The position numbers were made by a program, and so were the translations under genes. Shown in pieces: positions 1 through 64,000 of a stretch of 64,000 bases of DNA. Origin of the DNA: Rhodococcus erythropolis NBRC 15567 (GTDB lineage Bacteria; Actinomycetota; Actinomycetes; Mycobacteriales; Mycobacteriaceae). How positions within the stretch are numbered: position 1 is the first letter of the stretch; every line of letters begins with the position of its first letter. The notes beneath the pieces were generated by a model. That model was not told the DNA's origin. It did no database searches and saw only the letters and a program-made list of their open reading frames with translations. The DNA lies in the NCBI RefSeq assembly GCF_001552595.1, contig NZ_BCRM01000001.1:310001-374000 (forward strand), written 5' to 3'.

Positions 1-194
1 GCAACCCACACAATCGCGTTCTGGTCACTGATCGCCATTCGCGAGCACTCGAGGGCCGTCAATCCCCAAGTCTGCTCGAGTACCGCCGAGACCCAATGGG
101 TGGCTGCGCCAAAGCTGTTGAATCCGAATCGCTCCTCCAGAGCGGCTTCCGGCTCCACCGACTCCCAGAGCATGGACAACCCGAGTGGCAACAT
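1..194 (-). CDS. Phosphotransferase-like protein, N-terminal fragment (cut by window edge)
   Basis: The reading frame is open from an ATG at 194 to the window edge, giving about 64 residues with normal actinobacterial codon bias. The translation has the feel of the first part of an actinobacterial phosphotransferase (APH-fold) family protein: a hydrophobic start, an ERFGF motif near residue 22, a THWV segment near residue 37, and a run ending SDQNAIVWV. The catalytic HxDxxxxN region lies outside the window, so the family call rests on resemblance of the N-terminal part only. No clear Shine-Dalgarno sequence precedes the ATG, so an ATG seven codons further in is also possible. It is transcribed away from the micro-ORF cluster to its right. 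Confidence 0.4.
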   Translation of the reverse strand, partial: MLPLGLSMLWESVEPEAALEERFGFNSFGAATHWVSAVLEQTWGLTALECSRMAISDQNAIVWV

Positions 195-567
195 GCTGTC
201 CGACTCTAGTGCGGTGGAGGATATCTGAGTAACGTGTCGTGCTTTGCCATTCCTGGCTAACGAATAAGTTTGGGGTTCGACGAAAGAGCCTGGCAGATCA
301 TACTTTAACACTAGTTTGGCTGGCACTTTCGAATGATCTTTTGTGACTGTAGTCGGTCTGCCTCAAAAAAACTGATATCTGTTCTAGTGTGGCTCTGCGG
401 TGACGAACGGAAAGTGGAATCAGGTTTTGACGAAGACTTGATTCCATGAAGCCTGTGAACTTCGGGCGTCGTGGTGCGGTGCAATCGACACAGGCTCATG
501 TTGCTGCGAGCTGAGAATCTGACACGGCGAATGGCGCGTGTCGCGGAACGAGAGGTAGGAGCGCACG
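195..567. other. Non-coding leader region between divergent units
   Basis: No reading frame here has a credible start and ribosome-binding site; the frames open on the minus strand are short and rich in Arg, Ser and Thr, as expected of shadows. It separates a minus-strand gene from the plus-strand micro-ORF series, so promoters for both should lie here. An A-run followed by AT-rich sequence around 365-390 is the most promoter-like part, but I cannot place -35 and -10 boxes with confidence. Confidence 0.4.
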
Positions 568-687
568 ATGTCAGCTGACCTTCTGGCTGCACTGAGGACC
601 CTGATTACCGGGGTGGCACCCATTCTTGGGGGCTCAATAGACATTTTGAACACGATGTCTACCAACGACTATTCGAACGAAGGGTGA
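568..687 (+). CDS. Micro-ORF 1: 39-aa acidic amphipathic peptide
   Basis: First of four tandem small genes. AGGTAGGAG lies just upstream of the ATG and serves as ribosome-binding site. The peptide starts MSADLLAALRTLITGV and ends in a polar tail (STNDYSNEG). It has one Arg and four acidic residues, so it is net negative; the first 30 residues could form an amphipathic or membrane-inserting helix. There is no Sec signal peptide, no Cys and no recognisable domain. The stop is 5 bases before the next ATG, so the four genes look like one transcript. Mycolata such as Corynebacterium make leaderless acidic peptide porins of similar size (PorA, PorH), which is the nearest analogy I know. That is inference from size, charge and tandem layout, not sequence homology. 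Confidence 0.6.
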   Translation: MSADLLAALRTLITGVAPILGGSIDILNTMSTNDYSNEG

Positions 688-692
688 GCGGT

Positions 693-806
693 ATGGAATC
701 CGTCGCAGAGGCGACGTCATCGTTGGGCGAGACAGTTGCCCAGATGCTGCCGACATTGTTTTTCATGTTGATTCAACGTCCACTCGAACTTTCGATGGGC
801 TTCTGA
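693..806 (+). CDS. Micro-ORF 2: 37-aa acidic hydrophobic peptide
   Basis: Second tandem small gene. The ribosome-binding site (GAAGGGTGAG) overlaps the stop codon of micro-ORF 1, suggesting translational coupling. The peptide has a polar acidic N-terminal third (MESVAEATSSLGE), then a strongly hydrophobic core (LPTLFFMLI), and ends in SMGF. It has four Glu and one Arg. No secretion signal, Cys or known motif is visible. Length, charge and pattern match its neighbours although the sequences are not obviously related to each other. Confidence 0.55.
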   Translation: MESVAEATSSLGETVAQMLPTLFFMLIQRPLELSMGF

Positions 807-820
807 GGGGAAGGTAAGGC

Positions 821-922
821 ATGTCGCTTCAGCCAATTATGAGTGATTCTTTGGGGCTTGCTGCAATGGTGTGGCCTGCTCTCTCTGAATACCTCACCGC
901 ATTTCTGATCTCTCTATCCTGA
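821..922 (+). CDS. Micro-ORF 3: 33-aa hydrophobic peptide
   Basis: Third tandem small gene, preceded by GGGGAAGG at normal spacing and starting 14 bases after the stop of micro-ORF 2. The peptide is the most hydrophobic of the set: MSLQPIMSD, then Leu/Ala/Trp-rich sequence, then EYLTAFLISLS at the C terminus. It has one Asp, one Glu and no basic residue, so it lacks the positive N-terminus expected of a signal peptide or a cationic bacteriocin. A single transmembrane or amphipathic helix is plausible. Function unknown. Confidence 0.55.
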   Translation: MSLQPIMSDSLGLAAMVWPALSEYLTAFLISLS

Positions 923-936
923 GAAGGAGTACAAAG

Positions 937-1071
937 ATGTCGTCAGACTACTGGGCAGGGATGGTCAATCTCATGTCGAGTTTCGTTGGGGTTGTATTGT
1001 TCGGCCTCAGCACTGCTTCCGCCGAAGGTGCGGGCTGGTCCAGCGCAGAGTCGCTCAGCGCCGGCAGGTGA
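937..1071 (+). CDS. Micro-ORF 4: 44-aa peptide with hydrophobic core and polar tail
   Basis: Last of the four tandem small genes, with the best ribosome-binding site of the set (GAGAAGGAG, 6-7 bases before the ATG). The peptide begins MSSDYWAGMVNLMSSF, continues with a hydrophobic stretch (VGVVLFGLS), then TASAEGAGW and a Ser/Glu-rich tail ending AGR. TASA could be read as a signal-peptidase site, but there is no basic n-region, so secretion by Sec is doubtful. A perfect GC-rich hairpin lies about 80 bases downstream and probably ends the transcript. Confidence 0.55.
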   Translation: MSSDYWAGMVNLMSSFVGVVLFGLSTASAEGAGWSSAESLSAGR

Positions 1072-1080
1072 CGCCACTTG

Positions 1081-1182
1081 ATTGGTGGACGAATTCACCA
1101 ATCTCGTAGCTCGAAAGATGTTTCGGCACAAGTGTTTTCTGAAGTTGATTGATGAGGTGGGCGCACGTGGTGCGCCCACCTC
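1081..1182 (+). terminator. Hairpins ending the micro-ORF operon
   Basis: Two hairpins follow the last micro-ORF. The first (1081-1102) has a 7-bp stem, ATTGGTG paired with CACCAAT around an 8-base loop. The second (1154-1182) is a perfect 13-bp GC-rich stem, GAGGTGGGCGCAC paired with its complement around a 3-base loop, followed by TCTTCG rather than a true U-run. Such U-poor strong hairpins are usual terminators in actinobacteria. Confidence 0.75.
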
Positions 1183-1346
1183 TCTTCGTGCAATCGAACA
1201 CTGGTGATTGTGCCGAGGAAGTGTTGCATGAGCGTCTTCGCTATCTGACTGCCTGTGTGGCTGGCGGGACCACATCCTGCGCCCTAGTGGCAACGAAGGA
1301 TCTCGAAAAGTGATGTTGTGCAACATTTTTGAGAATGTCTAAATCG

Positions 1347-1376
1347 CCGACAAGCGTAACAAAAAGTGCATATAGT
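1347..1376 (+). promoter_or_regulatory. Candidate promoter for the 165-aa secreted protein
   Basis: CCGACA (1347-1352) and TATAGT (1371-1376) are separated by 18 bases and resemble a sigma-70-type promoter. If used, the transcript would carry a leader of about 210 bases before the secreted-protein gene. Apart from this, the stretch between the terminator and that gene shows nothing I can identify. Confidence 0.4.
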
Positions 1377-1592
1377 GTATGTAGCACGACGGTTAGTTCA
1401 GTTCACGGCCGGAGCGTCGAACTGCCGAGTGCCCAAGACGGGGAAACTCAGATCATCGCCACAGCTGCATGAACCATGTGTCTTCCCTGCGCTCTGAATG
1501 GCGTGCAAACAGGAGGTTTCCGAGCCGCACAGTGGACAGAAGATTCGAATAGCGATTCGTTCGCGTTTCGTCTACGAAAGGTGTTCACAGTC

Positions 1593-2090
1593 ATGGGATT
1601 TAAGAGAGTCGGAATTGGTGCGGGTGTTCTTGCGTCCGCCGCTGCCCTCGCGTTCGCAGGAACCGCTTCTGCCGCTCCCGCGGTCGAGGCCGTACCTACC
1701 GCTGATTACCAGCTGTGTGGCAATGTTTACAGCGGTGCGGGGTTGGAGTACAACGCCGCACCACCGGCGGCCGCACAAGGTGTCTCCGGGGTCGTAATCT
1801 CCGGCGTGATTAGCACGGCACCCTCCACGACGTATACCGCGACCACCGATTCAGCGGGGCGTTACTGTATCCAGGCTCCGAATACGATGAAGGCTGATGT
1901 ACTGGGCGGAGCCACGGTCAAGCTCACTGCCGGCACCCCGCCGTCACCGTTCACCACCATCACCAACAATCCGTGGAAGAGTGCAGCAGTTTTCGGGACT
2001 ACGAACATCGGAACGATCATTTTTGCAGCGCATCAGTACGGATCGCTCAGTTCCAACTCGGCGTACCACTTTAATTTCGTTGCCTCGTAG
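1593..2090 (+). CDS. Small secreted protein of unknown function (165 aa)
   Basis: The protein opens with a classical Sec signal peptide: MGFKRVGIG, a hydrophobic Ala/Leu core, and ASA before AP at about residue 28. The mature part is about 137 residues, rich in Thr, Ala, Ser and Gly with two Cys (in QLCGNVY and RYCIQA) that may form a disulfide. The segment TTYTATTDSAGRYCIQAP resembles a strand pair of an Ig-like or CNA-B-like beta domain, but I cannot name the family. I chose this ATG because the signal peptide begins there and GAAAGG lies upstream; an in-frame ATG 39 codons earlier would bury the signal. It lies alone between two hairpins. Confidence 0.75.
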   Translation: MGFKRVGIGAGVLASAAALAFAGTASAAPAVEAVPTADYQLCGNVYSGAGLEYNAAPPAAAQGVSGVVISGVISTAPSTTYTATTDSAGRYCIQAPNTMKADVLGGATVKLTAGTPPSPFTTITNNPWKSAAVFGTTNIGTIIFAAHQYGSLSSNSAYHFNFVAS

Positions 2091-2174
2091 ATAATCCGTC
2101 GACTGATTTGACCGAGCGACATCTTGAGTCCGCACGTGAGGTCTGACTGTCGGCTGACGAGGTAGTTCAAGGAT

Positions 2175-2204
2175 GGGGTGGGTGCAATCCAATGCACCCA
2201 CCCC
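2175..2204. terminator. Terminator hairpin between convergent genes
   Basis: A perfect 12-bp stem (GGGGTGGGTGCA with its complement) closes a 6-base loop and is followed by GTTTC. It lies between the secreted-protein gene and the oppositely transcribed Lrp-type regulator and could serve both strands. Confidence 0.75.
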
Positions 2205-2284
2205 GTTTCACTTGTGCTCACATGATCGAACGGCAGCCAGACGACTGGTGCGATCGATCGACGATGATTGCTGTGCCCTGCGGT

Positions 2285-2776
2285 TCAGTCACCCTGCCGC
2301 AGTTCGCTGAAGATCAAGTTGGTCTGGGTATTGGCGATGGCCGGATCGTTGAGGTGCGCGCTGACGAAATCGCGAAGCCGAGTGGGAGATTCACACGAGA
2401 CGTGCACCAGGAGATCACGGTCCCCACTCATCAGGAACACTCGCTGAACGGAATCCAGTCCGCTCAGGTGCTCGGCAATTTCCGTCATCCGGCTCCTGGC
2501 GTGGGAGTGAATCAGAATCGACACCATCGCCGAGATCTCGAGGCCGAGTAGCTCGAGGTCTATGTCTGCGTGAAACCCCTTGATGACGCCCGATTCGCGT
2601 AGCGCACGCATCCGCGCCAGAGCGGTCGACGGCGCTATCCCGACCTTCTCGGCGAGTGCATTGTTGGGGATGCGTGCATCCCGGACGAGTTCGCGGAGAA
2701 TCGCCGTATCGACGTCGTCGAGCCGAACATGATTCGGCCGAGCCGCGGCTGCCGCCCGTTCGATCGCATTAATCAT
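2285..2776 (-). CDS. Lrp/AsnC family regulator of the kynurenine operon (KynR-like)
   Basis: A 163-residue Lrp/AsnC protein. The N-terminal helix-turn-helix includes LDDVDTAILRELVRDARI and ALAEKVGIAPSTALARMRAL, followed by the RAM/AsnC ligand-binding half with the usual ending in a beta strand (TNLIFSELRQGD). The ATG used here follows AGGGAG at good spacing; an upstream ATG in the same frame would add 12 residues without a ribosome site. It is divergent from kynB-kynU, the arrangement seen for KynR in pseudomonads, where kynurenine is the effector. Effector identity here is inferred from the neighbours. Confidence 0.85.
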   Translation of the reverse strand: MINAIERAAAAARPNHVRLDDVDTAILRELVRDARIPNNALAEKVGIAPSTALARMRALRESGVIKGFHADIDLELLGLEISAMVSILIHSHARSRMTEIAEHLSGLDSVQRVFLMSGDRDLLVHVSCESPTRLRDFVSAHLNDPAIANTQTNLIFSELRQGD

Positions 2777-2792
2777 CCGATTTCTCCCTGCC

Positions 2793-2844
2793 GTTGCGAA
2801 AATATTCAGCAACTATTGACCGCGCCCGTCGATGATTCTAGCTT
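2793..2844 (+). promoter_or_regulatory. Lrp-type palindrome and kynB promoter candidate
   Basis: A 21-bp imperfect palindrome (2793-2813) has GTTGC and GCAAC arms around an AT-rich centre, typical of Lrp/AsnC sites. It directly abuts TTGACC (2816-2821), which with TAGCTT (2839-2844) at 17-bp spacing forms a reasonable promoter reading toward kynB. The placement fits control of both divergent genes by the adjacent regulator. Confidence 0.5.
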
Positions 2845-2913
2845 TTGCCAAACACATCGAATTATCAAACGGTCGAGATCGACACAGTCGACTGTTGCGA
2901 CGAAGGGGTCCGG

Positions 2914-3630
2914 ATGGTTCCGAGGATCGGCCGACACACGGGCGATTCGGGGGCGCGGTTGATCGACATCAGCCCGCCGATCTCCGAATCGACGCCCGTG
3001 TGGCCAGGCGATACCGCCTTCACCCGCGCTGTTACGTCAGACCTCGGCGACAGTGACGCCGTCACGATCAACCGAATCACCACCACTCCTCATATCGGTG
3101 CTCACGCCGATGCGCCGGCGCACACCCGCATCGGCGGTGCGCCCATCGGTTCTGTTCCCCTCGAGCCCTATCTCGGCGAAGCACTGGTGGTCGACATGAC
3201 GGGCGTCGACGGTGCCGCATGCATCAGGCCCGTCGAAGAGACGGTGGAGCGACTCGGCGGCCATCTGCCGCAGCGGCTGATTCTGAGGACTTACCCGAAG
3301 TACCCGCGCGAGTGGGACAACGACTTCGCCGGCGTTTCTCCGGAGCTGACCCACTGGTTCGCCGACCGCGGTGGAGTTCTGATCGGAATCGACGGCGCCT
3401 CGTTCGATCCGATGGACAGCAAGACCATGGACGGGCACCACGCGGCAAGCGATCGTGGCGTCGCGATCCTCGAAGGACTGTGCCTCGACGAGGTCGACGA
3501 AGGCTACTACGAGTTGATCGCACTGCCGCTGAAGTTCCTCGACCTCGATGCCAGCCCGGTACGCGCCGTGCTCCGGACTCTGCCTTCATCACTTTCAACG
3601 CCGACACATGCAGGAGAAGAATCGTCATGA
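2914..3630 (+). CDS. kynB: Kynurenine formamidase (arylformamidase)
   Basis: This 238-residue protein belongs to the cyclase/KynB family and hydrolyses N-formylkynurenine to kynurenine and formate in tryptophan breakdown. The hallmark metal-binding motif HxGxHxDxxxH is present as H60, H64, D66 and H70 ([12 protein letters not shown]), and the N-terminal [17 protein letters not shown] stretch is typical of KynB. The ATG was chosen because GAAGGGG precedes it; a longer version would start 23 codons earlier. The gene overlaps kynU by 4 bases (ATGA). Tryptophan 2,3-dioxygenase, which would supply the substrate, is not in this window. Confidence 0.9.
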
Positions 3631-4892
3631 CATCGACAACCACCCTTTCGTTGGATGACTGCGTCAAGGCCGACGCAGTGGATCCCCTGAGGGAGTTCCG
3701 CCGCGAGTTCGCGATTCCGGAGGGCGTTCTCTACTTCGACGGAAACTCGCTCGGCGCGCGTCCCATTGCCGCACAGGAATGCGCCGCGAGAGTAATCGGC
3801 GACGAGTGGGGCAACGGCTTGGTTCGCAGTTGGAACGAGGCTGGATGGTTCGACCTCCCGGTCCGCCTCGGTGACAAACTCGCCCCGTTGCTGGGAGCAG
3901 GTGAAGGCGAAGTGGTAGTGACGGATTCGACGTCGATCAACCTGTTCAAGGCATTGGCCTCCGCACTGTCCATCGCGGCTGCTCAGGATCCCAGCCGGAA
4001 GGTGATCGTCTCCGAGCGCGACAATTTCCCCACTGACCTCTACATTGCGGAGGGCATCATCTCGCTGCTCGATCAGGGATACGAACTACGCCTGATCGAC
4101 CAACCGGGCGACCTCACCGAAGCAGTAGGACCAGACACCGCCGTAGTGATGTTCTCGCACGTCAACTACCGCACCGGAAACCTGTATGCGATGACGGAAG
4201 TCACTGCAGCAGTGCAGGAACGTGGCGCCCTCATGATCTGGGATCTCGCACACTCGGCCGGCGCCGTCACTGTCGATCTGAGCGGCGCCGACGCCGACTT
4301 CGCGGTCGGGTGTACGTACAAGTACCTCAATGGTGGTCCAGGTTCACCTGCATTCATCTGGGTCAACCGTCGCCATCAGAACACCGGAATCCAGCCGCTG
4401 TCCGGGTGGTGGGGGCACGCGCGACCGTTCGCGATGGAGTCGGCCTACGAACCGGGCGCAGGAATACGACGGTTTCTGAGTGGTACTCAACCAATCACGT
4501 CGTTGTCACTCGTCGAGTGTGGTCTCGACGTCATGCTCAAAGCTGACATGGCCGACATCCGCAGCAAGTCGCTCGCGCTGGCCGATCTCTTCATCAACCT
4601 CGTCGAGGAGCGTTGCGCTGCCTACGGTTTGGAGTTGATCACGCCGCGCGCGCACGAGCGTCGTGGCTCGCACGTGAGTTTTGTTCATCCCGAGGGCTAT
4701 TCCATCATGAAGGCTCTCATCGCGCGGGGCGTCATCGGCGACTACCGCGAACCAGGAGTGCTGAGGTTCGGTATCACTCCGCTCTATCTCGGATACGCCG
4801 ACGTGTGGAACGCCGTCGACGTGTTGCGAGACATCCTCGAGAACAAGTCCTGGGATCGCCCCGAATTCCGCGAGCGCGACGCAGTCACCTGA
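3627..4892 (+). CDS. kynU: Kynureninase
   Basis: A 421-residue PLP-dependent fold-type I hydrolase that cleaves kynurenine to anthranilate and alanine. The PLP lysine is K232 in [11 protein letters not shown], and D206 in WDLAHS is the expected pyridine-nitrogen partner. The N-terminal [12 protein letters not shown] and the FLSGTQPI loop are family signatures, and length is as expected. AGGAGAAG lies just upstream of the ATG inside the end of kynB, and the two genes overlap by 4 bases, so they are co-translated. The product anthranilate could be used for NAD-independent catabolism; no anthranilate dioxygenase is seen nearby. Confidence 0.93.
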
Positions 4893-4944
4893 TTCTTCCA
4901 AGTTTCCGCGGACCGGGAGGTACCGCCTTTCGCAAGGAGCTTTC

Positions 4945-6378
4945 ATGAGTGATTTCAAAAACATTCAGCAGCGAGAATCAGGTCTCAAACGCGAACTCGG
5001 CCCCAAGCAGATGAGCATGATCGCGCTCGGCGGTGCAATCGGCACCGGACTCTTCCTCGGCAGTAAGTTCGCCATCGGATTTGCCGGCCCGAGCGTCATC
5101 ATCAGTTACGCGATCGGCGGGTTGATCGCCCTGCTGCTGATGGGTGCCCTCGCCGAAATGACCGTCGCACATGCGACATCAGGTTCGTTCGGTGCGTACG
5201 CAGAGTTCTACGTCGGACCGTTGATCGGCTTCCTCGTTCGCTATCTCTACTGGTCTTGCATCGTCCTCGCGGTCGGTACCGAGGTCACCGCGATCGGTGA
5301 ATACATGCAGTTCTGGTTCGCCGACGTACCGTCGTGGCTGTGGATCGTGTTGTTCTCCGGAGTGCTGATCGGCGTGAACATGTTCAACGTCAAGGCCTTC
5401 GGAACGATGGAGTACTGGTTCTCGACGATCAAGGTCTTCGCGATCGTGGCATTCATCGTGATGGCAGCGTACGTCGTGTTCGGTAGCGGGAACCCGGACT
5501 ATGGATTCCACAACTACACGGCCGGTGGCGGATTCTTTCCGAATGGTTTGTCCGGCATGTGGTTTGCCGTGATCGTATCGATCTTCAGCTACTTGAGCAT
5601 CGAGATGATCGCCATTGCGGCCGGTGAGGCGGAAAACCCCGCGGTGGCGGTGAAGAAGGCGTTCCGTGTGACGATCGTCCGGCTGTTCGTCTTCTACATC
5701 GCAACCCTTGCTTTGATTCTGGCAATTGCTCCGATGGACAAGATCTTGAGCGGCGGAAGCCCTTTCGTCACGGTAATGCAGGTCGTGAAGATTCCGGGCG
5801 CAGACAGTGTGCTGAACTTCGTGGTGATCATTGCCGCGCTGTCCGCGATGAACAGTCAGTTGTACGTGTCTTCGCGAATGATGTTCTCGCTCTCGCGTGC
5901 TGGTGACGCGCCGGCCGTTCTCGGCAAGGTCAGGGCCAACGGCTCGCCGGTCAACGCCTTGCTGCTGTCGACGTCGGGCATCGCCGTCGCGACCATCGTC
6001 TACGTTCTCTTTCCCGAGCAGGCATTCACGTTGATGATCTCGTTGTCGATGTTCGGAGCGATGGCGACGTGGCTGCTGATCTTCGTGACGCACTGGTTCT
6101 TTCGCAAGCGGATGGCAAGCGAAGGACGAACCCTCTCGTTCACGATTCCGTTCTTCCCGGTGGGGACGATACTGGGTGGTGTCCTCATGGTCGCGATCCT
6201 CGTCACGACATTGTGGGTCGAGGATTTCAAGATGACCTTGGTGTTCGGGGTGCCGTTTGTTCTTGCCGTGATCGGCATCTACTACTTCACCCGATCACGT
6301 CGGGCGCAGAGTCGAGCGGTAACGGCTGAACAGGTTCAGGACGAGATCACCGGCACGGTGGTCAAGCGGGTTCCCTGA
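4945..6378 (+). CDS. APC-family amino acid permease of the kyn operon
   Basis: A 477-residue, 12-helix membrane transporter of the amino acid transporter branch of the APC superfamily. The family signature in the first helix is clear (LGGAIGTGLFLGSG-like region near residues 28-41), followed by TSGSFGAYAEFYVGP and a conserved EMIAIAAGEAENP segment near residue 225. An AAGGAG site precedes the ATG, 52 bases after kynU, so it is probably in the same transcript. The context suggests import of tryptophan or kynurenine, but the fold alone does not distinguish these from GABA, proline or aromatic amino acids. Confidence 0.88.
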   Translation: MSDFKNIQQRESGLKRELGPKQMSMIALGGAIGTGLFLGSKFAIGFAGPSVIISYAIGGLIALLLMGALAEMTVAHATSGSFGAYAEFYVGPLIGFLVRYLYWSCIVLAVGTEVTAIGEYMQFWFADVPSWLWIVLFSGVLIGVNMFNVKAFGTMEYWFSTIKVFAIVAFIVMAAYVVFGSGNPDYGFHNYTAGGGFFPNGLSGMWFAVIVSIFSYLSIEMIAIAAGEAENPAVAVKKAFRVTIVRLFVFYIATLALILAIAPMDKILSGGSPFVTVMQVVKIPGADSVLNFVVIIAALSAMNSQLYVSSRMMFSLSRAGDAPAVLGKVRANGSPVNALLLSTSGIAVATIVYVLFPEQAFTLMISLSMFGAMATWLLIFVTHWFFRKRMASEGRTLSFTIPFFPVGTILGGVLMVAILVTTLWVEDFKMTLVFGVPFVLAVIGIYYFTRSRRAQSRAVTAEQVQDEITGTVVKRVP

Positions 6379-6391
6379 CTCGCATTGGCAA

Positions 6392-7078
6392 TCAAAGGGT
6401 TTCGGCGAAGAACTCCATAGTGCGGGTCCAGGCGAGGGCAGCAGAATCCGGGGCGTAGTGGCTGGTCGAAGTGTCGTTGTTGAACGCGTGGCCGGCGTCG
6501 GCATAGCGGTACACCCGGGCGAGATCGGACGCGGTTGCGCGCAATTGCTCGACGCTCTCCGGCGGGATACTCGGATCGAGGTCGCCGTAGTGACCGAGCC
6601 ACGGGACCTGCAGTTGCGCTGCAAGTTCGGTGCCTGCCGCGATTCCGTCCCATCGGGCCTCGGCGACACCGCCGCCGTAGTACGTGACAGCGGAATCGAC
6701 GAGGGGTACCGCGGCACACCACAGTGACGCGGTGCCGCCCATGCAGAATCCGAGGGAGCCGACTTTGTCTGCTCCCTCGGATCGGCTGTAGTCGACGGCG
6801 GCACGTACGTCGTGGCCGATGCTTGTGCTGTCGAGTGCCATGAGCGCATCCTTCGCGGACGGGAAGTCGGTGAAGGAGGTCTGTGCGCCGCGGTGGTAGA
6901 GATGCGGGGCGACGGCAAGGTAGCCGGCGTCGGCGAGGCGTTCGAGGATGCTCTCGATGTGTTGGTTCACGCCCCACGCTTCTTGGAGAACTACTACCGC
7001 ATGTCTCGGTTCACTCGGCGAATCCGGTCGGCTGACGGTCAGCGGTACGTCACGTGTGGTCGTCGTGAAAGTTCCCAT
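6392..7078 (-). CDS. Dienelactone hydrolase family protein
   Basis: A 228-residue alpha/beta hydrolase of the DLH family. The catalytic triad is Cys in GFCMGG (near residue 117), Asp in GDLDPS (near 174) and His in DAGHAF (near 203), with the family oxyanion region VVLQEAWGVN near the N terminus. Typical DLH enzymes open dienelactone to maleylacetate in chloroaromatic or hydroquinone pathways; however many actinobacterial paralogues have unknown esterase roles. No pathway partner is adjacent, and it is convergent with the kyn permease, so I would not assign a substrate. Confidence 0.85.
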   Translation of the reverse strand: MGTFTTTTRDVPLTVSRPDSPSEPRHAVVVLQEAWGVNQHIESILERLADAGYLAVAPHLYHRGAQTSFTDFPSAKDALMALDSTSIGHDVRAAVDYSRSEGADKVGSLGFCMGGTASLWCAAVPLVDSAVTYYGGGVAEARWDGIAAGTELAAQLQVPWLGHYGDLDPSIPPESVEQLRATASDLARVYRYADAGHAFNNDTSTSHYAPDSAALAWTRTMEFFAETL

Positions 7079-7084
7079 GTCCCG

Positions 7085-7123
7085 ACTGTATGCGAGTACG
7101 GACTGTATTCGAGTACGGACTGT
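7085..7123. repeat. 17-bp tandem repeat, 2.3 copies
   Basis: Two near-identical 17-bp units (ACTGTATGCGAGTACGG and ACTGTATTCGAGTACGG, one mismatch) plus a partial third unit ACTGT lie between the dienelactone hydrolase and the desulfhydrase genes, in the region where both promoters should be. The copy number may vary between strains, or the units may be protein-binding half-sites. Confidence 0.7.
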
Positions 7124-7151
7124 GGGTGCACGGTCAAACTAGACTCGTCGA

Positions 7152-8096
7152 ATGTTCAGTTCCGACGTTCCGCCGATCAGCCTGGGCAGTTGGCCGACGC
7201 CCGTCGAACCTTTGGCGCGTTGCGCGAAGGCGCTCGGATTGGGGCCGGAAGACCTGTGGATCAAACGTGACGATGTCACCGGACTAGGCGGTGGCGGCAA
7301 CAAGATCCGAAAGCTGCAGTACACCTGCGCTCAGGCTTTGGCCGTCGGCGCGACGACTTTGATCACTACCGGTGCACCGCAAAGCAATCACGCTCGGTTG
7401 ACTGCATCCGCAGCAGCCCGTTCGGGATTGCGTTGTGTGCTGGTGCTCGGTGGTGCCGAGCCGGAATCCGCGCAGGGAAATCTCGTTCTGGATGCACTCG
7501 CGGGCGCTGAGATCGTCTGGGCCGGTGGGGACACGGCATCCGCGGTCGGCGCCGCGGTGCAGGCCGTCGCTGACTCGGGCGGAGTTCCTTTTGTCATTCC
7601 CTTCGGTGGTACCAGCGCGGTGGCCGCGCAGGGTTACGTCGACTGCGCACGCGAGATCGAGCAGCAACTCCCCGGAGTGGAACGCGTCGTGGTTGCACTC
7701 GGATCGGGCGGAACGATGGCTGGACTTGTCGCGCATCTGGGCGTCGACAGAGTTGTCGGCGTCGATGTCGGGGCTGTTGCCGATCCAGTGTCGACCCTCG
7801 CTGGGTTATTGGACGAGATGCCTGGTCCGACCGTGCGAGCCGCGGATCTTCAGATCCTGCGAAACCAAGTTGGACAAGGATATTCGACGCTCACGGAAGC
7901 ATCAGCCGGCGCGATCCGATGTTTGGCTCGTACGGAGGGCATCTTCCTCGACCCGACGTACACCGGCCGAGCCTTTGCGGGATTGATCCAACTCGTGAAG
8001 GACAAAGCCATCACGGCGGGATCAAAAACGGTCTTCCTGCACACCGGTGGGTTACCTGGCCTGTTCGGACATCCCGAACTGTCGACGCTGCGGTGA
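7152..8096 (+). CDS. D-cysteine desulfhydrase / ACC deaminase family PLP enzyme
   Basis: A 314-residue fold-type II PLP enzyme. The PLP lysine is K51 in GGGGNKIRKLQY, followed by the substrate loop GAPQSNHAR and the phosphate-binding glycine loop ALGSGGTMAG near residue 180. The family includes D-cysteine desulfhydrase (D-Cys to pyruvate, sulfide and ammonia) and ACC deaminase. The PFGGTSAVAAQGYVDCA segment and overall length fit the desulfhydrase side better, but the two are hard to separate by eye. It overlaps the following AraC-type gene by 4 bases (GTGA), so they form a two-gene unit. Confidence 0.85.
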   Translation: MFSSDVPPISLGSWPTPVEPLARCAKALGLGPEDLWIKRDDVTGLGGGGNKIRKLQYTCAQALAVGATTLITTGAPQSNHARLTASAAARSGLRCVLVLGGAEPESAQGNLVLDALAGAEIVWAGGDTASAVGAAVQAVADSGGVPFVIPFGGTSAVAAQGYVDCAREIEQQLPGVERVVVALGSGGTMAGLVAHLGVDRVVGVDVGAVADPVSTLAGLLDEMPGPTVRAADLQILRNQVGQGYSTLTEASAGAIRCLARTEGIFLDPTYTGRAFAGLIQLVKDKAITAGSKTVFLHTGGLPGLFGHPELSTLR

Positions 8097-8950
8097 GCGA
8101 GCAGATCGACTACCCGCTCAGCAGCCCGCTCGACGAGCTGTCCGAGTGGCAACGCGTCGTGCGACCGCTGCGCGTCAGTGCCGACGGGTATCTGCGTTTG
8201 GCGACCAATCGGCTGTCAGTCGACTCCGACTACACGTGGGAGATGCACCGCCACAGCGATCACGAATTGCTGTGGGCGATCGACGGTGTTCTCGAGGTCC
8301 GTACTCCGGAGACTGTGTACACGGTGCCGAGTGGGGTCAGTCTATGGATCCCGTCCTATGTTCCCCACGAGGTGACGGCGCGTAGCGGCACAGAATTGTC
8401 GTGCACGTGGTTGGTGGCATCCGATGTGACCGGGTTGGATCGTGTGGTGGCCTTGTCCACCCCTCCGCTGCTCGAACAAGTACTCGATCACCTCACCCGA
8501 GACGACTTGACCGACGCGGCTCGTCGACGAGCCGAGGCGTTTGCCATCGACCTCGTCGAACCCGTACCGCGACTGATTTTCGATGTGCCGCTGCCGACGA
8601 CGCCGTGGCTTCGGCAGATCGCAGATCAGTTGGTTGCCAGCCCGGCCGACACCCGATCGGTCGAGGAGTGGGCCACCGACGCGAAGGTCAGTACGAGGAC
8701 TCTCACACGAAGGTTTCCGGCCGAAACCGGCTTGACCTTCTCGGAATGGCGTATGCGACTGCGGGCTCATCATGCGATGCAACTTCTGGCACTCGGTCGA
8801 AGCATCTCGTTTGTATCGAGGAAGACGGGTTTCCGTTCCGAAAGCGCGTTCGGTGCGGCTTTTCGTCGGACGATGGGTGTGACCCCGGGGGAGTTCGCAA
8901 GCCTGATCGATCATCCGCGCGCGCCAATGACCGATTGGCTACAGGACTAG
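8093..8950 (+). CDS. AraC family regulator with cupin sensor
   Basis: A 285-residue AraC/XylS protein. The first about 110 residues form a cupin-like sensor (MHRHSDHELLWAIDGVLEV, then WIPSYVPHEV), and the C-terminal about 100 residues carry the paired helix-turn-helix with SVEEWATDAKVSTRTLTRRF and the second-helix signature FVSRKTGFRSESAFGAAFRR. The GTG start overlaps the stop of the desulfhydrase gene, so it may autoregulate or control that gene. The conserved His residues in the cupin could bind a small ligand or metal. Confidence 0.85.
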   Translation: MSEQIDYPLSSPLDELSEWQRVVRPLRVSADGYLRLATNRLSVDSDYTWEMHRHSDHELLWAIDGVLEVRTPETVYTVPSGVSLWIPSYVPHEVTARSGTELSCTWLVASDVTGLDRVVALSTPPLLEQVLDHLTRDDLTDAARRRAEAFAIDLVEPVPRLIFDVPLPTTPWLRQIADQLVASPADTRSVEEWATDAKVSTRTLTRRFPAETGLTFSEWRMRLRAHHAMQLLALGRSISFVSRKTGFRSESAFGAAFRRTMGVTPGEFASLIDHPRAPMTDWLQD

Positions 8951-9006
8951 TCCGAACAGCGACTCAAAGCGCCTCGATCGGACTTGTGTCGTGCCACAGA
9001 ATGAAC

Positions 9007-9025
9007 TTAGGGTTGGCTAAACAAT
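9007..9025 (+). promoter_or_regulatory. IdeR/DtxR iron box
   Basis: The 19 bases TTAGGGTTGGCTAAACAAT match the actinobacterial IdeR/DtxR consensus (TTAGGTTAGGCTAACCTAA) at 14 of 19 positions, including the core GGCTAA. The site lies 20 bases upstream of the start of the siderophore-binding lipoprotein gene, where repressor binding with iron would block transcription. Confidence 0.6.
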
Positions 9026-9045
9026 CACCTCTGTAGGAGTTCTGC

Positions 9046-10029
9046 GTGCGCGCAATTCGATCATTTTCTTTCGGTTCCAGAGTCATCGCAGCGGCGGCAG
9101 TTGCCGTTGTCGGTGCGATGGCGGTGACTGGCTGTTCCTCGTCATCGGCCGACTCCGAGCCGACGGACGTCCGGACGGTTGCCTCGGCATACGGGGACAT
9201 CGAGGTTCCTGCCTCGCCGGAGCGCGTCGTCGCCGCGTCGTACGACACTCCTTGGCAGCTCATGTCCCTCGGAGTGAAACCGGCTGCTGTGCAGGACTAC
9301 GGCAAGTGGATCAGTGAATTCACGCCCGAGCAGCAGGCCTTCGTCGACGGGCTCCCGACCATCGGGCCGTACGGGGAAATGAACTTCGAAGCGATCGCTG
9401 CGGCAGATCCCGACATCATCGTCGGCGACGCCGACGAAGTGGACCAAGCGGCGTTCGACCGTCTGTCTGGCATTGCGCCCACTGTCATCGTCAAGGGCGA
9501 GAGTCGAGGTGACTGGAAGACGATCACCACGGAGATCGCCGAGGCGATCGGCAAGACGGACGTGCTCGAGTCGACGCGCACTGCTTACGAAGAGAATCTC
9601 GAACTTGTTCGTGGCGAGTACGCGGACGTGATCGCGAACAACAAGTGGATTCACATTTCGCTCGGAGACGCACCCGGCGCTTTCTCGGTTCAGCAGCCCA
9701 CTGGTGCGATCGGCAATTTGGTCGTCAACGAACTCGGATTGGCGTACGGGCCCGGTGTTCCGACCAATTACACCGATGCCGGATACGAGTCCTACCCGAT
9801 GGAGCAGCTGGCCGACATCATGAACGGTGTGACGGTCGTGCTGTATCCCCTGAATGCGGACGGATCGACCAATGCGGCGGTTCAAGCGGTCCTCGACGAC
9901 AACCTCTTCACGAGGCTGCCGGCGGCGCAGGCTGGCCACGTCTTCGGATTGCAGTCGAGTGTCACAGATTTCGTGACCGCGAACGGTTGGCTGAACGAAG
10001 TGAAAACGAAGGTGTTTGCAACGCTCTGA
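9046..10029 (+). CDS. Iron-siderophore ABC transporter substrate-binding lipoprotein
   Basis: A 327-residue lipoprotein. The signal peptide ends in the lipobox VTGC (Cys near residue 30), and the mature protein is a FepB/FecB-type binding protein: GDIEVPASPERVVA, then DPDIIVGDADE, and a long helix joining two lobes. Such proteins deliver Fe(III)-siderophores to an ABC importer at the membrane. The GTG start is preceded by TAGGAGT. No permease or ATPase gene is adjacent, so it must share a transporter encoded elsewhere. The iron box upstream supports an iron role. A strong terminator follows directly. Confidence 0.9.
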   Translation: MRAIRSFSFGSRVIAAAAVAVVGAMAVTGCSSSSADSEPTDVRTVASAYGDIEVPASPERVVAASYDTPWQLMSLGVKPAAVQDYGKWISEFTPEQQAFVDGLPTIGPYGEMNFEAIAAADPDIIVGDADEVDQAAFDRLSGIAPTVIVKGESRGDWKTITTEIAEAIGKTDVLESTRTAYEENLELVRGEYADVIANNKWIHISLGDAPGAFSVQQPTGAIGNLVVNELGLAYGPGVPTNYTDAGYESYPMEQLADIMNGVTVVLYPLNADGSTNAAVQAVLDDNLFTRLPAAQAGHVFGLQSSVTDFVTANGWLNEVKTKVFATL

Positions 10030-10045
10030 CGCTTGCTCACCTTTT

Positions 10046-10090
10046 GACTGCGCGCCCGCAACTGACCAGTTGAGGGCGCGCAGTCTTTTT
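10046..10090 (+). terminator. Rho-independent terminator
   Basis: GACTGCGCGCCC pairs perfectly with GGGCGCGCAGTC (12 bp), an inner AACTG/CAGTT pair extends the stem, and five T residues follow. This is the most canonical terminator in the window. Confidence 0.92.
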
Positions 10091-10450
10091 GGTTGCCGCT
10101 CCGGGTGAGAACCCTGTCCTCTGCTTATGATTTCTGTCACGGCTGGTTACCGTTACTTCGTTGAACCGGACCAGGGCTGGTCTTGCCAGACCCTTGACGT
10201 TTCGAGGCGCGGCAAAAGGTTGATGCGGTGTCCATTGCCGCAGATCGATGGGGTATTTTGTCCGAATCAGCTGTCGGGGTGAACAGTGGCTACTCGGGGG
10301 AGAGCGCGTGCCGGACATGTGTCCCGGTCGGGTTTCCAGTAGGGCGTCGTGCGTTCACGGCCACATCCGTCAGCGCGCGAGTCGTGGTTTGCTGAGCGTG
10401 AACGGTGCGTGGGGCGAATCGTTCGAGGGGACGAAAGGCGAGATCGGCGA
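10091..10450 (+). other. Long upstream region of alkB
   Basis: About 360 bases with no gene that I can support. The frame of alkB stays open upstream to 10349, but its translation there is Arg/Glu-rich and unlike AlkB N-termini, so I treat it as leader. The region should carry the alkB promoter; no operator palindrome is obvious to me. Confidence 0.45.
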
Positions 10451-11617
10451 ATGACAGCGACTTCCGACGCACGGCATACCGAATCGAAGGCTGTCCAGAA
10501 CACCGACTCGCCGTCTGGCGAAAACCCGCGCTGGCGCGACCGCAAAAGGTACCTGTGGCCGCTCGGATTGCTGATTCCACTCAGCCCGTTCATCTCCTGG
10601 TTTCTCGTCGACAACCTTCGTCTCGGATTGTTCTGGGCGACCGGCGCGTGGCTCCTGGTCATCGTCATCCCGATCATCGACATGTTGGCTGGTGAAGACG
10701 GCGAAAGTCCGCCGGACGATGCGATCCCACGACTGCAGAAGGACCGCTACTACCGCTGGTGCACTTACGCGTTCCTCCCCTTGCAATACGCCGGTCTGGT
10801 CTTCGCCTGCTGGTGCTGGATCAACGCTCCGATGGGAATCGCGGAGAAGATCGCGATGTCGTTCACGGTGGGTGTCGTCGCCGGCGTCGGTATCAACGCG
10901 GCCCACGAGCTCGGCCACAAGAGCGAGAAGAGCGAACAGTGGCTCGCGAAAGTGGCGCTTGCGCAATCTCTCTACGGGCACTTCTACGTGGAACACAATT
11001 TCGGCCACCATGTGCGTGTAGCTACTCCGCAGGACCCGGCCAGCTCACGGTTCGGTGAGAGCTTCTGGAGGTTCTTGCCACGAAGTGTGTTCGGCGGGCT
11101 GCGTTCGGCATGGCGCATCGAGAGCGCGCGACTCCAGAGGAAAGGCAAACGAACCTGGAGCTTCGAGAACAATATTCTCAACGCTTGGGCGATGAGTGTT
11201 GTCCTCTTCGCGACGCTGATCGGTATCTTCGGTTGGGAGGTCGCGCCCTGGCTCCTGCTGCAGGCAGTTGCCGGATTCACCTTCCTCGAAGCGGCGAACT
11301 ACCTCGAGCATTACGGTCTGCTGCGTGGCAAGCGTGCTGACGGCTCGTACGTTCGCTGCAGCCCCGCTGACAGTTGGAACAGCGATCACGTCGTGAGCAA
11401 TCTGTTTCTCTACCAACTGCAGCGGCACAGCGATCACCACGCCAACCCGAAGCTGCGGTACCAAAGTCTGCGTAGCGCGGCCGAAGCGCCGCAACTTCCG
11501 GCCGGCTACGCAGTGATGATCGTGATCGCGTGGATTCCACCACTGTGGCGCCGGGTGATGGATCAGAGATTGTTGGACTACTACGACGGCGACACAGAAC
11601 GAATCAACGTCGGCTGA
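10451..11617 (+). CDS. alkB: Integral-membrane alkane 1-monooxygenase
   Basis: A 388-residue membrane non-haem di-iron hydroxylase that oxidises medium-chain n-alkanes to 1-alkanols using electrons from rubredoxin. All histidine clusters are visible: HELGHK (152-157), EHNFGHH (181-187), the alkane-hydroxylase signature NYLEHYG (283-289) and QRHSDHH (324-330). Several transmembrane segments flank them. GAAAGG lies upstream of the chosen ATG. Neither rubredoxin nor rubredoxin reductase genes follow, unlike the alkB1/alkB2 operons of rhodococci, so this matches the stand-alone alkB3/alkB4 type. Confidence 0.93.
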   Translation: MTATSDARHTESKAVQNTDSPSGENPRWRDRKRYLWPLGLLIPLSPFISWFLVDNLRLGLFWATGAWLLVIVIPIIDMLAGEDGESPPDDAIPRLQKDRYYRWCTYAFLPLQYAGLVFACWCWINAPMGIAEKIAMSFTVGVVAGVGINAAHELGHKSEKSEQWLAKVALAQSLYGHFYVEHNFGHHVRVATPQDPASSRFGESFWRFLPRSVFGGLRSAWRIESARLQRKGKRTWSFENNILNAWAMSVVLFATLIGIFGWEVAPWLLLQAVAGFTFLEAANYLEHYGLLRGKRADGSYVRCSPADSWNSDHVVSNLFLYQLQRHSDHHANPKLRYQSLRSAAEAPQLPAGYAVMIVIAWIPPLWRRVMDQRLLDYYDGDTERINVG

Positions 11618-11655
11618 TCACGTAGCCGTCCGCTGAACTGTTCGGAGTTGTCGTC

Positions 11656-12603
11656 TCAGCGACCGTCATCCCACACGGTGTTACCGCTTGCGGTCGTCGA
11701 AGGGTAGTCCTGGACCGCGTCCCAGTGTTCGACAATTTTGCCGTTCTCGTCGAATCGGAAGATGTCCATCGAGCCGCTGCCGGCCGTTCCCTCACCGGAC
11801 GAAGCGAAGGTCTGAACAAAGACGAAGTCGCCCTCGGCTACCGTCCGTGGAAACTTGGTGGCCTTGTCTCCGGTAACGGGTTCGATCCCGGCCAGTGCGG
11901 TGACAAATGCGTCCTTGCCGTCAGCGAACGAGGGGTTGTGCTGGGTGTAGGTCGGACCGACCAGCTGGTCGGCAGCCTCGGCGGCTTTGCCTTCGTTGAA
12001 GGCGAGCTGCAGGAACGTCAACGCGTTGGCCGTGTTGCGCTCCAAGACTTCTGACGACTTGGACGGCGACGAGGTGGGTCCGTCGAACATCGTGTTCGGA
12101 TTTGCGGACGTTTCCGGCACGTCTTGAATGGCATCCCAGTGTTCGACGATCTTGCCGTTGTCGACGCGGAAGATGTCGAACACGGCCTGGCCGCGGTCGC
12201 CAGGTGCAGACGTGGTGTGAGACTGGAGGGCAACCAGATCGCCCTCGGCGAAAACACGAGTGATCTCGGCGTGCAATCCGGGTGTGGCCTCGACGTAACC
12301 GCCTATGCCGCTGACAAATCCGGCTGCCCCATCGGCGGCGGTGGGGTTGTGTTGGATGTAGACGTCGCCAAGGTACCGGTCGGCGGCCTGCTGAACCTGA
12401 CGGCCGTTGAACGCCAGTTCGTAGAAGTCCGTGACGACGGTCTTGTTGGATTCGAGTTGATCGCCCTGTTCGGCAACAACGCTCGTGGACGTCGCAGAGC
12501 TGCTGGGCGTTGCGGATTCCGCGTCGTTGGAGCACGCGGTGAGCAGGAGAGCGGCGGCAGCGGGAACAGTGATCCAGGCTGCGCGCCTACGAAGGTTGCT
12601 CAT
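11656..12603 (-). CDS. Lipoprotein with two SnoaL-like domains
   Basis: A 315-residue lipoprotein. The signal peptide ends in LLTAC (Cys near residue 24), followed by a Ser/Thr-rich linker. Two homologous modules follow, about residues 50-165 and 185-305. Each has the pattern DFYELAFN or LQLAFNEGK, then YIQHNP or YTQHNP, then FDIFRxDNGKIVEHWDAIQD or its near copy. These are SnoaL-like (NTF2-fold) domains, so the protein is an internal duplication. SnoaL-like proteins include polyketide cyclases and dehydratases, but surface-anchored ones have no defined role. It starts 2 bases after the stop of the NAD(P)-binding protein gene and is probably co-transcribed with it. Confidence 0.8.
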   Translation of the reverse strand: MSNLRRRAAWITVPAAAALLLTACSNDAESATPSSSATSTSVVAEQGDQLESNKTVVTDFYELAFNGRQVQQAADRYLGDVYIQHNPTAADGAAGFVSGIGGYVEATPGLHAEITRVFAEGDLVALQSHTTSAPGDRGQAVFDIFRVDNGKIVEHWDAIQDVPETSANPNTMFDGPTSSPSKSSEVLERNTANALTFLQLAFNEGKAAEAADQLVGPTYTQHNPSFADGKDAFVTALAGIEPVTGDKATKFPRTVAEGDFVFVQTFASSGEGTAGSGSMDIFRFDENGKIVEHWDAVQDYPSTTASGNTVWDDGR

Positions 12604-12605
12604 GT

Positions 12606-13244
12606 TCAGTGTGCGACGGTGAAACGCTGGCGACGGTGGGCCGGAGTCTCGATCTCGTCGACAAAAGCGTGGGCGTAGTCTTCGCCCGCGATGGCGGAGT
12701 TACCCTCGGCGTCCGTCAGGAGAATGTCGCCACCCAACTGGAACGATCCCTTCGGGGCGACGCCGGCATGGGCACCGAATGCTGCGGCCGGGCTCACGTA
12801 GAACCAGTCGACATTGCTGTCAGTTGCGCGGAGCGCGTCGAGGACGTCGGCGTGAGCGAGCGCCTCACCCTTGTATGCGTCCGGGAAATCGGGGGTGTCG
12901 ACGACGCGCGGCCCACCCTCGGCGACCAACAGGCTGCCGGCGCCACCGACTACGGCAATGCGAGCACCGTTGCGTGCGGCGGCATCGGCGAGGGGAGTGA
13001 CGGCGTCGAGCAGGCGCTTGCCGTCGATCTCGCGAGCGGGGATGGCAAGGACAACGACGTCGTTGTCTGCCGTGATCTGCTCCACGATCGTGTTGTCGTG
13101 AACCGAACCCTGCACGACATTCGTGTCGGTTCCGGACTGCGCGCTGCGAGCGACTACGGTTACCTCGTGGCCGCGTGAAGCGGCTTCCTTCGCGATTGCA
13201 CTTCCTGCAAAACCGTTTCCACCGAATACTGCGATCTTCGACAT
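12606..13244 (-). CDS. NAD(P)-binding Rossmann protein, atypical SDR / NmrA-like
   Basis: A 212-residue single-domain Rossmann protein. GGNGFAGS at residues 8-15 is the nucleotide-binding glycine motif, and VVVLAIP and VVGGAGSLLV mark later strands. The protein resembles the YwnB/HscB-like NAD(P)H-binding family of small atypical short-chain dehydrogenases, many annotated as epimerases but with no proven reaction. The ATG is preceded by AAAGG. It heads a two-gene operon with the SnoaL lipoprotein and is divergent from the PLP dehydratase gene. Confidence 0.8.
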   Translation of the reverse strand: MSKIAVFGGNGFAGSAIAKEAASRGHEVTVVARSAQSGTDTNVVQGSVHDNTIVEQITADNDVVVLAIPAREIDGKRLLDAVTPLADAAARNGARIAVVGGAGSLLVAEGGPRVVDTPDFPDAYKGEALAHADVLDALRATDSNVDWFYVSPAAAFGAHAGVAPKGSFQLGGDILLTDAEGNSAIAGEDYAHAFVDEIETPAHRRQRFTVAH

Positions 13245-13411
13245 GGCGTGTGCCTTTCCTTGCTGTCGTCGTTGTGCTTGTAGTAGTAAATTTATTCACC
13301 TGGAAGGTCGATGTCTCGGTCAGATGCAGGCAGTAATTGGTGAAAAACAGACATCTTGATGACGATGGGCCGACTGCTTCGGGTCGAAGTTGCGAACCGT
13401 AGGGTTGGTAC

Positions 13412-14383
13412 ATGACTCTCACCGCCGACAACAACGCAGGTCCAGTGGCAATCGAGCGCTCGGACGTCGAAGCTGCGCGGACTCGTATCGCAGGACTGGC
13501 GCGGCGTACTCCCATCTTTCGAACTGCGGTGCCGACACCACACGGTGAGGTGCCGGTTCTGTTCAAGCTCGAGTACCTCCAACACGGCGGCTCCTTCAAG
13601 GTGCGCGGCAGTCTCAATGCCGTGGAACGAGCGGTCGCCGACGGCACCATGCCTGACGCAGGCGTGGTGATCGCGTCCGGCGGCAACGCTGCGATCGGCG
13701 CTGCGTGGGCCGCGCGGCGCCGAGGGCTCACCTGCACAGTGGTGGTGCCGGAGACAGCGCCCGAAGCAAAGGTGAAGGCACTTGGGGAGCTGGGTGCAAC
13801 CGTTCACAAGGTCGGCGACCGGTATGCACTCGCCGCTGCCGCTGCGGCGGACATCGCACGCTCGAGCGGTGCGCTCGAACTGCACGCCTACGACCTGCCC
13901 GACATCGTCAGCGGAGCCGGGACCATTGCTCTCGAGATCGAGGACGACGCATCCGGACCGATCACGTATTGCGTTGCAGTCGGCGGCGGCGGGTTGGTCT
14001 CTGGAATCGTCGCGGCGGCTCGTCCCGAAGATCAAGTGGTAGCCGTCGAGCCGACCGGGGCTGCCACCTTGCACACCTCGCTCGATGCGGGGCGTCCGAT
14101 CGATATCGAAGTGAATAGTATCGCCGGGGACTCATTGGGGGCCACACGGATTGGCGCCATCGCCTGGGAGACGCTGCATGAGAGTTCGGTTAACAGCGTT
14201 GTGGTCGACGATGATTCGATCCGGCAGGCGCGGGCGTTCCTGTGGCGGGAGTTCCGGATCCTGGTGGAGTTGGGAACCGCGGCAGCAATGGTTCCGGTTC
14301 TGAACGGAACGGTGACGCCGCCGTCCGACGGTGAATTGTGCGTCGTTTTGTGCGGCGCCAACACGCATCCGACCGACCTGTAA
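13412..14383 (+). CDS. Threonine/serine dehydratase family PLP enzyme
   Basis: A 323-residue fold-type II PLP enzyme. The PLP lysine is K63 in GGSFKVRGS, followed by SGGNAAIGAA and the phosphate loop VGGGGLVSG near residue 190. This family deaminates L-threonine or L-serine to 2-oxobutyrate or pyruvate. It lacks the C-terminal ACT regulatory domain of biosynthetic IlvA, so a catabolic or promiscuous serine/threonine dehydratase is the best description. It is a single gene divergent from the NAD(P)-binding protein. Confidence 0.85.
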   Translation: MTLTADNNAGPVAIERSDVEAARTRIAGLARRTPIFRTAVPTPHGEVPVLFKLEYLQHGGSFKVRGSLNAVERAVADGTMPDAGVVIASGGNAAIGAAWAARRRGLTCTVVVPETAPEAKVKALGELGATVHKVGDRYALAAAAAADIARSSGALELHAYDLPDIVSGAGTIALEIEDDASGPITYCVAVGGGGLVSGIVAAARPEDQVVAVEPTGAATLHTSLDAGRPIDIEVNSIAGDSLGATRIGAIAWETLHESSVNSVVVDDDSIRQARAFLWREFRILVELGTAAAMVPVLNGTVTPPSDGELCVVLCGANTHPTDL

Positions 14384-14441
14384 TTTTCGCGTATTTCTTT
14401 GCCTGCGTGTGAGAAAGTCCCAGGTGGGTACCTCTCGCAGT

Positions 14442-14843
14442 ATGAGTACCAGCAGCATTATCTGGATAATTGTTGCCGTGGTCGTGGTGATAGCGATCGT
14501 GGCCGCACTCCTGTGGGTGGCGCGAAACAGGCGCGACGAGCGTCGTCACATCGAGGCAGAACAGATCCGCGAAGACGTCGCAGACAAGTCGCTGCAAGTA
14601 GGCGAGCGCGAGGCGCGGGCAGAAGAGACAGCAGCCAAAGCGCGCATGGTGCAGGCAGAGGCCGACGCCAAAGCGGCGGAAGCGTCTGCGCTGCAACATC
14701 ATGCAGCGCAACATCGGAAAGAGGCGACGAGCTCTCGCGAGGAACTGAACCAGCAACGAGATCATGCAGACACGATCGACCCCAAGGTTCCAAACCCCGA
14801 AGAACCGCGGTCGACGCCGGATCAGAACCCTCGAAACCCTTGA
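14442..14843 (+). CDS. Small membrane-anchored coiled-coil protein (133 aa)
   Basis: The N terminus is a single strong transmembrane segment (SIIWIIVAVVVVIAIVAALLW) right after MSTS. The rest is highly charged, Ala/Glu/Gln/Arg-rich sequence with heptad character (about residues 30-110), predicted to be a long helix or coiled coil, and a Pro-rich tail. I do not recognise a named family; similar small proteins are common in rhodococci. The ATG was chosen because the transmembrane segment follows it directly. It lies 58 bases after the dehydratase gene and 61 bases before a DUF1206 gene. Confidence 0.7.
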   Translation: MSTSSIIWIIVAVVVVIAIVAALLWVARNRRDERRHIEAEQIREDVADKSLQVGEREARAEETAAKARMVQAEADAKAAEASALQHHAAQHRKEATSSREELNQQRDHADTIDPKVPNPEEPRSTPDQNPRNP

Positions 14844-14904
14844 TCTCGAAACACTTGATGCAGGCGTTCGAGGGAAGCGTCTGCCCGTATATGGTTCGAC
14901 GATC

Positions 14905-15741
14905 ATGATGAACAAAGAATCGTCACCGCAGGACCAGAAAAGTGTCACGTCCACGGCGGCTGACGTCGCACAGAACAATGTCTTCGAGCGCTTTGCCCGC
15001 GCAGGATTTGTCGTCAGCGGCGTGGTTCATCTGCTGATCGGATATATCGCGATCCGCCTTGCTCTCGGTGGATCCGGGTCTGCGGACCAATCGGGTGCGA
15101 TGGCCGAGTTGGCAGGAAAACCAGGGGGTGTCTTCGCTCTGTGGGTCGGCGTCGTGGCCTTCCTTGCCATGGCGTTGTGGAGATTGGCCGAAGCTGCGTT
15201 GGGGAGCTCGTCGTCGCCGTCCTCGGACGACAAGAAGAAGGAGTTCTTCAACCGTGCAAAGGCTCTGGGCATTTCGCTCGTCTATTTCGGTTTTGCTTTC
15301 ACTGCATTCGGATTCGCCCGCGGAAGCGGGAAGTCCAGCAGCGGTCAGAGTGCGGGAATCACGGCGCGTTTGATGGAGAACACGCTGGGGACTATCGCAT
15401 TGGTGATCGGTGGGATCGCGATCATCGCTGTTGGTGTTTACCACGTGTACAAGGGCGCGAGCCAGAACTTCCTGGATGATTTGAAAGGCACACCCAGCAA
15501 CTTCGTGCGCCGACTCGGAACCGTCGGGTACGTCGCCAAGGGCTCGGCCATCGCTGCTGTCGGCGTTCTGGTTCTTCTCGCGGTCAACAGTTCCGAACCC
15601 GGCAAGTCCTCCGGACTCGACGGAGCGTTCAAGACGCTGGGTGCGCAGCCGTACGGAGTGGCCCTGCTGATCCTTGCCGGATTGGGCATCATCACCTACG
15701 GGCTCTACTGCTTCGTGATGGCACGCTCGACGAAGATGTAG
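14905..15741 (+). CDS. DUF1206 membrane protein
   Basis: A 278-residue membrane protein with six hydrophobic helices arranged as three two-helix repeats, the DUF1206 pattern. The repeats start near FERFARAGFVVSGVVHLL, FFNRAKALGISLVYF and FVRRLGTVGYVAKGSAI. The loop between the first two repeats is Ser/Asp/Lys-rich. Function is unknown in all organisms I know of. The start is ambiguous between two adjacent ATG codons, and no strong ribosome site is visible; it may be translated together with the upstream coiled-coil gene. Confidence 0.82.
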   Translation: MMNKESSPQDQKSVTSTAADVAQNNVFERFARAGFVVSGVVHLLIGYIAIRLALGGSGSADQSGAMAELAGKPGGVFALWVGVVAFLAMALWRLAEAALGSSSSPSSDDKKKEFFNRAKALGISLVYFGFAFTAFGFARGSGKSSSGQSAGITARLMENTLGTIALVIGGIAIIAVGVYHVYKGASQNFLDDLKGTPSNFVRRLGTVGYVAKGSAIAAVGVLVLLAVNSSEPGKSSGLDGAFKTLGAQPYGVALLILAGLGIITYGLYCFVMARSTKM

Positions 15742-15760
15742 CGCCCCTGGGTAAGTGGGT

Positions 15761-17068
15761 CTATCCGAATGACCCGGTCTGGAAACCGGCGTCGCTGCCC
15801 GACGAACTTCCCGTCGAGCTACCGAATATCGGTCGTCTCGGAACCAGATCATGCATCAGGTTCACTGCTGCAGGGTCGATCATCGCCGCATTTCCACCGT
15901 TCGCCAGAATCGTGATCGACCAGCCGCTGTCGGGAACCAACAGGGTGATGCAGTTGGATCCCGAGCTGTCTCCGTTCTTCTTGGCGAACGATTGTGGGAA
16001 GTTCGGCGTCGGGGGTTGGAGCTGCCACGCCATTCCCATTCCGAATGCAGGATTCTCCGGAGCTTGCGTGTCGATCTGCTCGAGCATCGAGGTCAGGACC
16101 GGTTTGAGCGGGTTGTTGCCATAGCCGAGAGTTGTTGCGGCCCAGATCGACATGTCCTCGGCGGTGCTGACGAGGCCACCCCCGCCTGCGATCGCACCCG
16201 TGTTGTTCCACAGAGGGGCTCTTGTGCCGTCGAGGTAGTACGGAACGGCCAGGTCGGTTGCTTTGGTCTCGATCACGGTACCCATCATCCCGAGCGGGTC
16301 GGTGATTTCGCGGGCGACTGCTGCCGCGAAAGGCGGCTTCTCCTGTCCCGGAATGATCTTGTCTGCCATGAGTGTGCCGAGCAGTCCGAACCCGAAGTCC
16401 GAGTACAGCCAGTGGCTACCGGGGGCGAACTCCAAGGCCCCGGGAGCCCGGAGTCCTTCCCAGAGCATGTCTCTCGTGTACTTCGCTTTTTCGTCCGTGC
16501 ACGATTGTGTGGGATCGGCACACCCTGCCGAAAGATTGGGTGGGTCGTCGCTCAGACCGGAACGGTGGGTGACCAGTTGGCGAAGCGTGATCTCCTCGCC
16601 ACCGCTGCCTTTTGGCAGCGGGTTGCCGTCCGAATACTTGCTCGCCAGGTCGTCCAATCCGACTTCTCCCCGAGCGATCAGTTTCGCCAGTAGTGCAGCG
16701 GTGAAGGTCTTGGTCTCCGAGGCGATCTCGAATTGCGTTCGTGGAGTGACTCTCACGCCGTTTTCGACGTCGGCCTGGCCGTAGTGGTACGTAGTGGTGA
16801 CACTCGGTTTGCGGTTCTTCTCATCCGGTTTGACGATGGCGAAGGCAAGACCGGGGACTCCGCTGTTCAGCAGTGTCTCTGCGACGCGCTGTACCGCTTG
16901 GGCTTCCGCAGGATCGCCGACCCGCGAACCTGGATTGGGTGCCGTGGGGCCGGCGGCGCTGGCGGTCGAGGAGGTCGCGAGGGTTATGACGGCGGTTGCC
17001 GCCAGCCCTGCAACGCTGATGAACTGTCGTCGTGACGTCCGGGCGGACCCTCGATCCTGGTTTTCCAT
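15761..17068 (-). CDS. Secreted serine beta-lactamase-like hydrolase (class C / D,D-peptidase fold)
   Basis: About 435 residues. The N terminus has a twin-arginine signal (TSRRQFISVAGLA, then ASAAG), so it is exported folded. The penicillin-binding fold motifs are present: SxxK as SETK, the YxN position as YSDFG, and a KxG-type motif as KNGDSSG. Members include class C beta-lactamases, D,D-carboxypeptidases and esterases; the YSD variant and length fit the broad EstB/AmpC-like group, not a dedicated AmpC. The C-terminal tail is Ser/Gly-rich. A GTG three codons upstream is an alternative start. It is convergent with the DUF1206 gene. Confidence 0.82.
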   Translation of the reverse strand: MENQDRGSARTSRRQFISVAGLAATAVITLATSSTASAAGPTAPNPGSRVGDPAEAQAVQRVAETLLNSGVPGLAFAIVKPDEKNRKPSVTTTYHYGQADVENGVRVTPRTQFEIASETKTFTAALLAKLIARGEVGLDDLASKYSDGNPLPKGSGGEEITLRQLVTHRSGLSDDPPNLSAGCADPTQSCTDEKAKYTRDMLWEGLRAPGALEFAPGSHWLYSDFGFGLLGTLMADKIIPGQEKPPFAAAVAREITDPLGMMGTVIETKATDLAVPYYLDGTRAPLWNNTGAIAGGGGLVSTAEDMSIWAATTLGYGNNPLKPVLTSMLEQIDTQAPENPAFGMGMAWQLQPPTPNFPQSFAKKNGDSSGSNCITLLVPDSGWSITILANGGNAAMIDPAAVNLMHDLVPRRPIFGSSTGSSSGSDAGFQTGSFG

Positions 17069-17150
17069 TGTTTGCACATTACAACCAAAGTCGACTGGTT
17101 TGACTGTTTTGTCGGAATTGCCAAGGTGTGGTCCTTAGACGATGGTTTTG

Positions 17151-17894
17151 CTAAATCACGCCGCCGTTGACGTAGATGACCTGGCCGTTGACCCAGCGAG
17201 CTGGGCCGGCGAGAAACGCGACGGCCTCCGCGATGTCCACCGGTGTGCCGAGGCGTTCCAGGGGAGCCAGCTTGGACAGGTTCTCCACTGTAGCTTCGTC
17301 TTTCCCGTCCAGGAACAGATCGGTGGCCGTGGGGCCTGGGGCTACGGCGTTGACCGTGATATCGCGTCCCCGTAGCTCTTTCGCGAGAACCAGAGTGATC
17401 GCGTCGACAGCACCTTTGGTGGCGGCGTACGCGGCATAAGTCGGAAACGCCAGCTTCTTCACGGAGGTGGAGAAATTGATGATCGCACCACCTCGCCGGA
17501 CACGTCTGGCTGCCTGCTGGTCGACCACGAAGGTCCCTCGGACGTTGGTCCGATGCATCCGATCGAAATCGTCGAAGTTCAGTTCTGCGACGGTGGAGAG
17601 AATCATGATTCCGGCTGCATGGACGACGACGTCGATGCCCCCGAACTCCTCCTCGACCGTATCGAACAGGGCCGCGACTTCACCTTCGTCGGCGACGTCG
17701 GCATGCACCGCGATGGCGCGACCGCCCGCTGCGACGATAGTGTCAACTGTTTCCTGGGCGCGTTGAAGGTTTCCTGAATAATGCACGGCGACAGTCATTC
17801 CGTCGGCGGCGAGCTTCTCGGCAGTCGCTCGCCCGATGCCGCCGGAAGCTCCGGTGACGATGGCGACGCGGGTGGTCGTGGTGGTGTCAGTCAT
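17151..17894 (-). CDS. Short-chain dehydrogenase/reductase
   Basis: A 247-residue classical SDR. TGASGGIG is the coenzyme motif, the catalytic Ser lies in NFSTSV, and YAAYAATK contains the Tyr and Lys. Basic residues after the second strand are not obvious, leaving NAD versus NADP preference open. The ATG follows AGGAG at ideal spacing. It overlaps the upstream TetR-type gene by 8 bases, so both are made from one transcript and the regulator probably controls this enzyme. Substrate unknown. Confidence 0.88.
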   Translation of the reverse strand: MTDTTTTTRVAIVTGASGGIGRATAEKLAADGMTVAVHYSGNLQRAQETVDTIVAAGGRAIAVHADVADEGEVAALFDTVEEEFGGIDVVVHAAGIMILSTVAELNFDDFDRMHRTNVRGTFVVDQQAARRVRRGGAIINFSTSVKKLAFPTYAAYAATKGAVDAITLVLAKELRGRDITVNAVAPGPTATDLFLDGKDEATVENLSKLAPLERLGTPVDIAEAVAFLAGPARWVNGQVIYVNGGVI

Positions 17895-18594
17895 GATGTA
17901 ACTCCTGAACTGGTTTGGGTGCATCGGACAGCTTGCGGAGCCACTCCCGTAGTAGGCCGACTTCGTTGGTGGAGAGGGAAGTTGAATCTGCGGCGGCGAG
18001 TTGAGCGTCGAGAGTGGATGCAACTCTGTTGAGGGAGGCGTCCGGGTGGGCGCCGGATTCGTCGATGATGGACGCGAAGATTCCGTCGCGAACTCGCTGT
18101 GACAGCGTCGGATCGGGGTACTGTTCCGGCCTTACGACGAGCATCAGAGCGACACCCGCGTTGGCGGACATCACCATCTGCGTAGCCACGTCGACCGATA
18201 CGGTCAGAACGCCTGCCGCTGCGCATCGTTCGAGAACGGATCGAAGTAGCGCCTGGGCTTGCAAGGCGGTGTCGGCACTCTGGGCGGAAGGTGAGTGCAT
18301 CAGTCGGTAATGAGCGGGATGTGCGAGCGCGAAGGCTGTATGCGCATCCCAGCCGGCCCGTAGATCGGCGACGGGGTCATCGGAAGGTGTCGCAGCGCGT
18401 TTGCCTTCGAGGTATTCGGAGAATCCTGCCTCGACGACGGCTGCGAGCAGTCCGTCCTTGTCGCCGAACTGACGGTAGAGCGCGGGGGCGCCGACGCCGG
18501 CCATCTCGCACACGGCACGGGTGGAGATGTCACCGTTGGGGGAGGTGTTGAGCAACTCGGTTGCTGCGGCCAGAATCTTTGCCCTCGAACTCAT
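17887..18594 (-). CDS. TetR family regulator
   Basis: A 235-residue TetR/AcrR-type repressor. The N-terminal helix-turn-helix is clear (ISTRAVCEMAGVGAPALYRQFGDKDGLLAAVV), followed by an all-helical ligand domain with the WDAHTAFALAHPAHYRLM signature of a common actinobacterial subgroup. The gene heads a two-gene unit with the overlapping SDR, and an imperfect palindrome just upstream of its start is a likely autoregulatory operator. Confidence 0.88.
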   Translation of the reverse strand: MSSRAKILAAATELLNTSPNGDISTRAVCEMAGVGAPALYRQFGDKDGLLAAVVEAGFSEYLEGKRAATPSDDPVADLRAGWDAHTAFALAHPAHYRLMHSPSAQSADTALQAQALLRSVLERCAAAGVLTVSVDVATQMVMSANAGVALMLVVRPEQYPDPTLSQRVRDGIFASIIDESGAHPDASLNRVASTLDAQLAAADSTSLSTNEVGLLREWLRKLSDAPKPVQELHHD

Positions 18595-18598
18595 GAAA

Positions 18599-18627
18599 AC
18601 AACGCTAACATAAATGTGTAATCGTTG
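18599..18627 (-). promoter_or_regulatory. Candidate TetR operator
   Basis: CAACG and CGTTG arms flank an AT-rich centre with the perfect core ACATAAATGT. The site lies within 35 bases of the TetR gene start, a standard autoregulatory position. Confidence 0.4.
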
Positions 18628-18769
18628 CTATCGCGGGTTTGGTCGTGCGAACGAACTACAGACACAGGCACCAGAACTTGATCAGATGAGTGAGCCGGTC
18701 CGGCCACGGTTCTGTGTGGAGTGACGGCTAGGGCCGTTCTGTTGTCGCACTCTGAACGAAGGAATCCTG

Positions 18770-19651
18770 GTGATCGACTCGGAAACTACTGTTGCGCCGA
18801 ATAATTCGCATTCCGGTTATCTGGGGTGGATTCTGCGGGTCATCAGTGTCGTGGCGTGTGTTGCGGTTGCAACGGTCGTTGCCTCGCTGACGCTCGGGCC
18901 GCCATTCGCACGGGCCTGGGCACAGTGGGTTGCTCGTCATCTAGGTGGGGACTTCGAGACGGGAGTCGTTGTCGGATTTGTGACTGGGCTTTTAGGCATT
19001 GCTGTGACTTTGTTTGCAGCGCTGATGAGTTCCTTGGCGTGGCGGCGCCGAGGTGGCCCGGCATTGTCGCTTGGTATCGGTGCTATTGCCTTGCTTGCCG
19101 TTCTTCCTGGCGCAGTGAATTTGAGTATCGCGGTCGGTGCAGCAGGATCCGGGGTAAGGGCGGCGGGGAGGATCCTCGACGTCGACGGGCCGGCGTTTCG
19201 TGGAGCCTGGGTAGCCGGATCAGTGGCGGGACTGTCGCTGTATATGGTCGGGGCGCTGCTGTTAGGGAGGAGCCTTCGTTCGGCATTCGGGCCTGTCAGG
19301 CAGGTGGTGTCGTCGCCGCCAGGGGTGGTCGGCTACACCACCGATGGCCGACCTGTTTTTGCGCAAGTGGGCTTCACATCGGACGGGATCCCGGTACTCG
19401 CAGATGAACTTGATGTGCGCTACCCAGCGCGATCAGCGGTCGGTACGAATGCCTTGGCCATCGTCGCACTGGTACTTGGAATCTTCGGTGGGGTTCTTGC
19501 TATTCCGGTGGGCCATGTGTCGCTGAACCAGATTCGCCGTTCCGGCGAAAGTGGGCGCGGACTGGCAGTGGCCGGCCTCGTTCTCGGCTATCTGTCCCTG
19601 GTCGTCATCGTAGGTGTCGTACTAGTGGCTGTGCCCGCGGCCTTTCGATAA
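18770..19651 (+). CDS. DUF4190-containing membrane protein
   Basis: A 293-residue multi-pass membrane protein. About five hydrophobic segments form the first 170 residues, then a soluble loop with GYTTDGRPVF and GFTSDGIPVL repeats, then a C-terminal DUF4190 unit: TNALAIVALVLGIFGG, GHVSLNQIRRSGESGRGLAVAGLVLGY. DUF4190 is a two-helix membrane module common in actinobacteria, with no known function. The GTG start is supported by GAAGGA at good spacing. It converges on the SMI1-like gene with only 13 bases between. Confidence 0.75.
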   Translation: MIDSETTVAPNNSHSGYLGWILRVISVVACVAVATVVASLTLGPPFARAWAQWVARHLGGDFETGVVVGFVTGLLGIAVTLFAALMSSLAWRRRGGPALSLGIGAIALLAVLPGAVNLSIAVGAAGSGVRAAGRILDVDGPAFRGAWVAGSVAGLSLYMVGALLLGRSLRSAFGPVRQVVSSPPGVVGYTTDGRPVFAQVGFTSDGIPVLADELDVRYPARSAVGTNALAIVALVLGIFGGVLAIPVGHVSLNQIRRSGESGRGLAVAGLVLGYLSLVVIVGVVLVAVPAAFR

Positions 19652-19664
19652 TTTGGGTCGCGCG

Positions 19665-20306
19665 TCAGAGTTGGGTGGGCTGGAGTGGCTCGATGTCGTA
19701 GGCGCGGGGTCCGAACAGGCTCGCCGTCCGGGTGCGAATGGACGGAAGTGCTTCGTAGAGGCTCCCGCCGAGGCGGTGGAGGGAGTTGAACGATCGCGAT
19801 TCCCAAACCGGAAACTCTCCGTCGGTGTCGCGTGATGCTGTGTCCCACAGGAGGGCGTCACCGTTTTCGCTCCATCCGAAAACCTGCAGCGAGTCGGGGA
19901 GTGACCAATCGCCGTCGGGTTCGATCATCCAATCGAACTCGTCATCCTGTCCTTCTGTGTAGACCGAATGAAGATGAGCGGTGAGGTTGCGGGCGCGCCC
20001 TTGCCGGCCGTCGGCAAATCCGGGAAGGACGGGCGGATAGATGAGCCAGAGTCCGAAGGTCCGCGCCCACCCTGCGTGCCGGATGAATGCGCGATATGAA
20101 TCGGGGAAGCCCTGCCGGTCGGGAAATCGAAAAGAATCCAAAAAGGTGAAATCTATGTGTTGAAGCGTCGGTTGGCCTTTTACCGTCAGCGCGTTGGGTC
20201 CCGTGGCAAACACGTCATCAACACTAGCAATGCGAGTCCGTGGGGGATCTCGGGCGGGAGGTCTTGGCTGGTTGTTCCCCGAGTTCGTCGGATCAAATAC
20301 CTTCAA
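19665..20306 (-). CDS. SMI1/KNR4-like protein at the end of the cyclitol operon
   Basis: A 213-residue soluble protein. Features such as FPDSYRAFIRHAGWARTFG, then a Trp- and Asp-rich acidic stretch and LQVFGWSENGDALLW match the SMI1/KNR4 (SUKH) fold, used as immunity proteins in bacterial toxin systems and also found as orphan genes. The TTG start overlaps the stop of the upstream dehydrogenase by 4 bases, so it is translated as the last gene of the long operon. No toxin gene is present. I am fairly sure of the gene, less so of the family. Confidence 0.6.
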   Translation of the reverse strand: MKVFDPTNSGNNQPRPPARDPPRTRIASVDDVFATGPNALTVKGQPTLQHIDFTFLDSFRFPDRQGFPDSYRAFIRHAGWARTFGLWLIYPPVLPGFADGRQGRARNLTAHLHSVYTEGQDDEFDWMIEPDGDWSLPDSLQVFGWSENGDALLWDTASRDTDGEFPVWESRSFNSLHRLGGSLYEALPSIRTRTASLFGPRAYDIEPLQPTQL

Positions 20307-21403
20307 TGACCCGCAAGATTCACCACCAATCGAATCACCAACTCGCCGTCCACCTCTCGGGTCCGTTTCTCGCAGATCACGTTCATCAATGCGGTGCCCT
20401 CATCGATGCCGAGTTGGTGTGTGAGTAGCGTGTCGATCGTGTCGTCGGCGCTCGTCAATGCAGCTGCAGCGGAGGCGAGTTGGTGGTTCGTGACTCCTCT
20501 GTTGCCCGTCAAGGCAACGCGCAGAGAGCCCCTGGTGAACGTCGTGATCGCGGGTGGTGTCGGTCCACCCGTGTTGGCTTGTCGCACCCCGGCGATGTCC
20601 ACCCCGGGTAACAAATCGGACGTGGCCTTGGCCGGCACTCCACCAATCGGATGCACGGAGACAACTCGATCGCCGAGGCGTTCCAGAGCGGTGTCGATCG
20701 ACGCTACTGTGCCGGCGCGGTGAGTCGCGACCAGCACGGCGACCGAGCCTGTGGTTTCGCGTACCCAGTTCTCGGTAGCGAGCGAGTTGACCACGGATGG
20801 AAAGTGATTTGTCGTCCACTCCATGCCGAGTTCGGTGCGGTGGACCATTACTACTCGGACGGTTGGGAAGAGAACGGAGGGTGCGAGGGCCGCAGCCAGA
20901 TTTCCGATGAGACCGTCGCCGAAAATGAGCAGCGTCCCCGGTGACTCACGGGAGAGGCAGGAGAGCGCATACCTGACGACGGCGTACGGTTCGACGAGAG
21001 TAGCGCGTGCGCTGGAAAGTTCCAGTGGCAACGGCGTGACCAACCCTCCACTCACCGCGGGCACGCCGATGATGACGCGTTGTTGAAACAACCCCTCGAC
21101 GTTGTGGCCGAGAAGAAACGATGAATCATGCGGATGCGTCGGGTTGACCACGACTCGATCACCTACCTCGAAGCCGGTGACGCCGTCGCCCACTTCGACG
21201 ACGCGGGTAGCGCCTTCGTGGCCGACGATGGGCGAGGGGTCGTCCCTGTCTCCGCGCACAATCTGAATGTCAGTCCCGCACAGGCTGACTTTCTCGGGGG
21301 CGACGAGAAGTTCGCCGGGTCCGGGAGTTGGAGTCGGCCGCTTTTCGACGCTCGACCGACTGCCCCTTCTCACGATTGCGCGATGGGTGAGTTGCGTTGT
21401 CAT
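20303..21403 (-). CDS. Zinc-dependent MDR dehydrogenase of the cyclitol cluster
   Basis: A 366-residue medium-chain dehydrogenase. The catalytic zinc site is visible in LCGTD and GHEGA, but the four-Cys structural zinc lobe is missing, as in some sugar and polyol dehydrogenases. The Rossmann glycine motif reads FGDGLIGN. It starts 10 bases after the ROK kinase stop with an AAAGAGG site between. Its likely role is oxidation or reduction of a hydroxyl group on the cyclitol or its phosphate; the exact step cannot be read from sequence. Confidence 0.8.
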   Translation of the reverse strand: MTTQLTHRAIVRRGSRSSVEKRPTPTPGPGELLVAPEKVSLCGTDIQIVRGDRDDPSPIVGHEGATRVVEVGDGVTGFEVGDRVVVNPTHPHDSSFLLGHNVEGLFQQRVIIGVPAVSGGLVTPLPLELSSARATLVEPYAVVRYALSCLSRESPGTLLIFGDGLIGNLAAALAPSVLFPTVRVVMVHRTELGMEWTTNHFPSVVNSLATENWVRETTGSVAVLVATHRAGTVASIDTALERLGDRVVSVHPIGGVPAKATSDLLPGVDIAGVRQANTGGPTPPAITTFTRGSLRVALTGNRGVTNHQLASAAAALTSADDTIDTLLTHQLGIDEGTALMNVICEKRTREVDGELVIRLVVNLAGH

Positions 21404-21413
21404 GAATCCTCTT

Positions 21414-22376
21414 TCACAGCTTGCTTACGCGGAGGCGACCGGCGGCAATATCGTCGGCACCGGACAGGGTGTCGATGTCGTGAGGACGGCACAGGTATAT
21501 CGTCTTACGGATTCTCTCGGGAGTCAGTGACGTGTCCGCGTACGATCGCACCGAGGCGAGTTGGGAACAAAGTTCCCTCTCGTACATCTCGGACAGACCT
21601 TCGGCGAGCCCGCCACCGATCCCGATGCGATCCAGTCGTGGATCGAGGGCGATCATCGTTCTGACCAGCTCGGCGATCGGCTCGACGACCACGCTCAACA
21701 GAAGTGATGCACCAGGGGCGCCTGACTCGAGTGCTGGACCGAACGAATCTCTGTCATAGGGCAATTCGAGAGCCGAGGCGACAGCAGCCAACGCCGAGCC
21801 GGACGAGATCGCCGCGACATGTCCGATGCCTCCACATGCGCAGGGCAACTGTCGCACTGTATCCGGCCCCGACGTCACTGCACGAAGGTGGCCGACCTCA
21901 CCTTGCAACCCCAATGCGTCCACTGGAATCACTCCCTCTCTTGCATCAGCTATCCGCAGTGCGATCCCGCTGCTGATGGTGAGGTAGGCGATGCGCCGAT
22001 CGGTGGGACGTGTAAACCCACGAGCGAATGACGCCAACCCTGCCGTCACGTCGTTCACGAGTGTCCATCGAACGTCCGGGCGGTGGGATTCGAGGAGGCG
22101 CAGCAACGGAATCTCACCGGCAGGAGTGCCGCCCCACAATGGGCCGGATCCATGGGCGACGCCCTTCTGTTCGTCGAGCGCGGCCCCGCACGCCATGTTC
22201 ACTGCGGCACCCGGCGGTAGATATCGATCCAGTGTCTCGATCAGCTCGCGCAGGAGTTGATCGGGAGTGGCAGACGGTTGTCGGAGCACGCTGGGCGATG
22301 GCAGCCGTTCGGTTCGCTCACCGCTGCGGATGCGTAGCCACGTACCTCCCAGATCGACCGATACGGTATCCGTCAT
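21414..22376 (-). CDS. ROK-family sugar/cyclitol kinase
   Basis: A 320-residue ASKHA-fold kinase of the ROK family. DLGGTWLRIR is the first phosphate motif, VNDVTAG holds the catalytic Asp, and a Cys-rich zinc motif appears as LPCACGGIGH. ROK members include glucokinases and, in C7-cyclitol pathways, AcbM and ValC, which phosphorylate valiolone-type cyclitols at C7. Given the valiolone-synthase-like gene in the same operon, a cyclitol 7-kinase is the leading hypothesis. It overlaps the upstream HAD gene by 4 bases. Confidence 0.8.
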   Translation of the reverse strand: MTDTVSVDLGGTWLRIRSGERTERLPSPSVLRQPSATPDQLLRELIETLDRYLPPGAAVNMACGAALDEQKGVAHGSGPLWGGTPAGEIPLLRLLESHRPDVRWTLVNDVTAGLASFARGFTRPTDRRIAYLTISSGIALRIADAREGVIPVDALGLQGEVGHLRAVTSGPDTVRQLPCACGGIGHVAAISSGSALAAVASALELPYDRDSFGPALESGAPGASLLLSVVVEPIAELVRTMIALDPRLDRIGIGGGLAEGLSEMYERELCSQLASVRSYADTSLTPERIRKTIYLCRPHDIDTLSGADDIAAGRLRVSKL

Positions 22377-23041
22377 AGTTCCGGTACCACGTCGATTACG
22401 AGCTCCGATCTCTCTCGGGAGAGTCGTAGTGAAGTAAAATTATTCACTCTCAAAAGGTTTCGTCCGGGCTCGGCTCCGATTGCAACGCATGATGCGCCGG
22501 AATCGGCCGCAGCAGCCATGCCGGCCGAGGAGTCTTCGAATACGGTGCAGGAGTCGGCGGAAACCTTCAAGCGCGCCGCCGCTGCAAGAAAGCCCTCGGG
22601 ATCTGGCTTGCCGGCGCGCACGTCCTCAGCGCATACCGACGCGTGTGGAAGCGGGAGGCCCGCTTCAGTGAGCCTTCGCACCATCATCGATCGAGGGGCC
22701 GACGTGACAATCGCCCATTGCTCCCGGGGCACAGACGCCAGAAAGTCCTTGGCGCCGGCGATGGCGCGAACTGGATGCGAGTTCTGCTCTTCGCTTTGCC
22801 TGATCCAGTTCAGTTCGGATTCGACGTTTGCTCGATTACCGAGAACCCGAACGATGATGTCGGAAGCGATGCGGCCTGGAAGTGCCTGCGCTACCACCGC
22901 CCGATCAACGCCGTGCCGGTCCGCGAATTCGAACCAGACAGCCTCGATCGACGCCTGCGAATCGACGAGGGTTCCGTCCATGTCGAACAGCAGTGCCGAG
23001 GTCGAAATGGATTGTCGAATCAAGCTGGGCCGCAGAGTCAT
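22373..23041 (-). CDS. HAD-superfamily phosphatase / phosphomutase-like
   Basis: A 222-residue subclass IA HAD hydrolase. Motif I is DMDGTLVDS (nucleophile Asp near residue 20), followed by VTSAP (motif II), the Lys motif GKPDPEGF and motif IV FEDSSAG. Enzymes of this size dephosphorylate sugar phosphates or act as beta-phosphoglucomutases. In the operon it could remove the phosphate placed by the ROK kinase at the end of the pathway. Four-base overlaps link it to the genes on both sides. Confidence 0.82.
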   Translation of the reverse strand: MTLRPSLIRQSISTSALLFDMDGTLVDSQASIEAVWFEFADRHGVDRAVVAQALPGRIASDIIVRVLGNRANVESELNWIRQSEEQNSHPVRAIAGAKDFLASVPREQWAIVTSAPRSMMVRRLTEAGLPLPHASVCAEDVRAGKPDPEGFLAAAARLKVSADSCTVFEDSSAGMAAAADSGASCVAIGAEPGRNLLRVNNFTSLRLSRERSELVIDVVPEL

Positions 23042-23922
23042 AAGACGGCCACCCGACTCATTCCCAAACTTTCGCCGGCAATGCGAATCAGATCGAGATC
23101 GTGGTCGGTTGAGCGGCGCAGTCGCTGGTCGCCAGGATCGGTATCGAGCACAATCGTCTGTGCACCGATCTCAGACAGAAAATCGATGTCGGCACGTATC
23201 TGGTTGATGGTTCCGTACCCGAGTGGACGGTCTGGTGATTCGACAGATCTTTCGGTGGGGAGAAAGTAGATGCGGGGGACGAACTCACGCCCGGGGGCGA
23301 GTGAAGCGACTCCAGCGATGCATAGGCCCCGGGTAGGGTGCAATGGGTGCCATGCAGTGCCTAATCTGTTGGTTCGGTCGATCGCAGCGGGTCCGTTGCC
23401 GCCGATCCACAACGGAGGGTGTGGTTGCTGCAGCGGTAGAGGTCCGTTGTGCACGCGATGTGTTCCGGCCGAGCCCGGTGCGTCGTATGTCTCCGACGTC
23501 CACGCTGCGATCAGGGTTTCGAGAGTGGTATCCGTCAGTCGGCCTCGACGTGTGAACGGAACGCCGAGGACGTCGAAAGCCTGTGCAGTCCAGCCGACCC
23601 CGATGCCCACGATCAACCGTCCGCCGCTGAGTCGATCAATCGTCGCGGTCGCGTGGGCGAGGTGGGCCGGGTGTCGGTGACTGCCGATCAGCACGCCGCT
23701 GCCCAGGCGAATCGACTCGGTACCCGCTGCGAGCCAGGACAGCGTGGCCAGGCACTCGTAAAACGGAGCGGGAGAGCGGCGATTCGCGTCGTCGGTCAAC
23801 ACCACGTGATCCGAGAGTAGGACATTGTCGAATCCGGCAGCTTCCGCTGTCCGGGCCCACGCGAGAATCCCCTCGGGGTCGATCTGCGGCCCGAAGTTGG
23901 GGAGATTGATTCCGTACTTCAC
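23038..23922 (-). CDS. Luciferase-like monooxygenase/oxidoreductase (LLM class)
   Basis: A 294-residue TIM-barrel protein of the bacterial luciferase-like family: KYGINLPNFGP at the N terminus, WARTAEAAGFDNVLLSDHVV, IRLGSGVLI, DRLSGGRLIVGIGVGW and PPLWIGGNGP are family signatures. Members use F420 or FMN. The GTG start overlaps the stop of the VOC gene (GTGA). The same frame is open about 150 codons further upstream, but that part is Arg/Pro-rich shadow sequence of the VOC gene. It could reduce or oxidise a cyclitol-derived enone. Confidence 0.85.
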   Translation of the reverse strand: MKYGINLPNFGPQIDPEGILAWARTAEAAGFDNVLLSDHVVLTDDANRRSPAPFYECLATLSWLAAGTESIRLGSGVLIGSHRHPAHLAHATATIDRLSGGRLIVGIGVGWTAQAFDVLGVPFTRRGRLTDTTLETLIAAWTSETYDAPGSAGTHRVHNGPLPLQQPHPPLWIGGNGPAAIDRTNRLGTAWHPLHPTRGLCIAGVASLAPGREFVPRIYFLPTERSVESPDRPLGYGTINQIRADIDFLSEIGAQTIVLDTDPGDQRLRRSTDHDLDLIRIAGESLGMSRVAVL

Positions 23923-24716
23923 AGCGAACTCGGAATCAGTCGCGCTGCGCCCCCGTGGCGGAACGTCAGGAAGTTTCCCCCGTTGGCGGTCAAAGGGCGA
24001 GGGGCCTCCTGCCGGCCGATGTGGTGCTCGAACAACTCGATGTTCAAGTCGCCGACGGATACCATCGCCATCCGGGACGTTCCTTCGACGTCGAGATCGA
24101 ACTGTGCCGTCATGAACCCGCGATCCGCTGCGATGTCGGTGCGGAGCACCTCGGTTCCCGAATGGGCGGTCACCAGACGCGCTATCGCGGCGTCGAGGTC
24201 CGGGACGCTGTAGCCCGTGTGATCCAAACCGCGGCAGGTCGGGAGAAGGGCTGACGCGATGTCCTCTCGTCTGTGGTGGAGTCGGGCCTGGGTCTCGTGG
24301 AAGTATCCCGGCTCCTCGGGCCACTGCTGAAGTTCGAAGAGATCGCCCCACGGCGACCGGAAGTACACCCACTTGTTGCCCGCAATCGGACCCTCGGGTA
24401 CCTCGATCACGTCGCCGAGGACTGTCACGTCGCTTCGCGAATCAAGGTAGCTCACAGCGAGTTCGATATCGCCGACAGTGAAGCAGAGATGGTTGGTACC
24501 GATGTCGACCAACCGCGGTGGGGGTTGATGGGGCCAATCCGCTGATACGAAATCCACGACCCCCGACAATCCGATCGGTACGGAGACACGTCCGGGGTAT
24601 CTTACGACGCGGTTCGCACCCAGGAGTGAAGCGAAGAAGTTGGCGGCGGCGTCCGCATCGGGAACGGTGACACCGACTGTGGACAAGGCATCTTCGACAT
24701 TCGCGGTCACGGTCAT
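23919..24716 (-). CDS. Two-module VOC protein, possible valiolone epimerase
   Basis: A 265-residue protein with two vicinal-oxygen-chelate modules. Candidate metal ligands are H76 and E128 in the first module (TNHLCF, DLFELQ) and H166 and E227 in the second (LDHTGYS, NIELFEHH). VOC proteins include dioxygenases, glyoxalases and, in C7N-aminocyclitol pathways, CetB and ValD, which epimerise 2-epi-5-epi-valiolone at C2. Because this gene shares an operon with a valiolone-synthase-like cyclase, that role is an attractive inference. It starts inside the stop of the preceding gene (ATGA). Confidence 0.78.
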   Translation of the reverse strand: MTVTANVEDALSTVGVTVPDADAAANFFASLLGANRVVRYPGRVSVPIGLSGVVDFVSADWPHQPPPRLVDIGTNHLCFTVGDIELAVSYLDSRSDVTVLGDVIEVPEGPIAGNKWVYFRSPWGDLFELQQWPEEPGYFHETQARLHHRREDIASALLPTCRGLDHTGYSVPDLDAAIARLVTAHSGTEVLRTDIAADRGFMTAQFDLDVEGTSRMAMVSVGDLNIELFEHHIGRQEAPRPLTANGGNFLTFRHGGAARLIPSSL

Positions 24717-25612
24717 GGGATCAGCAGTACCTTTCCTCGGGTTCCGCCCGCGGCCAGCAGAGCGTGGGCTTGGGGTGCTTCGTCGAACCGGAATGTTCGG
24801 GCGACAGGGACGGTGACCGAACCGGTCGATACCAGTTCGGCGAATGATTCGAGGCCCGAGCCGTCCTCGTCGACATAGCTTTTCGCCGGTGTGATTCCAC
24901 GTTGCGGTGCGGGTTGCTCGTTGTCGTCGATGGAGATGAAGGCGCCGTCGTCTCGCACACTGTCGACGGATTCGGCAATACCCGCCGTGTCGACGATGGC
25001 GTCGTACTCCTTCTGCGGCAGGTCGACGGGACTCGCTATGACCCGGCTGAGGCTGAGGGCCAAGAGTTCGTCAGTGTCGCTCTCGCGAGCGAGGGCTTCG
25101 ACGCGGTGTCCCCGCGAGATCAGCAGCGCCGACGCTATTCGGCCCACCGCGCCGGCAGCACCGGTCACCAACACCGTGGATTCTGGTGCAAGGTCGAGTT
25201 TCTCGAGGCATTGCACAGCGGTGAGCGCTGCGAGTGGGATCGCAGCAGCGTGCTCGAGGGTGACGTTCGACGGAGCGGGTGCGAACAAGGACTGGTCGGC
25301 GGTGACGCGTTCGGCATAGGTTCCGTAGCGGTGTGCCGGTTGCGCGATCATTCCGATGACGCGGTCTCCTGGCGTGAAGCGTGTTACCGCGGATCCGACT
25401 GCGATAACAGTTCCGGAGACGTCCCATCCCAATACGGCTGGGAAGTGCAACTCGATGGGCAAGAACCCCGAACGGGTCTTCAGATCGACAGGGTTGACGG
25501 CAGCGGCTGCAACGGAAACAGTGACGTCTCCGGGGCCGGATGTCGGCTCGTCAACCTCGGTGAGAGTGAGAACGCTTGGGTCGCCGGTGGCTTCGATTGC
25601 GATGGCTTTCAT
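24713..25612 (-). CDS. Zinc-free MDR (quinone-oxidoreductase-like)
   Basis: A 299-residue medium-chain reductase of the quinone oxidoreductase/enoyl reductase branch: AAAVNPVDLKTRSG, GWDVSGTV and the nucleotide loop VTGAAGAVGR are typical, and no zinc ligands are present. Such enzymes use NADPH to reduce double bonds of enones or quinones. AAAGGAATCGC precedes the ATG, which overlaps the stop of the upstream SDR (ATGA). Confidence 0.83.
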   Translation of the reverse strand: MKAIAIEATGDPSVLTLTEVDEPTSGPGDVTVSVAAAAVNPVDLKTRSGFLPIELHFPAVLGWDVSGTVIAVGSAVTRFTPGDRVIGMIAQPAHRYGTYAERVTADQSLFAPAPSNVTLEHAAAIPLAALTAVQCLEKLDLAPESTVLVTGAAGAVGRIASALLISRGHRVEALARESDTDELLALSLSRVIASPVDLPQKEYDAIVDTAGIAESVDSVRDDGAFISIDDNEQPAPQRGITPAKSYVDEDGSGLESFAELVSTGSVTVPVARTFRFDEAPQAHALLAAGGTRGKVLLIP

Positions 25613-26430
25613 GCGATTCCTTTCATGAGACCTTGCGTTGGAGAATGATCGACGGCGTAGCGGGCATTCGCTTCGGCTGCAGTCAGAACCAGTCCGCCGT
25701 CGACGGTAACGGTGGTCCCCGTGAGATAGCTCGAACCGGACCCGGCGAGGAACGCCGCGGCTGCTGCGACCTCGTGCACACCGGCCGGACGCCCCAACGG
25801 GATAGCGGGGCGATCGATGTCCGCATACGAGGATTCGTCATCGATGCCGTTCATCGCGGTGGCGGTTTCTCCCGGTGCGACGGAATTGACGCGCACTCCG
25901 TGGGGCGCGAATTCGAGGGCGAGGACACGACTCGACGCCGCCAATGCGGCCTTGCTGGCGCAGTAGATTGCACCGCCGGTGATGGGTACCGTGTCATGGA
26001 TCGATGTGATGTTGACGATCGATCCTGCGATACCTCGCGCGATCATCCGGCGCCCCACCGACGAGGCCAACGCAAGTGGGGTGATCGAATTGACGGCCAT
26101 GACCTCGCGCATTCGATCGATGGCGAGTGCATCTGCGGGTGATCGATCGTTGATTCCGGCATTGTTTACCAGGCAGTGGATCTCACCCAGTTCATCTGTG
26201 CATCTCAGAACGGCGTCGACTGTCGATTCGGCATTGCGCAGGTCCAGTTGCAGGGGAACGACGTCGATGCGGAACTGCGCATTTAGTTCGCTCACCAACC
26301 GTGCGATGCGATCGAGACCATTGCCGTATCCGAGGACGAGGTTGTGACCCTCTTTCGCAAGCGCGAGCGCGATTGCCCGGCCGATACCACTACTCGCTCC
26401 GGTTATCACTGTGTATTCGAGCTCACTCAA
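25609..26430 (-). CDS. Short-chain dehydrogenase/reductase of the cyclitol cluster
   Basis: A 273-residue classical SDR with the TGASSGIG coenzyme motif, NNAG, a Ser in NITSIHD and YCASK at the active site. The TTG start lies inside the end of the upstream MDR gene with an 8-base overlap. A ketoreductase or dehydrogenase acting on the ring carbonyl of valiolone-type intermediates would fit the cluster; the sequence alone does not fix it. Confidence 0.85.
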   Translation of the reverse strand: MSELEYTVITGASSGIGRAIALALAKEGHNLVLGYGNGLDRIARLVSELNAQFRIDVVPLQLDLRNAESTVDAVLRCTDELGEIHCLVNNAGINDRSPADALAIDRMREVMAVNSITPLALASSVGRRMIARGIAGSIVNITSIHDTVPITGGAIYCASKAALAASSRVLALEFAPHGVRVNSVAPGETATAMNGIDDESSYADIDRPAIPLGRPAGVHEVAAAAAFLAGSGSSYLTGTTVTVDGGLVLTAAEANARYAVDHSPTQGLMKGIA

Positions 26431-27427
26431 CAGAGATCACCACCTTCGGCCGTGTCCTGTGGCCTTCGAGACGATCGAATGCGGACTGTGCTTCGGTCAG
26501 AGGAACCACACTGTCGATCAATGCGGTCAATGCCGGGCGAATCAGCGGGAACAGTTCCGCGGCTCGGCGGTAGTGATCTACCCCGTGACGTACTCCGATG
26601 ATCGAAATGCCGGCCAGCGCAACCGCTCCGGGATCGATCGATTCCGTGTGCGCCGCGACGCCTACGAGGATGCACTTGCCTCCCGGACGGAGAACGCCTA
26701 CGGCGGTACCCAGCGCACCGGCGCCGCCAGACGCCTCCACGACCACGTCGTACTGCCCGGTCAGGTGTGTGGCATCGGTGAAACTGTGTGTGACGGTGCC
26801 GGAGTCGAGGTGTTCGATCGACCGGGGTTCGAGAACGTCGACGGTGATCGGGTATCGACTCAGCATGGCGATGGACAAGCTGCCGATCGTGCCCGCGCCG
26901 ACGACGAGAACCCGATCACCCGGCGACACCGAAGCAGCGTCGAGCGCCTCGAGCACCGTCACGAGCGGCTCGATGAGAACGTGCTCCGGTTCGACTGTGA
27001 CGCGACCGAGTGAAACGACCGTGCGCCGCGGCATGCGGAGGAATTCGGCTGCGGCACCAGGATGTTCGTATAGCCCGACCTCACGCAGATCGGAGCATTG
27101 GTTGCGTCGTCCGGCCCCGCAGGCCGAACACGCCTGGCAGAAAATCATCGTGCTCCCGGTGACTACGTCACCCGCCGACAGATCGTGAATATTCGGGCCG
27201 GTCTGCTCTACGGTGCCCACCCATTCGTGCCCGAAGTGATGCGGAAACGATGTAAGGCCATCAGTGAGGTATGACGACGTGCCGTGCAACAACTCCAGAT
27301 CCGTACCGCACAGACCGACATAGGCAACCTTGACGACGACATCGTCAGGCCCGCAGTTGGGACGGTCGATCGTCACGATCGACACGGAACGGGGAGCGTC
27401 GATCATCGCAGCTCTCATGGCTTTCAC
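26423..27427 (-). CDS. Zinc-dependent MDR alcohol/polyol dehydrogenase
   Basis: A 334-residue medium-chain dehydrogenase with both zinc sites: catalytic (GLCGTDLELL, GHEWVG) and structural (FCQACSACGAGRRNQC, four Cys). The nucleotide motif is VVGAGTIGS. The family includes sorbitol, threonine and inositol-type dehydrogenases, consistent with a polyhydroxylated ring substrate. The GTG start overlaps the stop of the MFS gene (GTGA); an ATG three codons later is possible. Confidence 0.85.
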   Translation of the reverse strand: MKAMRAAMIDAPRSVSIVTIDRPNCGPDDVVVKVAYVGLCGTDLELLHGTSSYLTDGLTSFPHHFGHEWVGTVEQTGPNIHDLSAGDVVTGSTMIFCQACSACGAGRRNQCSDLREVGLYEHPGAAAEFLRMPRRTVVSLGRVTVEPEHVLIEPLVTVLEALDAASVSPGDRVLVVGAGTIGSLSIAMLSRYPITVDVLEPRSIEHLDSGTVTHSFTDATHLTGQYDVVVEASGGAGALGTAVGVLRPGGKCILVGVAAHTESIDPGAVALAGISIIGVRHGVDHYRRAAELFPLIRPALTALIDSVVPLTEAQSAFDRLEGHRTRPKVVISVE

Positions 27428-28626
27428 GTCACGCTCCGAGCAGTGCGCCGACTGACGAACAGCAGCAGTACTGCGCCCGCCGCGAGGACTGCCCCGATAG
27501 CAGGCAGGACTGCAACGCTGTTGCCGCCGGACAGAGCGATCGAGCCGATCCACGCGCCGGCAGCATTCGCAAGTTGGAATCCTGCAATGTTGACCGTGGC
27601 AGCAAGGTGCGGGGCTTCGCTTGCAGCACCGATGAGTTTCGAGGCGAGCGGCGGAATAATGGAAAAACCGGTAGCACCGAGTACGAACATCCAGGCGAAG
27701 GCAAACCAAGACGTTCCGCCGAAGACGAAGAGAGCGAGAAGTGCCAACGCGAGCGCGGTCAACGCGATGTACAGCGTTTTGTCCAGGTCCTTGTCTGCGT
27801 AGTAACCACCGAGTTGATTGCCGACAACAGACCCGACGCCGAATACGAACAACACCACCGTCACCGTCGACACCGAGATGCCGGCATGCTCGGTGAGATA
27901 CGGCGAGATGTAGGTGAACACCACGAAAAGCGCTGCCTGACTGAGAGCGGTCAGCCCGATCGCCCACAGAACTGGGCCCCGGGTGAACACCCGTAGCTCT
28001 GAGCTGACGTTGCCGGTCTGGTGCGAGGGAGCGGCGTTGCGCGTCGAGGCGATCAGCGCAGCGGTGACCAGCAGTTGGAAAACGGCGATGATCGCAAAAG
28101 ACCAGCGCCAACCCAGTTGTGTACCGATGAGAGTTCCCAAGGGGACGCCGAGGACCGTCGCCAGGTTCAGTCCGAGGGTGACGCGGGCGATCACACGCCC
28201 TTGGAATTCAGGCGCCACCAACGACGTCGCCAGCACCAGGCACAGAGCGAAGAACGTCGCGTGTGGCAGAGCAGTGATGATCCGAAATATCACCATGGTT
28301 GCGAAGTTCGGTGCCAGCGCAGTTCCGATGTTGCCGATGACGAAGAGAGCCATCAGAGCCGCGATGAGAGGTGTCCGCGGCACCCTGGTGGTAGCGATCG
28401 TCAGTAGAGGGCCACCGATGACCACTGTGACGGCATAGATGGTGACGAGCAGTCCGGCTGTGGAGGTGCTGACCCCGAGGTCGGTGGAGATGTCCGGAAG
28501 TACGCCGGCCACAAGGTATTCGACAGTGCCGACGCCGAACACTGCCAGGAGCATCCAGATTATTGCGGCATTCGCGTTGGTAGAGCGAGCCGTTGTCGTC
28601 AATTCGTGCGGAGTTTCGACCACCAT
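27424..28626 (-). CDS. MFS transporter (DHA1-type), probable exporter
   Basis: A 400-residue, 12-helix major facilitator of the DHA1 drug:H+ antiporter type. The first helix reads WMLLAVFGVGTVEYLVAGVL, and the motif-C-like region is ATVLGVPLG. DHA1 members export sugars, amino acids and antibiotics. In a biosynthetic operon it most simply exports the finished product or protects the producer. It starts 3 bases after the KASIII-like gene stop. Confidence 0.86.
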   Translation of the reverse strand: MVVETPHELTTTARSTNANAAIIWMLLAVFGVGTVEYLVAGVLPDISTDLGVSTSTAGLLVTIYAVTVVIGGPLLTIATTRVPRTPLIAALMALFVIGNIGTALAPNFATMVIFRIITALPHATFFALCLVLATSLVAPEFQGRVIARVTLGLNLATVLGVPLGTLIGTQLGWRWSFAIIAVFQLLVTAALIASTRNAAPSHQTGNVSSELRVFTRGPVLWAIGLTALSQAALFVVFTYISPYLTEHAGISVSTVTVVLFVFGVGSVVGNQLGGYYADKDLDKTLYIALTALALALLALFVFGGTSWFAFAWMFVLGATGFSIIPPLASKLIGAASEAPHLAATVNIAGFQLANAAGAWIGSIALSGGNSVAVLPAIGAVLAAGAVLLLFVSRRTARSVT

Positions 28627-28629
28627 GGC

Positions 28630-29658
28630 CTATCCCTTCTCGTATCCGGTGTATTCGACGACTGCGCATCCCCATGTGAACCCGACGCCGATGCCGGTGA
28701 GCATGATCCGGTCTCCAGGGTGCAGGGCCATGCTGCGGCGGAGCAGGTCGAGGCCCAGTAGTGGGTCGGCAGCACCGGTGTGGCCGATGGTTCTGCCGAG
28801 TTCGACCAAGGTCTGCTCGGCGCGGATCTTCAGCGGCTCGAAACATTGTTTGCGGAGTAGGACGTTGCCGAAATTCGGTACGATCCAGGTGGCGATGTCA
28901 CCGTGATGAGTGGCGGCATCACCCAAAGCTGTTTCAGCGCATCGAGACAGAGCGGCCGCGTTGCGTGACCAGAACTCGTCGATGGAGTGAGTCTCGGTGA
29001 AGCCCCCCACCCGTGCTCGGAGATCGATCGGGTCGGCGGTGCCGTAGACAGGCATGCTTGTGCGCTCGTGCCCGCGGTGCATCTGCTCGAGGTGTGCATC
29101 AGTGACTACGGAAGTCGAAAGAATACGAAAGGGACCCGGATCCGGGCCGATGACAGCAGCGGCCGCGCCGTCTCCGTAGGCGAGACCGCTGTCGGAATTC
29201 CACCGGTCGAACAGGGGGAGACGCCAAGCGTCGGATGCAGTTACCAGGCCTTTGCCGTGTCCGTCGAACCAGCGGCCGATCAGTTCGATTCCGACGATTG
29301 CTCCGGCGCAGGCTGTTCGGATCTCGATCGGCAGGCAGTCGTCGATGCCAAGTTCGTTCTGAATGTAGGCGCCGCAGTTCCACGCCTCCAGGCCGTTGTG
29401 CAGAACCACTGCATGCACGAGTAGGTCGATTTCGTTGCTGCTGATTCCGCTGTCGGCCAATGCAGCTCTGCCTGCGAAAACTGCCATCTCCGGCGCGGAT
29501 TCGCCGATATCAGGGTCCGACACTGCAACCGAAGTCTGTCCGGTCTTCTGCTGTTCGACGGGATCGAACCGTCCTTCGGTCACCATGTCGGAGGCTTGTT
29601 CCCGCCTGTCCGGTAGGTATGAGCCGAAGCCTTCGATGTAGAGGCCGCCCCACCTCAT
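28630..29658 (-). CDS. KASIII-like acyltransferase
   Basis: A 342-residue thiolase-fold protein. The acyl-accepting Cys is C117 in RTACAGA. The two other FabH catalytic positions are altered: the HQAN-type motif reads PNFGN near residue 261, and the GNTSAA-type motif reads GHTGAAD at 292-298. The GHxGAxD form occurs in KASIII homologues that transfer acyl groups to O- or N-nucleophiles (CerJ/ChlB3/DpsC-like group) instead of making C-C bonds. An ester-forming role on a cyclitol is inferred. It overlaps the cyclase gene by 4 bases (ATGA). No acyl carrier protein gene is nearby. Confidence 0.82.
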   Translation of the reverse strand: MRWGGLYIEGFGSYLPDRREQASDMVTEGRFDPVEQQKTGQTSVAVSDPDIGESAPEMAVFAGRAALADSGISSNEIDLLVHAVVLHNGLEAWNCGAYIQNELGIDDCLPIEIRTACAGAIVGIELIGRWFDGHGKGLVTASDAWRLPLFDRWNSDSGLAYGDGAAAAVIGPDPGPFRILSTSVVTDAHLEQMHRGHERTSMPVYGTADPIDLRARVGGFTETHSIDEFWSRNAAALSRCAETALGDAATHHGDIATWIVPNFGNVLLRKQCFEPLKIRAEQTLVELGRTIGHTGAADPLLGLDLLRRSMALHPGDRIMLTGIGVGFTWGCAVVEYTGYEKG

Positions 29659-30890
29659 GACGCGACCTTCGTCACCGACGTCTCACGGACGCGTAGCTCG
29701 TCGCTCTTCCTGTTCAAAAGGGCGGAGGCAGAGTTGATTCCGTCGACCGTGACATCATTGACGAAGTGGTGTCCACCGATCCCGACCGGCAAAGGCAGCC
29801 GTTGCCGCCCGTCCCGATGACGCACTGTGTCGGCCAATGCGGCGCCGAGGACGCCCGGTGTGGACAAGACGTCGTTCCAGGTGGGAAGGCCGAGGCGCCT
29901 CATTACAGTCAGGACGCGATCAAGTTCAGCTTCACTGATACTTCCCCGCAAATAACCCAGTGCAGACGTCAATGCCATGTCGACAGCTACGGCTTCACCG
30001 TGCAGAAGTTCCGGTAGTGCTTCCATCTCGAGCGTGGGCGAGAATGTGTGGCCGTAGTCGACGCAGCGTTCGAGGCAGGATTCCCACAGATTGGGCTGCA
30101 GTTCCTCGAGCATCAGGTGGATCGACTCGGCGATGACTTGTGTTGCTGCTGTGTCGAGTTCGTCGGAAGAGCCCTGAAACCTGTCATCGATCAATCGTTC
30201 CCCGAAGATTTCCAGCAGTTCGAAGAGGTCGAGGGATTTGATCAAGGCCATCTTGAGTATCTCGGCAAGGCCGTTGGACAAGTGTCGGTTGTCGAGGGTA
30301 CGCAGGAATGCTCGGTCGACAAAAGTTGCCAGGGCCGGTGCATACGTCCCCAGTCGATTCTTGCCCATGCCGTAGTTGACTCCGGTCTTGACGCCGACCC
30401 CGGCGTCGACGAGGCCGATCAGTGTGGTGGGGACCCGGATGTACGGCGTTCCGCGGCGGTAGACGCTCGCGGCGAAACCAACAATGTCGAGTAGAACACC
30501 CCCGCCGATCGCGATTACCGGCTCCCTGCGTCGGTCGATGCCGAATCCGTTCATCGCGTCGACCACCCGCACCGCAGAACCCCACTCTTTGACCGTCTCG
30601 TCGGCTCGCATCGGTACGAAGGATGCTCGTATTCCGTGGTGTTCGAAGTAGCCTCGAATTCTATCCCCGTGAATTCGGTCGACGTTCGCGTCGATGATGA
30701 TCAAGCGTCGGTCTCCGCGGTGTAGCGACGCTGCGCTGCACCCGTCGAGTAGTCGAGTGCTGTCCTTGGCGAACAGATTTCGTGCGGCAATCACGTGATA
30801 CTCGACCTGTTTGACCGCTTCGACCTTCCATGTCGAATCGGTGGCCGCGCTGTGGCTGAGACCCAGTTTGAATGAAGCGGCACTACGCAT
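29655..30890 (-). CDS. Sugar-phosphate cyclase, 2-epi-5-epi-valiolone synthase-like
   Basis: A 411-residue member of the dehydroquinate-synthase fold superfamily. GGGVLLD (129-135) binds NAD; metal ligands are expected at E210 (GLAEILK), H281 (YGHTFSP) and H297 (LHGEAV). The stretch YRRGTPYIRVPTTLIGL, VDAGVGVKTGVN and KNRLGTY matches 2-epi-5-epi-valiolone synthases such as AcbC and ValA more closely than AroB, as does the longer N-terminal part. Such enzymes cyclise sedoheptulose 7-phosphate to a C7 cyclitol. AGGGGG precedes the ATG. As first gene of the operon and with no shikimate genes nearby, it most likely commits carbon to a secondary metabolite. Confidence 0.82.
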   Translation of the reverse strand: MRSAASFKLGLSHSAATDSTWKVEAVKQVEYHVIAARNLFAKDSTRLLDGCSAASLHRGDRRLIIIDANVDRIHGDRIRGYFEHHGIRASFVPMRADETVKEWGSAVRVVDAMNGFGIDRRREPVIAIGGGVLLDIVGFAASVYRRGTPYIRVPTTLIGLVDAGVGVKTGVNYGMGKNRLGTYAPALATFVDRAFLRTLDNRHLSNGLAEILKMALIKSLDLFELLEIFGERLIDDRFQGSSDELDTAATQVIAESIHLMLEELQPNLWESCLERCVDYGHTFSPTLEMEALPELLHGEAVAVDMALTSALGYLRGSISEAELDRVLTVMRRLGLPTWNDVLSTPGVLGAALADTVRHRDGRQRLPLPVGIGGHHFVNDVTVDGINSASALLNRKSDELRVRETSVTKVAS

Positions 30891-31000
30891 GTCGATCCCC
30901 CTAGACGGTGTGAAAGAGCGTTCGCGAGCTGTGTCAGCAGTACGGCGGGACTTCAGTGAACGAAATGAACTTTCGAGGAGAACAGTAGGACATTCGCATA

Positions 31001-31029
31001 GTGATCGCTACAAGAGTAGAATAGATCAC
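31001..31029. promoter_or_regulatory. Inverted repeat in the cyclitol operon/tetR divergent region
   Basis: GTGATC and GATCAC are separated by 17 bases, midway between the divergent cyclase operon and TetR-type gene. The position suits an operator for the adjacent regulator, but a 6-bp arm with this spacing can occur by chance. Confidence 0.35.
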
Positions 31030-31066
31030 ATTTGGATCGGTAGATGCTGCGGAATTGGGAGGTTGC

Positions 31067-31681
31067 ATGGCCGGGGTGCCGGGACAAGGGCGGAAGTTCG
31101 ACGTAGACGCGGCCTTGGACAAAGCGATGTATGCCTTCTGGGAGCACGGCTACGAGGGGACATCCGTTGCCATGTTGACTGCTGCGATGCAGATAAATCC
31201 ACCGAGTCTCTACAGTGCTTTCGGCGGCAAGGAAGGAGTGTTCTTTGCCGCCGTCGATCACTACAACGCGACTCGCGGCGACTTCATGGACCGGGCGTTC
31301 GCCGAAGAGCGCGAGGCATCCGAATTGATTCGCCGCCTCTTGAACGACGCGGCGTCCCATTACACCGACGAGTCTTGTCCGGGTGGTTGTCTGATCATCA
31401 GCGCGGCGGTCAGCGTAACCGACGCCAACAGTCACATAGCAAACCGATTGCGCGACATGCGAAATGCCAACGTGGTGTTGCTGTCGCAGAGGATCGCAGC
31501 CGATATCGCCAACGGACTCATGCCCGCTGACTCCGATCCCGAGGACCTTGCCGAGTTCATCGGTGTAGTCATCCAAGGCATGTCTCAGCGCGCCCGAGAC
31601 GGTGCAACACAGAGGCAATTGGAACTCGTAGCGAACAGGTCTTTCGACTCGCTGAACTTCTCGAAAGACCTCATCGGCTGA
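31067..31681 (+). CDS. TetR/AcrR regulator divergent from the cyclitol operon
   Basis: A 204-residue TetR-family protein: AMYAFWEHGYEGTSVAMLTAAMQI then PPSLYSAFGGKEGVFFAAV is the DNA-binding helix-turn-helix, and the CPGGCLI motif in the ligand domain is characteristic of a subgroup that includes regulators of reductive enzymes. The ATG was chosen because GGGAGG precedes it; a TTG four codons earlier is less likely. Its divergent placement makes it the obvious candidate to control the 12-gene operon. Confidence 0.86.
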   Translation: MAGVPGQGRKFDVDAALDKAMYAFWEHGYEGTSVAMLTAAMQINPPSLYSAFGGKEGVFFAAVDHYNATRGDFMDRAFAEEREASELIRRLLNDAASHYTDESCPGGCLIISAAVSVTDANSHIANRLRDMRNANVVLLSQRIAADIANGLMPADSDPEDLAEFIGVVIQGMSQRARDGATQRQLELVANRSFDSLNFSKDLIG

Positions 31682-31774
31682 ACAGATTTCAGTTGACGGT
31701 CGGGGGTCGAGCTGGATTGGGCGATGGAGAGCATCGAGGTCGGTCCTAGTGACCTTCTATCCCAATGTAATTCG

Positions 31775-32218
31775 TCACTGACCGTGATGGCTGTCGGTTC
31801 GTTGAAGGAAGGGGCGAGGCCAGGCTCCGAGTGCGAGCACGGCGAGGATCGTCTGGGCCAGTCCGGTGGTGAAGAAGATGCCTTGCAGCGGCGACCAGGC
31901 GAGAACGATGGCGATCTCGACGAAGATCCAGATAATCATGGTCAGCCCGGCGGCGGCGTGCAGGCCCCATGCCAGACGGAACCTGTTGTGCTGAGCGAAG
32001 AGCGCGGCGGCTTGGATGCCTCCGACGACAACGCCGAGGAGGATTCCGGGCCAGAAATATGAAGGGAAGACGGTTCCCTCGATCCACTCAGGAGGCAGGC
32101 CCATCCCGCCGCCGATCGTCAGGCCCGCCATTCCCACGAGCGCAGAGAGCAGGTTGAGCCACGCGATGGCGGACAGACCGATCCGGAGACCCCGTGGAGG
32201 GAGCGATGTGGACGTCAT
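31775..32218 (-). CDS. Small four-helix membrane protein
   Basis: A 147-residue protein with four hydrophobic segments (near LSAIAWLNLLSALVGMAGL, FWPGILLGVVVGGIQAAAL, GLTMIIWIFVEIAIVLAW and GLAQTILAVLALGAW). It has no recognised motif beyond a general resemblance to small membrane proteins often next to regulators. An upstream TTG in frame would add three residues. It lies downstream of the FadR-type gene on the same strand, 21 bases away, and may be co-transcribed. Confidence 0.65.
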   Translation of the reverse strand: MTSTSLPPRGLRIGLSAIAWLNLLSALVGMAGLTIGGGMGLPPEWIEGTVFPSYFWPGILLGVVVGGIQAAALFAQHNRFRLAWGLHAAAGLTMIIWIFVEIAIVLAWSPLQGIFFTTGLAQTILAVLALGAWPRPFLQRTDSHHGQ

Positions 32219-32239
32219 GCCTGACAACGATAGAGAGGG

Positions 32240-32908
32240 TCAGTCGAGCCCGTCCATGTTCCTGCGCGTTGCCGCGCTGGCAGCGTCGGCATCACCCGCG
32301 ACGATTGCTTCCACCAGATCTCGGTGGGCAGCGGCTTCGTCGTCGATGGATTGGGGGTTTCGTGCCGTGACGTCGGTGATAACGTCCAGGGCCGAGTTGC
32401 GGAGCGTTTCGATGAATGAATCGAACACCATCGACAACACGCTGTTGTGCGCAGCATTCACCACGGCGCGATGTAGTTCCATGTCAGCGTCGACAAATTC
32501 TGTTGGTGTCGAAGCATTTTCACGGGCTTCGAGTGCTGCCCGTAACAGGTCGACGTCGGCAGAGGTCCGACGCATGGCAGCCAGGCGGCCCGCTTCCACT
32601 TCCAGAAGTCGGCGTACTTCGTAGACTTCGCGGCGGTCCGAGCGTTTGAGTTCTCGCTCGAGTTCTGTGACCGGAGTCGAGGACATGACGTAGGTGCCGG
32701 ATCCTTGATGAGAGTAGAGCTGTCCCGACGCGATCAGTGCACGCACGGCTTCCCTGCCGGTCGAACGCCCGACTCCGAGAAGCGTGCTCAGATCCTGCTC
32801 GTTCGGGATTTTCGTCCCGACCGGCCATTCGCCGTCGCCGATGAGGCGCGCAAGTTCGTCTGCGGCTTTCTGTACCAGTGACTGCTGCTTGACCTGGCGC
32901 ACTGCCAT
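32240..32908 (-). CDS. GntR family regulator, FadR subfamily
   Basis: A 222-residue regulator. The winged helix includes WPVGTKIPNEQDLSTLLGVGRSTGREAVRALIASG, and the C-terminal all-helical FCD domain shows the metal-binding pattern (Asp in VDADMELHRAVV, His in DDEAAAHRDLV). FCD-type regulators sense carboxylic acids. AGGAG precedes the ATG. The MFS pump gene lies upstream on the same strand, separated by about 100 bases that contain a hairpin. Confidence 0.87.
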   Translation of the reverse strand: MAVRQVKQQSLVQKAADELARLIGDGEWPVGTKIPNEQDLSTLLGVGRSTGREAVRALIASGQLYSHQGSGTYVMSSTPVTELERELKRSDRREVYEVRRLLEVEAGRLAAMRRTSADVDLLRAALEARENASTPTEFVDADMELHRAVVNAAHNSVLSMVFDSFIETLRNSALDVITDVTARNPQSIDDEAAAHRDLVEAIVAGDADAASAATRRNMDGLD

Positions 32909-32925
32909 GTGTCTGCTCCTGACTG

Positions 32926-32959
32926 ACTCGGTGAACCGCCGTGGAGCGGCCCACCGAGT
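32926..32959 (-). terminator. Hairpin between MFS pump and FadR-type gene
   Basis: ACTCGGTG pairs with CACCGAGT (8 bp), and an inner CCGC/GCGG pair extends the stem. It can end the MFS transcript; alternatively the arms may be an operator for the adjacent regulator. Confidence 0.5.
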
Positions 32960-33009
32960 GACACTTCATGTCCTCCGATGAATCTTCAGACTACGGGGCT
33001 GTCTTCGGG

Positions 33010-34230
33010 TTATCGAAGGGCGATGACGTCCAGTTCGCGCTCCGTCTCGTCCTCCGGGTCGAGGCGTCGATCGCGCAAGGTGAATGCGATGACGGCTCCG
33101 ACCAACAGCACTGCAGTTGTCGCCCCGATCGCCATGCGCGGTCCGAAGTGATCTGCCAGGTAACCGAACAGCGGAGAGGCGATGCCTCCCACTGACATTG
33201 CGAGTCCGAGGGTCACCCCACTTGCCGTGCCTGGGCGGTTCGGTAGGTAGTCCTGCGCCAATGTCACCTGTGGCGCGAAGGGCAAGAACATCGCGAATCC
33301 GAGACAGACGATTCCAAGTTCGGCAATTGCCACGTTCGGAGCCGCGGCGAGCAATGCCAGTGAAGGTACCGCAAGCAGGTAACCGAGTCGGATGGATGCA
33401 CGTCGACCACGACGGTCCGCGAGGACTCCGCCCAGTAGCGTGCCGGCCGCTCCCGCCAAGGTGAAGGAGGACAACACGATTGCTGCACTCGAGGACGATC
33501 CGTTCAGTCCGTTGAGTACGTACGGTGAGACCAACGACAGCGTGGTCACATATGGAATTGACCAACACACCGTTACCAGCACGAGTCGGGTGAACGAGCG
33601 CCAATCATCTGACACGGGACCGTTCGCTGCTAGCTGCGAACTCAATGATTGGGCTGATTCGGCGTCCGTGCCCGTGCCGGCTGGTCGTGATTGGGCGACG
33701 ATCCACCAAATAGCCGCTACCGCTGCAGGAACTGCGAGCAGGTAGCCGCCGGACAATCCGAGCGAACCGACCACGAGCGTGACGAACGGTGGCGCCAGTG
33801 AGGCTCCCAACGTGCCGCCCACGGAGAACACGCTCATGGCCTTCTGCGAGTGACCTCCAGCTGCGCGTGCCAAATTTGTGGCGGGCGGATGGTATGCGGC
33901 AATGCCGATGCCGGCCAAAGCAATTGCCAGCCAAGTGACGATGTAGGTGGTGCTCATCGCGGCCACGACAATTCCCGTTGCGGCCGTCACAAAACCTGTG
34001 GGTACCAGCCAATTCCGGCTCTTTCGATCGACCAGCATGCCGAATGCGGGTTGCACGACACTGGATAGTCCGGTCGCGGCGAGCGTGATTCCGGCAACCG
34101 CGGAGTAGGAATATCCGCGTTCCAGCATCATGAACGGCAACAGTGCAGGCACAGCCCCCTGGTACAGATCGTTCACGACGTGTGTGCCGGTGAGAAACGC
34201 AACTTGCCCCTTCTTCATCTCCTTGGGCAT
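33010..34230 (-). CDS. MFS transporter, fosmidomycin-resistance (Fsr)-like
   Basis: A 406-residue, 12-helix major facilitator. The N terminus (FLTGTHVVNDLYQGAVPALLPFM) and the ISAYHPPATNLA-type segment match the Fsr branch of drug efflux proteins. Substrate is unknown; Fsr-like pumps export fosmidomycin and other small polar compounds. The gene start lies about 20 bases from a perfect inverted repeat, suggesting tight control, plausibly by the neighbouring FadR-type regulator. Confidence 0.87.
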   Translation of the reverse strand: MPKEMKKGQVAFLTGTHVVNDLYQGAVPALLPFMMLERGYSYSAVAGITLAATGLSSVVQPAFGMLVDRKSRNWLVPTGFVTAATGIVVAAMSTTYIVTWLAIALAGIGIAAYHPPATNLARAAGGHSQKAMSVFSVGGTLGASLAPPFVTLVVGSLGLSGGYLLAVPAAVAAIWWIVAQSRPAGTGTDAESAQSLSSQLAANGPVSDDWRSFTRLVLVTVCWSIPYVTTLSLVSPYVLNGLNGSSSSAAIVLSSFTLAGAAGTLLGGVLADRRGRRASIRLGYLLAVPSLALLAAAPNVAIAELGIVCLGFAMFLPFAPQVTLAQDYLPNRPGTASGVTLGLAMSVGGIASPLFGYLADHFGPRMAIGATTAVLLVGAVIAFTLRDRRLDPEDETERELDVIALR

Positions 34231-34247
34231 CCCTTCGTTCAGGTCTT

Positions 34248-34274
34248 CAAGTCCTCAGGTCCTCTGAGGACTTG
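34248..34274 (-). promoter_or_regulatory. Perfect 11-bp inverted repeat upstream of the MFS pump
   Basis: CAAGTCCTCAG and CTGAGGACTTG are exact complements separated by GTCCT. The site lies immediately upstream of the pump's start codon and is a strong operator candidate. Its partner could be the FadR-type regulator encoded just downstream of the pump. Confidence 0.65.
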
Positions 34275-34339
34275 AAACCTACATGAACTCACGAACGCAC
34301 GGTTGTGTTGGAGACCTGGATCTCATTCGCGACGACTGC

Positions 34340-35314
34340 CTAACTCGCAGCAGTCGCGGCATTGCGGGCGGCGAGTTGTGCGAAAGCGTGGGTCAGTTCT
34401 GCCGGGCCGACGACATCGATGTCGGTGTCGAATCGGTTGAAGGAGGCTGCCAGCGCCGTCCAGGACCATGATCCGGCTTCGAGGCTGCACTGGTCGGGGC
34501 CAAGATCTTCGACGGCGCCGTCCTCGACAAAGGGAAGAACATAACTGGCTGGTCGATGGAGAACGACCTTGCCGTGGCACGGCCATTTGTTGATATGTTC
34601 CGATCCCTTGAAGCACGCGGCCACGTATTCGCTCACGTCACCGCCGGGGATCTCCTTCGGTGTGAACTGCGGGCCGTTCGGGATGCGTGGGGTGATGCGA
34701 TCGGCGCGGAAGATTCGCCAGTCGTCTCGCTCGAGATCCCACGCGACGAGGTACCAGCGACGCTTGGAGGTCACCAGATGATGTGGCTCCACGCGGCGTG
34801 GGGGTGTTATTTCGATGTTGTCAGTTGAGCGGCCGTTCGAGTAGTCGAAGCGGAGCACCTCGCGAGCGCGCACCGCTGCGGAAATCGCTACGAGCACCTC
34901 AGGGGACACCGAGTCTGCGTCGCTGGAATCGGTCGAAATCGTGGTGAACGTGAGTGCGTCGAGGCGATGACGCAGGCGCGACGGCATCACTTGTCGCACG
35001 GTGGTCAGCGCACGCACTGCGTCCTCTTCGATGCCGACGCCGGTCAGCGTCGCCGCCTGCAGAGCGACTGCCAAGGCGATGACCTGATCGTCGTCGAACA
35101 GCAGGGGTGGTAGCTCGCTGCCGGCGTCGAGTCGGTATCCGCCGTCCGGGCCCATGGTCGCCGCAATGCTGTAACCCATCTCCCGGAGCCGGTCGATGTC
35201 GCGGCGGACCGTGCGGTGGCTGATGTCGAGCCGCTCGGCGAGTAGAGCGCCCGGCCAGTCGCGCCTCGTCTGCAAGAGGGACAGCAGATTCAAGAGCCGA
35301 GTGGTGGTCGCCAT
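34340..35314 (-). CDS. WYL-domain transcriptional regulator (YafY-type)
   Basis: A 324-residue regulator. The N-terminal HTH_11 domain reads LLNLLSLLQTRRDWPGALLAERLDISHRTVRRDIDRLREMGY. After a linker comes the WYL domain with RRVEPHHLVTSKRRWYLVAWDLERDDWRIFRADRI (the motif here is WYL within RWYLVAW). A C-terminal WCX-like part follows. Such regulators often respond to nucleic acid ligands or DNA damage or simply repress a divergent gene. It is divergent from the VOC gene next to it. Confidence 0.88.
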   Translation of the reverse strand: MATTTRLLNLLSLLQTRRDWPGALLAERLDISHRTVRRDIDRLREMGYSIAATMGPDGGYRLDAGSELPPLLFDDDQVIALAVALQAATLTGVGIEEDAVRALTTVRQVMPSRLRHRLDALTFTTISTDSSDADSVSPEVLVAISAAVRAREVLRFDYSNGRSTDNIEITPPRRVEPHHLVTSKRRWYLVAWDLERDDWRIFRADRITPRIPNGPQFTPKEIPGGDVSEYVAACFKGSEHINKWPCHGKVVLHRPASYVLPFVEDGAVEDLGPDQCSLEAGSWSWTALAASFNRFDTDIDVVGPAELTHAFAQLAARNAATAAS

Positions 35315-35416
35315 GTCGTGAGACTACGACGAGTCTAGGACGAAAACAGTCCTATACGGCTGTGAGAGTCGACGTTGTCAGGGAAAACCCGGGCGACGTT
35401 CGTACTAGGAGCAGAC

Positions 35417-35884
35417 ATGAGCATCAAGACAACGACCCACCTCAACTTCCGCGGAGACGCCCGCGCGGCTCTGGAGTTCTACCAGTCCGTCTTCGGTGGC
35501 GAGGTCACGATCGCAACCTACGGCGACTTCGGAATGCCCAAGGATGTGCCTGGCGCTGAGAACATTGTGTTCGGCCAAGTCGAAACCGCGGACGGCTTCA
35601 GCGTGATGGCGTACGACATCCCAGGACAGTCGGGCGGCTCGACCGCCAATGCCGGCACGACGCACCGCGAGAACGGCACCACGATCACCGACCAACCGTT
35701 CTTCGTCTCGGTTCGCGGTGAATCGCTCGAAGAGGTGCAGGGTTACTGGGCCAAACTCTCTGTCGGTGGATCCATCATCGAGGGTCTTGCCGCGGCGGCG
35801 TGGAGCCCCGGATTCGGCATGCTCACCGATGCGTTCGGGGTGACGTGGATCCTCGACGTCGCTGCCGGCGAAAACCCGGCCTGA
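35417..35884 (+). CDS. VOC family protein (PhnB/YjdN-like)
   Basis: A 155-residue VOC protein. The first lines (THLNFRGDARAALEFYQSVFGGEV) and the ending (FGMLTDAFGVTWILDV) match the PhnB/YjdN 3-demethylubiquinone-methyltransferase-like group. Function in this group is not established. The ATG follows AGGAG; an upstream start in frame lacks one. A divergent WYL regulator suggests specific control of this small gene. A strong hairpin follows its stop. Confidence 0.83.
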   Translation: MSIKTTTHLNFRGDARAALEFYQSVFGGEVTIATYGDFGMPKDVPGAENIVFGQVETADGFSVMAYDIPGQSGGSTANAGTTHRENGTTITDQPFFVSVRGESLEEVQGYWAKLSVGGSIIEGLAAAAWSPGFGMLTDAFGVTWILDVAAGENPA

Positions 35885-35899
35885 TCATTCAGACGACAA

Positions 35900-35930
35900 A
35901 GCCGCTGGCACCGAAAGGTGTCCAGCGGCT
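35900..35930 (+). terminator. Terminator of the VOC gene
   Basis: AGCCGCTGG and CACC pair with GGTG and CCAGCGGCT around a GAAA tetraloop, with one bulged T. The stem begins 16 bases after the stop codon. Confidence 0.8.
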
Positions 35931-36101
35931 CCAGCGCGTCGGTGCCCGTCTTGCGCCTCTCGGCAAGTGGCCACTCGAAGTGGCAATTCTGGGGTGGTAC
36001 CCGGGGCAAAGAACCGAACACCGACACCATCTCCAACGAACCTCCACACGGAGTTATTCCATGCTGACTTGTGCCGCGGTCAATCGTGGTCCTGCTCATC
36101 G

Positions 36102-36122
36102 CTCAGCTCCAGCAGAGCTGAG
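36102..36122 (-). terminator. Terminator of the AztD-like gene
   Basis: CTCAGCTC and GAGCTGAG form a perfect 8-bp stem around CAGCA just beyond the stop of the minus-strand gene; flanking TCAT/ATGA can extend it. Confidence 0.6.
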
Positions 36123-36135
36123 ATGAGGATCTGAA

Positions 36136-37383
36136 TCAGCCGGTGACACCGGTCAATTCGTTGGGGGCGTGATCGAGGGTGGTCTCGGTCAGGATGCTGC
36201 CGTCTTCGAGGTCGACGGCGATCAGCTTCTTCGACGTGGGATCGGTGACGTACGCGGTGTGGTCTTCCACGAAGAGTGCCGGCCTGGGCTCTTGCCACTT
36301 GGTGGGCTCGGTCCATGCGTCGATGACGGCGATCTTCTTGGTGACGACGCCGGTGTTCGGGTCGACGACGTGGATGGCGCCGTCGGTGCCGAGCACCAGT
36401 GCCTCTCCGTGCGGTCCGCGGCCGAGTGAGCGGAAGGTGTAGCTGGTGCCGAGGTCGACGAGCTTGAGTTCGGACGTCGTCGTGTTGGTCAGCGAGACCC
36501 GTTGCGGACGTTCGAGTTCGGCGTCCTTGTCAGTCTTGTAATCGCCCAGGACGATGTCCGACTCCTCCGAGCCTGCTTGATTTCCGATGCGGCCGTATGC
36601 ATCCGGACTCTGGACCTTGGTGATCGCTCCGTTCTTGTACACGAGCAACCCGTCCTGGCAGCCCAGCACGATGGCTTCGCCGGCAGCGACTGCTTCGCCG
36701 TGGACACCGGGGCACTGTTCGTTGCGCAGGATTTCCTTGCGGTCGGCATCGAGGATGGCAATGCCGTTGCGGGACTCCGAATTTCCGATGGTCGTCAACA
36801 GGCTGCCGTCGGCAAGTGCGACCGCAACGCCGTGATGGGGTTCTGGCGTGGTGTACGTCTCGACGCGAGGTTGGCGCTTTGCCAGTTGCGCCGGATCGAA
36901 GATCTCGACGAGTCCCGAGCCGTCGTTGAAGAGGACGGTCTTTCCGGCATGGCGTACAACGTGTCCGGGTTCGTTGGCTGCGAACTCGACCTCGGACATC
37001 GCGGGATCGGCTGTGTAGTAGTGGGAATGGTCGCCGTGGGCCGAGGACCACGTGCCGGTGTCGAGCACCTTGAACGCCTCACCCGACGAGATCATGACGT
37101 GGCGACCGTCGCCGGCCGGGTTGAGTCGCGTGAAGCCGTCGATCTTGGTCTCGCCGACCACGTCGAGCGACGTTGCATCCAGCACCAGGACGCCACCGTC
37201 GTAGGAGACTGCGAGACGCGGTGTTGCCGAGGCTTGTTCGGTGGGTGCGGACGCGGTTGTCGTGGTGGTCTCCGACGGGGCCGAGTCCTTGTTGTCGGAC
37301 GAGCAGCCCGTGACGAGGGCGAGTGAGAGGCCAACTGATGTGGCAAGGGTGAGGCGCCGCGACATGCGGGTGTTGAGGTGCAT
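36136..37383 (-). CDS. AztD-like zinc-binding lipoprotein (zinc metallochaperone)
   Basis: A 415-residue lipoprotein: signal peptide ending in LVTGC (Cys near residue 27), a Thr/Ala/Ser-rich linker, then a beta-propeller-like body with the histidine motif HGDHSHYY near residue 116 and later PHHGVAV and GVHGEAV His sites. This resembles AztD, the secreted zinc chaperone that hands Zn to the AztC binding protein of an ABC importer. The importer genes are not adjacent. An ATG six codons downstream is an alternative start. A Zur-box-like element lies just upstream, which supports a zinc role. Confidence 0.78.
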   Translation of the reverse strand: MHLNTRMSRRLTLATSVGLSLALVTGCSSDNKDSAPSETTTTTASAPTEQASATPRLAVSYDGGVLVLDATSLDVVGETKIDGFTRLNPAGDGRHVMISSGEAFKVLDTGTWSSAHGDHSHYYTADPAMSEVEFAANEPGHVVRHAGKTVLFNDGSGLVEIFDPAQLAKRQPRVETYTTPEPHHGVAVALADGSLLTTIGNSESRNGIAILDADRKEILRNEQCPGVHGEAVAAGEAIVLGCQDGLLVYKNGAITKVQSPDAYGRIGNQAGSEESDIVLGDYKTDKDAELERPQRVSLTNTTTSELKLVDLGTSYTFRSLGRGPHGEALVLGTDGAIHVVDPNTGVVTKKIAVIDAWTEPTKWQEPRPALFVEDHTAYVTDPTSKKLIAVDLEDGSILTETTLDHAPNELTGVTG

Positions 37384-37404
37384 GGGTATAGATCTACTGC
37401 TTAA

Positions 37405-37419
37405 TGTAAATGATTGTCA
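37405..37419 (-). promoter_or_regulatory. Zur box upstream of the AztD-like gene
   Basis: TGTAAATGATTGTCA matches the actinobacterial Zur site (TGAAAATGATTTTCA) at 13 of 15 positions. It lies 21 bases before the start codon, where zinc-loaded Zur would block transcription. Confidence 0.6.
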
Positions 37420-38070
37420 AAGTCGAGTATGCGAATGTTCGCATGTCGGGCGTGGGCACCGCGCTCGAGCATTCGCGAGCCGATGACCCCGAACACGAGT
37501 TCCCAGAAAGGGCGTTCCGATATTGAGCGGTTGAGAACATGCCTGCGATTCTTTGCCGCGTACGGAATCAGCCGCGTCGAACGCCTCGACATTGGATCAT
37601 GGCCGTCGGCGTAAGTCATGACCCAGGATTCCAGGGCTGGCAGCAGGCCTGGGCATAGTGTGTATTCCCGCCCAGGTCGGCCGGTGTTCGAGTATGTGGG
37701 TCCTGATGTCGGCCTGATGCCGAGGACTCCGAATTCGGTGTTGATCAGGAATCCGGAATCGCTCAGTATCGATCCGAAGGTCTCCGTCAGCGAGTGCATG
37801 GTCGAAGGGCATTCCATGCGCCACAGCGTTGTTGGCTGCTGCGCACGCGTAGTAGCCGAAGGGGCTGCGTCCGAAGGATGGCGCGTACGCGACGTAGCGA
37901 CGGCTTAAAGGACCATGTCTTTGGCCCACTGATCCAACTCGAGCAAATTGGCGCCGACGGCGCTTCCGCTTTTAGTTCCAGTGCAGGTTGGGCGGCGTGG
38001 TTTTCATGCTCCAGTGGGCCCGTGCCTCGCGACGGGGAAGCCGGTTTGTTGGCTTGAATTTGAGGTTCGT
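37420..38070. other. About 650 bases without a convincing gene
   Basis: A minus-strand frame open from 37817 to 37401 could encode about 138 residues (starting MECPSTMHSL) with fairly GC-rich third positions, but it lacks a ribosome site, runs into the Zur box, and shows no family I recognise. Overlapping frames on both strands have broken stretches. It may be the decayed remnant of a gene. Nothing else is evident. Confidence 0.3.
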
Positions 38071-39528
38071 CTACTGCTCTCGGGCCGTCGCTCGTTCCGA
38101 GTTCAGGTGAGGTGGCGGCTGGGAGGCGTCAGCGTGGCTTCGACGCCCCATCAGGTAAAAGGCGATAGTGGCCGGCGTGATGGTTGCGAGCGCAACGTAG
38201 GACATGGCACTGACTGGAGACGGTGCGGGGAAGAAGATTCCGTTGAGATAGATCCATGAGGTTGCGACGGCACCGGCGATCAGTGCTGCGATTGTCACGG
38301 CGGTGGCTGCGCGCTCGCGGAAGAGGAGCATCACGGCGCCGATGCTGATGACGACGTATGGGCTCACCCAGAAATAGACGACCAGAGTTGACACTGCGTT
38401 ATAGATGGAAGGAAGTGGGCCCGTGGCGCCGATCACCAAAGTGCAAATGCCGAAGAGGCCACCGAGAATGATCAGCAGGATTGCGGAAACAGGGCTGTGG
38501 AATCGGGAGTGTATGCGTGTGAACCTTTGTGGTAGAAGCTTTTCGGCTGACAGGGTGGCGACGAAGCGGGATCCGTAGTTGACGAATCCGATCAGTGCGG
38601 CGAAGGTCGCTACGGCGACAACGAGGTCCGTCATTTGTCCCATTGCGGTCGGTAAGCCCGCATTCTCGGCCAGGGCGGCGGGGGATGATGTGCCGGAAAG
38701 GATTTGGTCGGACGTCTCCGTGATTCCTGGTGCCTGTAGGAAGGTTGCGATCACGTACAAGGTTCCAAGCACGATGGGAACACTCATCACGGCGGCCGGC
38801 ACATTCTTCTTCGGGTCGCGGGTCTCGGCGGCCAGGGCTGCGCTCCCCTCGAAACCGACCAGGAACGCAGTTCCGGATGCGATGCCGGCCACGATCCCGC
38901 TGACGGACGCGCCCTGAAGAGTCAGTTGTTCCTGCAGATGTAGACCAGTGTGAATCGCACTCGCCCCGGTAATGGCCAGCAACAGTGGAAGACAAATCGC
39001 GGTGAGTAGGACCGCGATTACGATCGAAACATCTAGGCCGCGACAGGTGATCGCCGCGACAATTGCTGCGGAGGCGAGGTAGATCGCGATTTGTGCAGGG
39101 CGATCGAGGCCGCCGTCGATGCCGATAGATTGCAGGAAGCTACCGCTGTACGCGCCGATGACCAGCAAAATGCTTGCGACCATCGCCAGATACCCGAGGA
39201 ACAACGAGGCTGCGATCAGTGACTGTGCCCATCGCCCGAATACTTCGCCGGCGTAGGAGTAGAGCGATCCGGAGGCGACATACCGGCTAGCGAAGACGGT
39301 TACTGCTCTGCCGACGCAGATGACTGTCAGCGCTGCGAGCAGAGCAGCGACCCAACCACCGAGTCCTGCGTTGAGTACCAGCAGCATTGGAAACGACGCC
39401 ATGCCGACGGCAGGGATCATTGACGAGATGGCCAGCGAGGTCAGTTGAAGGCGGCTGAGATGGCCGGATTCAAGGTTGATGGACTCCGTATTAGTCTGTG
39501 CTACAGCATTATTCGACGAGTGATTCAT
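38071..39528 (-). CDS. APC-superfamily amine/amino acid permease
   Basis: A 485-residue, 12-helix APC transporter. The first helices (SLAISSMIPAVGMASFPML) and the GFEGSAALAAETRDPKKNVPAAV segment in the sixth-helix region are family signatures also seen in polyamine and ethanolamine permeases. AAGGAC precedes the ATG; a GTG eight codons upstream is an alternative. A palindromic motif shared with the promoter region of the neighbouring amine operon lies upstream, so it probably imports the amine that the operon degrades. Confidence 0.86.
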   Translation of the reverse strand: MNHSSNNAVAQTNTESINLESGHLSRLQLTSLAISSMIPAVGMASFPMLLVLNAGLGGWVAALLAALTVICVGRAVTVFASRYVASGSLYSYAGEVFGRWAQSLIAASLFLGYLAMVASILLVIGAYSGSFLQSIGIDGGLDRPAQIAIYLASAAIVAAITCRGLDVSIVIAVLLTAICLPLLLAITGASAIHTGLHLQEQLTLQGASVSGIVAGIASGTAFLVGFEGSAALAAETRDPKKNVPAAVMSVPIVLGTLYVIATFLQAPGITETSDQILSGTSSPAALAENAGLPTAMGQMTDLVVAVATFAALIGFVNYGSRFVATLSAEKLLPQRFTRIHSRFHSPVSAILLIILGGLFGICTLVIGATGPLPSIYNAVSTLVVYFWVSPYVVISIGAVMLLFRERAATAVTIAALIAGAVATSWIYLNGIFFPAPSPVSAMSYVALATITPATIAFYLMGRRSHADASQPPPHLNSERATAREQ

Positions 39529-39637
39529 ATGTGCGTCCTTGAATTTGTGCACTGTCGAGTGCGGGCAGGGGCTATATGCCGGGATCGGCCGCGATCGCGC
39601 GTGTGAGGATCGGGATAGCCCTCAGGAGATGGTGATG

Positions 39638-39653
39638 TTAGTCACATGACTGA
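39638..39653 (-). promoter_or_regulatory. Operator upstream of the permease
   Basis: TTAGTCACATGACTGA contains the symmetrical core AGTCACATGACT and shares AGTCACATGA with the large palindrome in front of the amine operon. It lies about 110 bases upstream of the permease start. Confidence 0.55.
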
Positions 39654-39801
39654 GTCGATCGACTGAGATTAGCTTCGCCCTTGCTGTTCGTCAATGAGTT
39701 CCGGGAAATTCCTTGAATACAGCTGCGGGATTCGGATGATGACGGGCACGACTGCGGCCCGGCGCTGTCGATTGCAACGCCGGGCGGGAAACGGGAAAAC
39801 T

Positions 39802-40395
39802 CTAGTGGGGCGGGTGGATCGAATCGATGATGCCGACGATTGCGGACGAGATGGCGTCGAGTTCGGGTGCGCTCACTCCGGTCGCGCCAGTTGCGAGATT
39901 TTGCATGTAGATTCCGTCGATTGCGCCGATCGTGTAGCGGGCGAGCAGTGTGGCGTCGCTGCCGGCGATGTCGGTTGCGTGCCGAAGCTCATCGGCGAAG
40001 GCGGATATGTACGTCGTGTAGCTGGCTCTGGCGAGTTCGGCCTTGTCCGGATTGCGCAGCGCCCACAGCAGCAGCTCGTATTGGGCGATCGGGACGTCCC
40101 GATCGGCGTGGAGAAGATCTTGGAAGCGTTCGAGCAATGAACGGATGATCTCTTGACGTGTCCAGCCAGTTGTCGGTACCAGGCGTGATCCCACTGTGGT
40201 GGCACGAAACATGTCGTCCACGGCGGTATAGATCTCTCCTTTGCCGTCGAAACTGTAGTGCAACGCAGCGAGGTTGACTCCGGCTTCGTCGGCGATGCGG
40301 CGGGTGGTCGCCGCGGCCAGTCCGTCGCGAATGATGACTCGGGCGGCGGCCTTGACGATCGCAGTCCGCCGCTCGGATGCTGTCAGATACGCCAT
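39802..40395 (-). CDS. TetR family regulator of the amine locus
   Basis: A 197-residue TetR-family protein. The helix-turn-helix is ARVIIRDGLAAATTRRIADEAGVNLAALHYSFDGKGEIY; the ligand domain is short and helical. It sits between the permease and the eight-gene operon on the opposite strand to the latter, with a shared palindrome on either side of it. It is therefore the likely repressor of both, and of itself. Confidence 0.87.
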   Translation of the reverse strand: MAYLTASERRTAIVKAAARVIIRDGLAAATTRRIADEAGVNLAALHYSFDGKGEIYTAVDDMFRATTVGSRLVPTTGWTRQEIIRSLLERFQDLLHADRDVPIAQYELLLWALRNPDKAELARASYTTYISAFADELRHATDIAGSDATLLARYTIGAIDGIYMQNLATGATGVSAPELDAISSAIVGIIDSIHPPH

Positions 40396-40578
40396 TCGCT
40401 TTACCGTTCACCTTCTCGTTGTCGTGGGACTCCAGGGGTCGAGCGTATCGATGTCACTCAGCGTGCGTGACACCCTGGTCGATCCTTTATCTGCCCGGTG
40501 CGTTCCGGGTGCGTCGTTGCCGCTCTTCGGGATCTCTTGCAGTTTGCCTATTGACGCTAGCTCCGATCCGCCATAATC

Positions 40579-40607
40579 TCAGTCACATGAGTTAGTCATG
40601 TGACTGA
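40579..40607. promoter_or_regulatory. Perfect 12-bp palindrome, TetR operator of the amine operon
   Basis: TCAGTCACATGA and TCATGTGACTGA are exact complements separated by GTTAG, in the 340-base divergent region between tetR and the first operon gene. The same arm sequence recurs at 39638-39653. The rest of this intergenic stretch shows no gene. Confidence 0.75.
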
Positions 40608-40736
40608 CTTCATTGCTCGACTATAGCGCTTGGCAGATCACACCAGGGCGAGAGCTGCGACATCGCACAAAACCGCGTCTCTCTGACGCGCAACCAAATC
40701 GCTTGCCCCATGCCCCGAAACTGGAGGGACCACCCC

Positions 40737-41411
40737 ATGACCGACATCCGAGAGCGGGTGGATACAGATCCACCGCGACCCGATGAATCCCATACCCGGT
40801 GTGCGCCCGACGTCGCCGTCACGATGGAGTTCGACCCACCCCCGTTGGTACGAGCTGTCGTGACCCGCCTGCGCGTTGCTCTCGATTCCGACTCAGGCAG
40901 GAAAGCTCTCGAGGTAATGCCCCCCGAGGTCGACCTGCAGTCGACCAGTGATCCGCAAAGCGCGCGATTGACTCGAACAGCAACCGGCGTGCACGTCAGT
41001 AGCCCCGAGGGGTCGACAGTTCCTGTTGTCGGAATCAGCGTCGACGAACTGGCGATATCCGAGGACGAGCCCCTGGCGGGCACTGCGAATGTTGCCGCGT
41101 TAACCCCTCTTATCGAACCAGAGCCACCGACGCTGGACATCGCAGCGTGTGAATTCTGGGAGAAAGCTTCGGGCCTGCCTGGAATGCCCGGATTGTCATT
41201 GGCTGCTCTCGATACGGGCGCAGCCGTGCACGTGGGGCCGACAACGGATGCGTATGAAATTCACGGGCTCGAGATGGATCTACGTCGACTGCTAGCGGGT
41301 TTCGAGTTGTTCGTCTATTCCCTGCGCGCAGGGAAGTTCTACATCAAAGGCACGAACCGACAATTGTCGGTCGTCGCGGGAGCATCAATGAAGGCGGTCC
41401 TCCATGTCTGA
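40737..41411 (+). CDS. Unknown protein with SCP2-like C-terminal half, first gene of amine operon
   Basis: A 224-residue protein with no signal peptide. The N-terminal part is acidic and Pro-rich (DPPRPDES, FDPPPLVRAVV). The C-terminal 75 residues (LDTGAAVHVG, IHGLEMDLRRLLAG, YIKGTNRQLSVVAGASM) resemble an SCP2/sterol-carrier-like lobe, which binds hydrophobic ligands, but this is a weak visual match. GGAGGG precedes the ATG. It overlaps the glutamine-synthetase-like gene by 8 bases, so it is tightly tied to the pathway; it could bind or present a hydrophobic amine. Confidence 0.6.
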   Translation: MTDIRERVDTDPPRPDESHTRCAPDVAVTMEFDPPPLVRAVVTRLRVALDSDSGRKALEVMPPEVDLQSTSDPQSARLTRTATGVHVSSPEGSTVPVVGISVDELAISEDEPLAGTANVAALTPLIEPEPPTLDIAACEFWEKASGLPGMPGLSLAALDTGAAVHVGPTTDAYEIHGLEMDLRRLLAGFELFVYSLRAGKFYIKGTNRQLSVVAGASMKAVLHV

Positions 41412-42783
41412 CACGACGAACCTCGGTGAATGGATCGGCAACAATTCCGTTCGCACGATTCGCGCACAAACCGTGACGTTGGATGGTGCCTTGGTCGGAA
41501 AACATCTGTCACCCAAAAAGTTTGAGTCCGGAGCGCAATCGGGCTGGGGATTCGCTGATATCGCCCTCGCAGTCGATCTCGGGAACACCGCTCAGCTCGG
41601 ATTCGATTTCGGTGATTGGCGCGGTGAGATGCACGACGTCTTCCTTCGTCCCGACCTTACGACTCTGTCAACCGACGCATCACTACCAGGTCTCGCCACG
41701 GTGATGTGTGATCTGGTCGATCAACACGGGGCACCGCTTCCGGTGTGTTCGCGATCCACGCTCGCACGTGTGGTCAAAGAGCTTGCCGAGCTTGGATTTA
41801 CAGGTAAGGCGGCCGTGGAGATCGAGGCCACGGTGTTCGAAGAGTCGATCGAGCAGGCCCGCGAACAGCGTTTCACGAACCTGCATCCACTCGGCGGTAC
41901 CCAGGGCGCGATCTACCTGTTGAGCAGATCACGGGACTACACGACGCTCATGGACGCAATAGCTGACCGCATCGAACGGGCCGGAATCCCTTGGGAAGGC
42001 TGGGCAGACGAGTCCGCGCACGGCCAAATCGAAGTAAATCTCCCACCGACCGACATTCTCACCGCAGCGGACTGGTACGTACGAACGAAGCAGATCATGC
42101 GGGAAGTCGCCTACGAGCACGGTCGCACCATCACCTTCATGGCTCGGTGGTCGCCGGACCAGTTCGGGCAGGGCGCTCACATCAACCTTTCGCTTCAACA
42201 GGACGGACGGAACGCCTTCTTCGATGAAGTTGAGCCCTCGCGCCCGTCGGAGACGATGCGGAACTTCATCGGTGGCGTCCTCGACACAATGGCGGCGGCC
42301 AGTTCTTTCCAGTATCCGACCGTGAACTCATACCGCAGAATCGCAGAATTCGACGGACCTCCCACCACCGTCACGTGGGGTGTTGACAACAAGAGTGCGG
42401 CCGTTCGAGCCGTCTGCACGACCGAGAAGCTCTCTCGTGTCGAGTATCGCGTCCCTTCGGCGGACGTGAACATCTATCTGTCGATGGCATCGTTCCTTGC
42501 CGGCGGTCTGATCGGCCTGCGCGATCACAGCGATCCTGGCCTCGAATGCACCGTCATGGCCTGGGGATTGCCGCCGGGAACCCCGAAGTTGCCAGCCAGC
42601 CTCTCTCGAGCGATCGCGGAATTGAGTGGCGATGTAAACCTGACGGAGGTTTTGGGGCGAGAGCTGGTGGAGTACTGGATCGGCACGCGCCGGTGGGAAT
42701 GGTTGCAGTTCTTCACCACTGGGGGAGACCCGGCCGCAGGAGTCTCCGACTGGGAGCTCGAACGCTACTTCGAGCACGTCTGA
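41404..42783 (+). CDS. Glutamine-synthetase-like gamma-glutamylamide synthetase
   Basis: A 459-residue glutamine synthetase superfamily member. VEIEATVF holds the ExE metal residues of the first motif, GQIEVNLPPTDIL and GQGAHINLSLQ carry later metal and ammonia-site positions, and SRVEYRVPSADVNIYLSMASFLAGG matches the C-terminal region. It lacks the adenylylation loop Tyr context of true GlnA. Relatives PuuA and IpuC join glutamate to putrescine or isopropylamine, activating the amine for degradation. Linkage to a gamma-glutamyl hydrolase and aldehyde dehydrogenase supports such a role. Amine substrate unknown. Confidence 0.85.
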   Translation: MSDTTNLGEWIGNNSVRTIRAQTVTLDGALVGKHLSPKKFESGAQSGWGFADIALAVDLGNTAQLGFDFGDWRGEMHDVFLRPDLTTLSTDASLPGLATVMCDLVDQHGAPLPVCSRSTLARVVKELAELGFTGKAAVEIEATVFEESIEQAREQRFTNLHPLGGTQGAIYLLSRSRDYTTLMDAIADRIERAGIPWEGWADESAHGQIEVNLPPTDILTAADWYVRTKQIMREVAYEHGRTITFMARWSPDQFGQGAHINLSLQQDGRNAFFDEVEPSRPSETMRNFIGGVLDTMAAASSFQYPTVNSYRRIAEFDGPPTTVTWGVDNKSAAVRAVCTTEKLSRVEYRVPSADVNIYLSMASFLAGGLIGLRDHSDPGLECTVMAWGLPPGTPKLPASLSRAIAELSGDVNLTEVLGRELVEYWIGTRRWEWLQFFTTGGDPAAGVSDWELERYFEHV

Positions 42784-42803
42784 CAACGAGGACAGGTCTG
42801 AAG

Positions 42804-43889
42804 ATGAAAGCAGCAATACTGAACGCTGCCCCTGGTCGGCTCGAGTTCGAAGAACTCGACATCGACGTGGCCGGACCTCGAGAAGTTCGCATACGTACAG
42901 CAGCCGTCGGGCTGTGTCATACCGATCTGCACTACGTGGACGCGCTCTGGCGAACAGAACTTCCGGAGGTGCTCGGTCACGAGGCATCGGGCATCGTCGA
43001 ATCGGTTGGGTCAGACGTCACGGCTGTAGCGCCTGGCGACCACGTCGTGACGTGCATGACAGCTTTTTGTGGCCGATGCCGATACTGCATTGCAGGTCGA
43101 CTCACCCTCTGCTCCAATCATTCCCGCCTCCGCTCGCGGCCCCAGCCGGCGTTGACGACCAAGGCCGGGCGCGCAGTGGGACGAATGGGTGGCATCGGTG
43201 GATTCGCCGAACAGATGCTCGTGCACGAGAACAGCGTCGTCCGCGTCGACGATTCGGTACCTCTCGATCGCGCGAGTTTGCTCGGGTGCGCCACCATCAC
43301 CGGCGTCGGGGCGGTCTGGCACAGTGCTCGCATCGAACCAGGGTCGTCGGTTGCCGTCATCGGTTGTGGAGGCGTGGGGCTTTCGGTAATTCAGGGCGCC
43401 CGGCTAGCCGGCGCGGCCCGGATCATCGCGATCGATGTGGACCAGCGAAGTATCGATCAGGCTCTTCGAGTCGGGGCGACTGCGTCAGTGAACGCGGCTG
43501 AGATCGAGCCCGTCGACGCCGTACGCGCGTTGTGTCCGGGTGGGGTGGACTACTCATTCGAGGCGATCGGCCGCAGAGTCACTGTCGAGCAGGCATTCTC
43601 GATGCTCGCTCCCGGCGGAGTGGCCACGGTCCTCGGCATGGTTCCTGATGACGAGCCGCTGCGGATCACGGCGTCGGAATTGTTTTTCCAGGAGAAGCGA
43701 TTGCAAGGCTCCCTCCTCGGGTCGAACCAATTCCCGACCGATATTCCGCGATTGGCCGAGCTGTACGTCCAGGGCCGACTCGAACTCGACGAGATGATCT
43801 CGTTGCGAGTCCCCTTCGACGAGATCAACACAGGAATCGCAGCGCTTCGTGAAGGAGGGGTGAATCGTGTCGTCGTCGAATTCGCCTGA
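42804..43889 (+). CDS. Zinc alcohol dehydrogenase of the amine operon
   Basis: A 361-residue zinc-dependent MDR. Catalytic site GLCHTDLHYVD and GHEASG; structural site FCGRCRYCIAGRLTLC with four Cys; Rossmann motif GCGGVGLS. The architecture and EFFxxxxLQGS-like ending (LFFQEKRLQGSLLGSN) match class III/NDMA-type aryl or benzyl alcohol dehydrogenases. It could oxidise a hydroxyl introduced on the glutamylated amine before the aldehyde dehydrogenase step. It follows the synthetase gene by 20 bases with GAGGACAGG between, and overlaps the next gene by 23 bases. Confidence 0.85.
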   Translation: MKAAILNAAPGRLEFEELDIDVAGPREVRIRTAAVGLCHTDLHYVDALWRTELPEVLGHEASGIVESVGSDVTAVAPGDHVVTCMTAFCGRCRYCIAGRLTLCSNHSRLRSRPQPALTTKAGRAVGRMGGIGGFAEQMLVHENSVVRVDDSVPLDRASLLGCATITGVGAVWHSARIEPGSSVAVIGCGGVGLSVIQGARLAGAARIIAIDVDQRSIDQALRVGATASVNAAEIEPVDAVRALCPGGVDYSFEAIGRRVTVEQAFSMLAPGGVATVLGMVPDDEPLRITASELFFQEKRLQGSLLGSNQFPTDIPRLAELYVQGRLELDEMISLRVPFDEINTGIAALREGGVNRVVVEFA

Positions 43890-44625
43890 GCGTGCGCGTC
43901 GCCCATTGATCGGAGTGACCGGTCGGCGCTCGAGCGCGGAACGCCTGGCCGTCGAACCTCGGTACCGCCATCTCGAGTTCGACATGCACTACTCCGATTT
44001 TCCCACCCGGCTGTCGTCCGAAGGCGCCCTGGTCGTCCAAATTCCCTATGAGGCAAGCGGAATCGACCTGATTGAGCGGCTCGACGGAATAGTCATCTCT
44101 GGTGGGCAGGATGTTCACCCCGAAACACTGGGTATCGACGCCGCGCCCACCGACCCGGACAGTGACCCGCGTCGAGATGCGTATGAGATCGAATTAATAT
44201 CGGGTGCAGTAGAACTCGGTACTCCACTGCTGGGTGTCTGTCGCGGGATGCAGATGCTGAATGTGGCATTGGGAGGCACGCTCGTGCCTGATCTTCCGAC
44301 CATAGACATCAACCACAAGTCACCAGGACTGGGCATAGCCGAGGAGACCCACCCCGTACGGATCGCCACTGATTCGACGGTGTTCGAGATATACGGCGCA
44401 CACGTAGAGGTCAACTCCTTGCACCACCAAGCAGTGGACCGGCTCGGCCCGGGCCTCACTCCCAGCGGGTGGGCTCCGGACGGTGTCGTCGAAGCGGTGG
44501 AGATGCGCGGGAGACCGATCGTCGGCGTCCAATGGCATCCGGAATGGCGCCGGAAGGACCCCGTCTTCGCTTGGTTGGTCCAGGTCGCTCTCGCGCGAAA
44601 GGAAGTGCTCGATGGAGTTGCATGA
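43867..44625 (+). CDS. Class I glutamine amidotransferase-like gamma-glutamyl hydrolase (PuuD-like)
   Basis: A 252-residue peptidase C26 family protein. The catalytic triad is C125 (GVCRGMQ), H224 and E226 (VQWHPEW). PuuD removes glutamate from gamma-glutamyl-GABA at the end of putrescine breakdown; IpuF does the like for isopropylamine. Together with the glutamine-synthetase-like gene it forms the put-on/take-off pair of a gamma-glutamylation pathway. The GTG start has a very strong GAAGGAGGGG site inside the preceding gene. Confidence 0.88.
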   Translation: MSSSNSPERARRPLIGVTGRRSSAERLAVEPRYRHLEFDMHYSDFPTRLSSEGALVVQIPYEASGIDLIERLDGIVISGGQDVHPETLGIDAAPTDPDSDPRRDAYEIELISGAVELGTPLLGVCRGMQMLNVALGGTLVPDLPTIDINHKSPGLGIAEETHPVRIATDSTVFEIYGAHVEVNSLHHQAVDRLGPGLTPSGWAPDGVVEAVEMRGRPIVGVQWHPEWRRKDPVFAWLVQVALARKEVLDGVA

Positions 44626-46102
44626 ATACTCGGACATGGACGCCACGGATCTGAAATGTCGACTCGACCGGAAAGAAGTAACCCCTGCTGAAGTGCGCGA
44701 AGCCGCACTAGCTGCAATCTCCCACGTCGACACGCACCTCGGTGCCACCGTCGGTCCTCCACTCGACCCACCACCGACGTATTCCACATCCGGTCCTTTC
44801 AGCGGAGTTCCGTTCGCGCTCAAAGATCTCCTGTGCACTGCGGCGGGGATAGCGAACGAGAACGGTAGCGCAGCAACCGCAGGCTATATCGCCACACGTG
44901 ACTCCGATCTGATGGCTAGGTGGCGCGCTGCCGGACTGTCCGTGACCTGTCGCACTGCCACACCAGAATTCGGATTCAGCGCAACGACGGAATCGGCAGT
45001 GAACGGTCCTACCCGCAACCCCTGGAACCCACAGCGGGTCGCCGGTGGATCCAGCGGTGGCTCCGCGGCGCTCGTTGCCGCCGGGGCCTTGCCGTGGGCG
45101 CACGCCAACGACGCCGGCGGATCCATAAGAATCCCTGCCGCACTGTGCGGGGTGGTGGGACTCAAACCGACCCGCGGGCTCGTTCCACCCGGCCCGGATT
45201 CGGATGAACCGCTCTTCGGCCTCACGACTGAGTTCGCGGTCACCCGGACAGTTCGCGACGCCGCCGCGTTGATGGACGTAGTGCACGGCAGCGCACCGGG
45301 GGACCGGTACTTTCAGCCGCGTCGAAGCCCCGGCCACTACAGCCGAGCAGTCGGCCGGCGACCGAAAGGCCTCCGGATCGCTGTGTCGACCGAATCACCT
45401 GGCAGTCGTCACGCTGCGGACCCCGCCGTGACAGCCGAGGTGATGCGCATCGCGCGCTTGCTCGAACAGTTCGGCGGCCACGTCGAGATTGCGGCACCAG
45501 ATGTTGACCCCGAACTGTTTCGGGATCTCAATCTCACTTTCTGGTCTGCGTCGATCGCAGAGTCCATGCGCGCACTGACCGGAGTACGCGCCATCGAGGA
45601 CATGTACTCCTCGCTGGAGAGCTCGACTGCCGCCATGGTTCGTCACGGATTCACCGTGGAATGGGCGGACATCGCCCGCGCCCGCCGCTACCAGAATCAC
45701 CTGACCCGTGGCACGGCGAGCTTCTTCGAATTCTTCGACCTCACTCTCACGCCCACCACACCGACGACCGCCTGGCACGTCGGCGAACTCGCCTCCAACC
45801 GGCGGGGTATCACCGCCGGCGAGTGGGTGGACACCTTGGCGAAGTACTCGCCCTTTACTGCCATCTACAACGTCACGGGCCAACCGGCTATCTCCATGCC
45901 CACAGGAATGTGTGACGGACTGCCGATCGGAGTGCAGCTCGCCGCAGCTCCCGGCCGTGACGATCTGTTGCTTGCCGTGGCCGCGCAACTCGAGGAAGCC
46001 GTCCCATGGGCAGGCCGCGTCCCACCGATTCATGCCGGCAAGCCGCTCCTCCCAGAAACGGAAAAAATGCCGACCCTCTACTCGGAAACGGAACGCACAT
46101 GA
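44612..46102 (+). CDS. Amidase (amidase-signature family)
   Basis: A 496-residue amidase-signature hydrolase. Catalytic Lys is K71 (PFALKDLL), the cis-Ser lies in GGSSGGS (145-151), and the nucleophile is S171 in DAGGSIRIPA. Such enzymes hydrolyse amides to acid and ammonia or amine. In the operon it might open an amide or lactam made by the other enzymes. GAAAGGAAG precedes the ATG, which overlaps the hydrolase gene by 14 bases. Confidence 0.87.
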   Translation: MELHEYSDMDATDLKCRLDRKEVTPAEVREAALAAISHVDTHLGATVGPPLDPPPTYSTSGPFSGVPFALKDLLCTAAGIANENGSAATAGYIATRDSDLMARWRAAGLSVTCRTATPEFGFSATTESAVNGPTRNPWNPQRVAGGSSGGSAALVAAGALPWAHANDAGGSIRIPAALCGVVGLKPTRGLVPPGPDSDEPLFGLTTEFAVTRTVRDAAALMDVVHGSAPGDRYFQPRRSPGHYSRAVGRRPKGLRIAVSTESPGSRHAADPAVTAEVMRIARLLEQFGGHVEIAAPDVDPELFRDLNLTFWSASIAESMRALTGVRAIEDMYSSLESSTAAMVRHGFTVEWADIARARRYQNHLTRGTASFFEFFDLTLTPTTPTTAWHVGELASNRRGITAGEWVDTLAKYSPFTAIYNVTGQPAISMPTGMCDGLPIGVQLAAAPGRDDLLLAVAAQLEEAVPWAGRVPPIHAGKPLLPETEKMPTLYSETERT

Positions 46103-47583
46103 ACACCCGCGAGGAATGGACACGATTCGCGACGTCAATCGAAGCGCCATCGGCTATGTGGCTGAACGGTCAATGGTTCAACGGTGACGGGAGTGAGCGC
46201 CACCATGTCTTGTCCCCGCATGACGACACCGTCGTAACCAGTGTCCCGCTGGCCACTCACGCCGACGTCGACAGAGCCGTCGAAGGTGCTCGCGCGGCGT
46301 TTCTCGATGGCCGGTGGGCGAGGATCAGTGCGCGCGAGCGTGGTGCGGTACTGCAGCGGTGGGCAGAGCTCGTCTACGAGCACCGCGACGAACTCGCTGC
46401 GCTCATCACACTCGAGATGGGTAAGCCGATCCAGATGGCACGTGATATCGAGCTGCGCGCCGTCGAGAACACCTTCCGCTGGTATGGAGAACTGGCTGAC
46501 AAACTCTACGACGAGTCGCCACGCGGCCTGATCGATGCGGTCGTGTTGGTGAGCCGTGAGCCGGTGGGGGTGGTCGCGGCGATCACCCCATGGAACTTCC
46601 CACTCACTCTCAGTAGTTGGAAAATCGCCCCTGCGTTGCTTGCAGGCAACAGCATGGTCATCAAGCCCGCTACACAGTCACCGTTGTCCTTGCTTCGCTT
46701 GGCTCAGCTGGGTTCGGCTGCAGGACTTCCCGACGGCGTGCTGCAAGTTGTCACAGGTAGCGGTGGACAGGCCGGAGCTGCCCTTGCTCGCCACAACGGC
46801 GTCGACTGTCTCACCTTCACCGGATCACCGGACGTCGGCAAACAGCTGCTGATCTACGCGGGTGAGTCGAATGCGAAACCCGTGCATCTCGAACTCGGCG
46901 GCAAGAGCCCACAGTTGGTATTCGCCGATGCTCCGGACCTCGCCGTTGCAGCGCGCACCGTGGCGTGGGCAATTACCTTCAACGCCGGACAGATGTGCAC
47001 TGCAGGTGCTCGCTTGTTGGTCGAGGAAACGATCGCGGATCAATTCGTCGCCGAGGTCGTTTCGGAAATCAAGCGCTGCACTGTCGGTGACCCTTTCGAT
47101 CCCGATACCCACATCGGGCCCGTCGCGAGTCGGGCGCATCGCGCGGACGTCCTCGAACACGCGAGAACTGCTCACACAGAAGGCGCAACGCTCGCCCACG
47201 GTTCGCTGCAGGAACGAGCAGGTTCGGGGGCGTACCTGGATCCGATCGTGTTCACCGATGTTCAGGCCGAGCACCGCCTGTTCCTCGAAGAAGTTTTCGG
47301 ACCGATCCTCGCAGTCACCCGTTTCACTGACGACGCTGACGCCGTCAGGTTGGCTAACGCCACACCGTTCGGTCTCGGAGCGGGGGTGTGGACGTCGAAT
47401 CTCACACGAGCCCACCGGCTCACGCGCGAAATCGACGCAGGTCTTGTCTGGGTGAACTGCTACGAGGAAGGGGATCTCTCCGTCCCCTTCGGCGGTCGCA
47501 AACTCTCAGGCCACAGTGTGGACAAGAGCATCCATGCACTCGACAAATTCACGTCGACGAAGTCGACGTGGATCCATCTCTGA
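46099..47583 (+). CDS. NAD(P)-dependent aldehyde dehydrogenase (PuuC-like)
   Basis: A 494-residue aldehyde dehydrogenase. The general base is E265 (LELGGKSP), the nucleophile C300 (GQMCTAGAR), and TPWNFP and FTGSPDVGK are the cofactor signatures. By analogy with PuuC it oxidises a gamma-glutamylamino aldehyde or a released aldehyde to the acid. The ATG overlaps the amidase stop by 4 bases. Confidence 0.9.
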   Translation: MNTREEWTRFATSIEAPSAMWLNGQWFNGDGSERHHVLSPHDDTVVTSVPLATHADVDRAVEGARAAFLDGRWARISARERGAVLQRWAELVYEHRDELAALITLEMGKPIQMARDIELRAVENTFRWYGELADKLYDESPRGLIDAVVLVSREPVGVVAAITPWNFPLTLSSWKIAPALLAGNSMVIKPATQSPLSLLRLAQLGSAAGLPDGVLQVVTGSGGQAGAALARHNGVDCLTFTGSPDVGKQLLIYAGESNAKPVHLELGGKSPQLVFADAPDLAVAARTVAWAITFNAGQMCTAGARLLVEETIADQFVAEVVSEIKRCTVGDPFDPDTHIGPVASRAHRADVLEHARTAHTEGATLAHGSLQERAGSGAYLDPIVFTDVQAEHRLFLEEVFGPILAVTRFTDDADAVRLANATPFGLGAGVWTSNLTRAHRLTREIDAGLVWVNCYEEGDLSVPFGGRKLSGHSVDKSIHALDKFTSTKSTWIHL

Positions 47584-47598
47584 ACAAAGGCACAGCAC

Positions 47599-49080
47599 AT
47601 GTCATCACGGGTCAACGACGGCCACATCGCGATCATCGGAACCGGGTTTTCCGGGCTGTGCATGGCGATCGAACTGAAGAAGAAGGGCATCGACGACTTC
47701 GTCCTGTACGAACGCGCCGACGATGTCGGCGGAACCTGGCGCGACAACACATACCCAGGGGCAGCCTGCGATGTGCCCAGCGTGTTGTATTCCTACTCCT
47801 TCGCTCAGAACCCGAACTGGACCCGTATCTTCCCGCCATGGTCGGAACTGCTCGACTATCTCAGATCTGTTGCTGCGCAGTATGATTTGCTGCCGCACAT
47901 CCGCTTCGGTGTCGAGGTCTCCGAAATGCGGTTCGACGAGGACCGGCTCCGGTGGAACATCCAGTTCGCATCCGGCGAATCAGTGACGGCTGCCGTTGTC
48001 GTCAACGGCTCAGGGGGCTTGAGTAATCCGTACATCCCGCAGCTACCCGGACTGGAATCATTCGAGGGTGCCGCATTCCACTCCGCCAAGTGGCGACATG
48101 ACCTCGACATGTCGGGAAGGCGTGTCGCGGTGATAGGTTCCGGCGCCAGTGCGATCCAGTTCGTCCCCGAAATCGCCCCGCACACCGAGACCCTGCATGT
48201 GTTTCAGCGATCACCCAACTGGGTCATGCCACGTGGTGATGCCGCGCTGTCGCCCGCCACCCGCGAAAGATTCTCACGGCGTCCTTATCGTCAACGGTGG
48301 CTGCGATGGCGGACCTACTGGGCATTCGAAAAGCTCGCCAGCGCCTTCCTCGGAAATCGCAAACTCGTCGAACAGTACCGATCCCAGGCGCTCGCCAATC
48401 TTCAACAGCAAGTGCCGGATTCGGACTTGAGGCAGAAGGTCACCCCAGATTACGATCCTGGCTGTAAACGTCGCTTGATATCCGACGACTGGTACCCCGC
48501 GCTGCAACGGGAAAATGTGCACTTGAACACCTCGGGGGTTTCCGAGATCCGCCCGCATTCGATCATTGACTCAGAGGGAGCGGAACACGAAGTCGACACC
48601 CTGATCTTCGCGACCGGATTCCAGGCAACCAGCTTCCTGGCACCGATGAAAGTATTCGGCCGCGAAGGAGTCGAACTCTCCGACAGTTGGCGCGAGGGCG
48701 CCGCAACAAAGCTCGGGCTTGCATCCGCCGCGTTCCCGAACCTGTGGTTCCTCAACGGCCCGAATACCGGTCTCGGTCACAACTCGATCATCTTCATGAT
48801 CGAAGCACAAGCCAGATACATCGCTTCGGCAGTGCAGTACATGCGCCGAAAAAGTATCACTGCCCTCGAACTCGATCGCACCGTCCAGACAGGCAGCTAC
48901 GCCGCCACCCAAGAACGCATGCGCCGAACTGTATGGGCATCGGGTGGCTGCGACAGCTGGTATCAATCCGCTGACGGTCGAATCGACACCCTGTGGCCGG
49001 CCAGCACAATCGAATACTGGTTGCGCACCAGGCTATTCCGCAAGTCCGACTTCCATGCACTGACGACAGGCAAAGGATGA
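47599..49080 (+). CDS. Flavin-containing / Baeyer-Villiger-type monooxygenase
   Basis: A 493-residue class B flavoprotein monooxygenase. GTGFSG (14-19) binds FAD, GSGASA (180-185) binds NADPH, and FEGAAFHSAKW (155-165) is the BVMO fingerprint FxGxxxHxxxW. GGTWRDNTYPGAACDVPS is typical of type I BVMOs. The enzyme could insert oxygen into a ketone to give an ester or oxidise a nitrogen or sulfur atom. Its position 15 bases after the aldehyde dehydrogenase implies a role in the same amine pathway. Confidence 0.88.
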   Translation: MSSRVNDGHIAIIGTGFSGLCMAIELKKKGIDDFVLYERADDVGGTWRDNTYPGAACDVPSVLYSYSFAQNPNWTRIFPPWSELLDYLRSVAAQYDLLPHIRFGVEVSEMRFDEDRLRWNIQFASGESVTAAVVVNGSGGLSNPYIPQLPGLESFEGAAFHSAKWRHDLDMSGRRVAVIGSGASAIQFVPEIAPHTETLHVFQRSPNWVMPRGDAALSPATRERFSRRPYRQRWLRWRTYWAFEKLASAFLGNRKLVEQYRSQALANLQQQVPDSDLRQKVTPDYDPGCKRRLISDDWYPALQRENVHLNTSGVSEIRPHSIIDSEGAEHEVDTLIFATGFQATSFLAPMKVFGREGVELSDSWREGAATKLGLASAAFPNLWFLNGPNTGLGHNSIIFMIEAQARYIASAVQYMRRKSITALELDRTVQTGSYAATQERMRRTVWASGGCDSWYQSADGRIDTLWPASTIEYWLRTRLFRKSDFHALTTGKG

Positions 49081-49085
49081 ACAAC

Positions 49086-49961
49086 ATGGACGTATCAATA
49101 CTCGGCACCGGCTTGATGGGAACAGCTCTCGCTCAGGCGCTCATACGCAGCGGGACAAAGGTGACGGTGTGGAATCGAACCGCCGACAGAGCGTTACCCC
49201 TCGCTGCGGCTGGAGCTACAGTCGCCGAATCTCCACAATCTGCGATTGCGGCCAGCCCGCTAATCGTCATCAGTCTCCTGAACTACGAGATCGCCAAAGA
49301 TGTCGTTACAGAAGCAGATTCGATTGCCGGAAAAATCATCGTCAACACCGCAACCGGTACGCCGGAGGAAGCGAACCAGTTCGCCGAGTGGATCGCAGGG
49401 CGAGGCGCTCGGTACCTCGACGGAGCCATAGCTGCATACCCGGAGGACATCGGAACCGAAAGTTCAGGGATCAACTATTCCGGAGACGAGGACGTGTGGG
49501 AGGACGTCCAGAGCCTTCTGACACCCATCGCCGCCCAATCACGATATGTCGGAGCCCGTCCCGGTGCCGCCAACGTGATCGACGCGGCCATGGCAGGCGC
49601 ATTCTTCAACGTCGCGCTCGGTGCCTTCCACGAAGCAGCAGCGTACGTGCGGTCCGAGGACGTCGCGATCGCGGAGATGCGCCACAGTTTGCACCTGTGG
49701 ACCGATAAACTTCTCGAACTCCTTCACGAAGCACTCAAAGCGTTCGAATCCGGAGAGTACGAGACCGATCAGGCAACCTTGAACGTATACGCAGCCGCAG
49801 TAGAAGCCTGGCAACAATCGATGCAGCGAGCAGGCCAACGCGCCGCTCTGATGACGGCGAATCTCGACAACTTGCAACGTGCATGCGCAGCCGGGCACGG
49901 GGACAAGGGCATCTTCGCCCAAATCGAAACACTCTCCGCCAACCCTCAATCCGCAATCTAA
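49086..49961 (+). CDS. Imine-reductase-like NADPH enzyme (beta-hydroxyacid dehydrogenase superfamily)
   Basis: A 291-residue protein. The Rossmann motif is ILGTGLMGTALAQALI, then VTVWNRTADRA specifying NADPH. The second half (GAIAAYPEDIGTESSGINYSG, RPGAANVIDAA, FFNVALGAFHEA) resembles imine reductases more than 3-hydroxyisobutyrate dehydrogenase, and the helix after residue 160 suits the domain-swapped dimer of that family. IREDs reduce cyclic imines. ATG at 49086 was chosen because AAAGGATG lies 8 bases upstream and the protein then begins at the first strand; an earlier ATG overlaps the monooxygenase stop. Confidence 0.8.
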   Translation: MDVSILGTGLMGTALAQALIRSGTKVTVWNRTADRALPLAAAGATVAESPQSAIAASPLIVISLLNYEIAKDVVTEADSIAGKIIVNTATGTPEEANQFAEWIAGRGARYLDGAIAAYPEDIGTESSGINYSGDEDVWEDVQSLLTPIAAQSRYVGARPGAANVIDAAMAGAFFNVALGAFHEAAAYVRSEDVAIAEMRHSLHLWTDKLLELLHEALKAFESGEYETDQATLNVYAAAVEAWQQSMQRAGQRAALMTANLDNLQRACAAGHGDKGIFAQIETLSANPQSAI

Positions 49962-49971
49962 GGAGACATCA

Positions 49972-50862
49972 ATGACAACCATGGCCAATCACCTCACCGC
50001 CCTGCCCTCGACAACAACAGTCGACGAGATCGTCGACGTGATCCACCGCGACGGCGGTGTCATCGTCGAAGATTTCCTCGACACCCCCCAGCTCGACGAG
50101 CTGCGCGCCCAACTTGGCCCCGTCCTTGAAAGCACCGGCTACGGAGAAGACGAATTCTTCGCCGGAACCCAAACGCGAAGAGCAGGAGGGCTGTTCGGTC
50201 GGATCGACCTCATGCCCCAGATCGCGCTCCACCCGCTCTACTACGGGGCCGCCAAGAAGATCCTTCAGGTGCCCCTGTCCGTCTGGGTCGGAGACGACCA
50301 GATCGAAATCACGCCTGATATCCAGATCGGTGTCACTCAGGCAATCGAAATCCACCCTGGGCAGGGTGCCCAGCGTCTCCATCGAGACGACACGAGCTTT
50401 CTGTGGCGCCACCCCGACTACGGACGCGAGGGCCGACTGCAGATCATGGTGGCGGTCAGCGATTTCACAGCAGAAAACGGCGGCACCCTCGTCATACCCG
50501 GAAGCCATCGGTGGGACGACCAACGAGGCCCGAAACAAGCCGAAGCGGCGCCGACCGTGATGCGGGCCGGTGCTGCCCTCATCTGGACCGGTTCTACGTA
50601 CCACGGCGGTGGTAACAACTCGTCCGAGGCGCCACGGACCGGCTTGACGATGGCATTCGACCTCGCCTGCTTACGTCAGGAAGAGAACCAATACCTGTCA
50701 ATCCCGCGTGAAAAACTGCTTGATCTTTCCGAAGAGGTACAGCGACTGCTCGGCTGGGGGTCCGGAGCGAACCTGATGGGTTACGTCGAACGGGGCGGTC
50801 AGATGATCGACGCACACGTTCTCCTCGAAAACGGCGCCGTCGAACTCCCGACTGCCCGCTGA
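49972..50862 (+). CDS. Phytanoyl-CoA dioxygenase (PhyH)-like Fe(II)/2-oxoglutarate oxygenase
   Basis: A 296-residue PhyH-family protein. The iron triad is H137 and D139 (LHRDD) and H211 (TYHGGG), and R222 (PRTG) would bind 2-oxoglutarate. Such enzymes hydroxylate aliphatic carbons, including N-dealkylation-type reactions. AAGGAG precedes the ATG, 10 bases after the imine-reductase-like gene. It is the last gene of the operon and could perform the first hydroxylation of the imported or glutamylated amine. Confidence 0.85.
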   Translation: MTTMANHLTALPSTTTVDEIVDVIHRDGGVIVEDFLDTPQLDELRAQLGPVLESTGYGEDEFFAGTQTRRAGGLFGRIDLMPQIALHPLYYGAAKKILQVPLSVWVGDDQIEITPDIQIGVTQAIEIHPGQGAQRLHRDDTSFLWRHPDYGREGRLQIMVAVSDFTAENGGTLVIPGSHRWDDQRGPKQAEAAPTVMRAGAALIWTGSTYHGGGNNSSEAPRTGLTMAFDLACLRQEENQYLSIPREKLLDLSEEVQRLLGWGSGANLMGYVERGGQMIDAHVLLENGAVELPTAR

Positions 50863-50989
50863 ACCCTCGATCCTGCACGTCGCTTGCCACCCGCAACCCA
50901 ACTCGCACAGTAGTTTCTGGGTTTCGAATCGAGAAACATATCCGTCATGGGCGTACTCCAGCTGATTCACCTTGACATCGTGTGTCTCA

Positions 50990-51021
50990 GGTCAGGACTA
51001 GGCAATTGCCTAGTCCTGACC
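50990..51021. terminator. Perfect 32-bp palindrome, bidirectional terminator
   Basis: GGTCAGGACTAGGCAA is followed directly by its exact complement. It lies between the convergent PhyH gene and pheA1, close to the pheA1 stop, and probably ends both transcripts. Confidence 0.8.
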
Positions 51022-51048
51022 AAGGGTGCAGTGTTCGTGCCGCGTGAG

Positions 51049-52677
51049 CTACCGGTTCTTGAAGAACGAGACGTCGTCGTTGCCGATGAGGTCAGGGACC
51101 GTCCAGCCGTCGAGGTCGTATTCACTCAGACACTGCTCGGCCAGTCCCTTCATGGAACTTGCGTGTCCACGATTCTGGGCTGCGAACAGCAGTTCCGCTT
51201 TGACGTTCTCGTGATTGCCGGAGTAGTTGCGCTCGTAGAGCTCGTGGCGCCCGCCGAACTCGGTGCCGATCGAATCCCACAGAGCCTTCATGACTTTCAC
51301 CCGGTCGACGGCGGTGATGCCGTCCGAACCACGAACGTACTTGTCGAGGTACGGACGCACGTCCGGGCTCTTGAAGTCGAGTGAACTCGAAGGCAGGTAG
51401 ATCAGGCCTGACGCCACGTCCTGTTCGATGATCTCCTTGATCCGCGGGTACCCCTGGATCATGAACATTCGATAGGTGAGGCCGTACTCGAGCTTCGGGA
51501 TCACCGAATCGCCGACCCACTGTTCGGGATCGCGTGCCATCGATTCGGTCAACGACCAGAAGAGGTTTCGCCACCCGATCACCTCGCCGACACGGGTCTG
51601 AACTCCGCGGAAGCCGCCAGCGCCGGTGGCTTCGAGTGCTTTCATCAACAGTCCGGCGATGAAGTCGAGCTTGACGGCCAGGCGAGTGCAGCCCTGAAAG
51701 GTGAAGCGCGGCAGGAAACCCGATTGAGGGAAGAATGCGTTGATCCGGTCGACGTCGCCGTACATGAAGACGTTCTCCCATGGAACCAGCACCTTGTCGA
51801 AGACGAAGATGGTGTCGTTCTCGTCCATGCGGCTCGACAGCGGGTAATCGAACGGACTGCCCATCACCGCAGCATGTTCGGTGTACGAGGTGCGGCAGAT
51901 CAGCTTCACACCCGGAGCGTCCATCGGTACCGTGCAGATCAAGGCGAACTGCTTCTTCTTGATCGGCAGACCGTAGTGAGCGATGAAGTTGTAGTTGGTG
52001 ATCGCCGATCCGGTGGCGACCACCTTGGCACCGCTGACGATCAATCCGGCGTCGGTTTCCTTCTCCACCTTCATGAAGACGTCGCCGACCTCGTCCGGCG
52101 GAAGTTGGCGATCCACCGGGGGATTGATGATCGCGTGGTTCCAGTACAGAACTTTCTCCTGCGACTCGCGGTACCAGCGCTCGGCGTTGTCCTGGAACGG
52201 TGCGTACAACTCCTTGTTGGCGTGGAGGGTTCCCAGGAAACTTGCCTTGTAGTCGGGGGAGCGGCCCATCCAGCCGTAGGTCATACGTGCCCACGTCGCG
52301 ATGGCGTCGCGTTCCTTGAGCAGATCGGCCGACGACGTCGGTGTGCGGAAGAACGGCATGGTGACACCGCCGTTGCCCGTGTCCGTCGGAACCGTCAGGG
52401 CGTCCACGTGCTCGCCCGTGTGCAGAGCGTCGTAAAGCCTTGCGGTCATGCGGATCGGATTCCGGAACGCGGGGTGCGTCGTGACGTCCTTCACGCGATC
52501 ACCGTGAAGCCAGATCTCGCGACCGTCCTGCAGGCTCGAGATGTACTCGTCGCCCGTCATCGGCCGGGTGGCGAAGTTCTTCGTGCGGTTGGCTTCGCTG
52601 TCGGCGGCCGGATTGACCTGTGGCGCTCCGGAATCTGCGGGGTCGACGCCGGTGGGAGGAATTTCGGTGGTCGTCAT
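51049..52677 (-). CDS. pheA1: Phenol 2-monooxygenase, oxygenase component (HpaB family)
   Basis: A 542-residue FADH2-dependent monooxygenase of the HpaB/PheA1 type that hydroxylates phenol to catechol with reduced flavin from PheA2. Signature stretches include [21 protein letters not shown] at the N terminus, [11 protein letters not shown]-like text ([10 protein letters not shown]), and [10 protein letters not shown] near the flavin site. Length and neighbours match the two-component phenol hydroxylase of Rhodococcus. GAAAGG precedes the chosen ATG; an earlier start would add 25 residues of non-HpaB-like sequence. It follows pheA2 by 11 bases. Confidence 0.92.
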
Positions 52678-52688
52678 GGCAAAGCCTT

Positions 52689-53258
52689 TCAGATCGTTTG
52701 AGGTGCGGGCTGAAGATGAATCGGGGTGAAGGAAGTGGTGGCGTCGAACCATCCGCTGTGGGGGTCGTCCTGACTGCCGTTCCAGACTGTGGTCGACGAG
52801 GTGGCGCCTAGGTCGTGAAAAGTGCTTCGGTAGAACAGAAGCGGATCCTTGCCACTCGACTGCGCATCGACGATCTCACCGATGAAGATGATGTGGTCAC
52901 CACCGTCGTACTCCTTCCACGGGACGCACGAGATGGTTGCTGCGGCGCCGTCGAGCAGGGGAGCGGTCGGTCCGTCGATCCACTTCGGTTCGGTGCGCTG
53001 CGGTCGGCCGGCAAAATGCATGGCCGTGTCCACTTGGTCGGCGGCAAGGATGTTGACGGCAAACGGCGCGTTGCCGAGGTAGCCGCACGCCTTGGACTTG
53101 CGAGTCATCGTGATCTGGCACAGGCGTGGTTCCAGCGAGATTGCCGTGAATGCGGTGACGGTGGCTCCGTGTGGCTGACCGTCGGCGTTGGTGCAGGTGA
53201 TGACGGTGACGCCGCTGGCGAATTGGCCGAAGATGCCTCGAAGCTGATTTTGTTCCAT
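52689..53258 (-). CDS. pheA2: Flavin reductase component of phenol hydroxylase
   Basis: A 189-residue HpaC-type flavin reductase that uses NADH to reduce FAD for PheA1. Hallmarks are [32 protein letters not shown] and the [18 protein letters not shown] segment near residue 60. AAGGAGG precedes the ATG at ideal spacing. It is the first gene of the two-gene operon, divergent from an AraC-type regulator across about 275 bases that must contain both promoters; I could not find a convincing operator there. Confidence 0.92.
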
Positions 53259-53533
53259 GACCGGACCTCCTTGTCGGATGGCTGGTGAGTGAGGGTGCCG
53301 CGAAGTGCGGGAGGCGGAGGTGCTGGACGACTCGCGCCGGGAGTGAAGACGAACGTACGGCGAGCGCGGCGTTCGGTCGATCCGTACAGCGCGGTGTCTA
53401 TCCGGATTGCGCACCCGATCGAAGTCTGTATCCGTTTCCTCTTGGAAGTGACCGGGGACACAGTGTTCAATGATGTTCAGCGCTCATGCTCGGCAATGTG
53501 GCTGGTCACGGGTTTGGAAGGTGAAGAAGGGCG

Positions 53534-54472
53534 ATGGTCGACTCCATGATCGGTACAGCTCCCCGCGACTGGGACGAGGCGTGTGATGCGGTTTCGGACG
53601 CCTATTTTCCGCACACGCTCACGCCGTTGTCACGGCACGCGGCCAGCGGAGTCGGGGTGTGCACCGCCGAGTTGGGACCGCTGAGGATCGCTCATATTCG
53701 ATGGGGAGCAGACGTCGCGGTCGAATCCGAGCATCCCGGTGCCTACGGGGTGAACATCCCGCTCTCGGGCGAGCTCGAGTCGGTGTTCGCGGGCTCGCAC
53801 GTGCTCTCGACGGAGGGCGTTGCGACGGTGTGTCCGCCCGACATCACCACAAGAATCACGCGGTGGAGCGCGGACTGCGAAATTGTCGGAGTCCGGATGG
53901 ACCGTCAGTACCTCGACCGCGAGATGGAGAAGGTACTTGGCCGGCCCGGAATGCACTTGCCTGATCAGGTGGATCTTCGGGGAGACGACGGAGCCAGATG
54001 GCTGAAATTTGTTCGCTCACTGTCGGATCAGATCCTCGGCCCGGTCGGCGTGCTGCACAACGAACTGGTGGCAGCTCAGCTCTCCGGTGCCGTGGTCACG
54101 GCATTCGTCCTCGCTGCAATGCCCGAAAGTGAGGACGCGGTGCGACACGCCAGGCCGCGCATCGTCAAGCGGGTGCTCGACGAGATGCACGACGACCCGG
54201 CCCGCGTGTGGACCGCAGCAGAGATGGCCGAGGTGGCGGGCGTCAGCGTACGGAGATTGCAGGAGGGATTTCGGCAGTACGTGGGCCGGAGTCCGTCGGA
54301 ATGCCTGCTCGACATCCGCCTCGAGCGGGTCCACGCAGATCTGGTGGATGCCGACGACTCGACGACGGTCACCGATGTCGCTGTGAGATGGGGTTTTACG
54401 CACACCGGACGATTCGCGTCGTCTTTTCGGCGTAAGTACGGTGTGTTGCCTTCCGAAGTATTGAGAAGTTAG
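53534..54472 (+). CDS. pheR: AraC family activator of phenol hydroxylase genes
   Basis: A 312-residue AraC/XylS protein with an AraC-binding-like N-terminal domain of the type found in aromatic-degradation activators (NIPLSGELESVF, CPPDITTRITRW) and a C-terminal double helix-turn-helix (WTAAEMAEVAGVSVRRLQEGFRQYVG, then VAVRWGFTHTGRFASSFRRKYG). GAAGGTGAAGAAGGGCG precedes the ATG. Its position opposite pheA2-pheA1 matches pheR of Rhodococcus. It ends 4 bases inside the convergent catR gene. Confidence 0.88.
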   Translation: MVDSMIGTAPRDWDEACDAVSDAYFPHTLTPLSRHAASGVGVCTAELGPLRIAHIRWGADVAVESEHPGAYGVNIPLSGELESVFAGSHVLSTEGVATVCPPDITTRITRWSADCEIVGVRMDRQYLDREMEKVLGRPGMHLPDQVDLRGDDGARWLKFVRSLSDQILGPVGVLHNELVAAQLSGAVVTAFVLAAMPESEDAVRHARPRIVKRVLDEMHDDPARVWTAAEMAEVAGVSVRRLQEGFRQYVGRSPSECLLDIRLERVHADLVDADDSTTVTDVAVRWGFTHTGRFASSFRRKYGVLPSEVLRS

Positions 54473-55239
54473 CTCCGGTACCCCATGTCCGCGCTGAGCT
54501 GATTCGCCTTCTCGACGAGGAACGGTGCGACGTCGGTGCGAAAGGCTTCCGGGGTTGTGCGTCCGGCCGAGGTAGAACACGCTGCCACACCGACGACGCT
54601 TCCGCCGGCGTCGCGGACGGGGGCGGCGAGGGAAATCAGGCCGTCTTCCAGTTCCTCGGACGTGAGTGCATAACCCTGCTCGCGCACCACTCGAAGTGCG
54701 GTGTGGAATGCGCCTTCGTCGGTGATCGTGGTGGGTGTGAGGGCGTCGAACGTGGAGTTCGCGATGACTTTGTCGACGATTTCGGTTGGCGCCCAAGCTA
54801 GCAGGGCGCGGCCCATGGAGGTCGCATATGCAGGCACTCTGGTACCGACGCTGACGTTGATGCTCATGATCCGGCGTACGGGTACACGCGCGGCGTAGAC
54901 CACGTCGACGCCGTCGAGCACGCCCAGCGACGCCGACTCGTGAGTGTGTTCTGCGATCTCCAGCAGGCGGGGGAGCGCCGCCTCGGTCAGGGCATGCGAT
55001 GCAGAGAAGTGCTGGCCGATGCTTAGAACGCGCGGGGTGAGCGACCACCGACTGTTGTTGCCGGTGACGTATCCGAGTTTCTGCAGGGTGAGGAGGATAC
55101 GTCGGACCGCGGGGCGGGAGAGGCCCGTTTCGGCGGCAAGATCTGCGAGCGACGGGTTGGGGTTCTTCTCGTCGAAGGCCGTCAGCACAGCGAATCCACG
55201 CTCGATGCTCTGGATGTAATCGCGATCGTTCTCGCTCAC
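54469..55239 (-). CDS. catR: IclR family regulator of the catechol genes
   Basis: A 256-residue IclR-family protein: a winged helix (SLADLAAETGLSRPAVRRILLTLQKLGYV) followed by the GAF-like effector domain with YAARVPVRRIMSINVSVGTRVPAYATSMGRALLA. CatR in rhodococci represses or activates catABC in response to muconate. The GTG start was chosen because AGAGG lies 7 bases before it; an ATG five codons upstream is an alternative. It is divergent from catA, with two palindromes between. Confidence 0.9.
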   Translation of the reverse strand: MSENDRDYIQSIERGFAVLTAFDEKNPNPSLADLAAETGLSRPAVRRILLTLQKLGYVTGNNSRWSLTPRVLSIGQHFSASHALTEAALPRLLEIAEHTHESASLGVLDGVDVVYAARVPVRRIMSINVSVGTRVPAYATSMGRALLAWAPTEIVDKVIANSTFDALTPTTITDEGAFHTALRVVREQGYALTSEELEDGLISLAAPVRDAGGSVVGVAACSTSAGRTTPEAFRTDVAPFLVEKANQLSADMGYRS

Positions 55240-55302
55240 GGAATGACCTCTCATCTGCGGGTATGCCTGATCAGTGCCCTCGAAGGTTGACAAACCTTGT
55301 GA

Positions 55303-56277
<975 letters not shown>

Positions 56278-56306
56278 TCCACAACTGTTCGAAAGAAAGT
56301 GATTTG

Positions 56307-57428
56307 ATGACAGACCTGTCGATCGTCTCCATCGAGACGACCATCCTCGACGTTCCGCTGGTTCGCCCCCACAAGTTCGCCACCACGTCGATGACGGCGC
56401 AGCCGTTGTTGCTGGTCGCGATTCGCACATCCGACGGTGTTATCGGATATGGCGAAGGTGTCGTTCCGGGCGGTCCGTGGTGGGGCGGCGAATCGGTGGA
56501 GACGATGCAGGTCATCATCGAGAAGTACATCGCGCCGGTGGTGGTCGGCAGGCGCGTGGATCAGATCACCGCGATCATGGCCGACATCGAAAAAGTTGTT
56601 GCCAATGCACGATTCGCGAAGGCCGCCGTCGACGTGGCGTTGCACGACGCCTGGGCACGTAGCCTGGGAGTCCCCGTGCACACGCTCCTCGGCGGGGCTT
56701 TCCGCGAGAGTGTCGACGTCACGTGGGCACTGGGTGCTGCGCCGGCGGACGAGATCATCGAAGAAGCTCACGAAAAGCTCGAATCCCGGCTCAATTTCAG
56801 CTTCAAACTGAAAATGGGAGCACTCGACCCGGCGGTCGACGTCGCGCGCATCGTCAGCATCGCGCAGGCGCTCGACGGCCACGCCGGCGTCCGCGTCGAC
56901 GTCAACGCGCGGTGGGATCGTTTCACGGCGCTGCGGTACCTGCCACAACTCGCAGACGGTGGAGTCGAACTGATCGAACAGCCCACTCCGGCAGACCAAA
57001 TCGAGGTCCTCGCCGAACTCAGCAGGCTACTACCGATTCCGATCATGGCCGACGAGAGTGTGCAGACCCCACACGACGCTCTCGAAATCGCCCGCCGGAG
57101 CGCCGCCGATGTCATCGCCCTCAAGACCACCAAGTGTGGTGGCCTCCAGCGCAGCCGCGACATCGTCGCAATTGCCAAGGCCGCCGGTATCGCGTGCCAC
57201 GGTGCGACGTCCATCGAGGGTCCGATCGGTACCGCGGCTTCGTTGCACTTCGCGTGCGCCGAGCCCGGAATCAACTTCGGAACAGAGCTTTTCGGCCCAC
57301 TGCTCTTCAGCGAAGAGTTGCTTCAGGAACCCCTGAAGTATTCCGAGGGTCAGTTGCACCTCCCCGCCGGACCTGGCCTGGGAGTCGAACTCAACATGGA
57401 CGCCGTCAAAACCTGGACCAGGAACTAG
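56307..57428 (+). CDS. catB: Muconate cycloisomerase
   Basis: A 373-residue enolase-superfamily enzyme converting cis,cis-muconate to muconolactone. FKLKMG contains the catalytic KxK lysine, VDVNARWD and LIEQPTP and ADESVQTP carry the metal acids, and LKTTKCGGL the opposite-face Lys. The N-terminal loop (PHKFATTSM) is typical of CatB rather than of O-succinylbenzoate synthase. GAAAGAAAG is the ribosome site. Middle gene of catABC. Confidence 0.94.
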   Translation: MTDLSIVSIETTILDVPLVRPHKFATTSMTAQPLLLVAIRTSDGVIGYGEGVVPGGPWWGGESVETMQVIIEKYIAPVVVGRRVDQITAIMADIEKVVANARFAKAAVDVALHDAWARSLGVPVHTLLGGAFRESVDVTWALGAAPADEIIEEAHEKLESRLNFSFKLKMGALDPAVDVARIVSIAQALDGHAGVRVDVNARWDRFTALRYLPQLADGGVELIEQPTPADQIEVLAELSRLLPIPIMADESVQTPHDALEIARRSAADVIALKTTKCGGLQRSRDIVAIAKAAGIACHGATSIEGPIGTAASLHFACAEPGINFGTELFGPLLFSEELLQEPLKYSEGQLHLPAGPGLGVELNMDAVKTWTRN

Positions 57429-57441
57429 AGGATAGAAGAAC

Positions 57442-57723
57442 ATGGCACTCTTTCACGTTCGAATGGACGTCGATATTCCGCGCGACCTGGATCCGGAAGT
57501 ACGCGCCGATACCGTCGCAACGGAGAAGGCGTACTCGCAAGACCTTCAGCGACAGGGAAAGTGGGTGCATCTGTGGCGAATAGTGGGACAGTTCAGCAAC
57601 ATCAGCATCTTCGACGTCGAGTCGGCTGACGAACTCCATGAGATTCTCTGGAACCTCCCGCTGTTCCCGTACATGACCATCGAGGTCATGCCGTTGACGC
57701 AGCACGGATCTTCGATCAAGTAG
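57442..57723 (+). CDS. catC: Muconolactone delta-isomerase
   Basis: A 93-residue small ferredoxin-like enzyme that isomerises muconolactone to beta-ketoadipate enol-lactone. MALFHVRMDVDIP at the start, LQRQGKWVHLWRIVG and LHEILWNLPLFPYM are family signatures. It follows catB by 13 bases with a GAGGATAG site. The next enzymes (pcaD, pcaIJ, pcaF) are not in this window. Confidence 0.95.
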   Translation: MALFHVRMDVDIPRDLDPEVRADTVATEKAYSQDLQRQGKWVHLWRIVGQFSNISIFDVESADELHEILWNLPLFPYMTIEVMPLTQHGSSIK

Positions 57724-57743
57724 AGCCTGCGCGGGCGGGCGGG

Positions 57744-58373
57744 TCAGCGTATTCCGTCGCGGCGCAATGCGACGGACACTGCGGCAGAGCGGGTATCGAC
57801 GCCGAGCTTGGCGTAGATGTGCCCAAGATGGGTTTTCACCGTCGCTTCGCTGATGAAGAGTGCCTTGCCCAGCTCGCGGTTGGTCATCCCCTCGGCGAGC
57901 AGGCTGAGCAGTTCGGACTCACGGGCGGTGAGCGCTTCCTGCGGGCGCTGCATCTGCTGGACAAGACGAGAGGCCACAGTGGGAGAGAGAACGCTGCGCC
58001 CGGCTACAGCGCCGCGCACCGCGCCGAAGATCTCGTCGGGCGTTGAGTCCTTGAGTAGGTAACCGATGGCACCGGCGTCGACGGCTCGCACGACGTCGGC
58101 GTCGGTGTCATACGTCGTGAAAACCAGTACGGGAACATCGACACCGTCGCTTCGCAAGCGTTTGATCGCTTCTGCACCGTGCATGCCGGTGCCCATGTCC
58201 AGATCCATCATCACCAGATCCGGTGAGGCCGACGGTATCGCCGTGGCCGCCCCCTCACCGGACGATGCTTCGCCGACTACTTCGACGTCCGGCTGAGTGT
58301 TCAGCAGCGCTCTCAGCCCGGCTCGCACGACCAGATGATCGTCGACGAGGAACACGCGAATGGTGGTGGTCAC
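57744..58373 (-). CDS. NarL/FixJ-type response regulator
   Basis: A 209-residue response regulator. The receiver domain has D57 as phosphoacceptor (LVMMDLDMG), the acidic pair DD near residue 11, Thr in VFTTYD and Lys in LLKDST. The C-terminal LuxR-type helix-turn-helix reads LTARESELLSLLAEGMTNRELGKALFISEATVKTHLGHI. It overlaps the sensor kinase gene by 4 bases, so the pair is co-translated. Together with the secreted HbpS-like protein upstream of the kinase it resembles SenR. Confidence 0.9.
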   Translation of the reverse strand: MTTTIRVFLVDDHLVVRAGLRALLNTQPDVEVVGEASSGEGAATAIPSASPDLVMMDLDMGTGMHGAEAIKRLRSDGVDVPVLVFTTYDTDADVVRAVDAGAIGYLLKDSTPDEIFGAVRGAVAGRSVLSPTVASRLVQQMQRPQEALTARESELLSLLAEGMTNRELGKALFISEATVKTHLGHIYAKLGVDTRSAAVSVALRRDGIR

Positions 58374-59554
58374 CGGATCCTCCGTTCGAGAGGGAACTGG
58401 GCCGCGACGACGGTGCCGTCTCCCGGTGCACTTTCCACGGTGAACGATCCGCCGAGCTGTGCGATGCGACTTCGCATCGCACGTAGGCCGTATCCACCGT
58501 ACCGAGAATGGTCGGCGAGCTTTCCCGGATCGAAGCCGACGCCGTCGTCGAAGATGTCCACGGAGACGGAGTCGTCGAGATACGTGATCGTCACGCCCGC
58601 CGTTTCGGCGCGAGCGTGGCGGGCGATGTTGGAGGACGCGCTCGAGACCACTCGCACGATGGCATGAGCTACGTCCGAGGGCAAGATGACGGCTTCACCG
58701 ACGGTGCGGATCCGAACGGTCGGGACGAACTGGCGGGCGGCGGCCACGACCAAGGCGTCGAAGTCGCCCGTACCGCCCTTGGCCGGTGCCAGATCGTGGA
58801 CGAGGTCGCGACTCTGCATCAAGCTCGTTCGGATGTTCTCTGCTGCGGCATCGACATCGGCTCGAGACGGCGAACCCGTTGTATTCCAAGTTTGTTCGGC
58901 TGCCTCGAGTCGTAGAAGAGCGCTCGCCAGTCCCTGAGTAACGGTGTCGTGGATTTCGCGCGCGAGGCGCTCTCGCTCAGCGGCAACGCCGGCAGCACGT
59001 TCGGTATCTGCCAATGCAGATTGCGCTTCTGCTACCTGACGTAGAAGCCGAAGGCGTTCTCGGGCATCTCGTTCCATCTGCCCGTACGCTGCCGCGACCA
59101 GTGCCGCGGTGCACAGAGGTCCGAGCAGTGTCACCAATTCGGCACGACCGGTGACTCGGTAGAACGCGATTCCGGCGAGGACGCCCAGGATCCCGACGAG
59201 GGGGTAGGCGATCTTGCTCGGGTACAGACGAATACAGAGGAAGAGAACGGGGAACGCACACCACGCGAAACTCGGCGCAAGCCAGACCAGCGCTGCCCAG
59301 GTGCTCAGTACCGGCCACATCCACAGTCGTTGGCGAACCACATCTCGCGAAGACACCGTAGCCATGACGGCGTAGAGCAAGGCGAGGACCACGGCCAGGA
59401 CGAGTACCACCCCGAACCGACCGCTGGTCCCGTGGACTGTGACGTACCGGACTCCTGACGTGGACAGCAGTACGAAGAACGACGCGTGGATCGCATACGC
59501 CAACGGGCCGCGCAGGCCGAGTTCGGCGTCGGCGTTCATGGCTCCGTTACTCAT
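58370..59554 (-). CDS. Membrane sensor histidine kinase (NarL/SenS-like)
   Basis: About 394 residues. Five to six hydrophobic segments occupy the first 160 residues, then a coiled linker (ERLRLLRQVAEAQSAL), then the HisKA_3 phosphoacceptor LAREIHDTVTQG (His near residue 202), and a HATPase domain with an N-box (SNIARHARA) and DDGVGFDP. Five TM helices plus a HisKA_3 kinase match SenS of Streptomyces. The start is uncertain: ATG at 59554 has GAGGG directly before it, and an ATG five codons on is also possible. It is divergent from the HbpS-like gene. Confidence 0.86.
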   Translation of the reverse strand: MSNGAMNADAELGLRGPLAYAIHASFFVLLSTSGVRYVTVHGTSGRFGVVLVLAVVLALLYAVMATVSSRDVVRQRLWMWPVLSTWAALVWLAPSFAWCAFPVLFLCIRLYPSKIAYPLVGILGVLAGIAFYRVTGRAELVTLLGPLCTAALVAAAYGQMERDARERLRLLRQVAEAQSALADTERAAGVAAERERLAREIHDTVTQGLASALLRLEAAEQTWNTTGSPSRADVDAAAENIRTSLMQSRDLVHDLAPAKGGTGDFDALVVAAARQFVPTVRIRTVGEAVILPSDVAHAIVRVVSSASSNIARHARAETAGVTITYLDDSVSVDIFDDGVGFDPGKLADHSRYGGYGLRAMRSRIAQLGGSFTVESAPGDGTVVAAQFPLERRIR

Positions 59555-59723
59555 CCCTCGAATATTACGGAGGGCGCCAGGCCGTCGTATCAACCATTCG
59601 GATGATATCTGCACAACCAGACGGGGCACGGTCCGTCACCCGAGCGCCCGATGTGCGCACCCGCGCCGGGACGCGACGCTGTAGTGGACGGTTTCGAACC
59701 ATTCGACTGAAAGTGTGCCCGAC

Positions 59724-60314
59724 ATGAACCACCGCATTTACACACGACTTCCCCGTACGATCGCTGTCGCCATTCCGGTTGTCGCAATCCTTGCCAGCGC
59801 CGCGTGCTCGACCACCGACACACCGGTGGCGAACGCATCGAGCACGACGTCGATTTCTGCCACGCAGCAGCCTGCTGCGACCGGCGATTCGGCGATTGTC
59901 ACTCAGAATCGACTCAGCGCCGACGCAGCAGTGAAGGCTGCTGGTGCGGCCCTGGCGAAATGCCGGGCGGACGGGCTCGGATTTGTCACCGTCTCCGTCG
60001 TCGACCGTGCCGGAAACGTCATCGCTATGGTGCGCGGCGACAACGCAGCCCAGCACACGGTGGAGGCCTCACGTGAGAAGGCTTACACCTCTGCAGCTTT
60101 CGGAGCCGACACCAGTGACCTCTCGCAGCGTACCAAAGGCGAGGGATCAACCATCGCCGACCTCCCCGGCACTCTCTTCCTTGCAGGTGGAGTCACTGTG
60201 AAGGCTGGATCCGCGTCGATCGCCGGCATCGGTGTCGGTGGTGCACCGGACGGAATGCAGGACCAAACGTGTGCTGCCGCAGGTCGTGATGCGATCGCTT
60301 CGTCACTCGGCTGA
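59724..60314 (+). CDS. HbpS/GlcG-like secreted lipoprotein
   Basis: A 196-residue lipoprotein: signal peptide ending in ASAAC (Cys near residue 28), a Ser/Thr-rich linker, and a DUF336 (GlcG/HbpS) domain from about residue 58: LSADAAVKAAGAALAKC, VSVVDRAGNVIAMVRGDNA, SREKAYTSAAFG, LFLAGGVTV, IAGIGVGGAPDGMQDQTCA. HbpS of Streptomyces binds haem at the cell surface and regulates the SenS kinase. The kinase and regulator genes directly opposite make the same role likely here. An in-frame GTG three codons upstream is an alternative start. Confidence 0.84.
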   Translation: MNHRIYTRLPRTIAVAIPVVAILASAACSTTDTPVANASSTTSISATQQPAATGDSAIVTQNRLSADAAVKAAGAALAKCRADGLGFVTVSVVDRAGNVIAMVRGDNAAQHTVEASREKAYTSAAFGADTSDLSQRTKGEGSTIADLPGTLFLAGGVTVKAGSASIAGIGVGGAPDGMQDQTCAAAGRDAIASSLG

Positions 60315-60515
60315 GTGAGCGCATTCAGCGTGCTTCGTGAATTGTGCTTTTCGCCACCTGGATTCGCTCGGCACGACAGTTGTCCGATTGTTGCGATGAC
60401 CTCGACTTTGTAACACCGGAGCCCCCGGAAAGGGACAAACACGTCGACAGTGGAACCGACGATGCACTTACCGAAGCGAGTTTCTTGATGCGCAGTTTCG
60501 GGGAAAGACACAACC

Positions 60516-61511
60516 TTGCAGAGAATCAGATTCAGGTTGCCCGAACGCAATACACGGCGGGCGCGGGTGCTCGTAGCGGCGTTGCTGTCGATCTTCCTCC
60601 TCGGCGGCATGTTCGGTCCGACCGCCGCGAGCGCTACTCCGGCGCACACGGCGCCATGGGGTGGTTACGACGAGTTGTGGGTCCCGTCTTCGATGGGAAA
60701 CATCAAGGTTCAGGTGCAGTGGGCCGCGCGGGGCGGCAACGCCGCGTTGTACCTACTTGACGGTCTTCGCGCGCAAAACGACAGGAATGCTTGGAGTTTC
60801 GAAACCAACGCACTCGATCAGTACCGCAACGACAACATCACGTTGGTGATGCCGGTCGGCGGTGAGTCGAGTTTCTACACGGACTGGTACGCGCCGTCCA
60901 ATTTCAATGCTCAGCCCATAACGTACAGGTGGGAAACATTTCTCACACGCGAGCTTCCGGACTTCCTTGCAGGGTATGGTGTTTCACCAACCAACAATGC
61001 GATCATCGGGTTGTCGATGGGCGGCAGTGCCGCGTTGAACCTGGCGGGGCATCATCGGGATCAGTTCAAGTTCGCGGGCTCGCTGTCCGGCTACATCAAT
61101 ATCTCGGGCCCGGGTATGCGTGAGGCGATCCGCGTAGCCATGTTCGACGCCGGCCGGTACAACGTCGATTCGATGTGGGGCCCGCCGTGGTCATCCGGGT
61201 GGCTTCGCAACGACCCGTTCGTCAACGCGGAATCGCTTCGCGGACTGTCGATGTACATTTCGTCGTCCAACGGCATCCCGGGACCGTACGATCATCCGTC
61301 TGCGCCGATCGATTACTTCCACACGGCGACAGGTATGGGGCTGGAGGCGCTCTCGTGGGTGCACGCGCGTGCATTCGAAATTCGTCTGAAATCCATGGGA
61401 ATCCCAGCGACGTACAGCTTTCCGCCCGCCGGGATTCACTCCTGGCCGTATTGGTCTGCTGAATTGTGGATGGCCAGAGGACAAATCCTCGACACCATGA
61501 ACGCCTGGTGA
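60516..61511 (+). CDS. Secreted mycolyltransferase (antigen 85 / trehalose mycolyltransferase family)
   Basis: A 331-residue secreted alpha/beta hydrolase. The signal peptide ends ASA before TP at residue 40. The catalytic Ser is S167 in GLSMGGSAA; ALYLLDGLRAQND and HSWPYW near the C terminus (His of the triad) are antigen-85 signatures. The enzyme transfers mycolic acids to trehalose or arabinogalactan in the outer mycomembrane. The TTG start is supported by GGGGAAAG. The gene confirms a mycolic-acid organism. A terminator follows. Confidence 0.9.
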   Translation: MQRIRFRLPERNTRRARVLVAALLSIFLLGGMFGPTAASATPAHTAPWGGYDELWVPSSMGNIKVQVQWAARGGNAALYLLDGLRAQNDRNAWSFETNALDQYRNDNITLVMPVGGESSFYTDWYAPSNFNAQPITYRWETFLTRELPDFLAGYGVSPTNNAIIGLSMGGSAALNLAGHHRDQFKFAGSLSGYINISGPGMREAIRVAMFDAGRYNVDSMWGPPWSSGWLRNDPFVNAESLRGLSMYISSSNGIPGPYDHPSAPIDYFHTATGMGLEALSWVHARAFEIRLKSMGIPATYSFPPAGIHSWPYWSAELWMARGQILDTMNAW

Positions 61512-61525
61512 AGCTGTAGTGAGGA

Positions 61526-61563
61526 TCTCTCCGGACTTGCTCTCGATCGAAAGTCCGGAGAGA
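61526..61563. terminator. Bidirectional terminator
   Basis: TCTCTCCGGACTT and AAGTCCGGAGAGA form a perfect 13-bp stem with a 12-base loop, between the convergent mycolyltransferase and alcohol dehydrogenase genes. Confidence 0.85.
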
Positions 61564-61569
61564 ACTCGC

Positions 61570-62685
61570 TCAGAAGGTGATGATTCCACGGAGGTTGCGA
61601 CCGGCATGCATGTCGGCGAAACCGTCGTTGATCTGGTCGAGAGTGTACCGGTTGGTGATGAGTCCGTCGAGTTCGAGCTTGCCGCTGGTATAGAGATCGA
61701 TCATCCAGGGAATGTCGGCAGTGGGATTGGATGCGCCGAACAAGGATCCTTGAATTCTCTTCTGGTACAAGGTGAGTTCCATCAGGCTCACGGGAATGCC
61801 GATGTCCGTCATCTTCCCGAGACCGGTGACGACGCAAGTTCCTGCCTTGCGGATTGACGAGAACGCCTGCGCGACATGTTCTCCGGTGGTGACGCCGACG
61901 GTGACGATGGCGGAATCCGCGCCCTGGCCGTTGGTGAACGAGCGCGCGATGTCCGTGGCTTCCTCCATGGTGGCCACGGCATGGGTCGCTCCCAATTTCA
62001 ATGCACTGTCGCGCTTGAACGCAACCGGGTCCACCGCGATCACGTGGGCGGCGCCGGCATGCGAGGCGCCCTGTACCGCGTTGATTCCGATTCCGCCGAC
62101 TCCCATGACGATGACGGTCTGGCCGGGGTACACCTGAGCGGAGTTGACCGCGGCGCCCCAACCGGTTCCGACGCCGCAGCCGAGCAGACACAAAGCGTCG
62201 AGCGACAGGTGCTTGTCGACTTTCACGGCCGAGAGAGTGCTGACCGTGGTGTATTCACTGAAGGTGGACAGGCCGCAGGTTTGTGCGACTGGCTGACCGT
62301 CGAGAGACATTCTGTAACTAGAGGTTTCGCCGGGCCTGCTGCCGGTCATGATGGCAGCACCGTTGTCGCAGAGGTTCTGGATTCCGCTTGCGCACCAACG
62401 GCAGCGGCCGCAGGCGGCGAGGAATGAGAACACGACATGATCGCCCTCGGACCATCCTTCGGTGTTCGGCCCGACCTCGACGACGATTCCGGAGCCTTCG
62501 TGTCCGCCGCAGATGGGATAGCGGCCGACTCCGTGGTCGCCGCTGGCGATGTGATCGTCCGAGTGGCACAGGCCGGAGGCGACCATCTTGACAGTGAGTT
62601 CGCCGCTGCGGGGTGAATCGAGTTCGAGGTCGACCACCTCGTATGTGCCTGGTGCTTGGCGAATGACGGCTCCACGAGTGCGCAA
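61570..62685 (-). CDS. NDMA-dependent-type zinc alcohol dehydrogenase
   Basis: A 371-residue zinc MDR. Catalytic site GLCHSDDHI and GHEGSG; structural site ACGRCRWCASGIQNLC; Rossmann motif GVGGIGIN. The stretch FSEYTTVSTLSAVKV, LLGCGVGTGWGAAVNSA and QKRIQGSLFGASNP is characteristic of actinobacterial NDMA-dependent (nicotinoprotein) alcohol dehydrogenases, which keep NAD bound and are linked to mycofactocin as electron carrier. Mycofactocin genes are not in this window. The PucR-type gene upstream on the same strand may regulate it. Confidence 0.87.
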   Translation of the reverse strand: MRTRGAVIRQAPGTYEVVDLELDSPRSGELTVKMVASGLCHSDDHIASGDHGVGRYPICGGHEGSGIVVEVGPNTEGWSEGDHVVFSFLAACGRCRWCASGIQNLCDNGAAIMTGSRPGETSSYRMSLDGQPVAQTCGLSTFSEYTTVSTLSAVKVDKHLSLDALCLLGCGVGTGWGAAVNSAQVYPGQTVIVMGVGGIGINAVQGASHAGAAHVIAVDPVAFKRDSALKLGATHAVATMEEATDIARSFTNGQGADSAIVTVGVTTGEHVAQAFSSIRKAGTCVVTGLGKMTDIGIPVSLMELTLYQKRIQGSLFGASNPTADIPWMIDLYTSGKLELDGLITNRYTLDQINDGFADMHAGRNLRGIITF

Positions 62686-62764
62686 GTTGTCTCCTGAGGT
62701 GAGAGTTGTTCTTCGGCTACCTCAGTTGTCTACTCGAGAGTTCAGGACGGGCTCGAGGCCCATC

Positions 62765-64000
62765 TCACTGATCGGACGTTTCGTATTTTTCGGATTCGTC
62801 CGGGGTTCGTCCCAAGATGGCGAGTTGCAGTTCGGTGAGCAGTCGTGTGTCCGGTTCGTCCAACGAAATGCCCATGATCTGTTCAGCGCGCCGAATGCGG
62901 TAGCGCAGCGTGTTCGGATGTACTTTCAGAGACGAGGCGGCCTTCTTCACATCCCCGAAAGCTGTCAGGTAGGCCGTGAGCGTGAACTGCATGTCAGAGG
63001 CGTTCTTGTCGTCGTAGGAGACGAGTCTGTCGATACGAGGGTCTCGCAATCGCTCGTGATCAGCAACGAGGTCGAGTATCTCGCCCAGCAATACCGCGGT
63101 GCGTGACGCCGCGAGTGTGGTGACCTTCGAGGTTTCGTGATCATCGGTGGTATCGAGCACGCGGTCCACCTCTCGACGCGCCTCGGGTACGCCGTGCAAC
63201 CGCGCGATCGGGACCGCGACTGCGGCGCGCACGCTGATGCCCGCACGGTCCTCGACTACTCGCACGGTGTCGTAAGCCCAGTCGCTGACAGCGACCTCGT
63301 GGTCGGCCTGAGGGAACAATACGTAGATCCGGTTGTCAATGATCGTCGTGACCGCGTCGCTGCGGAATGCGCTGGCGCGCAGGCGCAAGGCGTTGGTGAT
63401 TCGATCGAGATTCGATCCGGGCGAGAGTGATGTCGCAAATCCGATGACCGCAGACGGTCCGTCGGTGTTGATGCCGAAAGAACCGGCCAGCGAGTGCATG
63501 TCGACCCCACCGGAGCGAACACCGAACAGCCTTTGCACTTGGGCATTCTCGCGGCTGGAGGCGTCCAAGGTACGCATGAGAATGCGTGCGGCGACCGCCG
63601 CTGCACCCCGCAATACCGCTTGGGCGTCGTGGGAAAGAGGTTCAGAGGTGCGCTGCACCCAGATGCTGCCGAGATTGTGTTGGTGTGCAACAGAACCCGT
63701 CGGCGCTGACAGGTCCGGGCGGGTGATGCTCACAGCCAGCCTCTGCGCGGCGCCGATGCTCGGCTCGGAGGGCAGACTGATGACCTCGTCCGATCGCCTG
63801 AGATGCTCGAACACGCCTATGCTCTCTATCCATTCGGTGTATTCGATCGGCCACTCCCGGCCGAGTATGGAGAGCTGACGGAGTTCGTCTTCGCCTTCGT
63901 GAGCAGAGGAATATGCGATGACATGGAGTGCCGTGTCGTCGATCGTCACGAGTCCGCCAGTCAATTCGGCGATCGTTTCCGAGAGCGCGAACAGATCCGA
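62765..64000 (-). CDS. PucR/CdaR-type regulator, start beyond window
   Basis: At least 411 residues; the frame stays open to the window edge with sequence (DLFALSETIAEL) typical of this family just before a TTG at 63964, so the true start lies outside. The N-terminal part resembles a GAF-like sensor (GGLVTIDDTALHVIAYSS), the middle is a GGDEF-like CdaR domain, and the C terminus is the PucR helix-turn-helix with VHPNTLRYRIRRAEQIMG. Such regulators control purine, amine and alcohol metabolism. The alcohol dehydrogenase follows about 80 bases downstream and is the likely target. Confidence 0.87.
   Translation of the reverse strand, partial: SDLFALSETIAELTGGLVTIDDTALHVIAYSSAHEGEDELRQLSILGREWPIEYTEWIESIGVFEHLRRSDEVISLPSEPSIGAAQRLAVSITRPDLSAPTGSVAHQHNLGSIWVQRTSEPLSHDAQAVLRGAAAVAARILMRTLDASSRENAQVQRLFGVRSGGVDMHSLAGSFGINTDGPSAVIGFATSLSPGSNLDRITNALRLRASAFRSDAVTTIIDNRIYVLFPQADHEVAVSDWAYDTVRVVEDRAGISVRAAVAVPIARLHGVPEARREVDRVLDTTDDHETSKVTTLAASRTAVLLGEILDLVADHERLRDPRIDRLVSYDDKNASDMQFTLTAYLTAFGDVKKAASSLKVHPNTLRYRIRRAEQIMGISLDEPDTRLLTELQLAILGRTPDESEKYETSDQ

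Follow-up and report, generated by a model that had tools for sequence, protein, structure and literature searches.

Little is known of the mycomembrane proteome, and to our knowledge alpha-helical peptide porins of this membrane have been described in Corynebacterium only. The O-mycoloylation of PorA/PorH porins on Ser is attributed to MytC/Cmt1. PorA, PorH and ProtX have no identifiable signals according to PMC12632848. PorA and PorH have been modelled as a 5+5 ring, with mycoloylation residues S15 and S56 (PMC12632848 and PMC11927696), and PorA is described as a helix-linker-helix in PMC11927696. The serines that are O-mycoloylated in C. glutamicum lie near Ser, Gly and Ala, and a strict motif is absent (PMC11066868). 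The MspA porins (PF09203) of Rhodococcus, Nocardia and Mycobacterium are built differently, each being one signal-bearing protein of ~200 aa; PMC9233653 describes them for R. corynebacteroides and R. ruber.

We analyzed a 64-kb stretch of DNA (here, the window) from a 6.59-Mb genome in which an initial annotation had pointed to four consecutive micro-genes, p1 to p4, resembling peptide porins. These four frames are conserved genes, usually linked to a fifth gene that the annotation had left out. We compare them below with the described systems and weigh what they may do.

The peptide operon and its linked gene

All four peptide genes lie on the forward strand. The first, p1 (568-687), encodes a leaderless acidic peptide of 39 aa with the signature GGSxDGLNTMS, and p2 (693-806) encodes 37 aa with the signatures SLGQTVxQMLP and, at the C terminus, PLxLSxG. 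They are followed by p3 (821-922), of 33 aa with an invariant D9 and a C-terminal FLxxLS, and p4 (937-1071), of 44 aa with the signature GLxTASxxGAGWSS. These lengths and the spacers of 5, 14 and 14 bases are those originally reported. Clear ribosome sites had been claimed for all but one frame, and by eye they are indeed clear for p1 (AGGTAGGAG, 553-561), p3 (a purine-rich site, 805-819) and p4 (GAGAAGGAGT, 921-930), and weak for p2, where a purine-rich stretch (681-691) overlaps the end of p1 and a mechanical scan also gives a five-letter match. The products are net acidic and free of Cys, as the annotation had it, with charges of -3, -3, -2 and -2 for p1 to p4. Its perfect 13-bp hairpin 3' of the operon also holds up (1154-1182, forward strand, arms 1154-1166 and 1170-1182; -28.7 kcal/mol, z -5.4, equalled by 0 of 200 shuffles). 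This hairpin has no T-run of a canonical terminator, and a terminator scan gave 0 sites; a longer hairpin stands 3' of p4 in Rhodococcus sp. ARC_M6 too. A promoter scan was uninformative, with two weak sites against 1.0 expected.

The annotated interval, 568-1182, captured the peptide operon and omitted the linked gene S (1593-2090, forward strand), which encodes an exported-looking partner of 165 aa with a signal-like N terminus (by eye) and is closed by its own hairpin (2175-2204, forward strand; -31.6 kcal/mol, z -6.1). Two Cys residues are invariant in all 19 aligned S members. Most loci have S upstream of p1, and in ARC_M6 it ends 9 bases 5' of p1; the window and G150:C10 have it downstream. 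AlphaFold2 models S as a sandwich (pLDDT 79.8, pTM 0.74). The best structural matches by VIA, SpaD (Z 8.9, 3.5 A over 105) and SpaA (Z 8.9, 2.6 A over 106), have a Z little above the 7-8 typical of models without a clear match. Foldseek favours the Ole e 1 type (best E 4.9e-4), and profile matches are weak, with CarboxypepD_reg in 7 and SdrD_B in 4 of the 19 members and the window S under the cut-off. We predict from the model that S is a CnaB/Ole e 1/transthyretin-like sandwich. Its likeness to CnaB, SdrD-B, transthyretin-like and Ole e 1 domains lies in the predicted fold and the weak profile hits, but identity is ~8-20%, and S is a stand-alone, exported-looking protein with two Cys of its own. 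Adjoining S on the reverse strand (2285-2812) is an Lrp/AsnC-type regulator, which probably serves the adjacent kynurenine-catabolism-like genes (identified by eye).

Conservation, selection and movement

The annotation had staked the frames on their conservation in relatives, and a p2 profile search followed by reading of the loci showed p1-p4, in unchanged order, in 13 of 401 family genomes. The 13 genomes match at E <= 2.2e-18 and the next match stands at 0.002; rows at E >= 0.002 were left out of the counts. The first p4 profile, built from two rows, placed the operon in 12 genomes, with rows at E >= 0.0018 and the isolated frame G021:C93 left out; genome G198, dropped at first with a p4 E of 0.096, is a true member by p2. 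One genome (G101) has a p4 frame broken near its end. ARC_M6, which belongs to the same genus as the host of the window, carries p1, p2, p3 and p4 in order with 51, 65, 42 and 56% identity to the window. A DNA scan with one p2 pattern recovered at least seven named loci, in Rhodococcus sp. ARC_M6, Rhodococcus sp. P-2, R. tukisamuensis, Speluncibacter jeojiensis, Prescottella equi DSM 20307, P. agglutinans and P. defluvii. Other genomes of the search were putatively assigned to these names by their identical peptides. The hosts of the cassette thus far seen are Rhodococcus, Prescottella (including R. equi), Speluncibacter and further genera.

Codon-level selection, the other check that had been proposed, was assessed by a simple Nei-Gojobori count on nine pairs, five of them informative because three are nearly or wholly identical and one repeats another. 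Pooled dN/dS is 0.19-0.38 across the five. It is 0.36 between P. agglutinans and P. defluvii (dS 0.37) and 0.38 between two R. equi-like alleles (p1-p3 only); the three more distant pairs give 0.19, 0.24 and 0.20, at a dS of 1.3-1.65 that is near saturation. Among the three uninformative pairs, one is identical and two differ by one and three synonymous changes, with zero non-synonymous changes. We also applied a filter, chosen after the peptides were known, for frames of 25-70 aa with a ribosome site, few K, R, H or C residues and a charge <= 0. Eighteen frames pass on both strands of the window, p1-p4 among them, and outside p1-p4 there are at most two per 450 nt. Because order is conserved in relatives, and given the dN/dS values and the filter count, p1-p4 are real genes under purifying selection at the codon level, and chance frames are ruled out as their explanation. 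The expectation that gene callers miss them is supported: two public plasmid records list only one of the four peptides each, in a PLSDB gene table that is incomplete by its own statement.

Searches of the window's own genome with the p4, p2 and S profiles found no second copy of p1-p4 or S, the one extra p4 match having an E of 0.54. ARC_M6 has a second p4-like frame standing alone (G021:C93, or L041 2961-3110 in reverse-strand coordinates, with no p1-p3 near) and an S fragment at G021:C100:1475; both look like remnants of lost copies. The R. equi-like loci L112 and L113 (4868-5271) share 38 of 40 residues in p1 and 24 of 39 in p3, as if p3 had been exchanged or were under diversifying pressure.

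The S profile matched 19 of the 401 family genomes, and 18 were kept, G213 having matched only through the signal peptide of a 322-aa frame; the G021:C100:1475 fragment was also set aside. The p1-p4 set is present in 12 of the 18, and tiny peptides lie within ~1 kb of S in 17, with two peptides only in G089; in G017, S is present and peptides were not found near it. Conversely, G130 has p1-p4 and no match to the S profile. The S frame is broken beside intact p1-p4 in P. equi DSM 20307 (L037 4261-4745) and P. agglutinans (L038 4352-4769), so S is dispensable in these two Prescottella genomes. Four R. equi-like IMG/VR contigs (L112-L115) carry an intact S.

Where p1-p4 are absent, other tiny and mostly acidic peptides form arrays near S in four genomes (G180, G207, G067 and G040), with five peptides in G180, G067 and G040 and at least four in G207; in G180 and G207 the array starts ~0.8-1 kb past S. 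Two additional S loci in G150 are each accompanied by four other peptides. Five of these divergent arrays (G150:C4, G150:C10, G067, G040 and G180) were aligned to the slot order p1-p2-p3-p4, and the score of 101.5 bits (shuffle mean 34) was reached by 1 in 20,000 shuffles. The sequences of the five arrays thus fit this order, the support coming mainly from the two G150 arrays and slots 1-3, which carry the signal; slot 4 contributes -1.3 to 4.7 bits. The five-peptide arrays at L121, L122 and L118 have an extra Gly/Ser/Ala-rich peptide of 62-65 aa between slots 2 and 3. Comparison of p1 with p4 by hhalign (probability 31%, reached by 0 of 150 shuffles) is no more than suggestive of distant paralogues.

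We compared frames of at least 100 aa flanking the cassette at 11 loci, and S was the sole family found at more than two (8 of 11). An Lrp-type regulator, a dehydrogenase-like and an Lsr2-type family (named from sequence) link two loci each. In a tree of joined peptides from 15 loci, the copy on plasmid p1-WH99 of P. equi groups with Rhodococcus P-2 (support 0.93), the copy on plasmid RQCS_2 of R. qingshengii is nested within the Prescottella group (0.94), and G150 stands apart from the other g10 genomes. The cassette therefore moves horizontally, because S alone among the larger genes is shared by three or more of the 11 loci and the tree of the peptides disagrees with the species. Those two plasmid records were found with the p2 of ARC_M6; the window S matched none, and the WH99 S matched its own record only. 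On RQCS_2 a second S follows p4 (L116 5830-6261), which puts one copy of S on either side of the cassette.

The cassette is also present on four IMG/VR contigs, two of which stop at p3. An integrase (E 1e-43) lies ~1.2 kb beyond p4 in L114, which we read as a prophage or island beside the cassette, with the cassette not its cargo. Phage cargo was rejected as an explanation, the p2 of ARC_M6 having no match among 50,697 phage records. Nor did a tRNA anchor emerge, as tRNA genes are found at only 1 of 21 loci (L037). The Lrp-type regulator was dropped as a cassette member, occurring at 5 of 23 loci and in unlike places. Genes for Lsr2-like proteins (xenogeneic silencers) lie downstream at 5 of 23 loci and were not counted as part of the cassette: 0.2 kb past p4 in L037 (5593-5781), L039 (5583-5807) and L114 (5590-5778), 1.2 kb past p4 in L040 (6584-6775), and, in L116 (7123-7302), 0.9 kb beyond its second S.

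Order-wide, p2 found its own genome and two weak matches inside long frames among 397 genomes, and S found its own genome and three weak matches (E 4e-5 to 8e-4, in frames of 406, 3552 and 351 aa) among 200; both figures are whole samples and not counts of genomes outside the family. These searches returned no convincing member outside the family.

Comparison with known families

As far as we could find, p1-p4 belong to no known family by sequence. They match no family in Pfam or NCBIfam, and up to E 1 PADLOC has 0 families that match p1-p4 or S. The best hit in PHROGs is p4 to a 52-aa family of unknown function (E 0.01), with none for S, and PDB sequences hold nothing credible for S, p1, p2 or p4. 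Hits of p2 to TALE proteins in the PDB (best E 3e-7) were dropped, as they come from a 12-residue repeated stretch of which 0 stretches pass alone. A literature search, with subscription journals largely outside its scope, found no paper describing this gene set or the set in its hosts.

The initial likening to PorA and PorH stands as to general character, by analogy, and fails as to homology, which profile comparison did not find. PorH was retrieved from 10 of 121 genomes of one genus (Corynebacterium, judged by the PorH-PorA pair), and by eye a PorA-like frame follows PorH in all 10 loci; 9 PorH and 8 PorA entered hhalign, after removal of one PorH and two of the PorA-like frames. The best pair with p1-p4, p1-PorH, has a probability of 12% and E 0.0024, at 15% identity over 27 columns, and the seven other pairs fall below 1%. 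Column shuffles of three of the eight pairs reached the score in 0 of 150 cases for p1-PorH, 63 of 150 for p4-PorA and 22 of 150 for p2-PorH. We count the p1-PorH score as no evidence of membership.

The peptides nonetheless look alike in kind. Both sets are neighbouring, tiny, leaderless, acidic and Cys-free, come from mycolate-bearing hosts and show alpha-periodicity. In the family-averaged hydrophobicity of p1, p2 and p4 this periodicity is detected at p = 0.006, 0.001 and 0.03, and it is absent from p3 (p = 0.22); the same test gives 0.002 for PorH and 0.001 for PorA. No dedicated exporter is known for either set, and PorAH is itself a proposed hetero-oligomer. The differences are equally plain. 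The cassette lacks homology to PorA and PorH, has four (or five) subunits instead of two, is usually linked to S, and is accessory and horizontally moving. Across 43 aligned peptides the net charge of p1-p4 is -4 to 0 and the family means are -1.1 to -1.9, whereas PorA (mean -4.7) and PorH (mean -6.3), each represented by three sequences, are more acidic. In addition, p1, p2 and p3 are shorter than PorA (45 aa), and p1 modelled alone is a single helix of middling confidence (pLDDT 73, pTM 0.32), without the helix-linker-helix of PorA.

Other described families are more distant. MspA porins share the hosts and, under the role proposed below, would share a channel function in the mycomembrane, but p1-p4 are peptides of 33-44 aa; neither they nor S of the window match PF09203 up to E 10, and none of the 19 S members does up to E 1. 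Multi-peptide leaderless bacteriocins of the aureocin A70 type likewise consist of several leaderless peptides of ~30-40 aa in tandem; p1-p4, in contrast, are acidic to neutral and form four unlike families instead of near-copies, and no transporter recurs among flanking frames of at least 100 aa. Beta-class phenol-soluble modulins, likened here by description only, are also leaderless, amphipathic, acidic, ~44 aa long and in tandem, but belong to a different phylum and have no S partner.

A possible assembly in the mycomembrane and its alternatives

We tentatively propose as the likeliest reading, at a little under an even chance, that p1-p4 come together in the mycomembrane as a helical assembly of several peptides, with S as an exported partner. 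The four peptides and S would then make up a cassette of five genes that is accessory in mycolate-bearing actinobacteria and moves horizontally. Having no leader, p1-p4 would exit the cell by the same route as PorA, PorH and ProtX, and the recurrence of no flank family of at least 100 aa but S at more than two of 11 loci gives no sign of a dedicated exporter. They may be O-mycoloylated on conserved serines in a Gly/Ala/Ser context (GGS in p1, TAS/WSS in p4, the C-terminal LS in p3). Such serines are S23 (10 of 11) and S31 (11 of 11) in p1, two in p2 (11 of 11), the last residue of p3 (11 of 11) and two in p4 (10 of 10), in families that are 19-23% Ser plus Thr and Cys-free throughout. The peptides would co-assemble as a hetero-oligomeric alpha-helical complex, in its simplest form a pore or a permeability channel built from four unlike helices, and S might act on the periplasmic or outer side as scaffold, cap or assembly factor. 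Beyond the conservation of the genes, we infer every step; the porin idea is plausible by analogy only. The broader notion of a mobile multi-peptide envelope machine, in which four to five unlike, slot-bound micro-proteins work with an exported two-Cys sandwich protein and are unrelated to PorA/PorH, MspA, bacteriocins or modulins, is possible but doubtful.

Several observations count against a mycomembrane assembly: the missing homology to PorA and PorH, their higher acidity, the lack of helical periodicity in p3, a PorAH of two subunits without S, the presence of MspA porins in the hosts already, and an S that is undetected in G130 and disrupted in two genomes of Prescottella. A competition weapon would also agree with the patchy distribution and the location on plasmids. 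Such a weapon would be a four-peptide leaderless bacteriocin or other membrane-active agent against other mycolate bacteria, with S serving as its extracellular partner or protecting the producer. An accessory cassette in 13 of 401 genomes that moves horizontally would suit it, as would hydrophobic peptides that lack leaders and are encoded in tandem, each with a ribosome site of its own, and the strongly different p3 alleles of the R. equi-like sequences. Known leaderless bacteriocins are cationic, however, and p1-p4 are not; S is the sole recurrent larger neighbour, in a test that a small immunity protein would escape, and G130 keeps p1-p4 with no S detected. We regard this reading as unlikely; if true, the weapon would be an unusual acidic multi-peptide one.

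The resemblance of S to pilin and SdrD-B type sandwich domains (SpaD, SpaA) and the short, amphipathic, Ser-rich peptides would both agree with secreted surfactants or a surface coat, like phenol-soluble modulins or chaplins, with S as a surface adhesin or pilin-like domain. Yet such fold matches are common, no sorting signal is seen by eye in S, and four unlike, strictly ordered slots favour a stoichiometric complex over a bulk surfactant; we give this account a small chance. That p1-p4 are small inner-membrane proteins, whether regulatory or resembling type I toxins, with no connection to the outer layer, seems to us very improbable: their length and hydrophobicity do allow membrane insertion, but they are linked to the exported-looking, two-Cys S, the four are co-conserved, and the genomes searched yielded the cassette in the mycolate family alone.

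Whatever its role, a gene set across Rhodococcus, Prescottella and Speluncibacter has been partly skipped by annotation, is under codon-level selection and moves between species, on plasmids too, which suggests that operons of proteins below 45 aa are easily missed. If the mycomembrane assembly is true, the cassette would offer a natural four-part system for the crossing of the inner membrane by signal-less peptides and their assembly outside, and drug or phage entry could change. Such an assembly would be an accessory and not the general porin, since MspA porins are present in all 13 cassette hosts. The R. tukisamuensis-like genome G105 has nine MspA-family matches, four of them clustered on C46:6919-9663; some of the rest sit at the ends of contigs and may be assembly duplicates.
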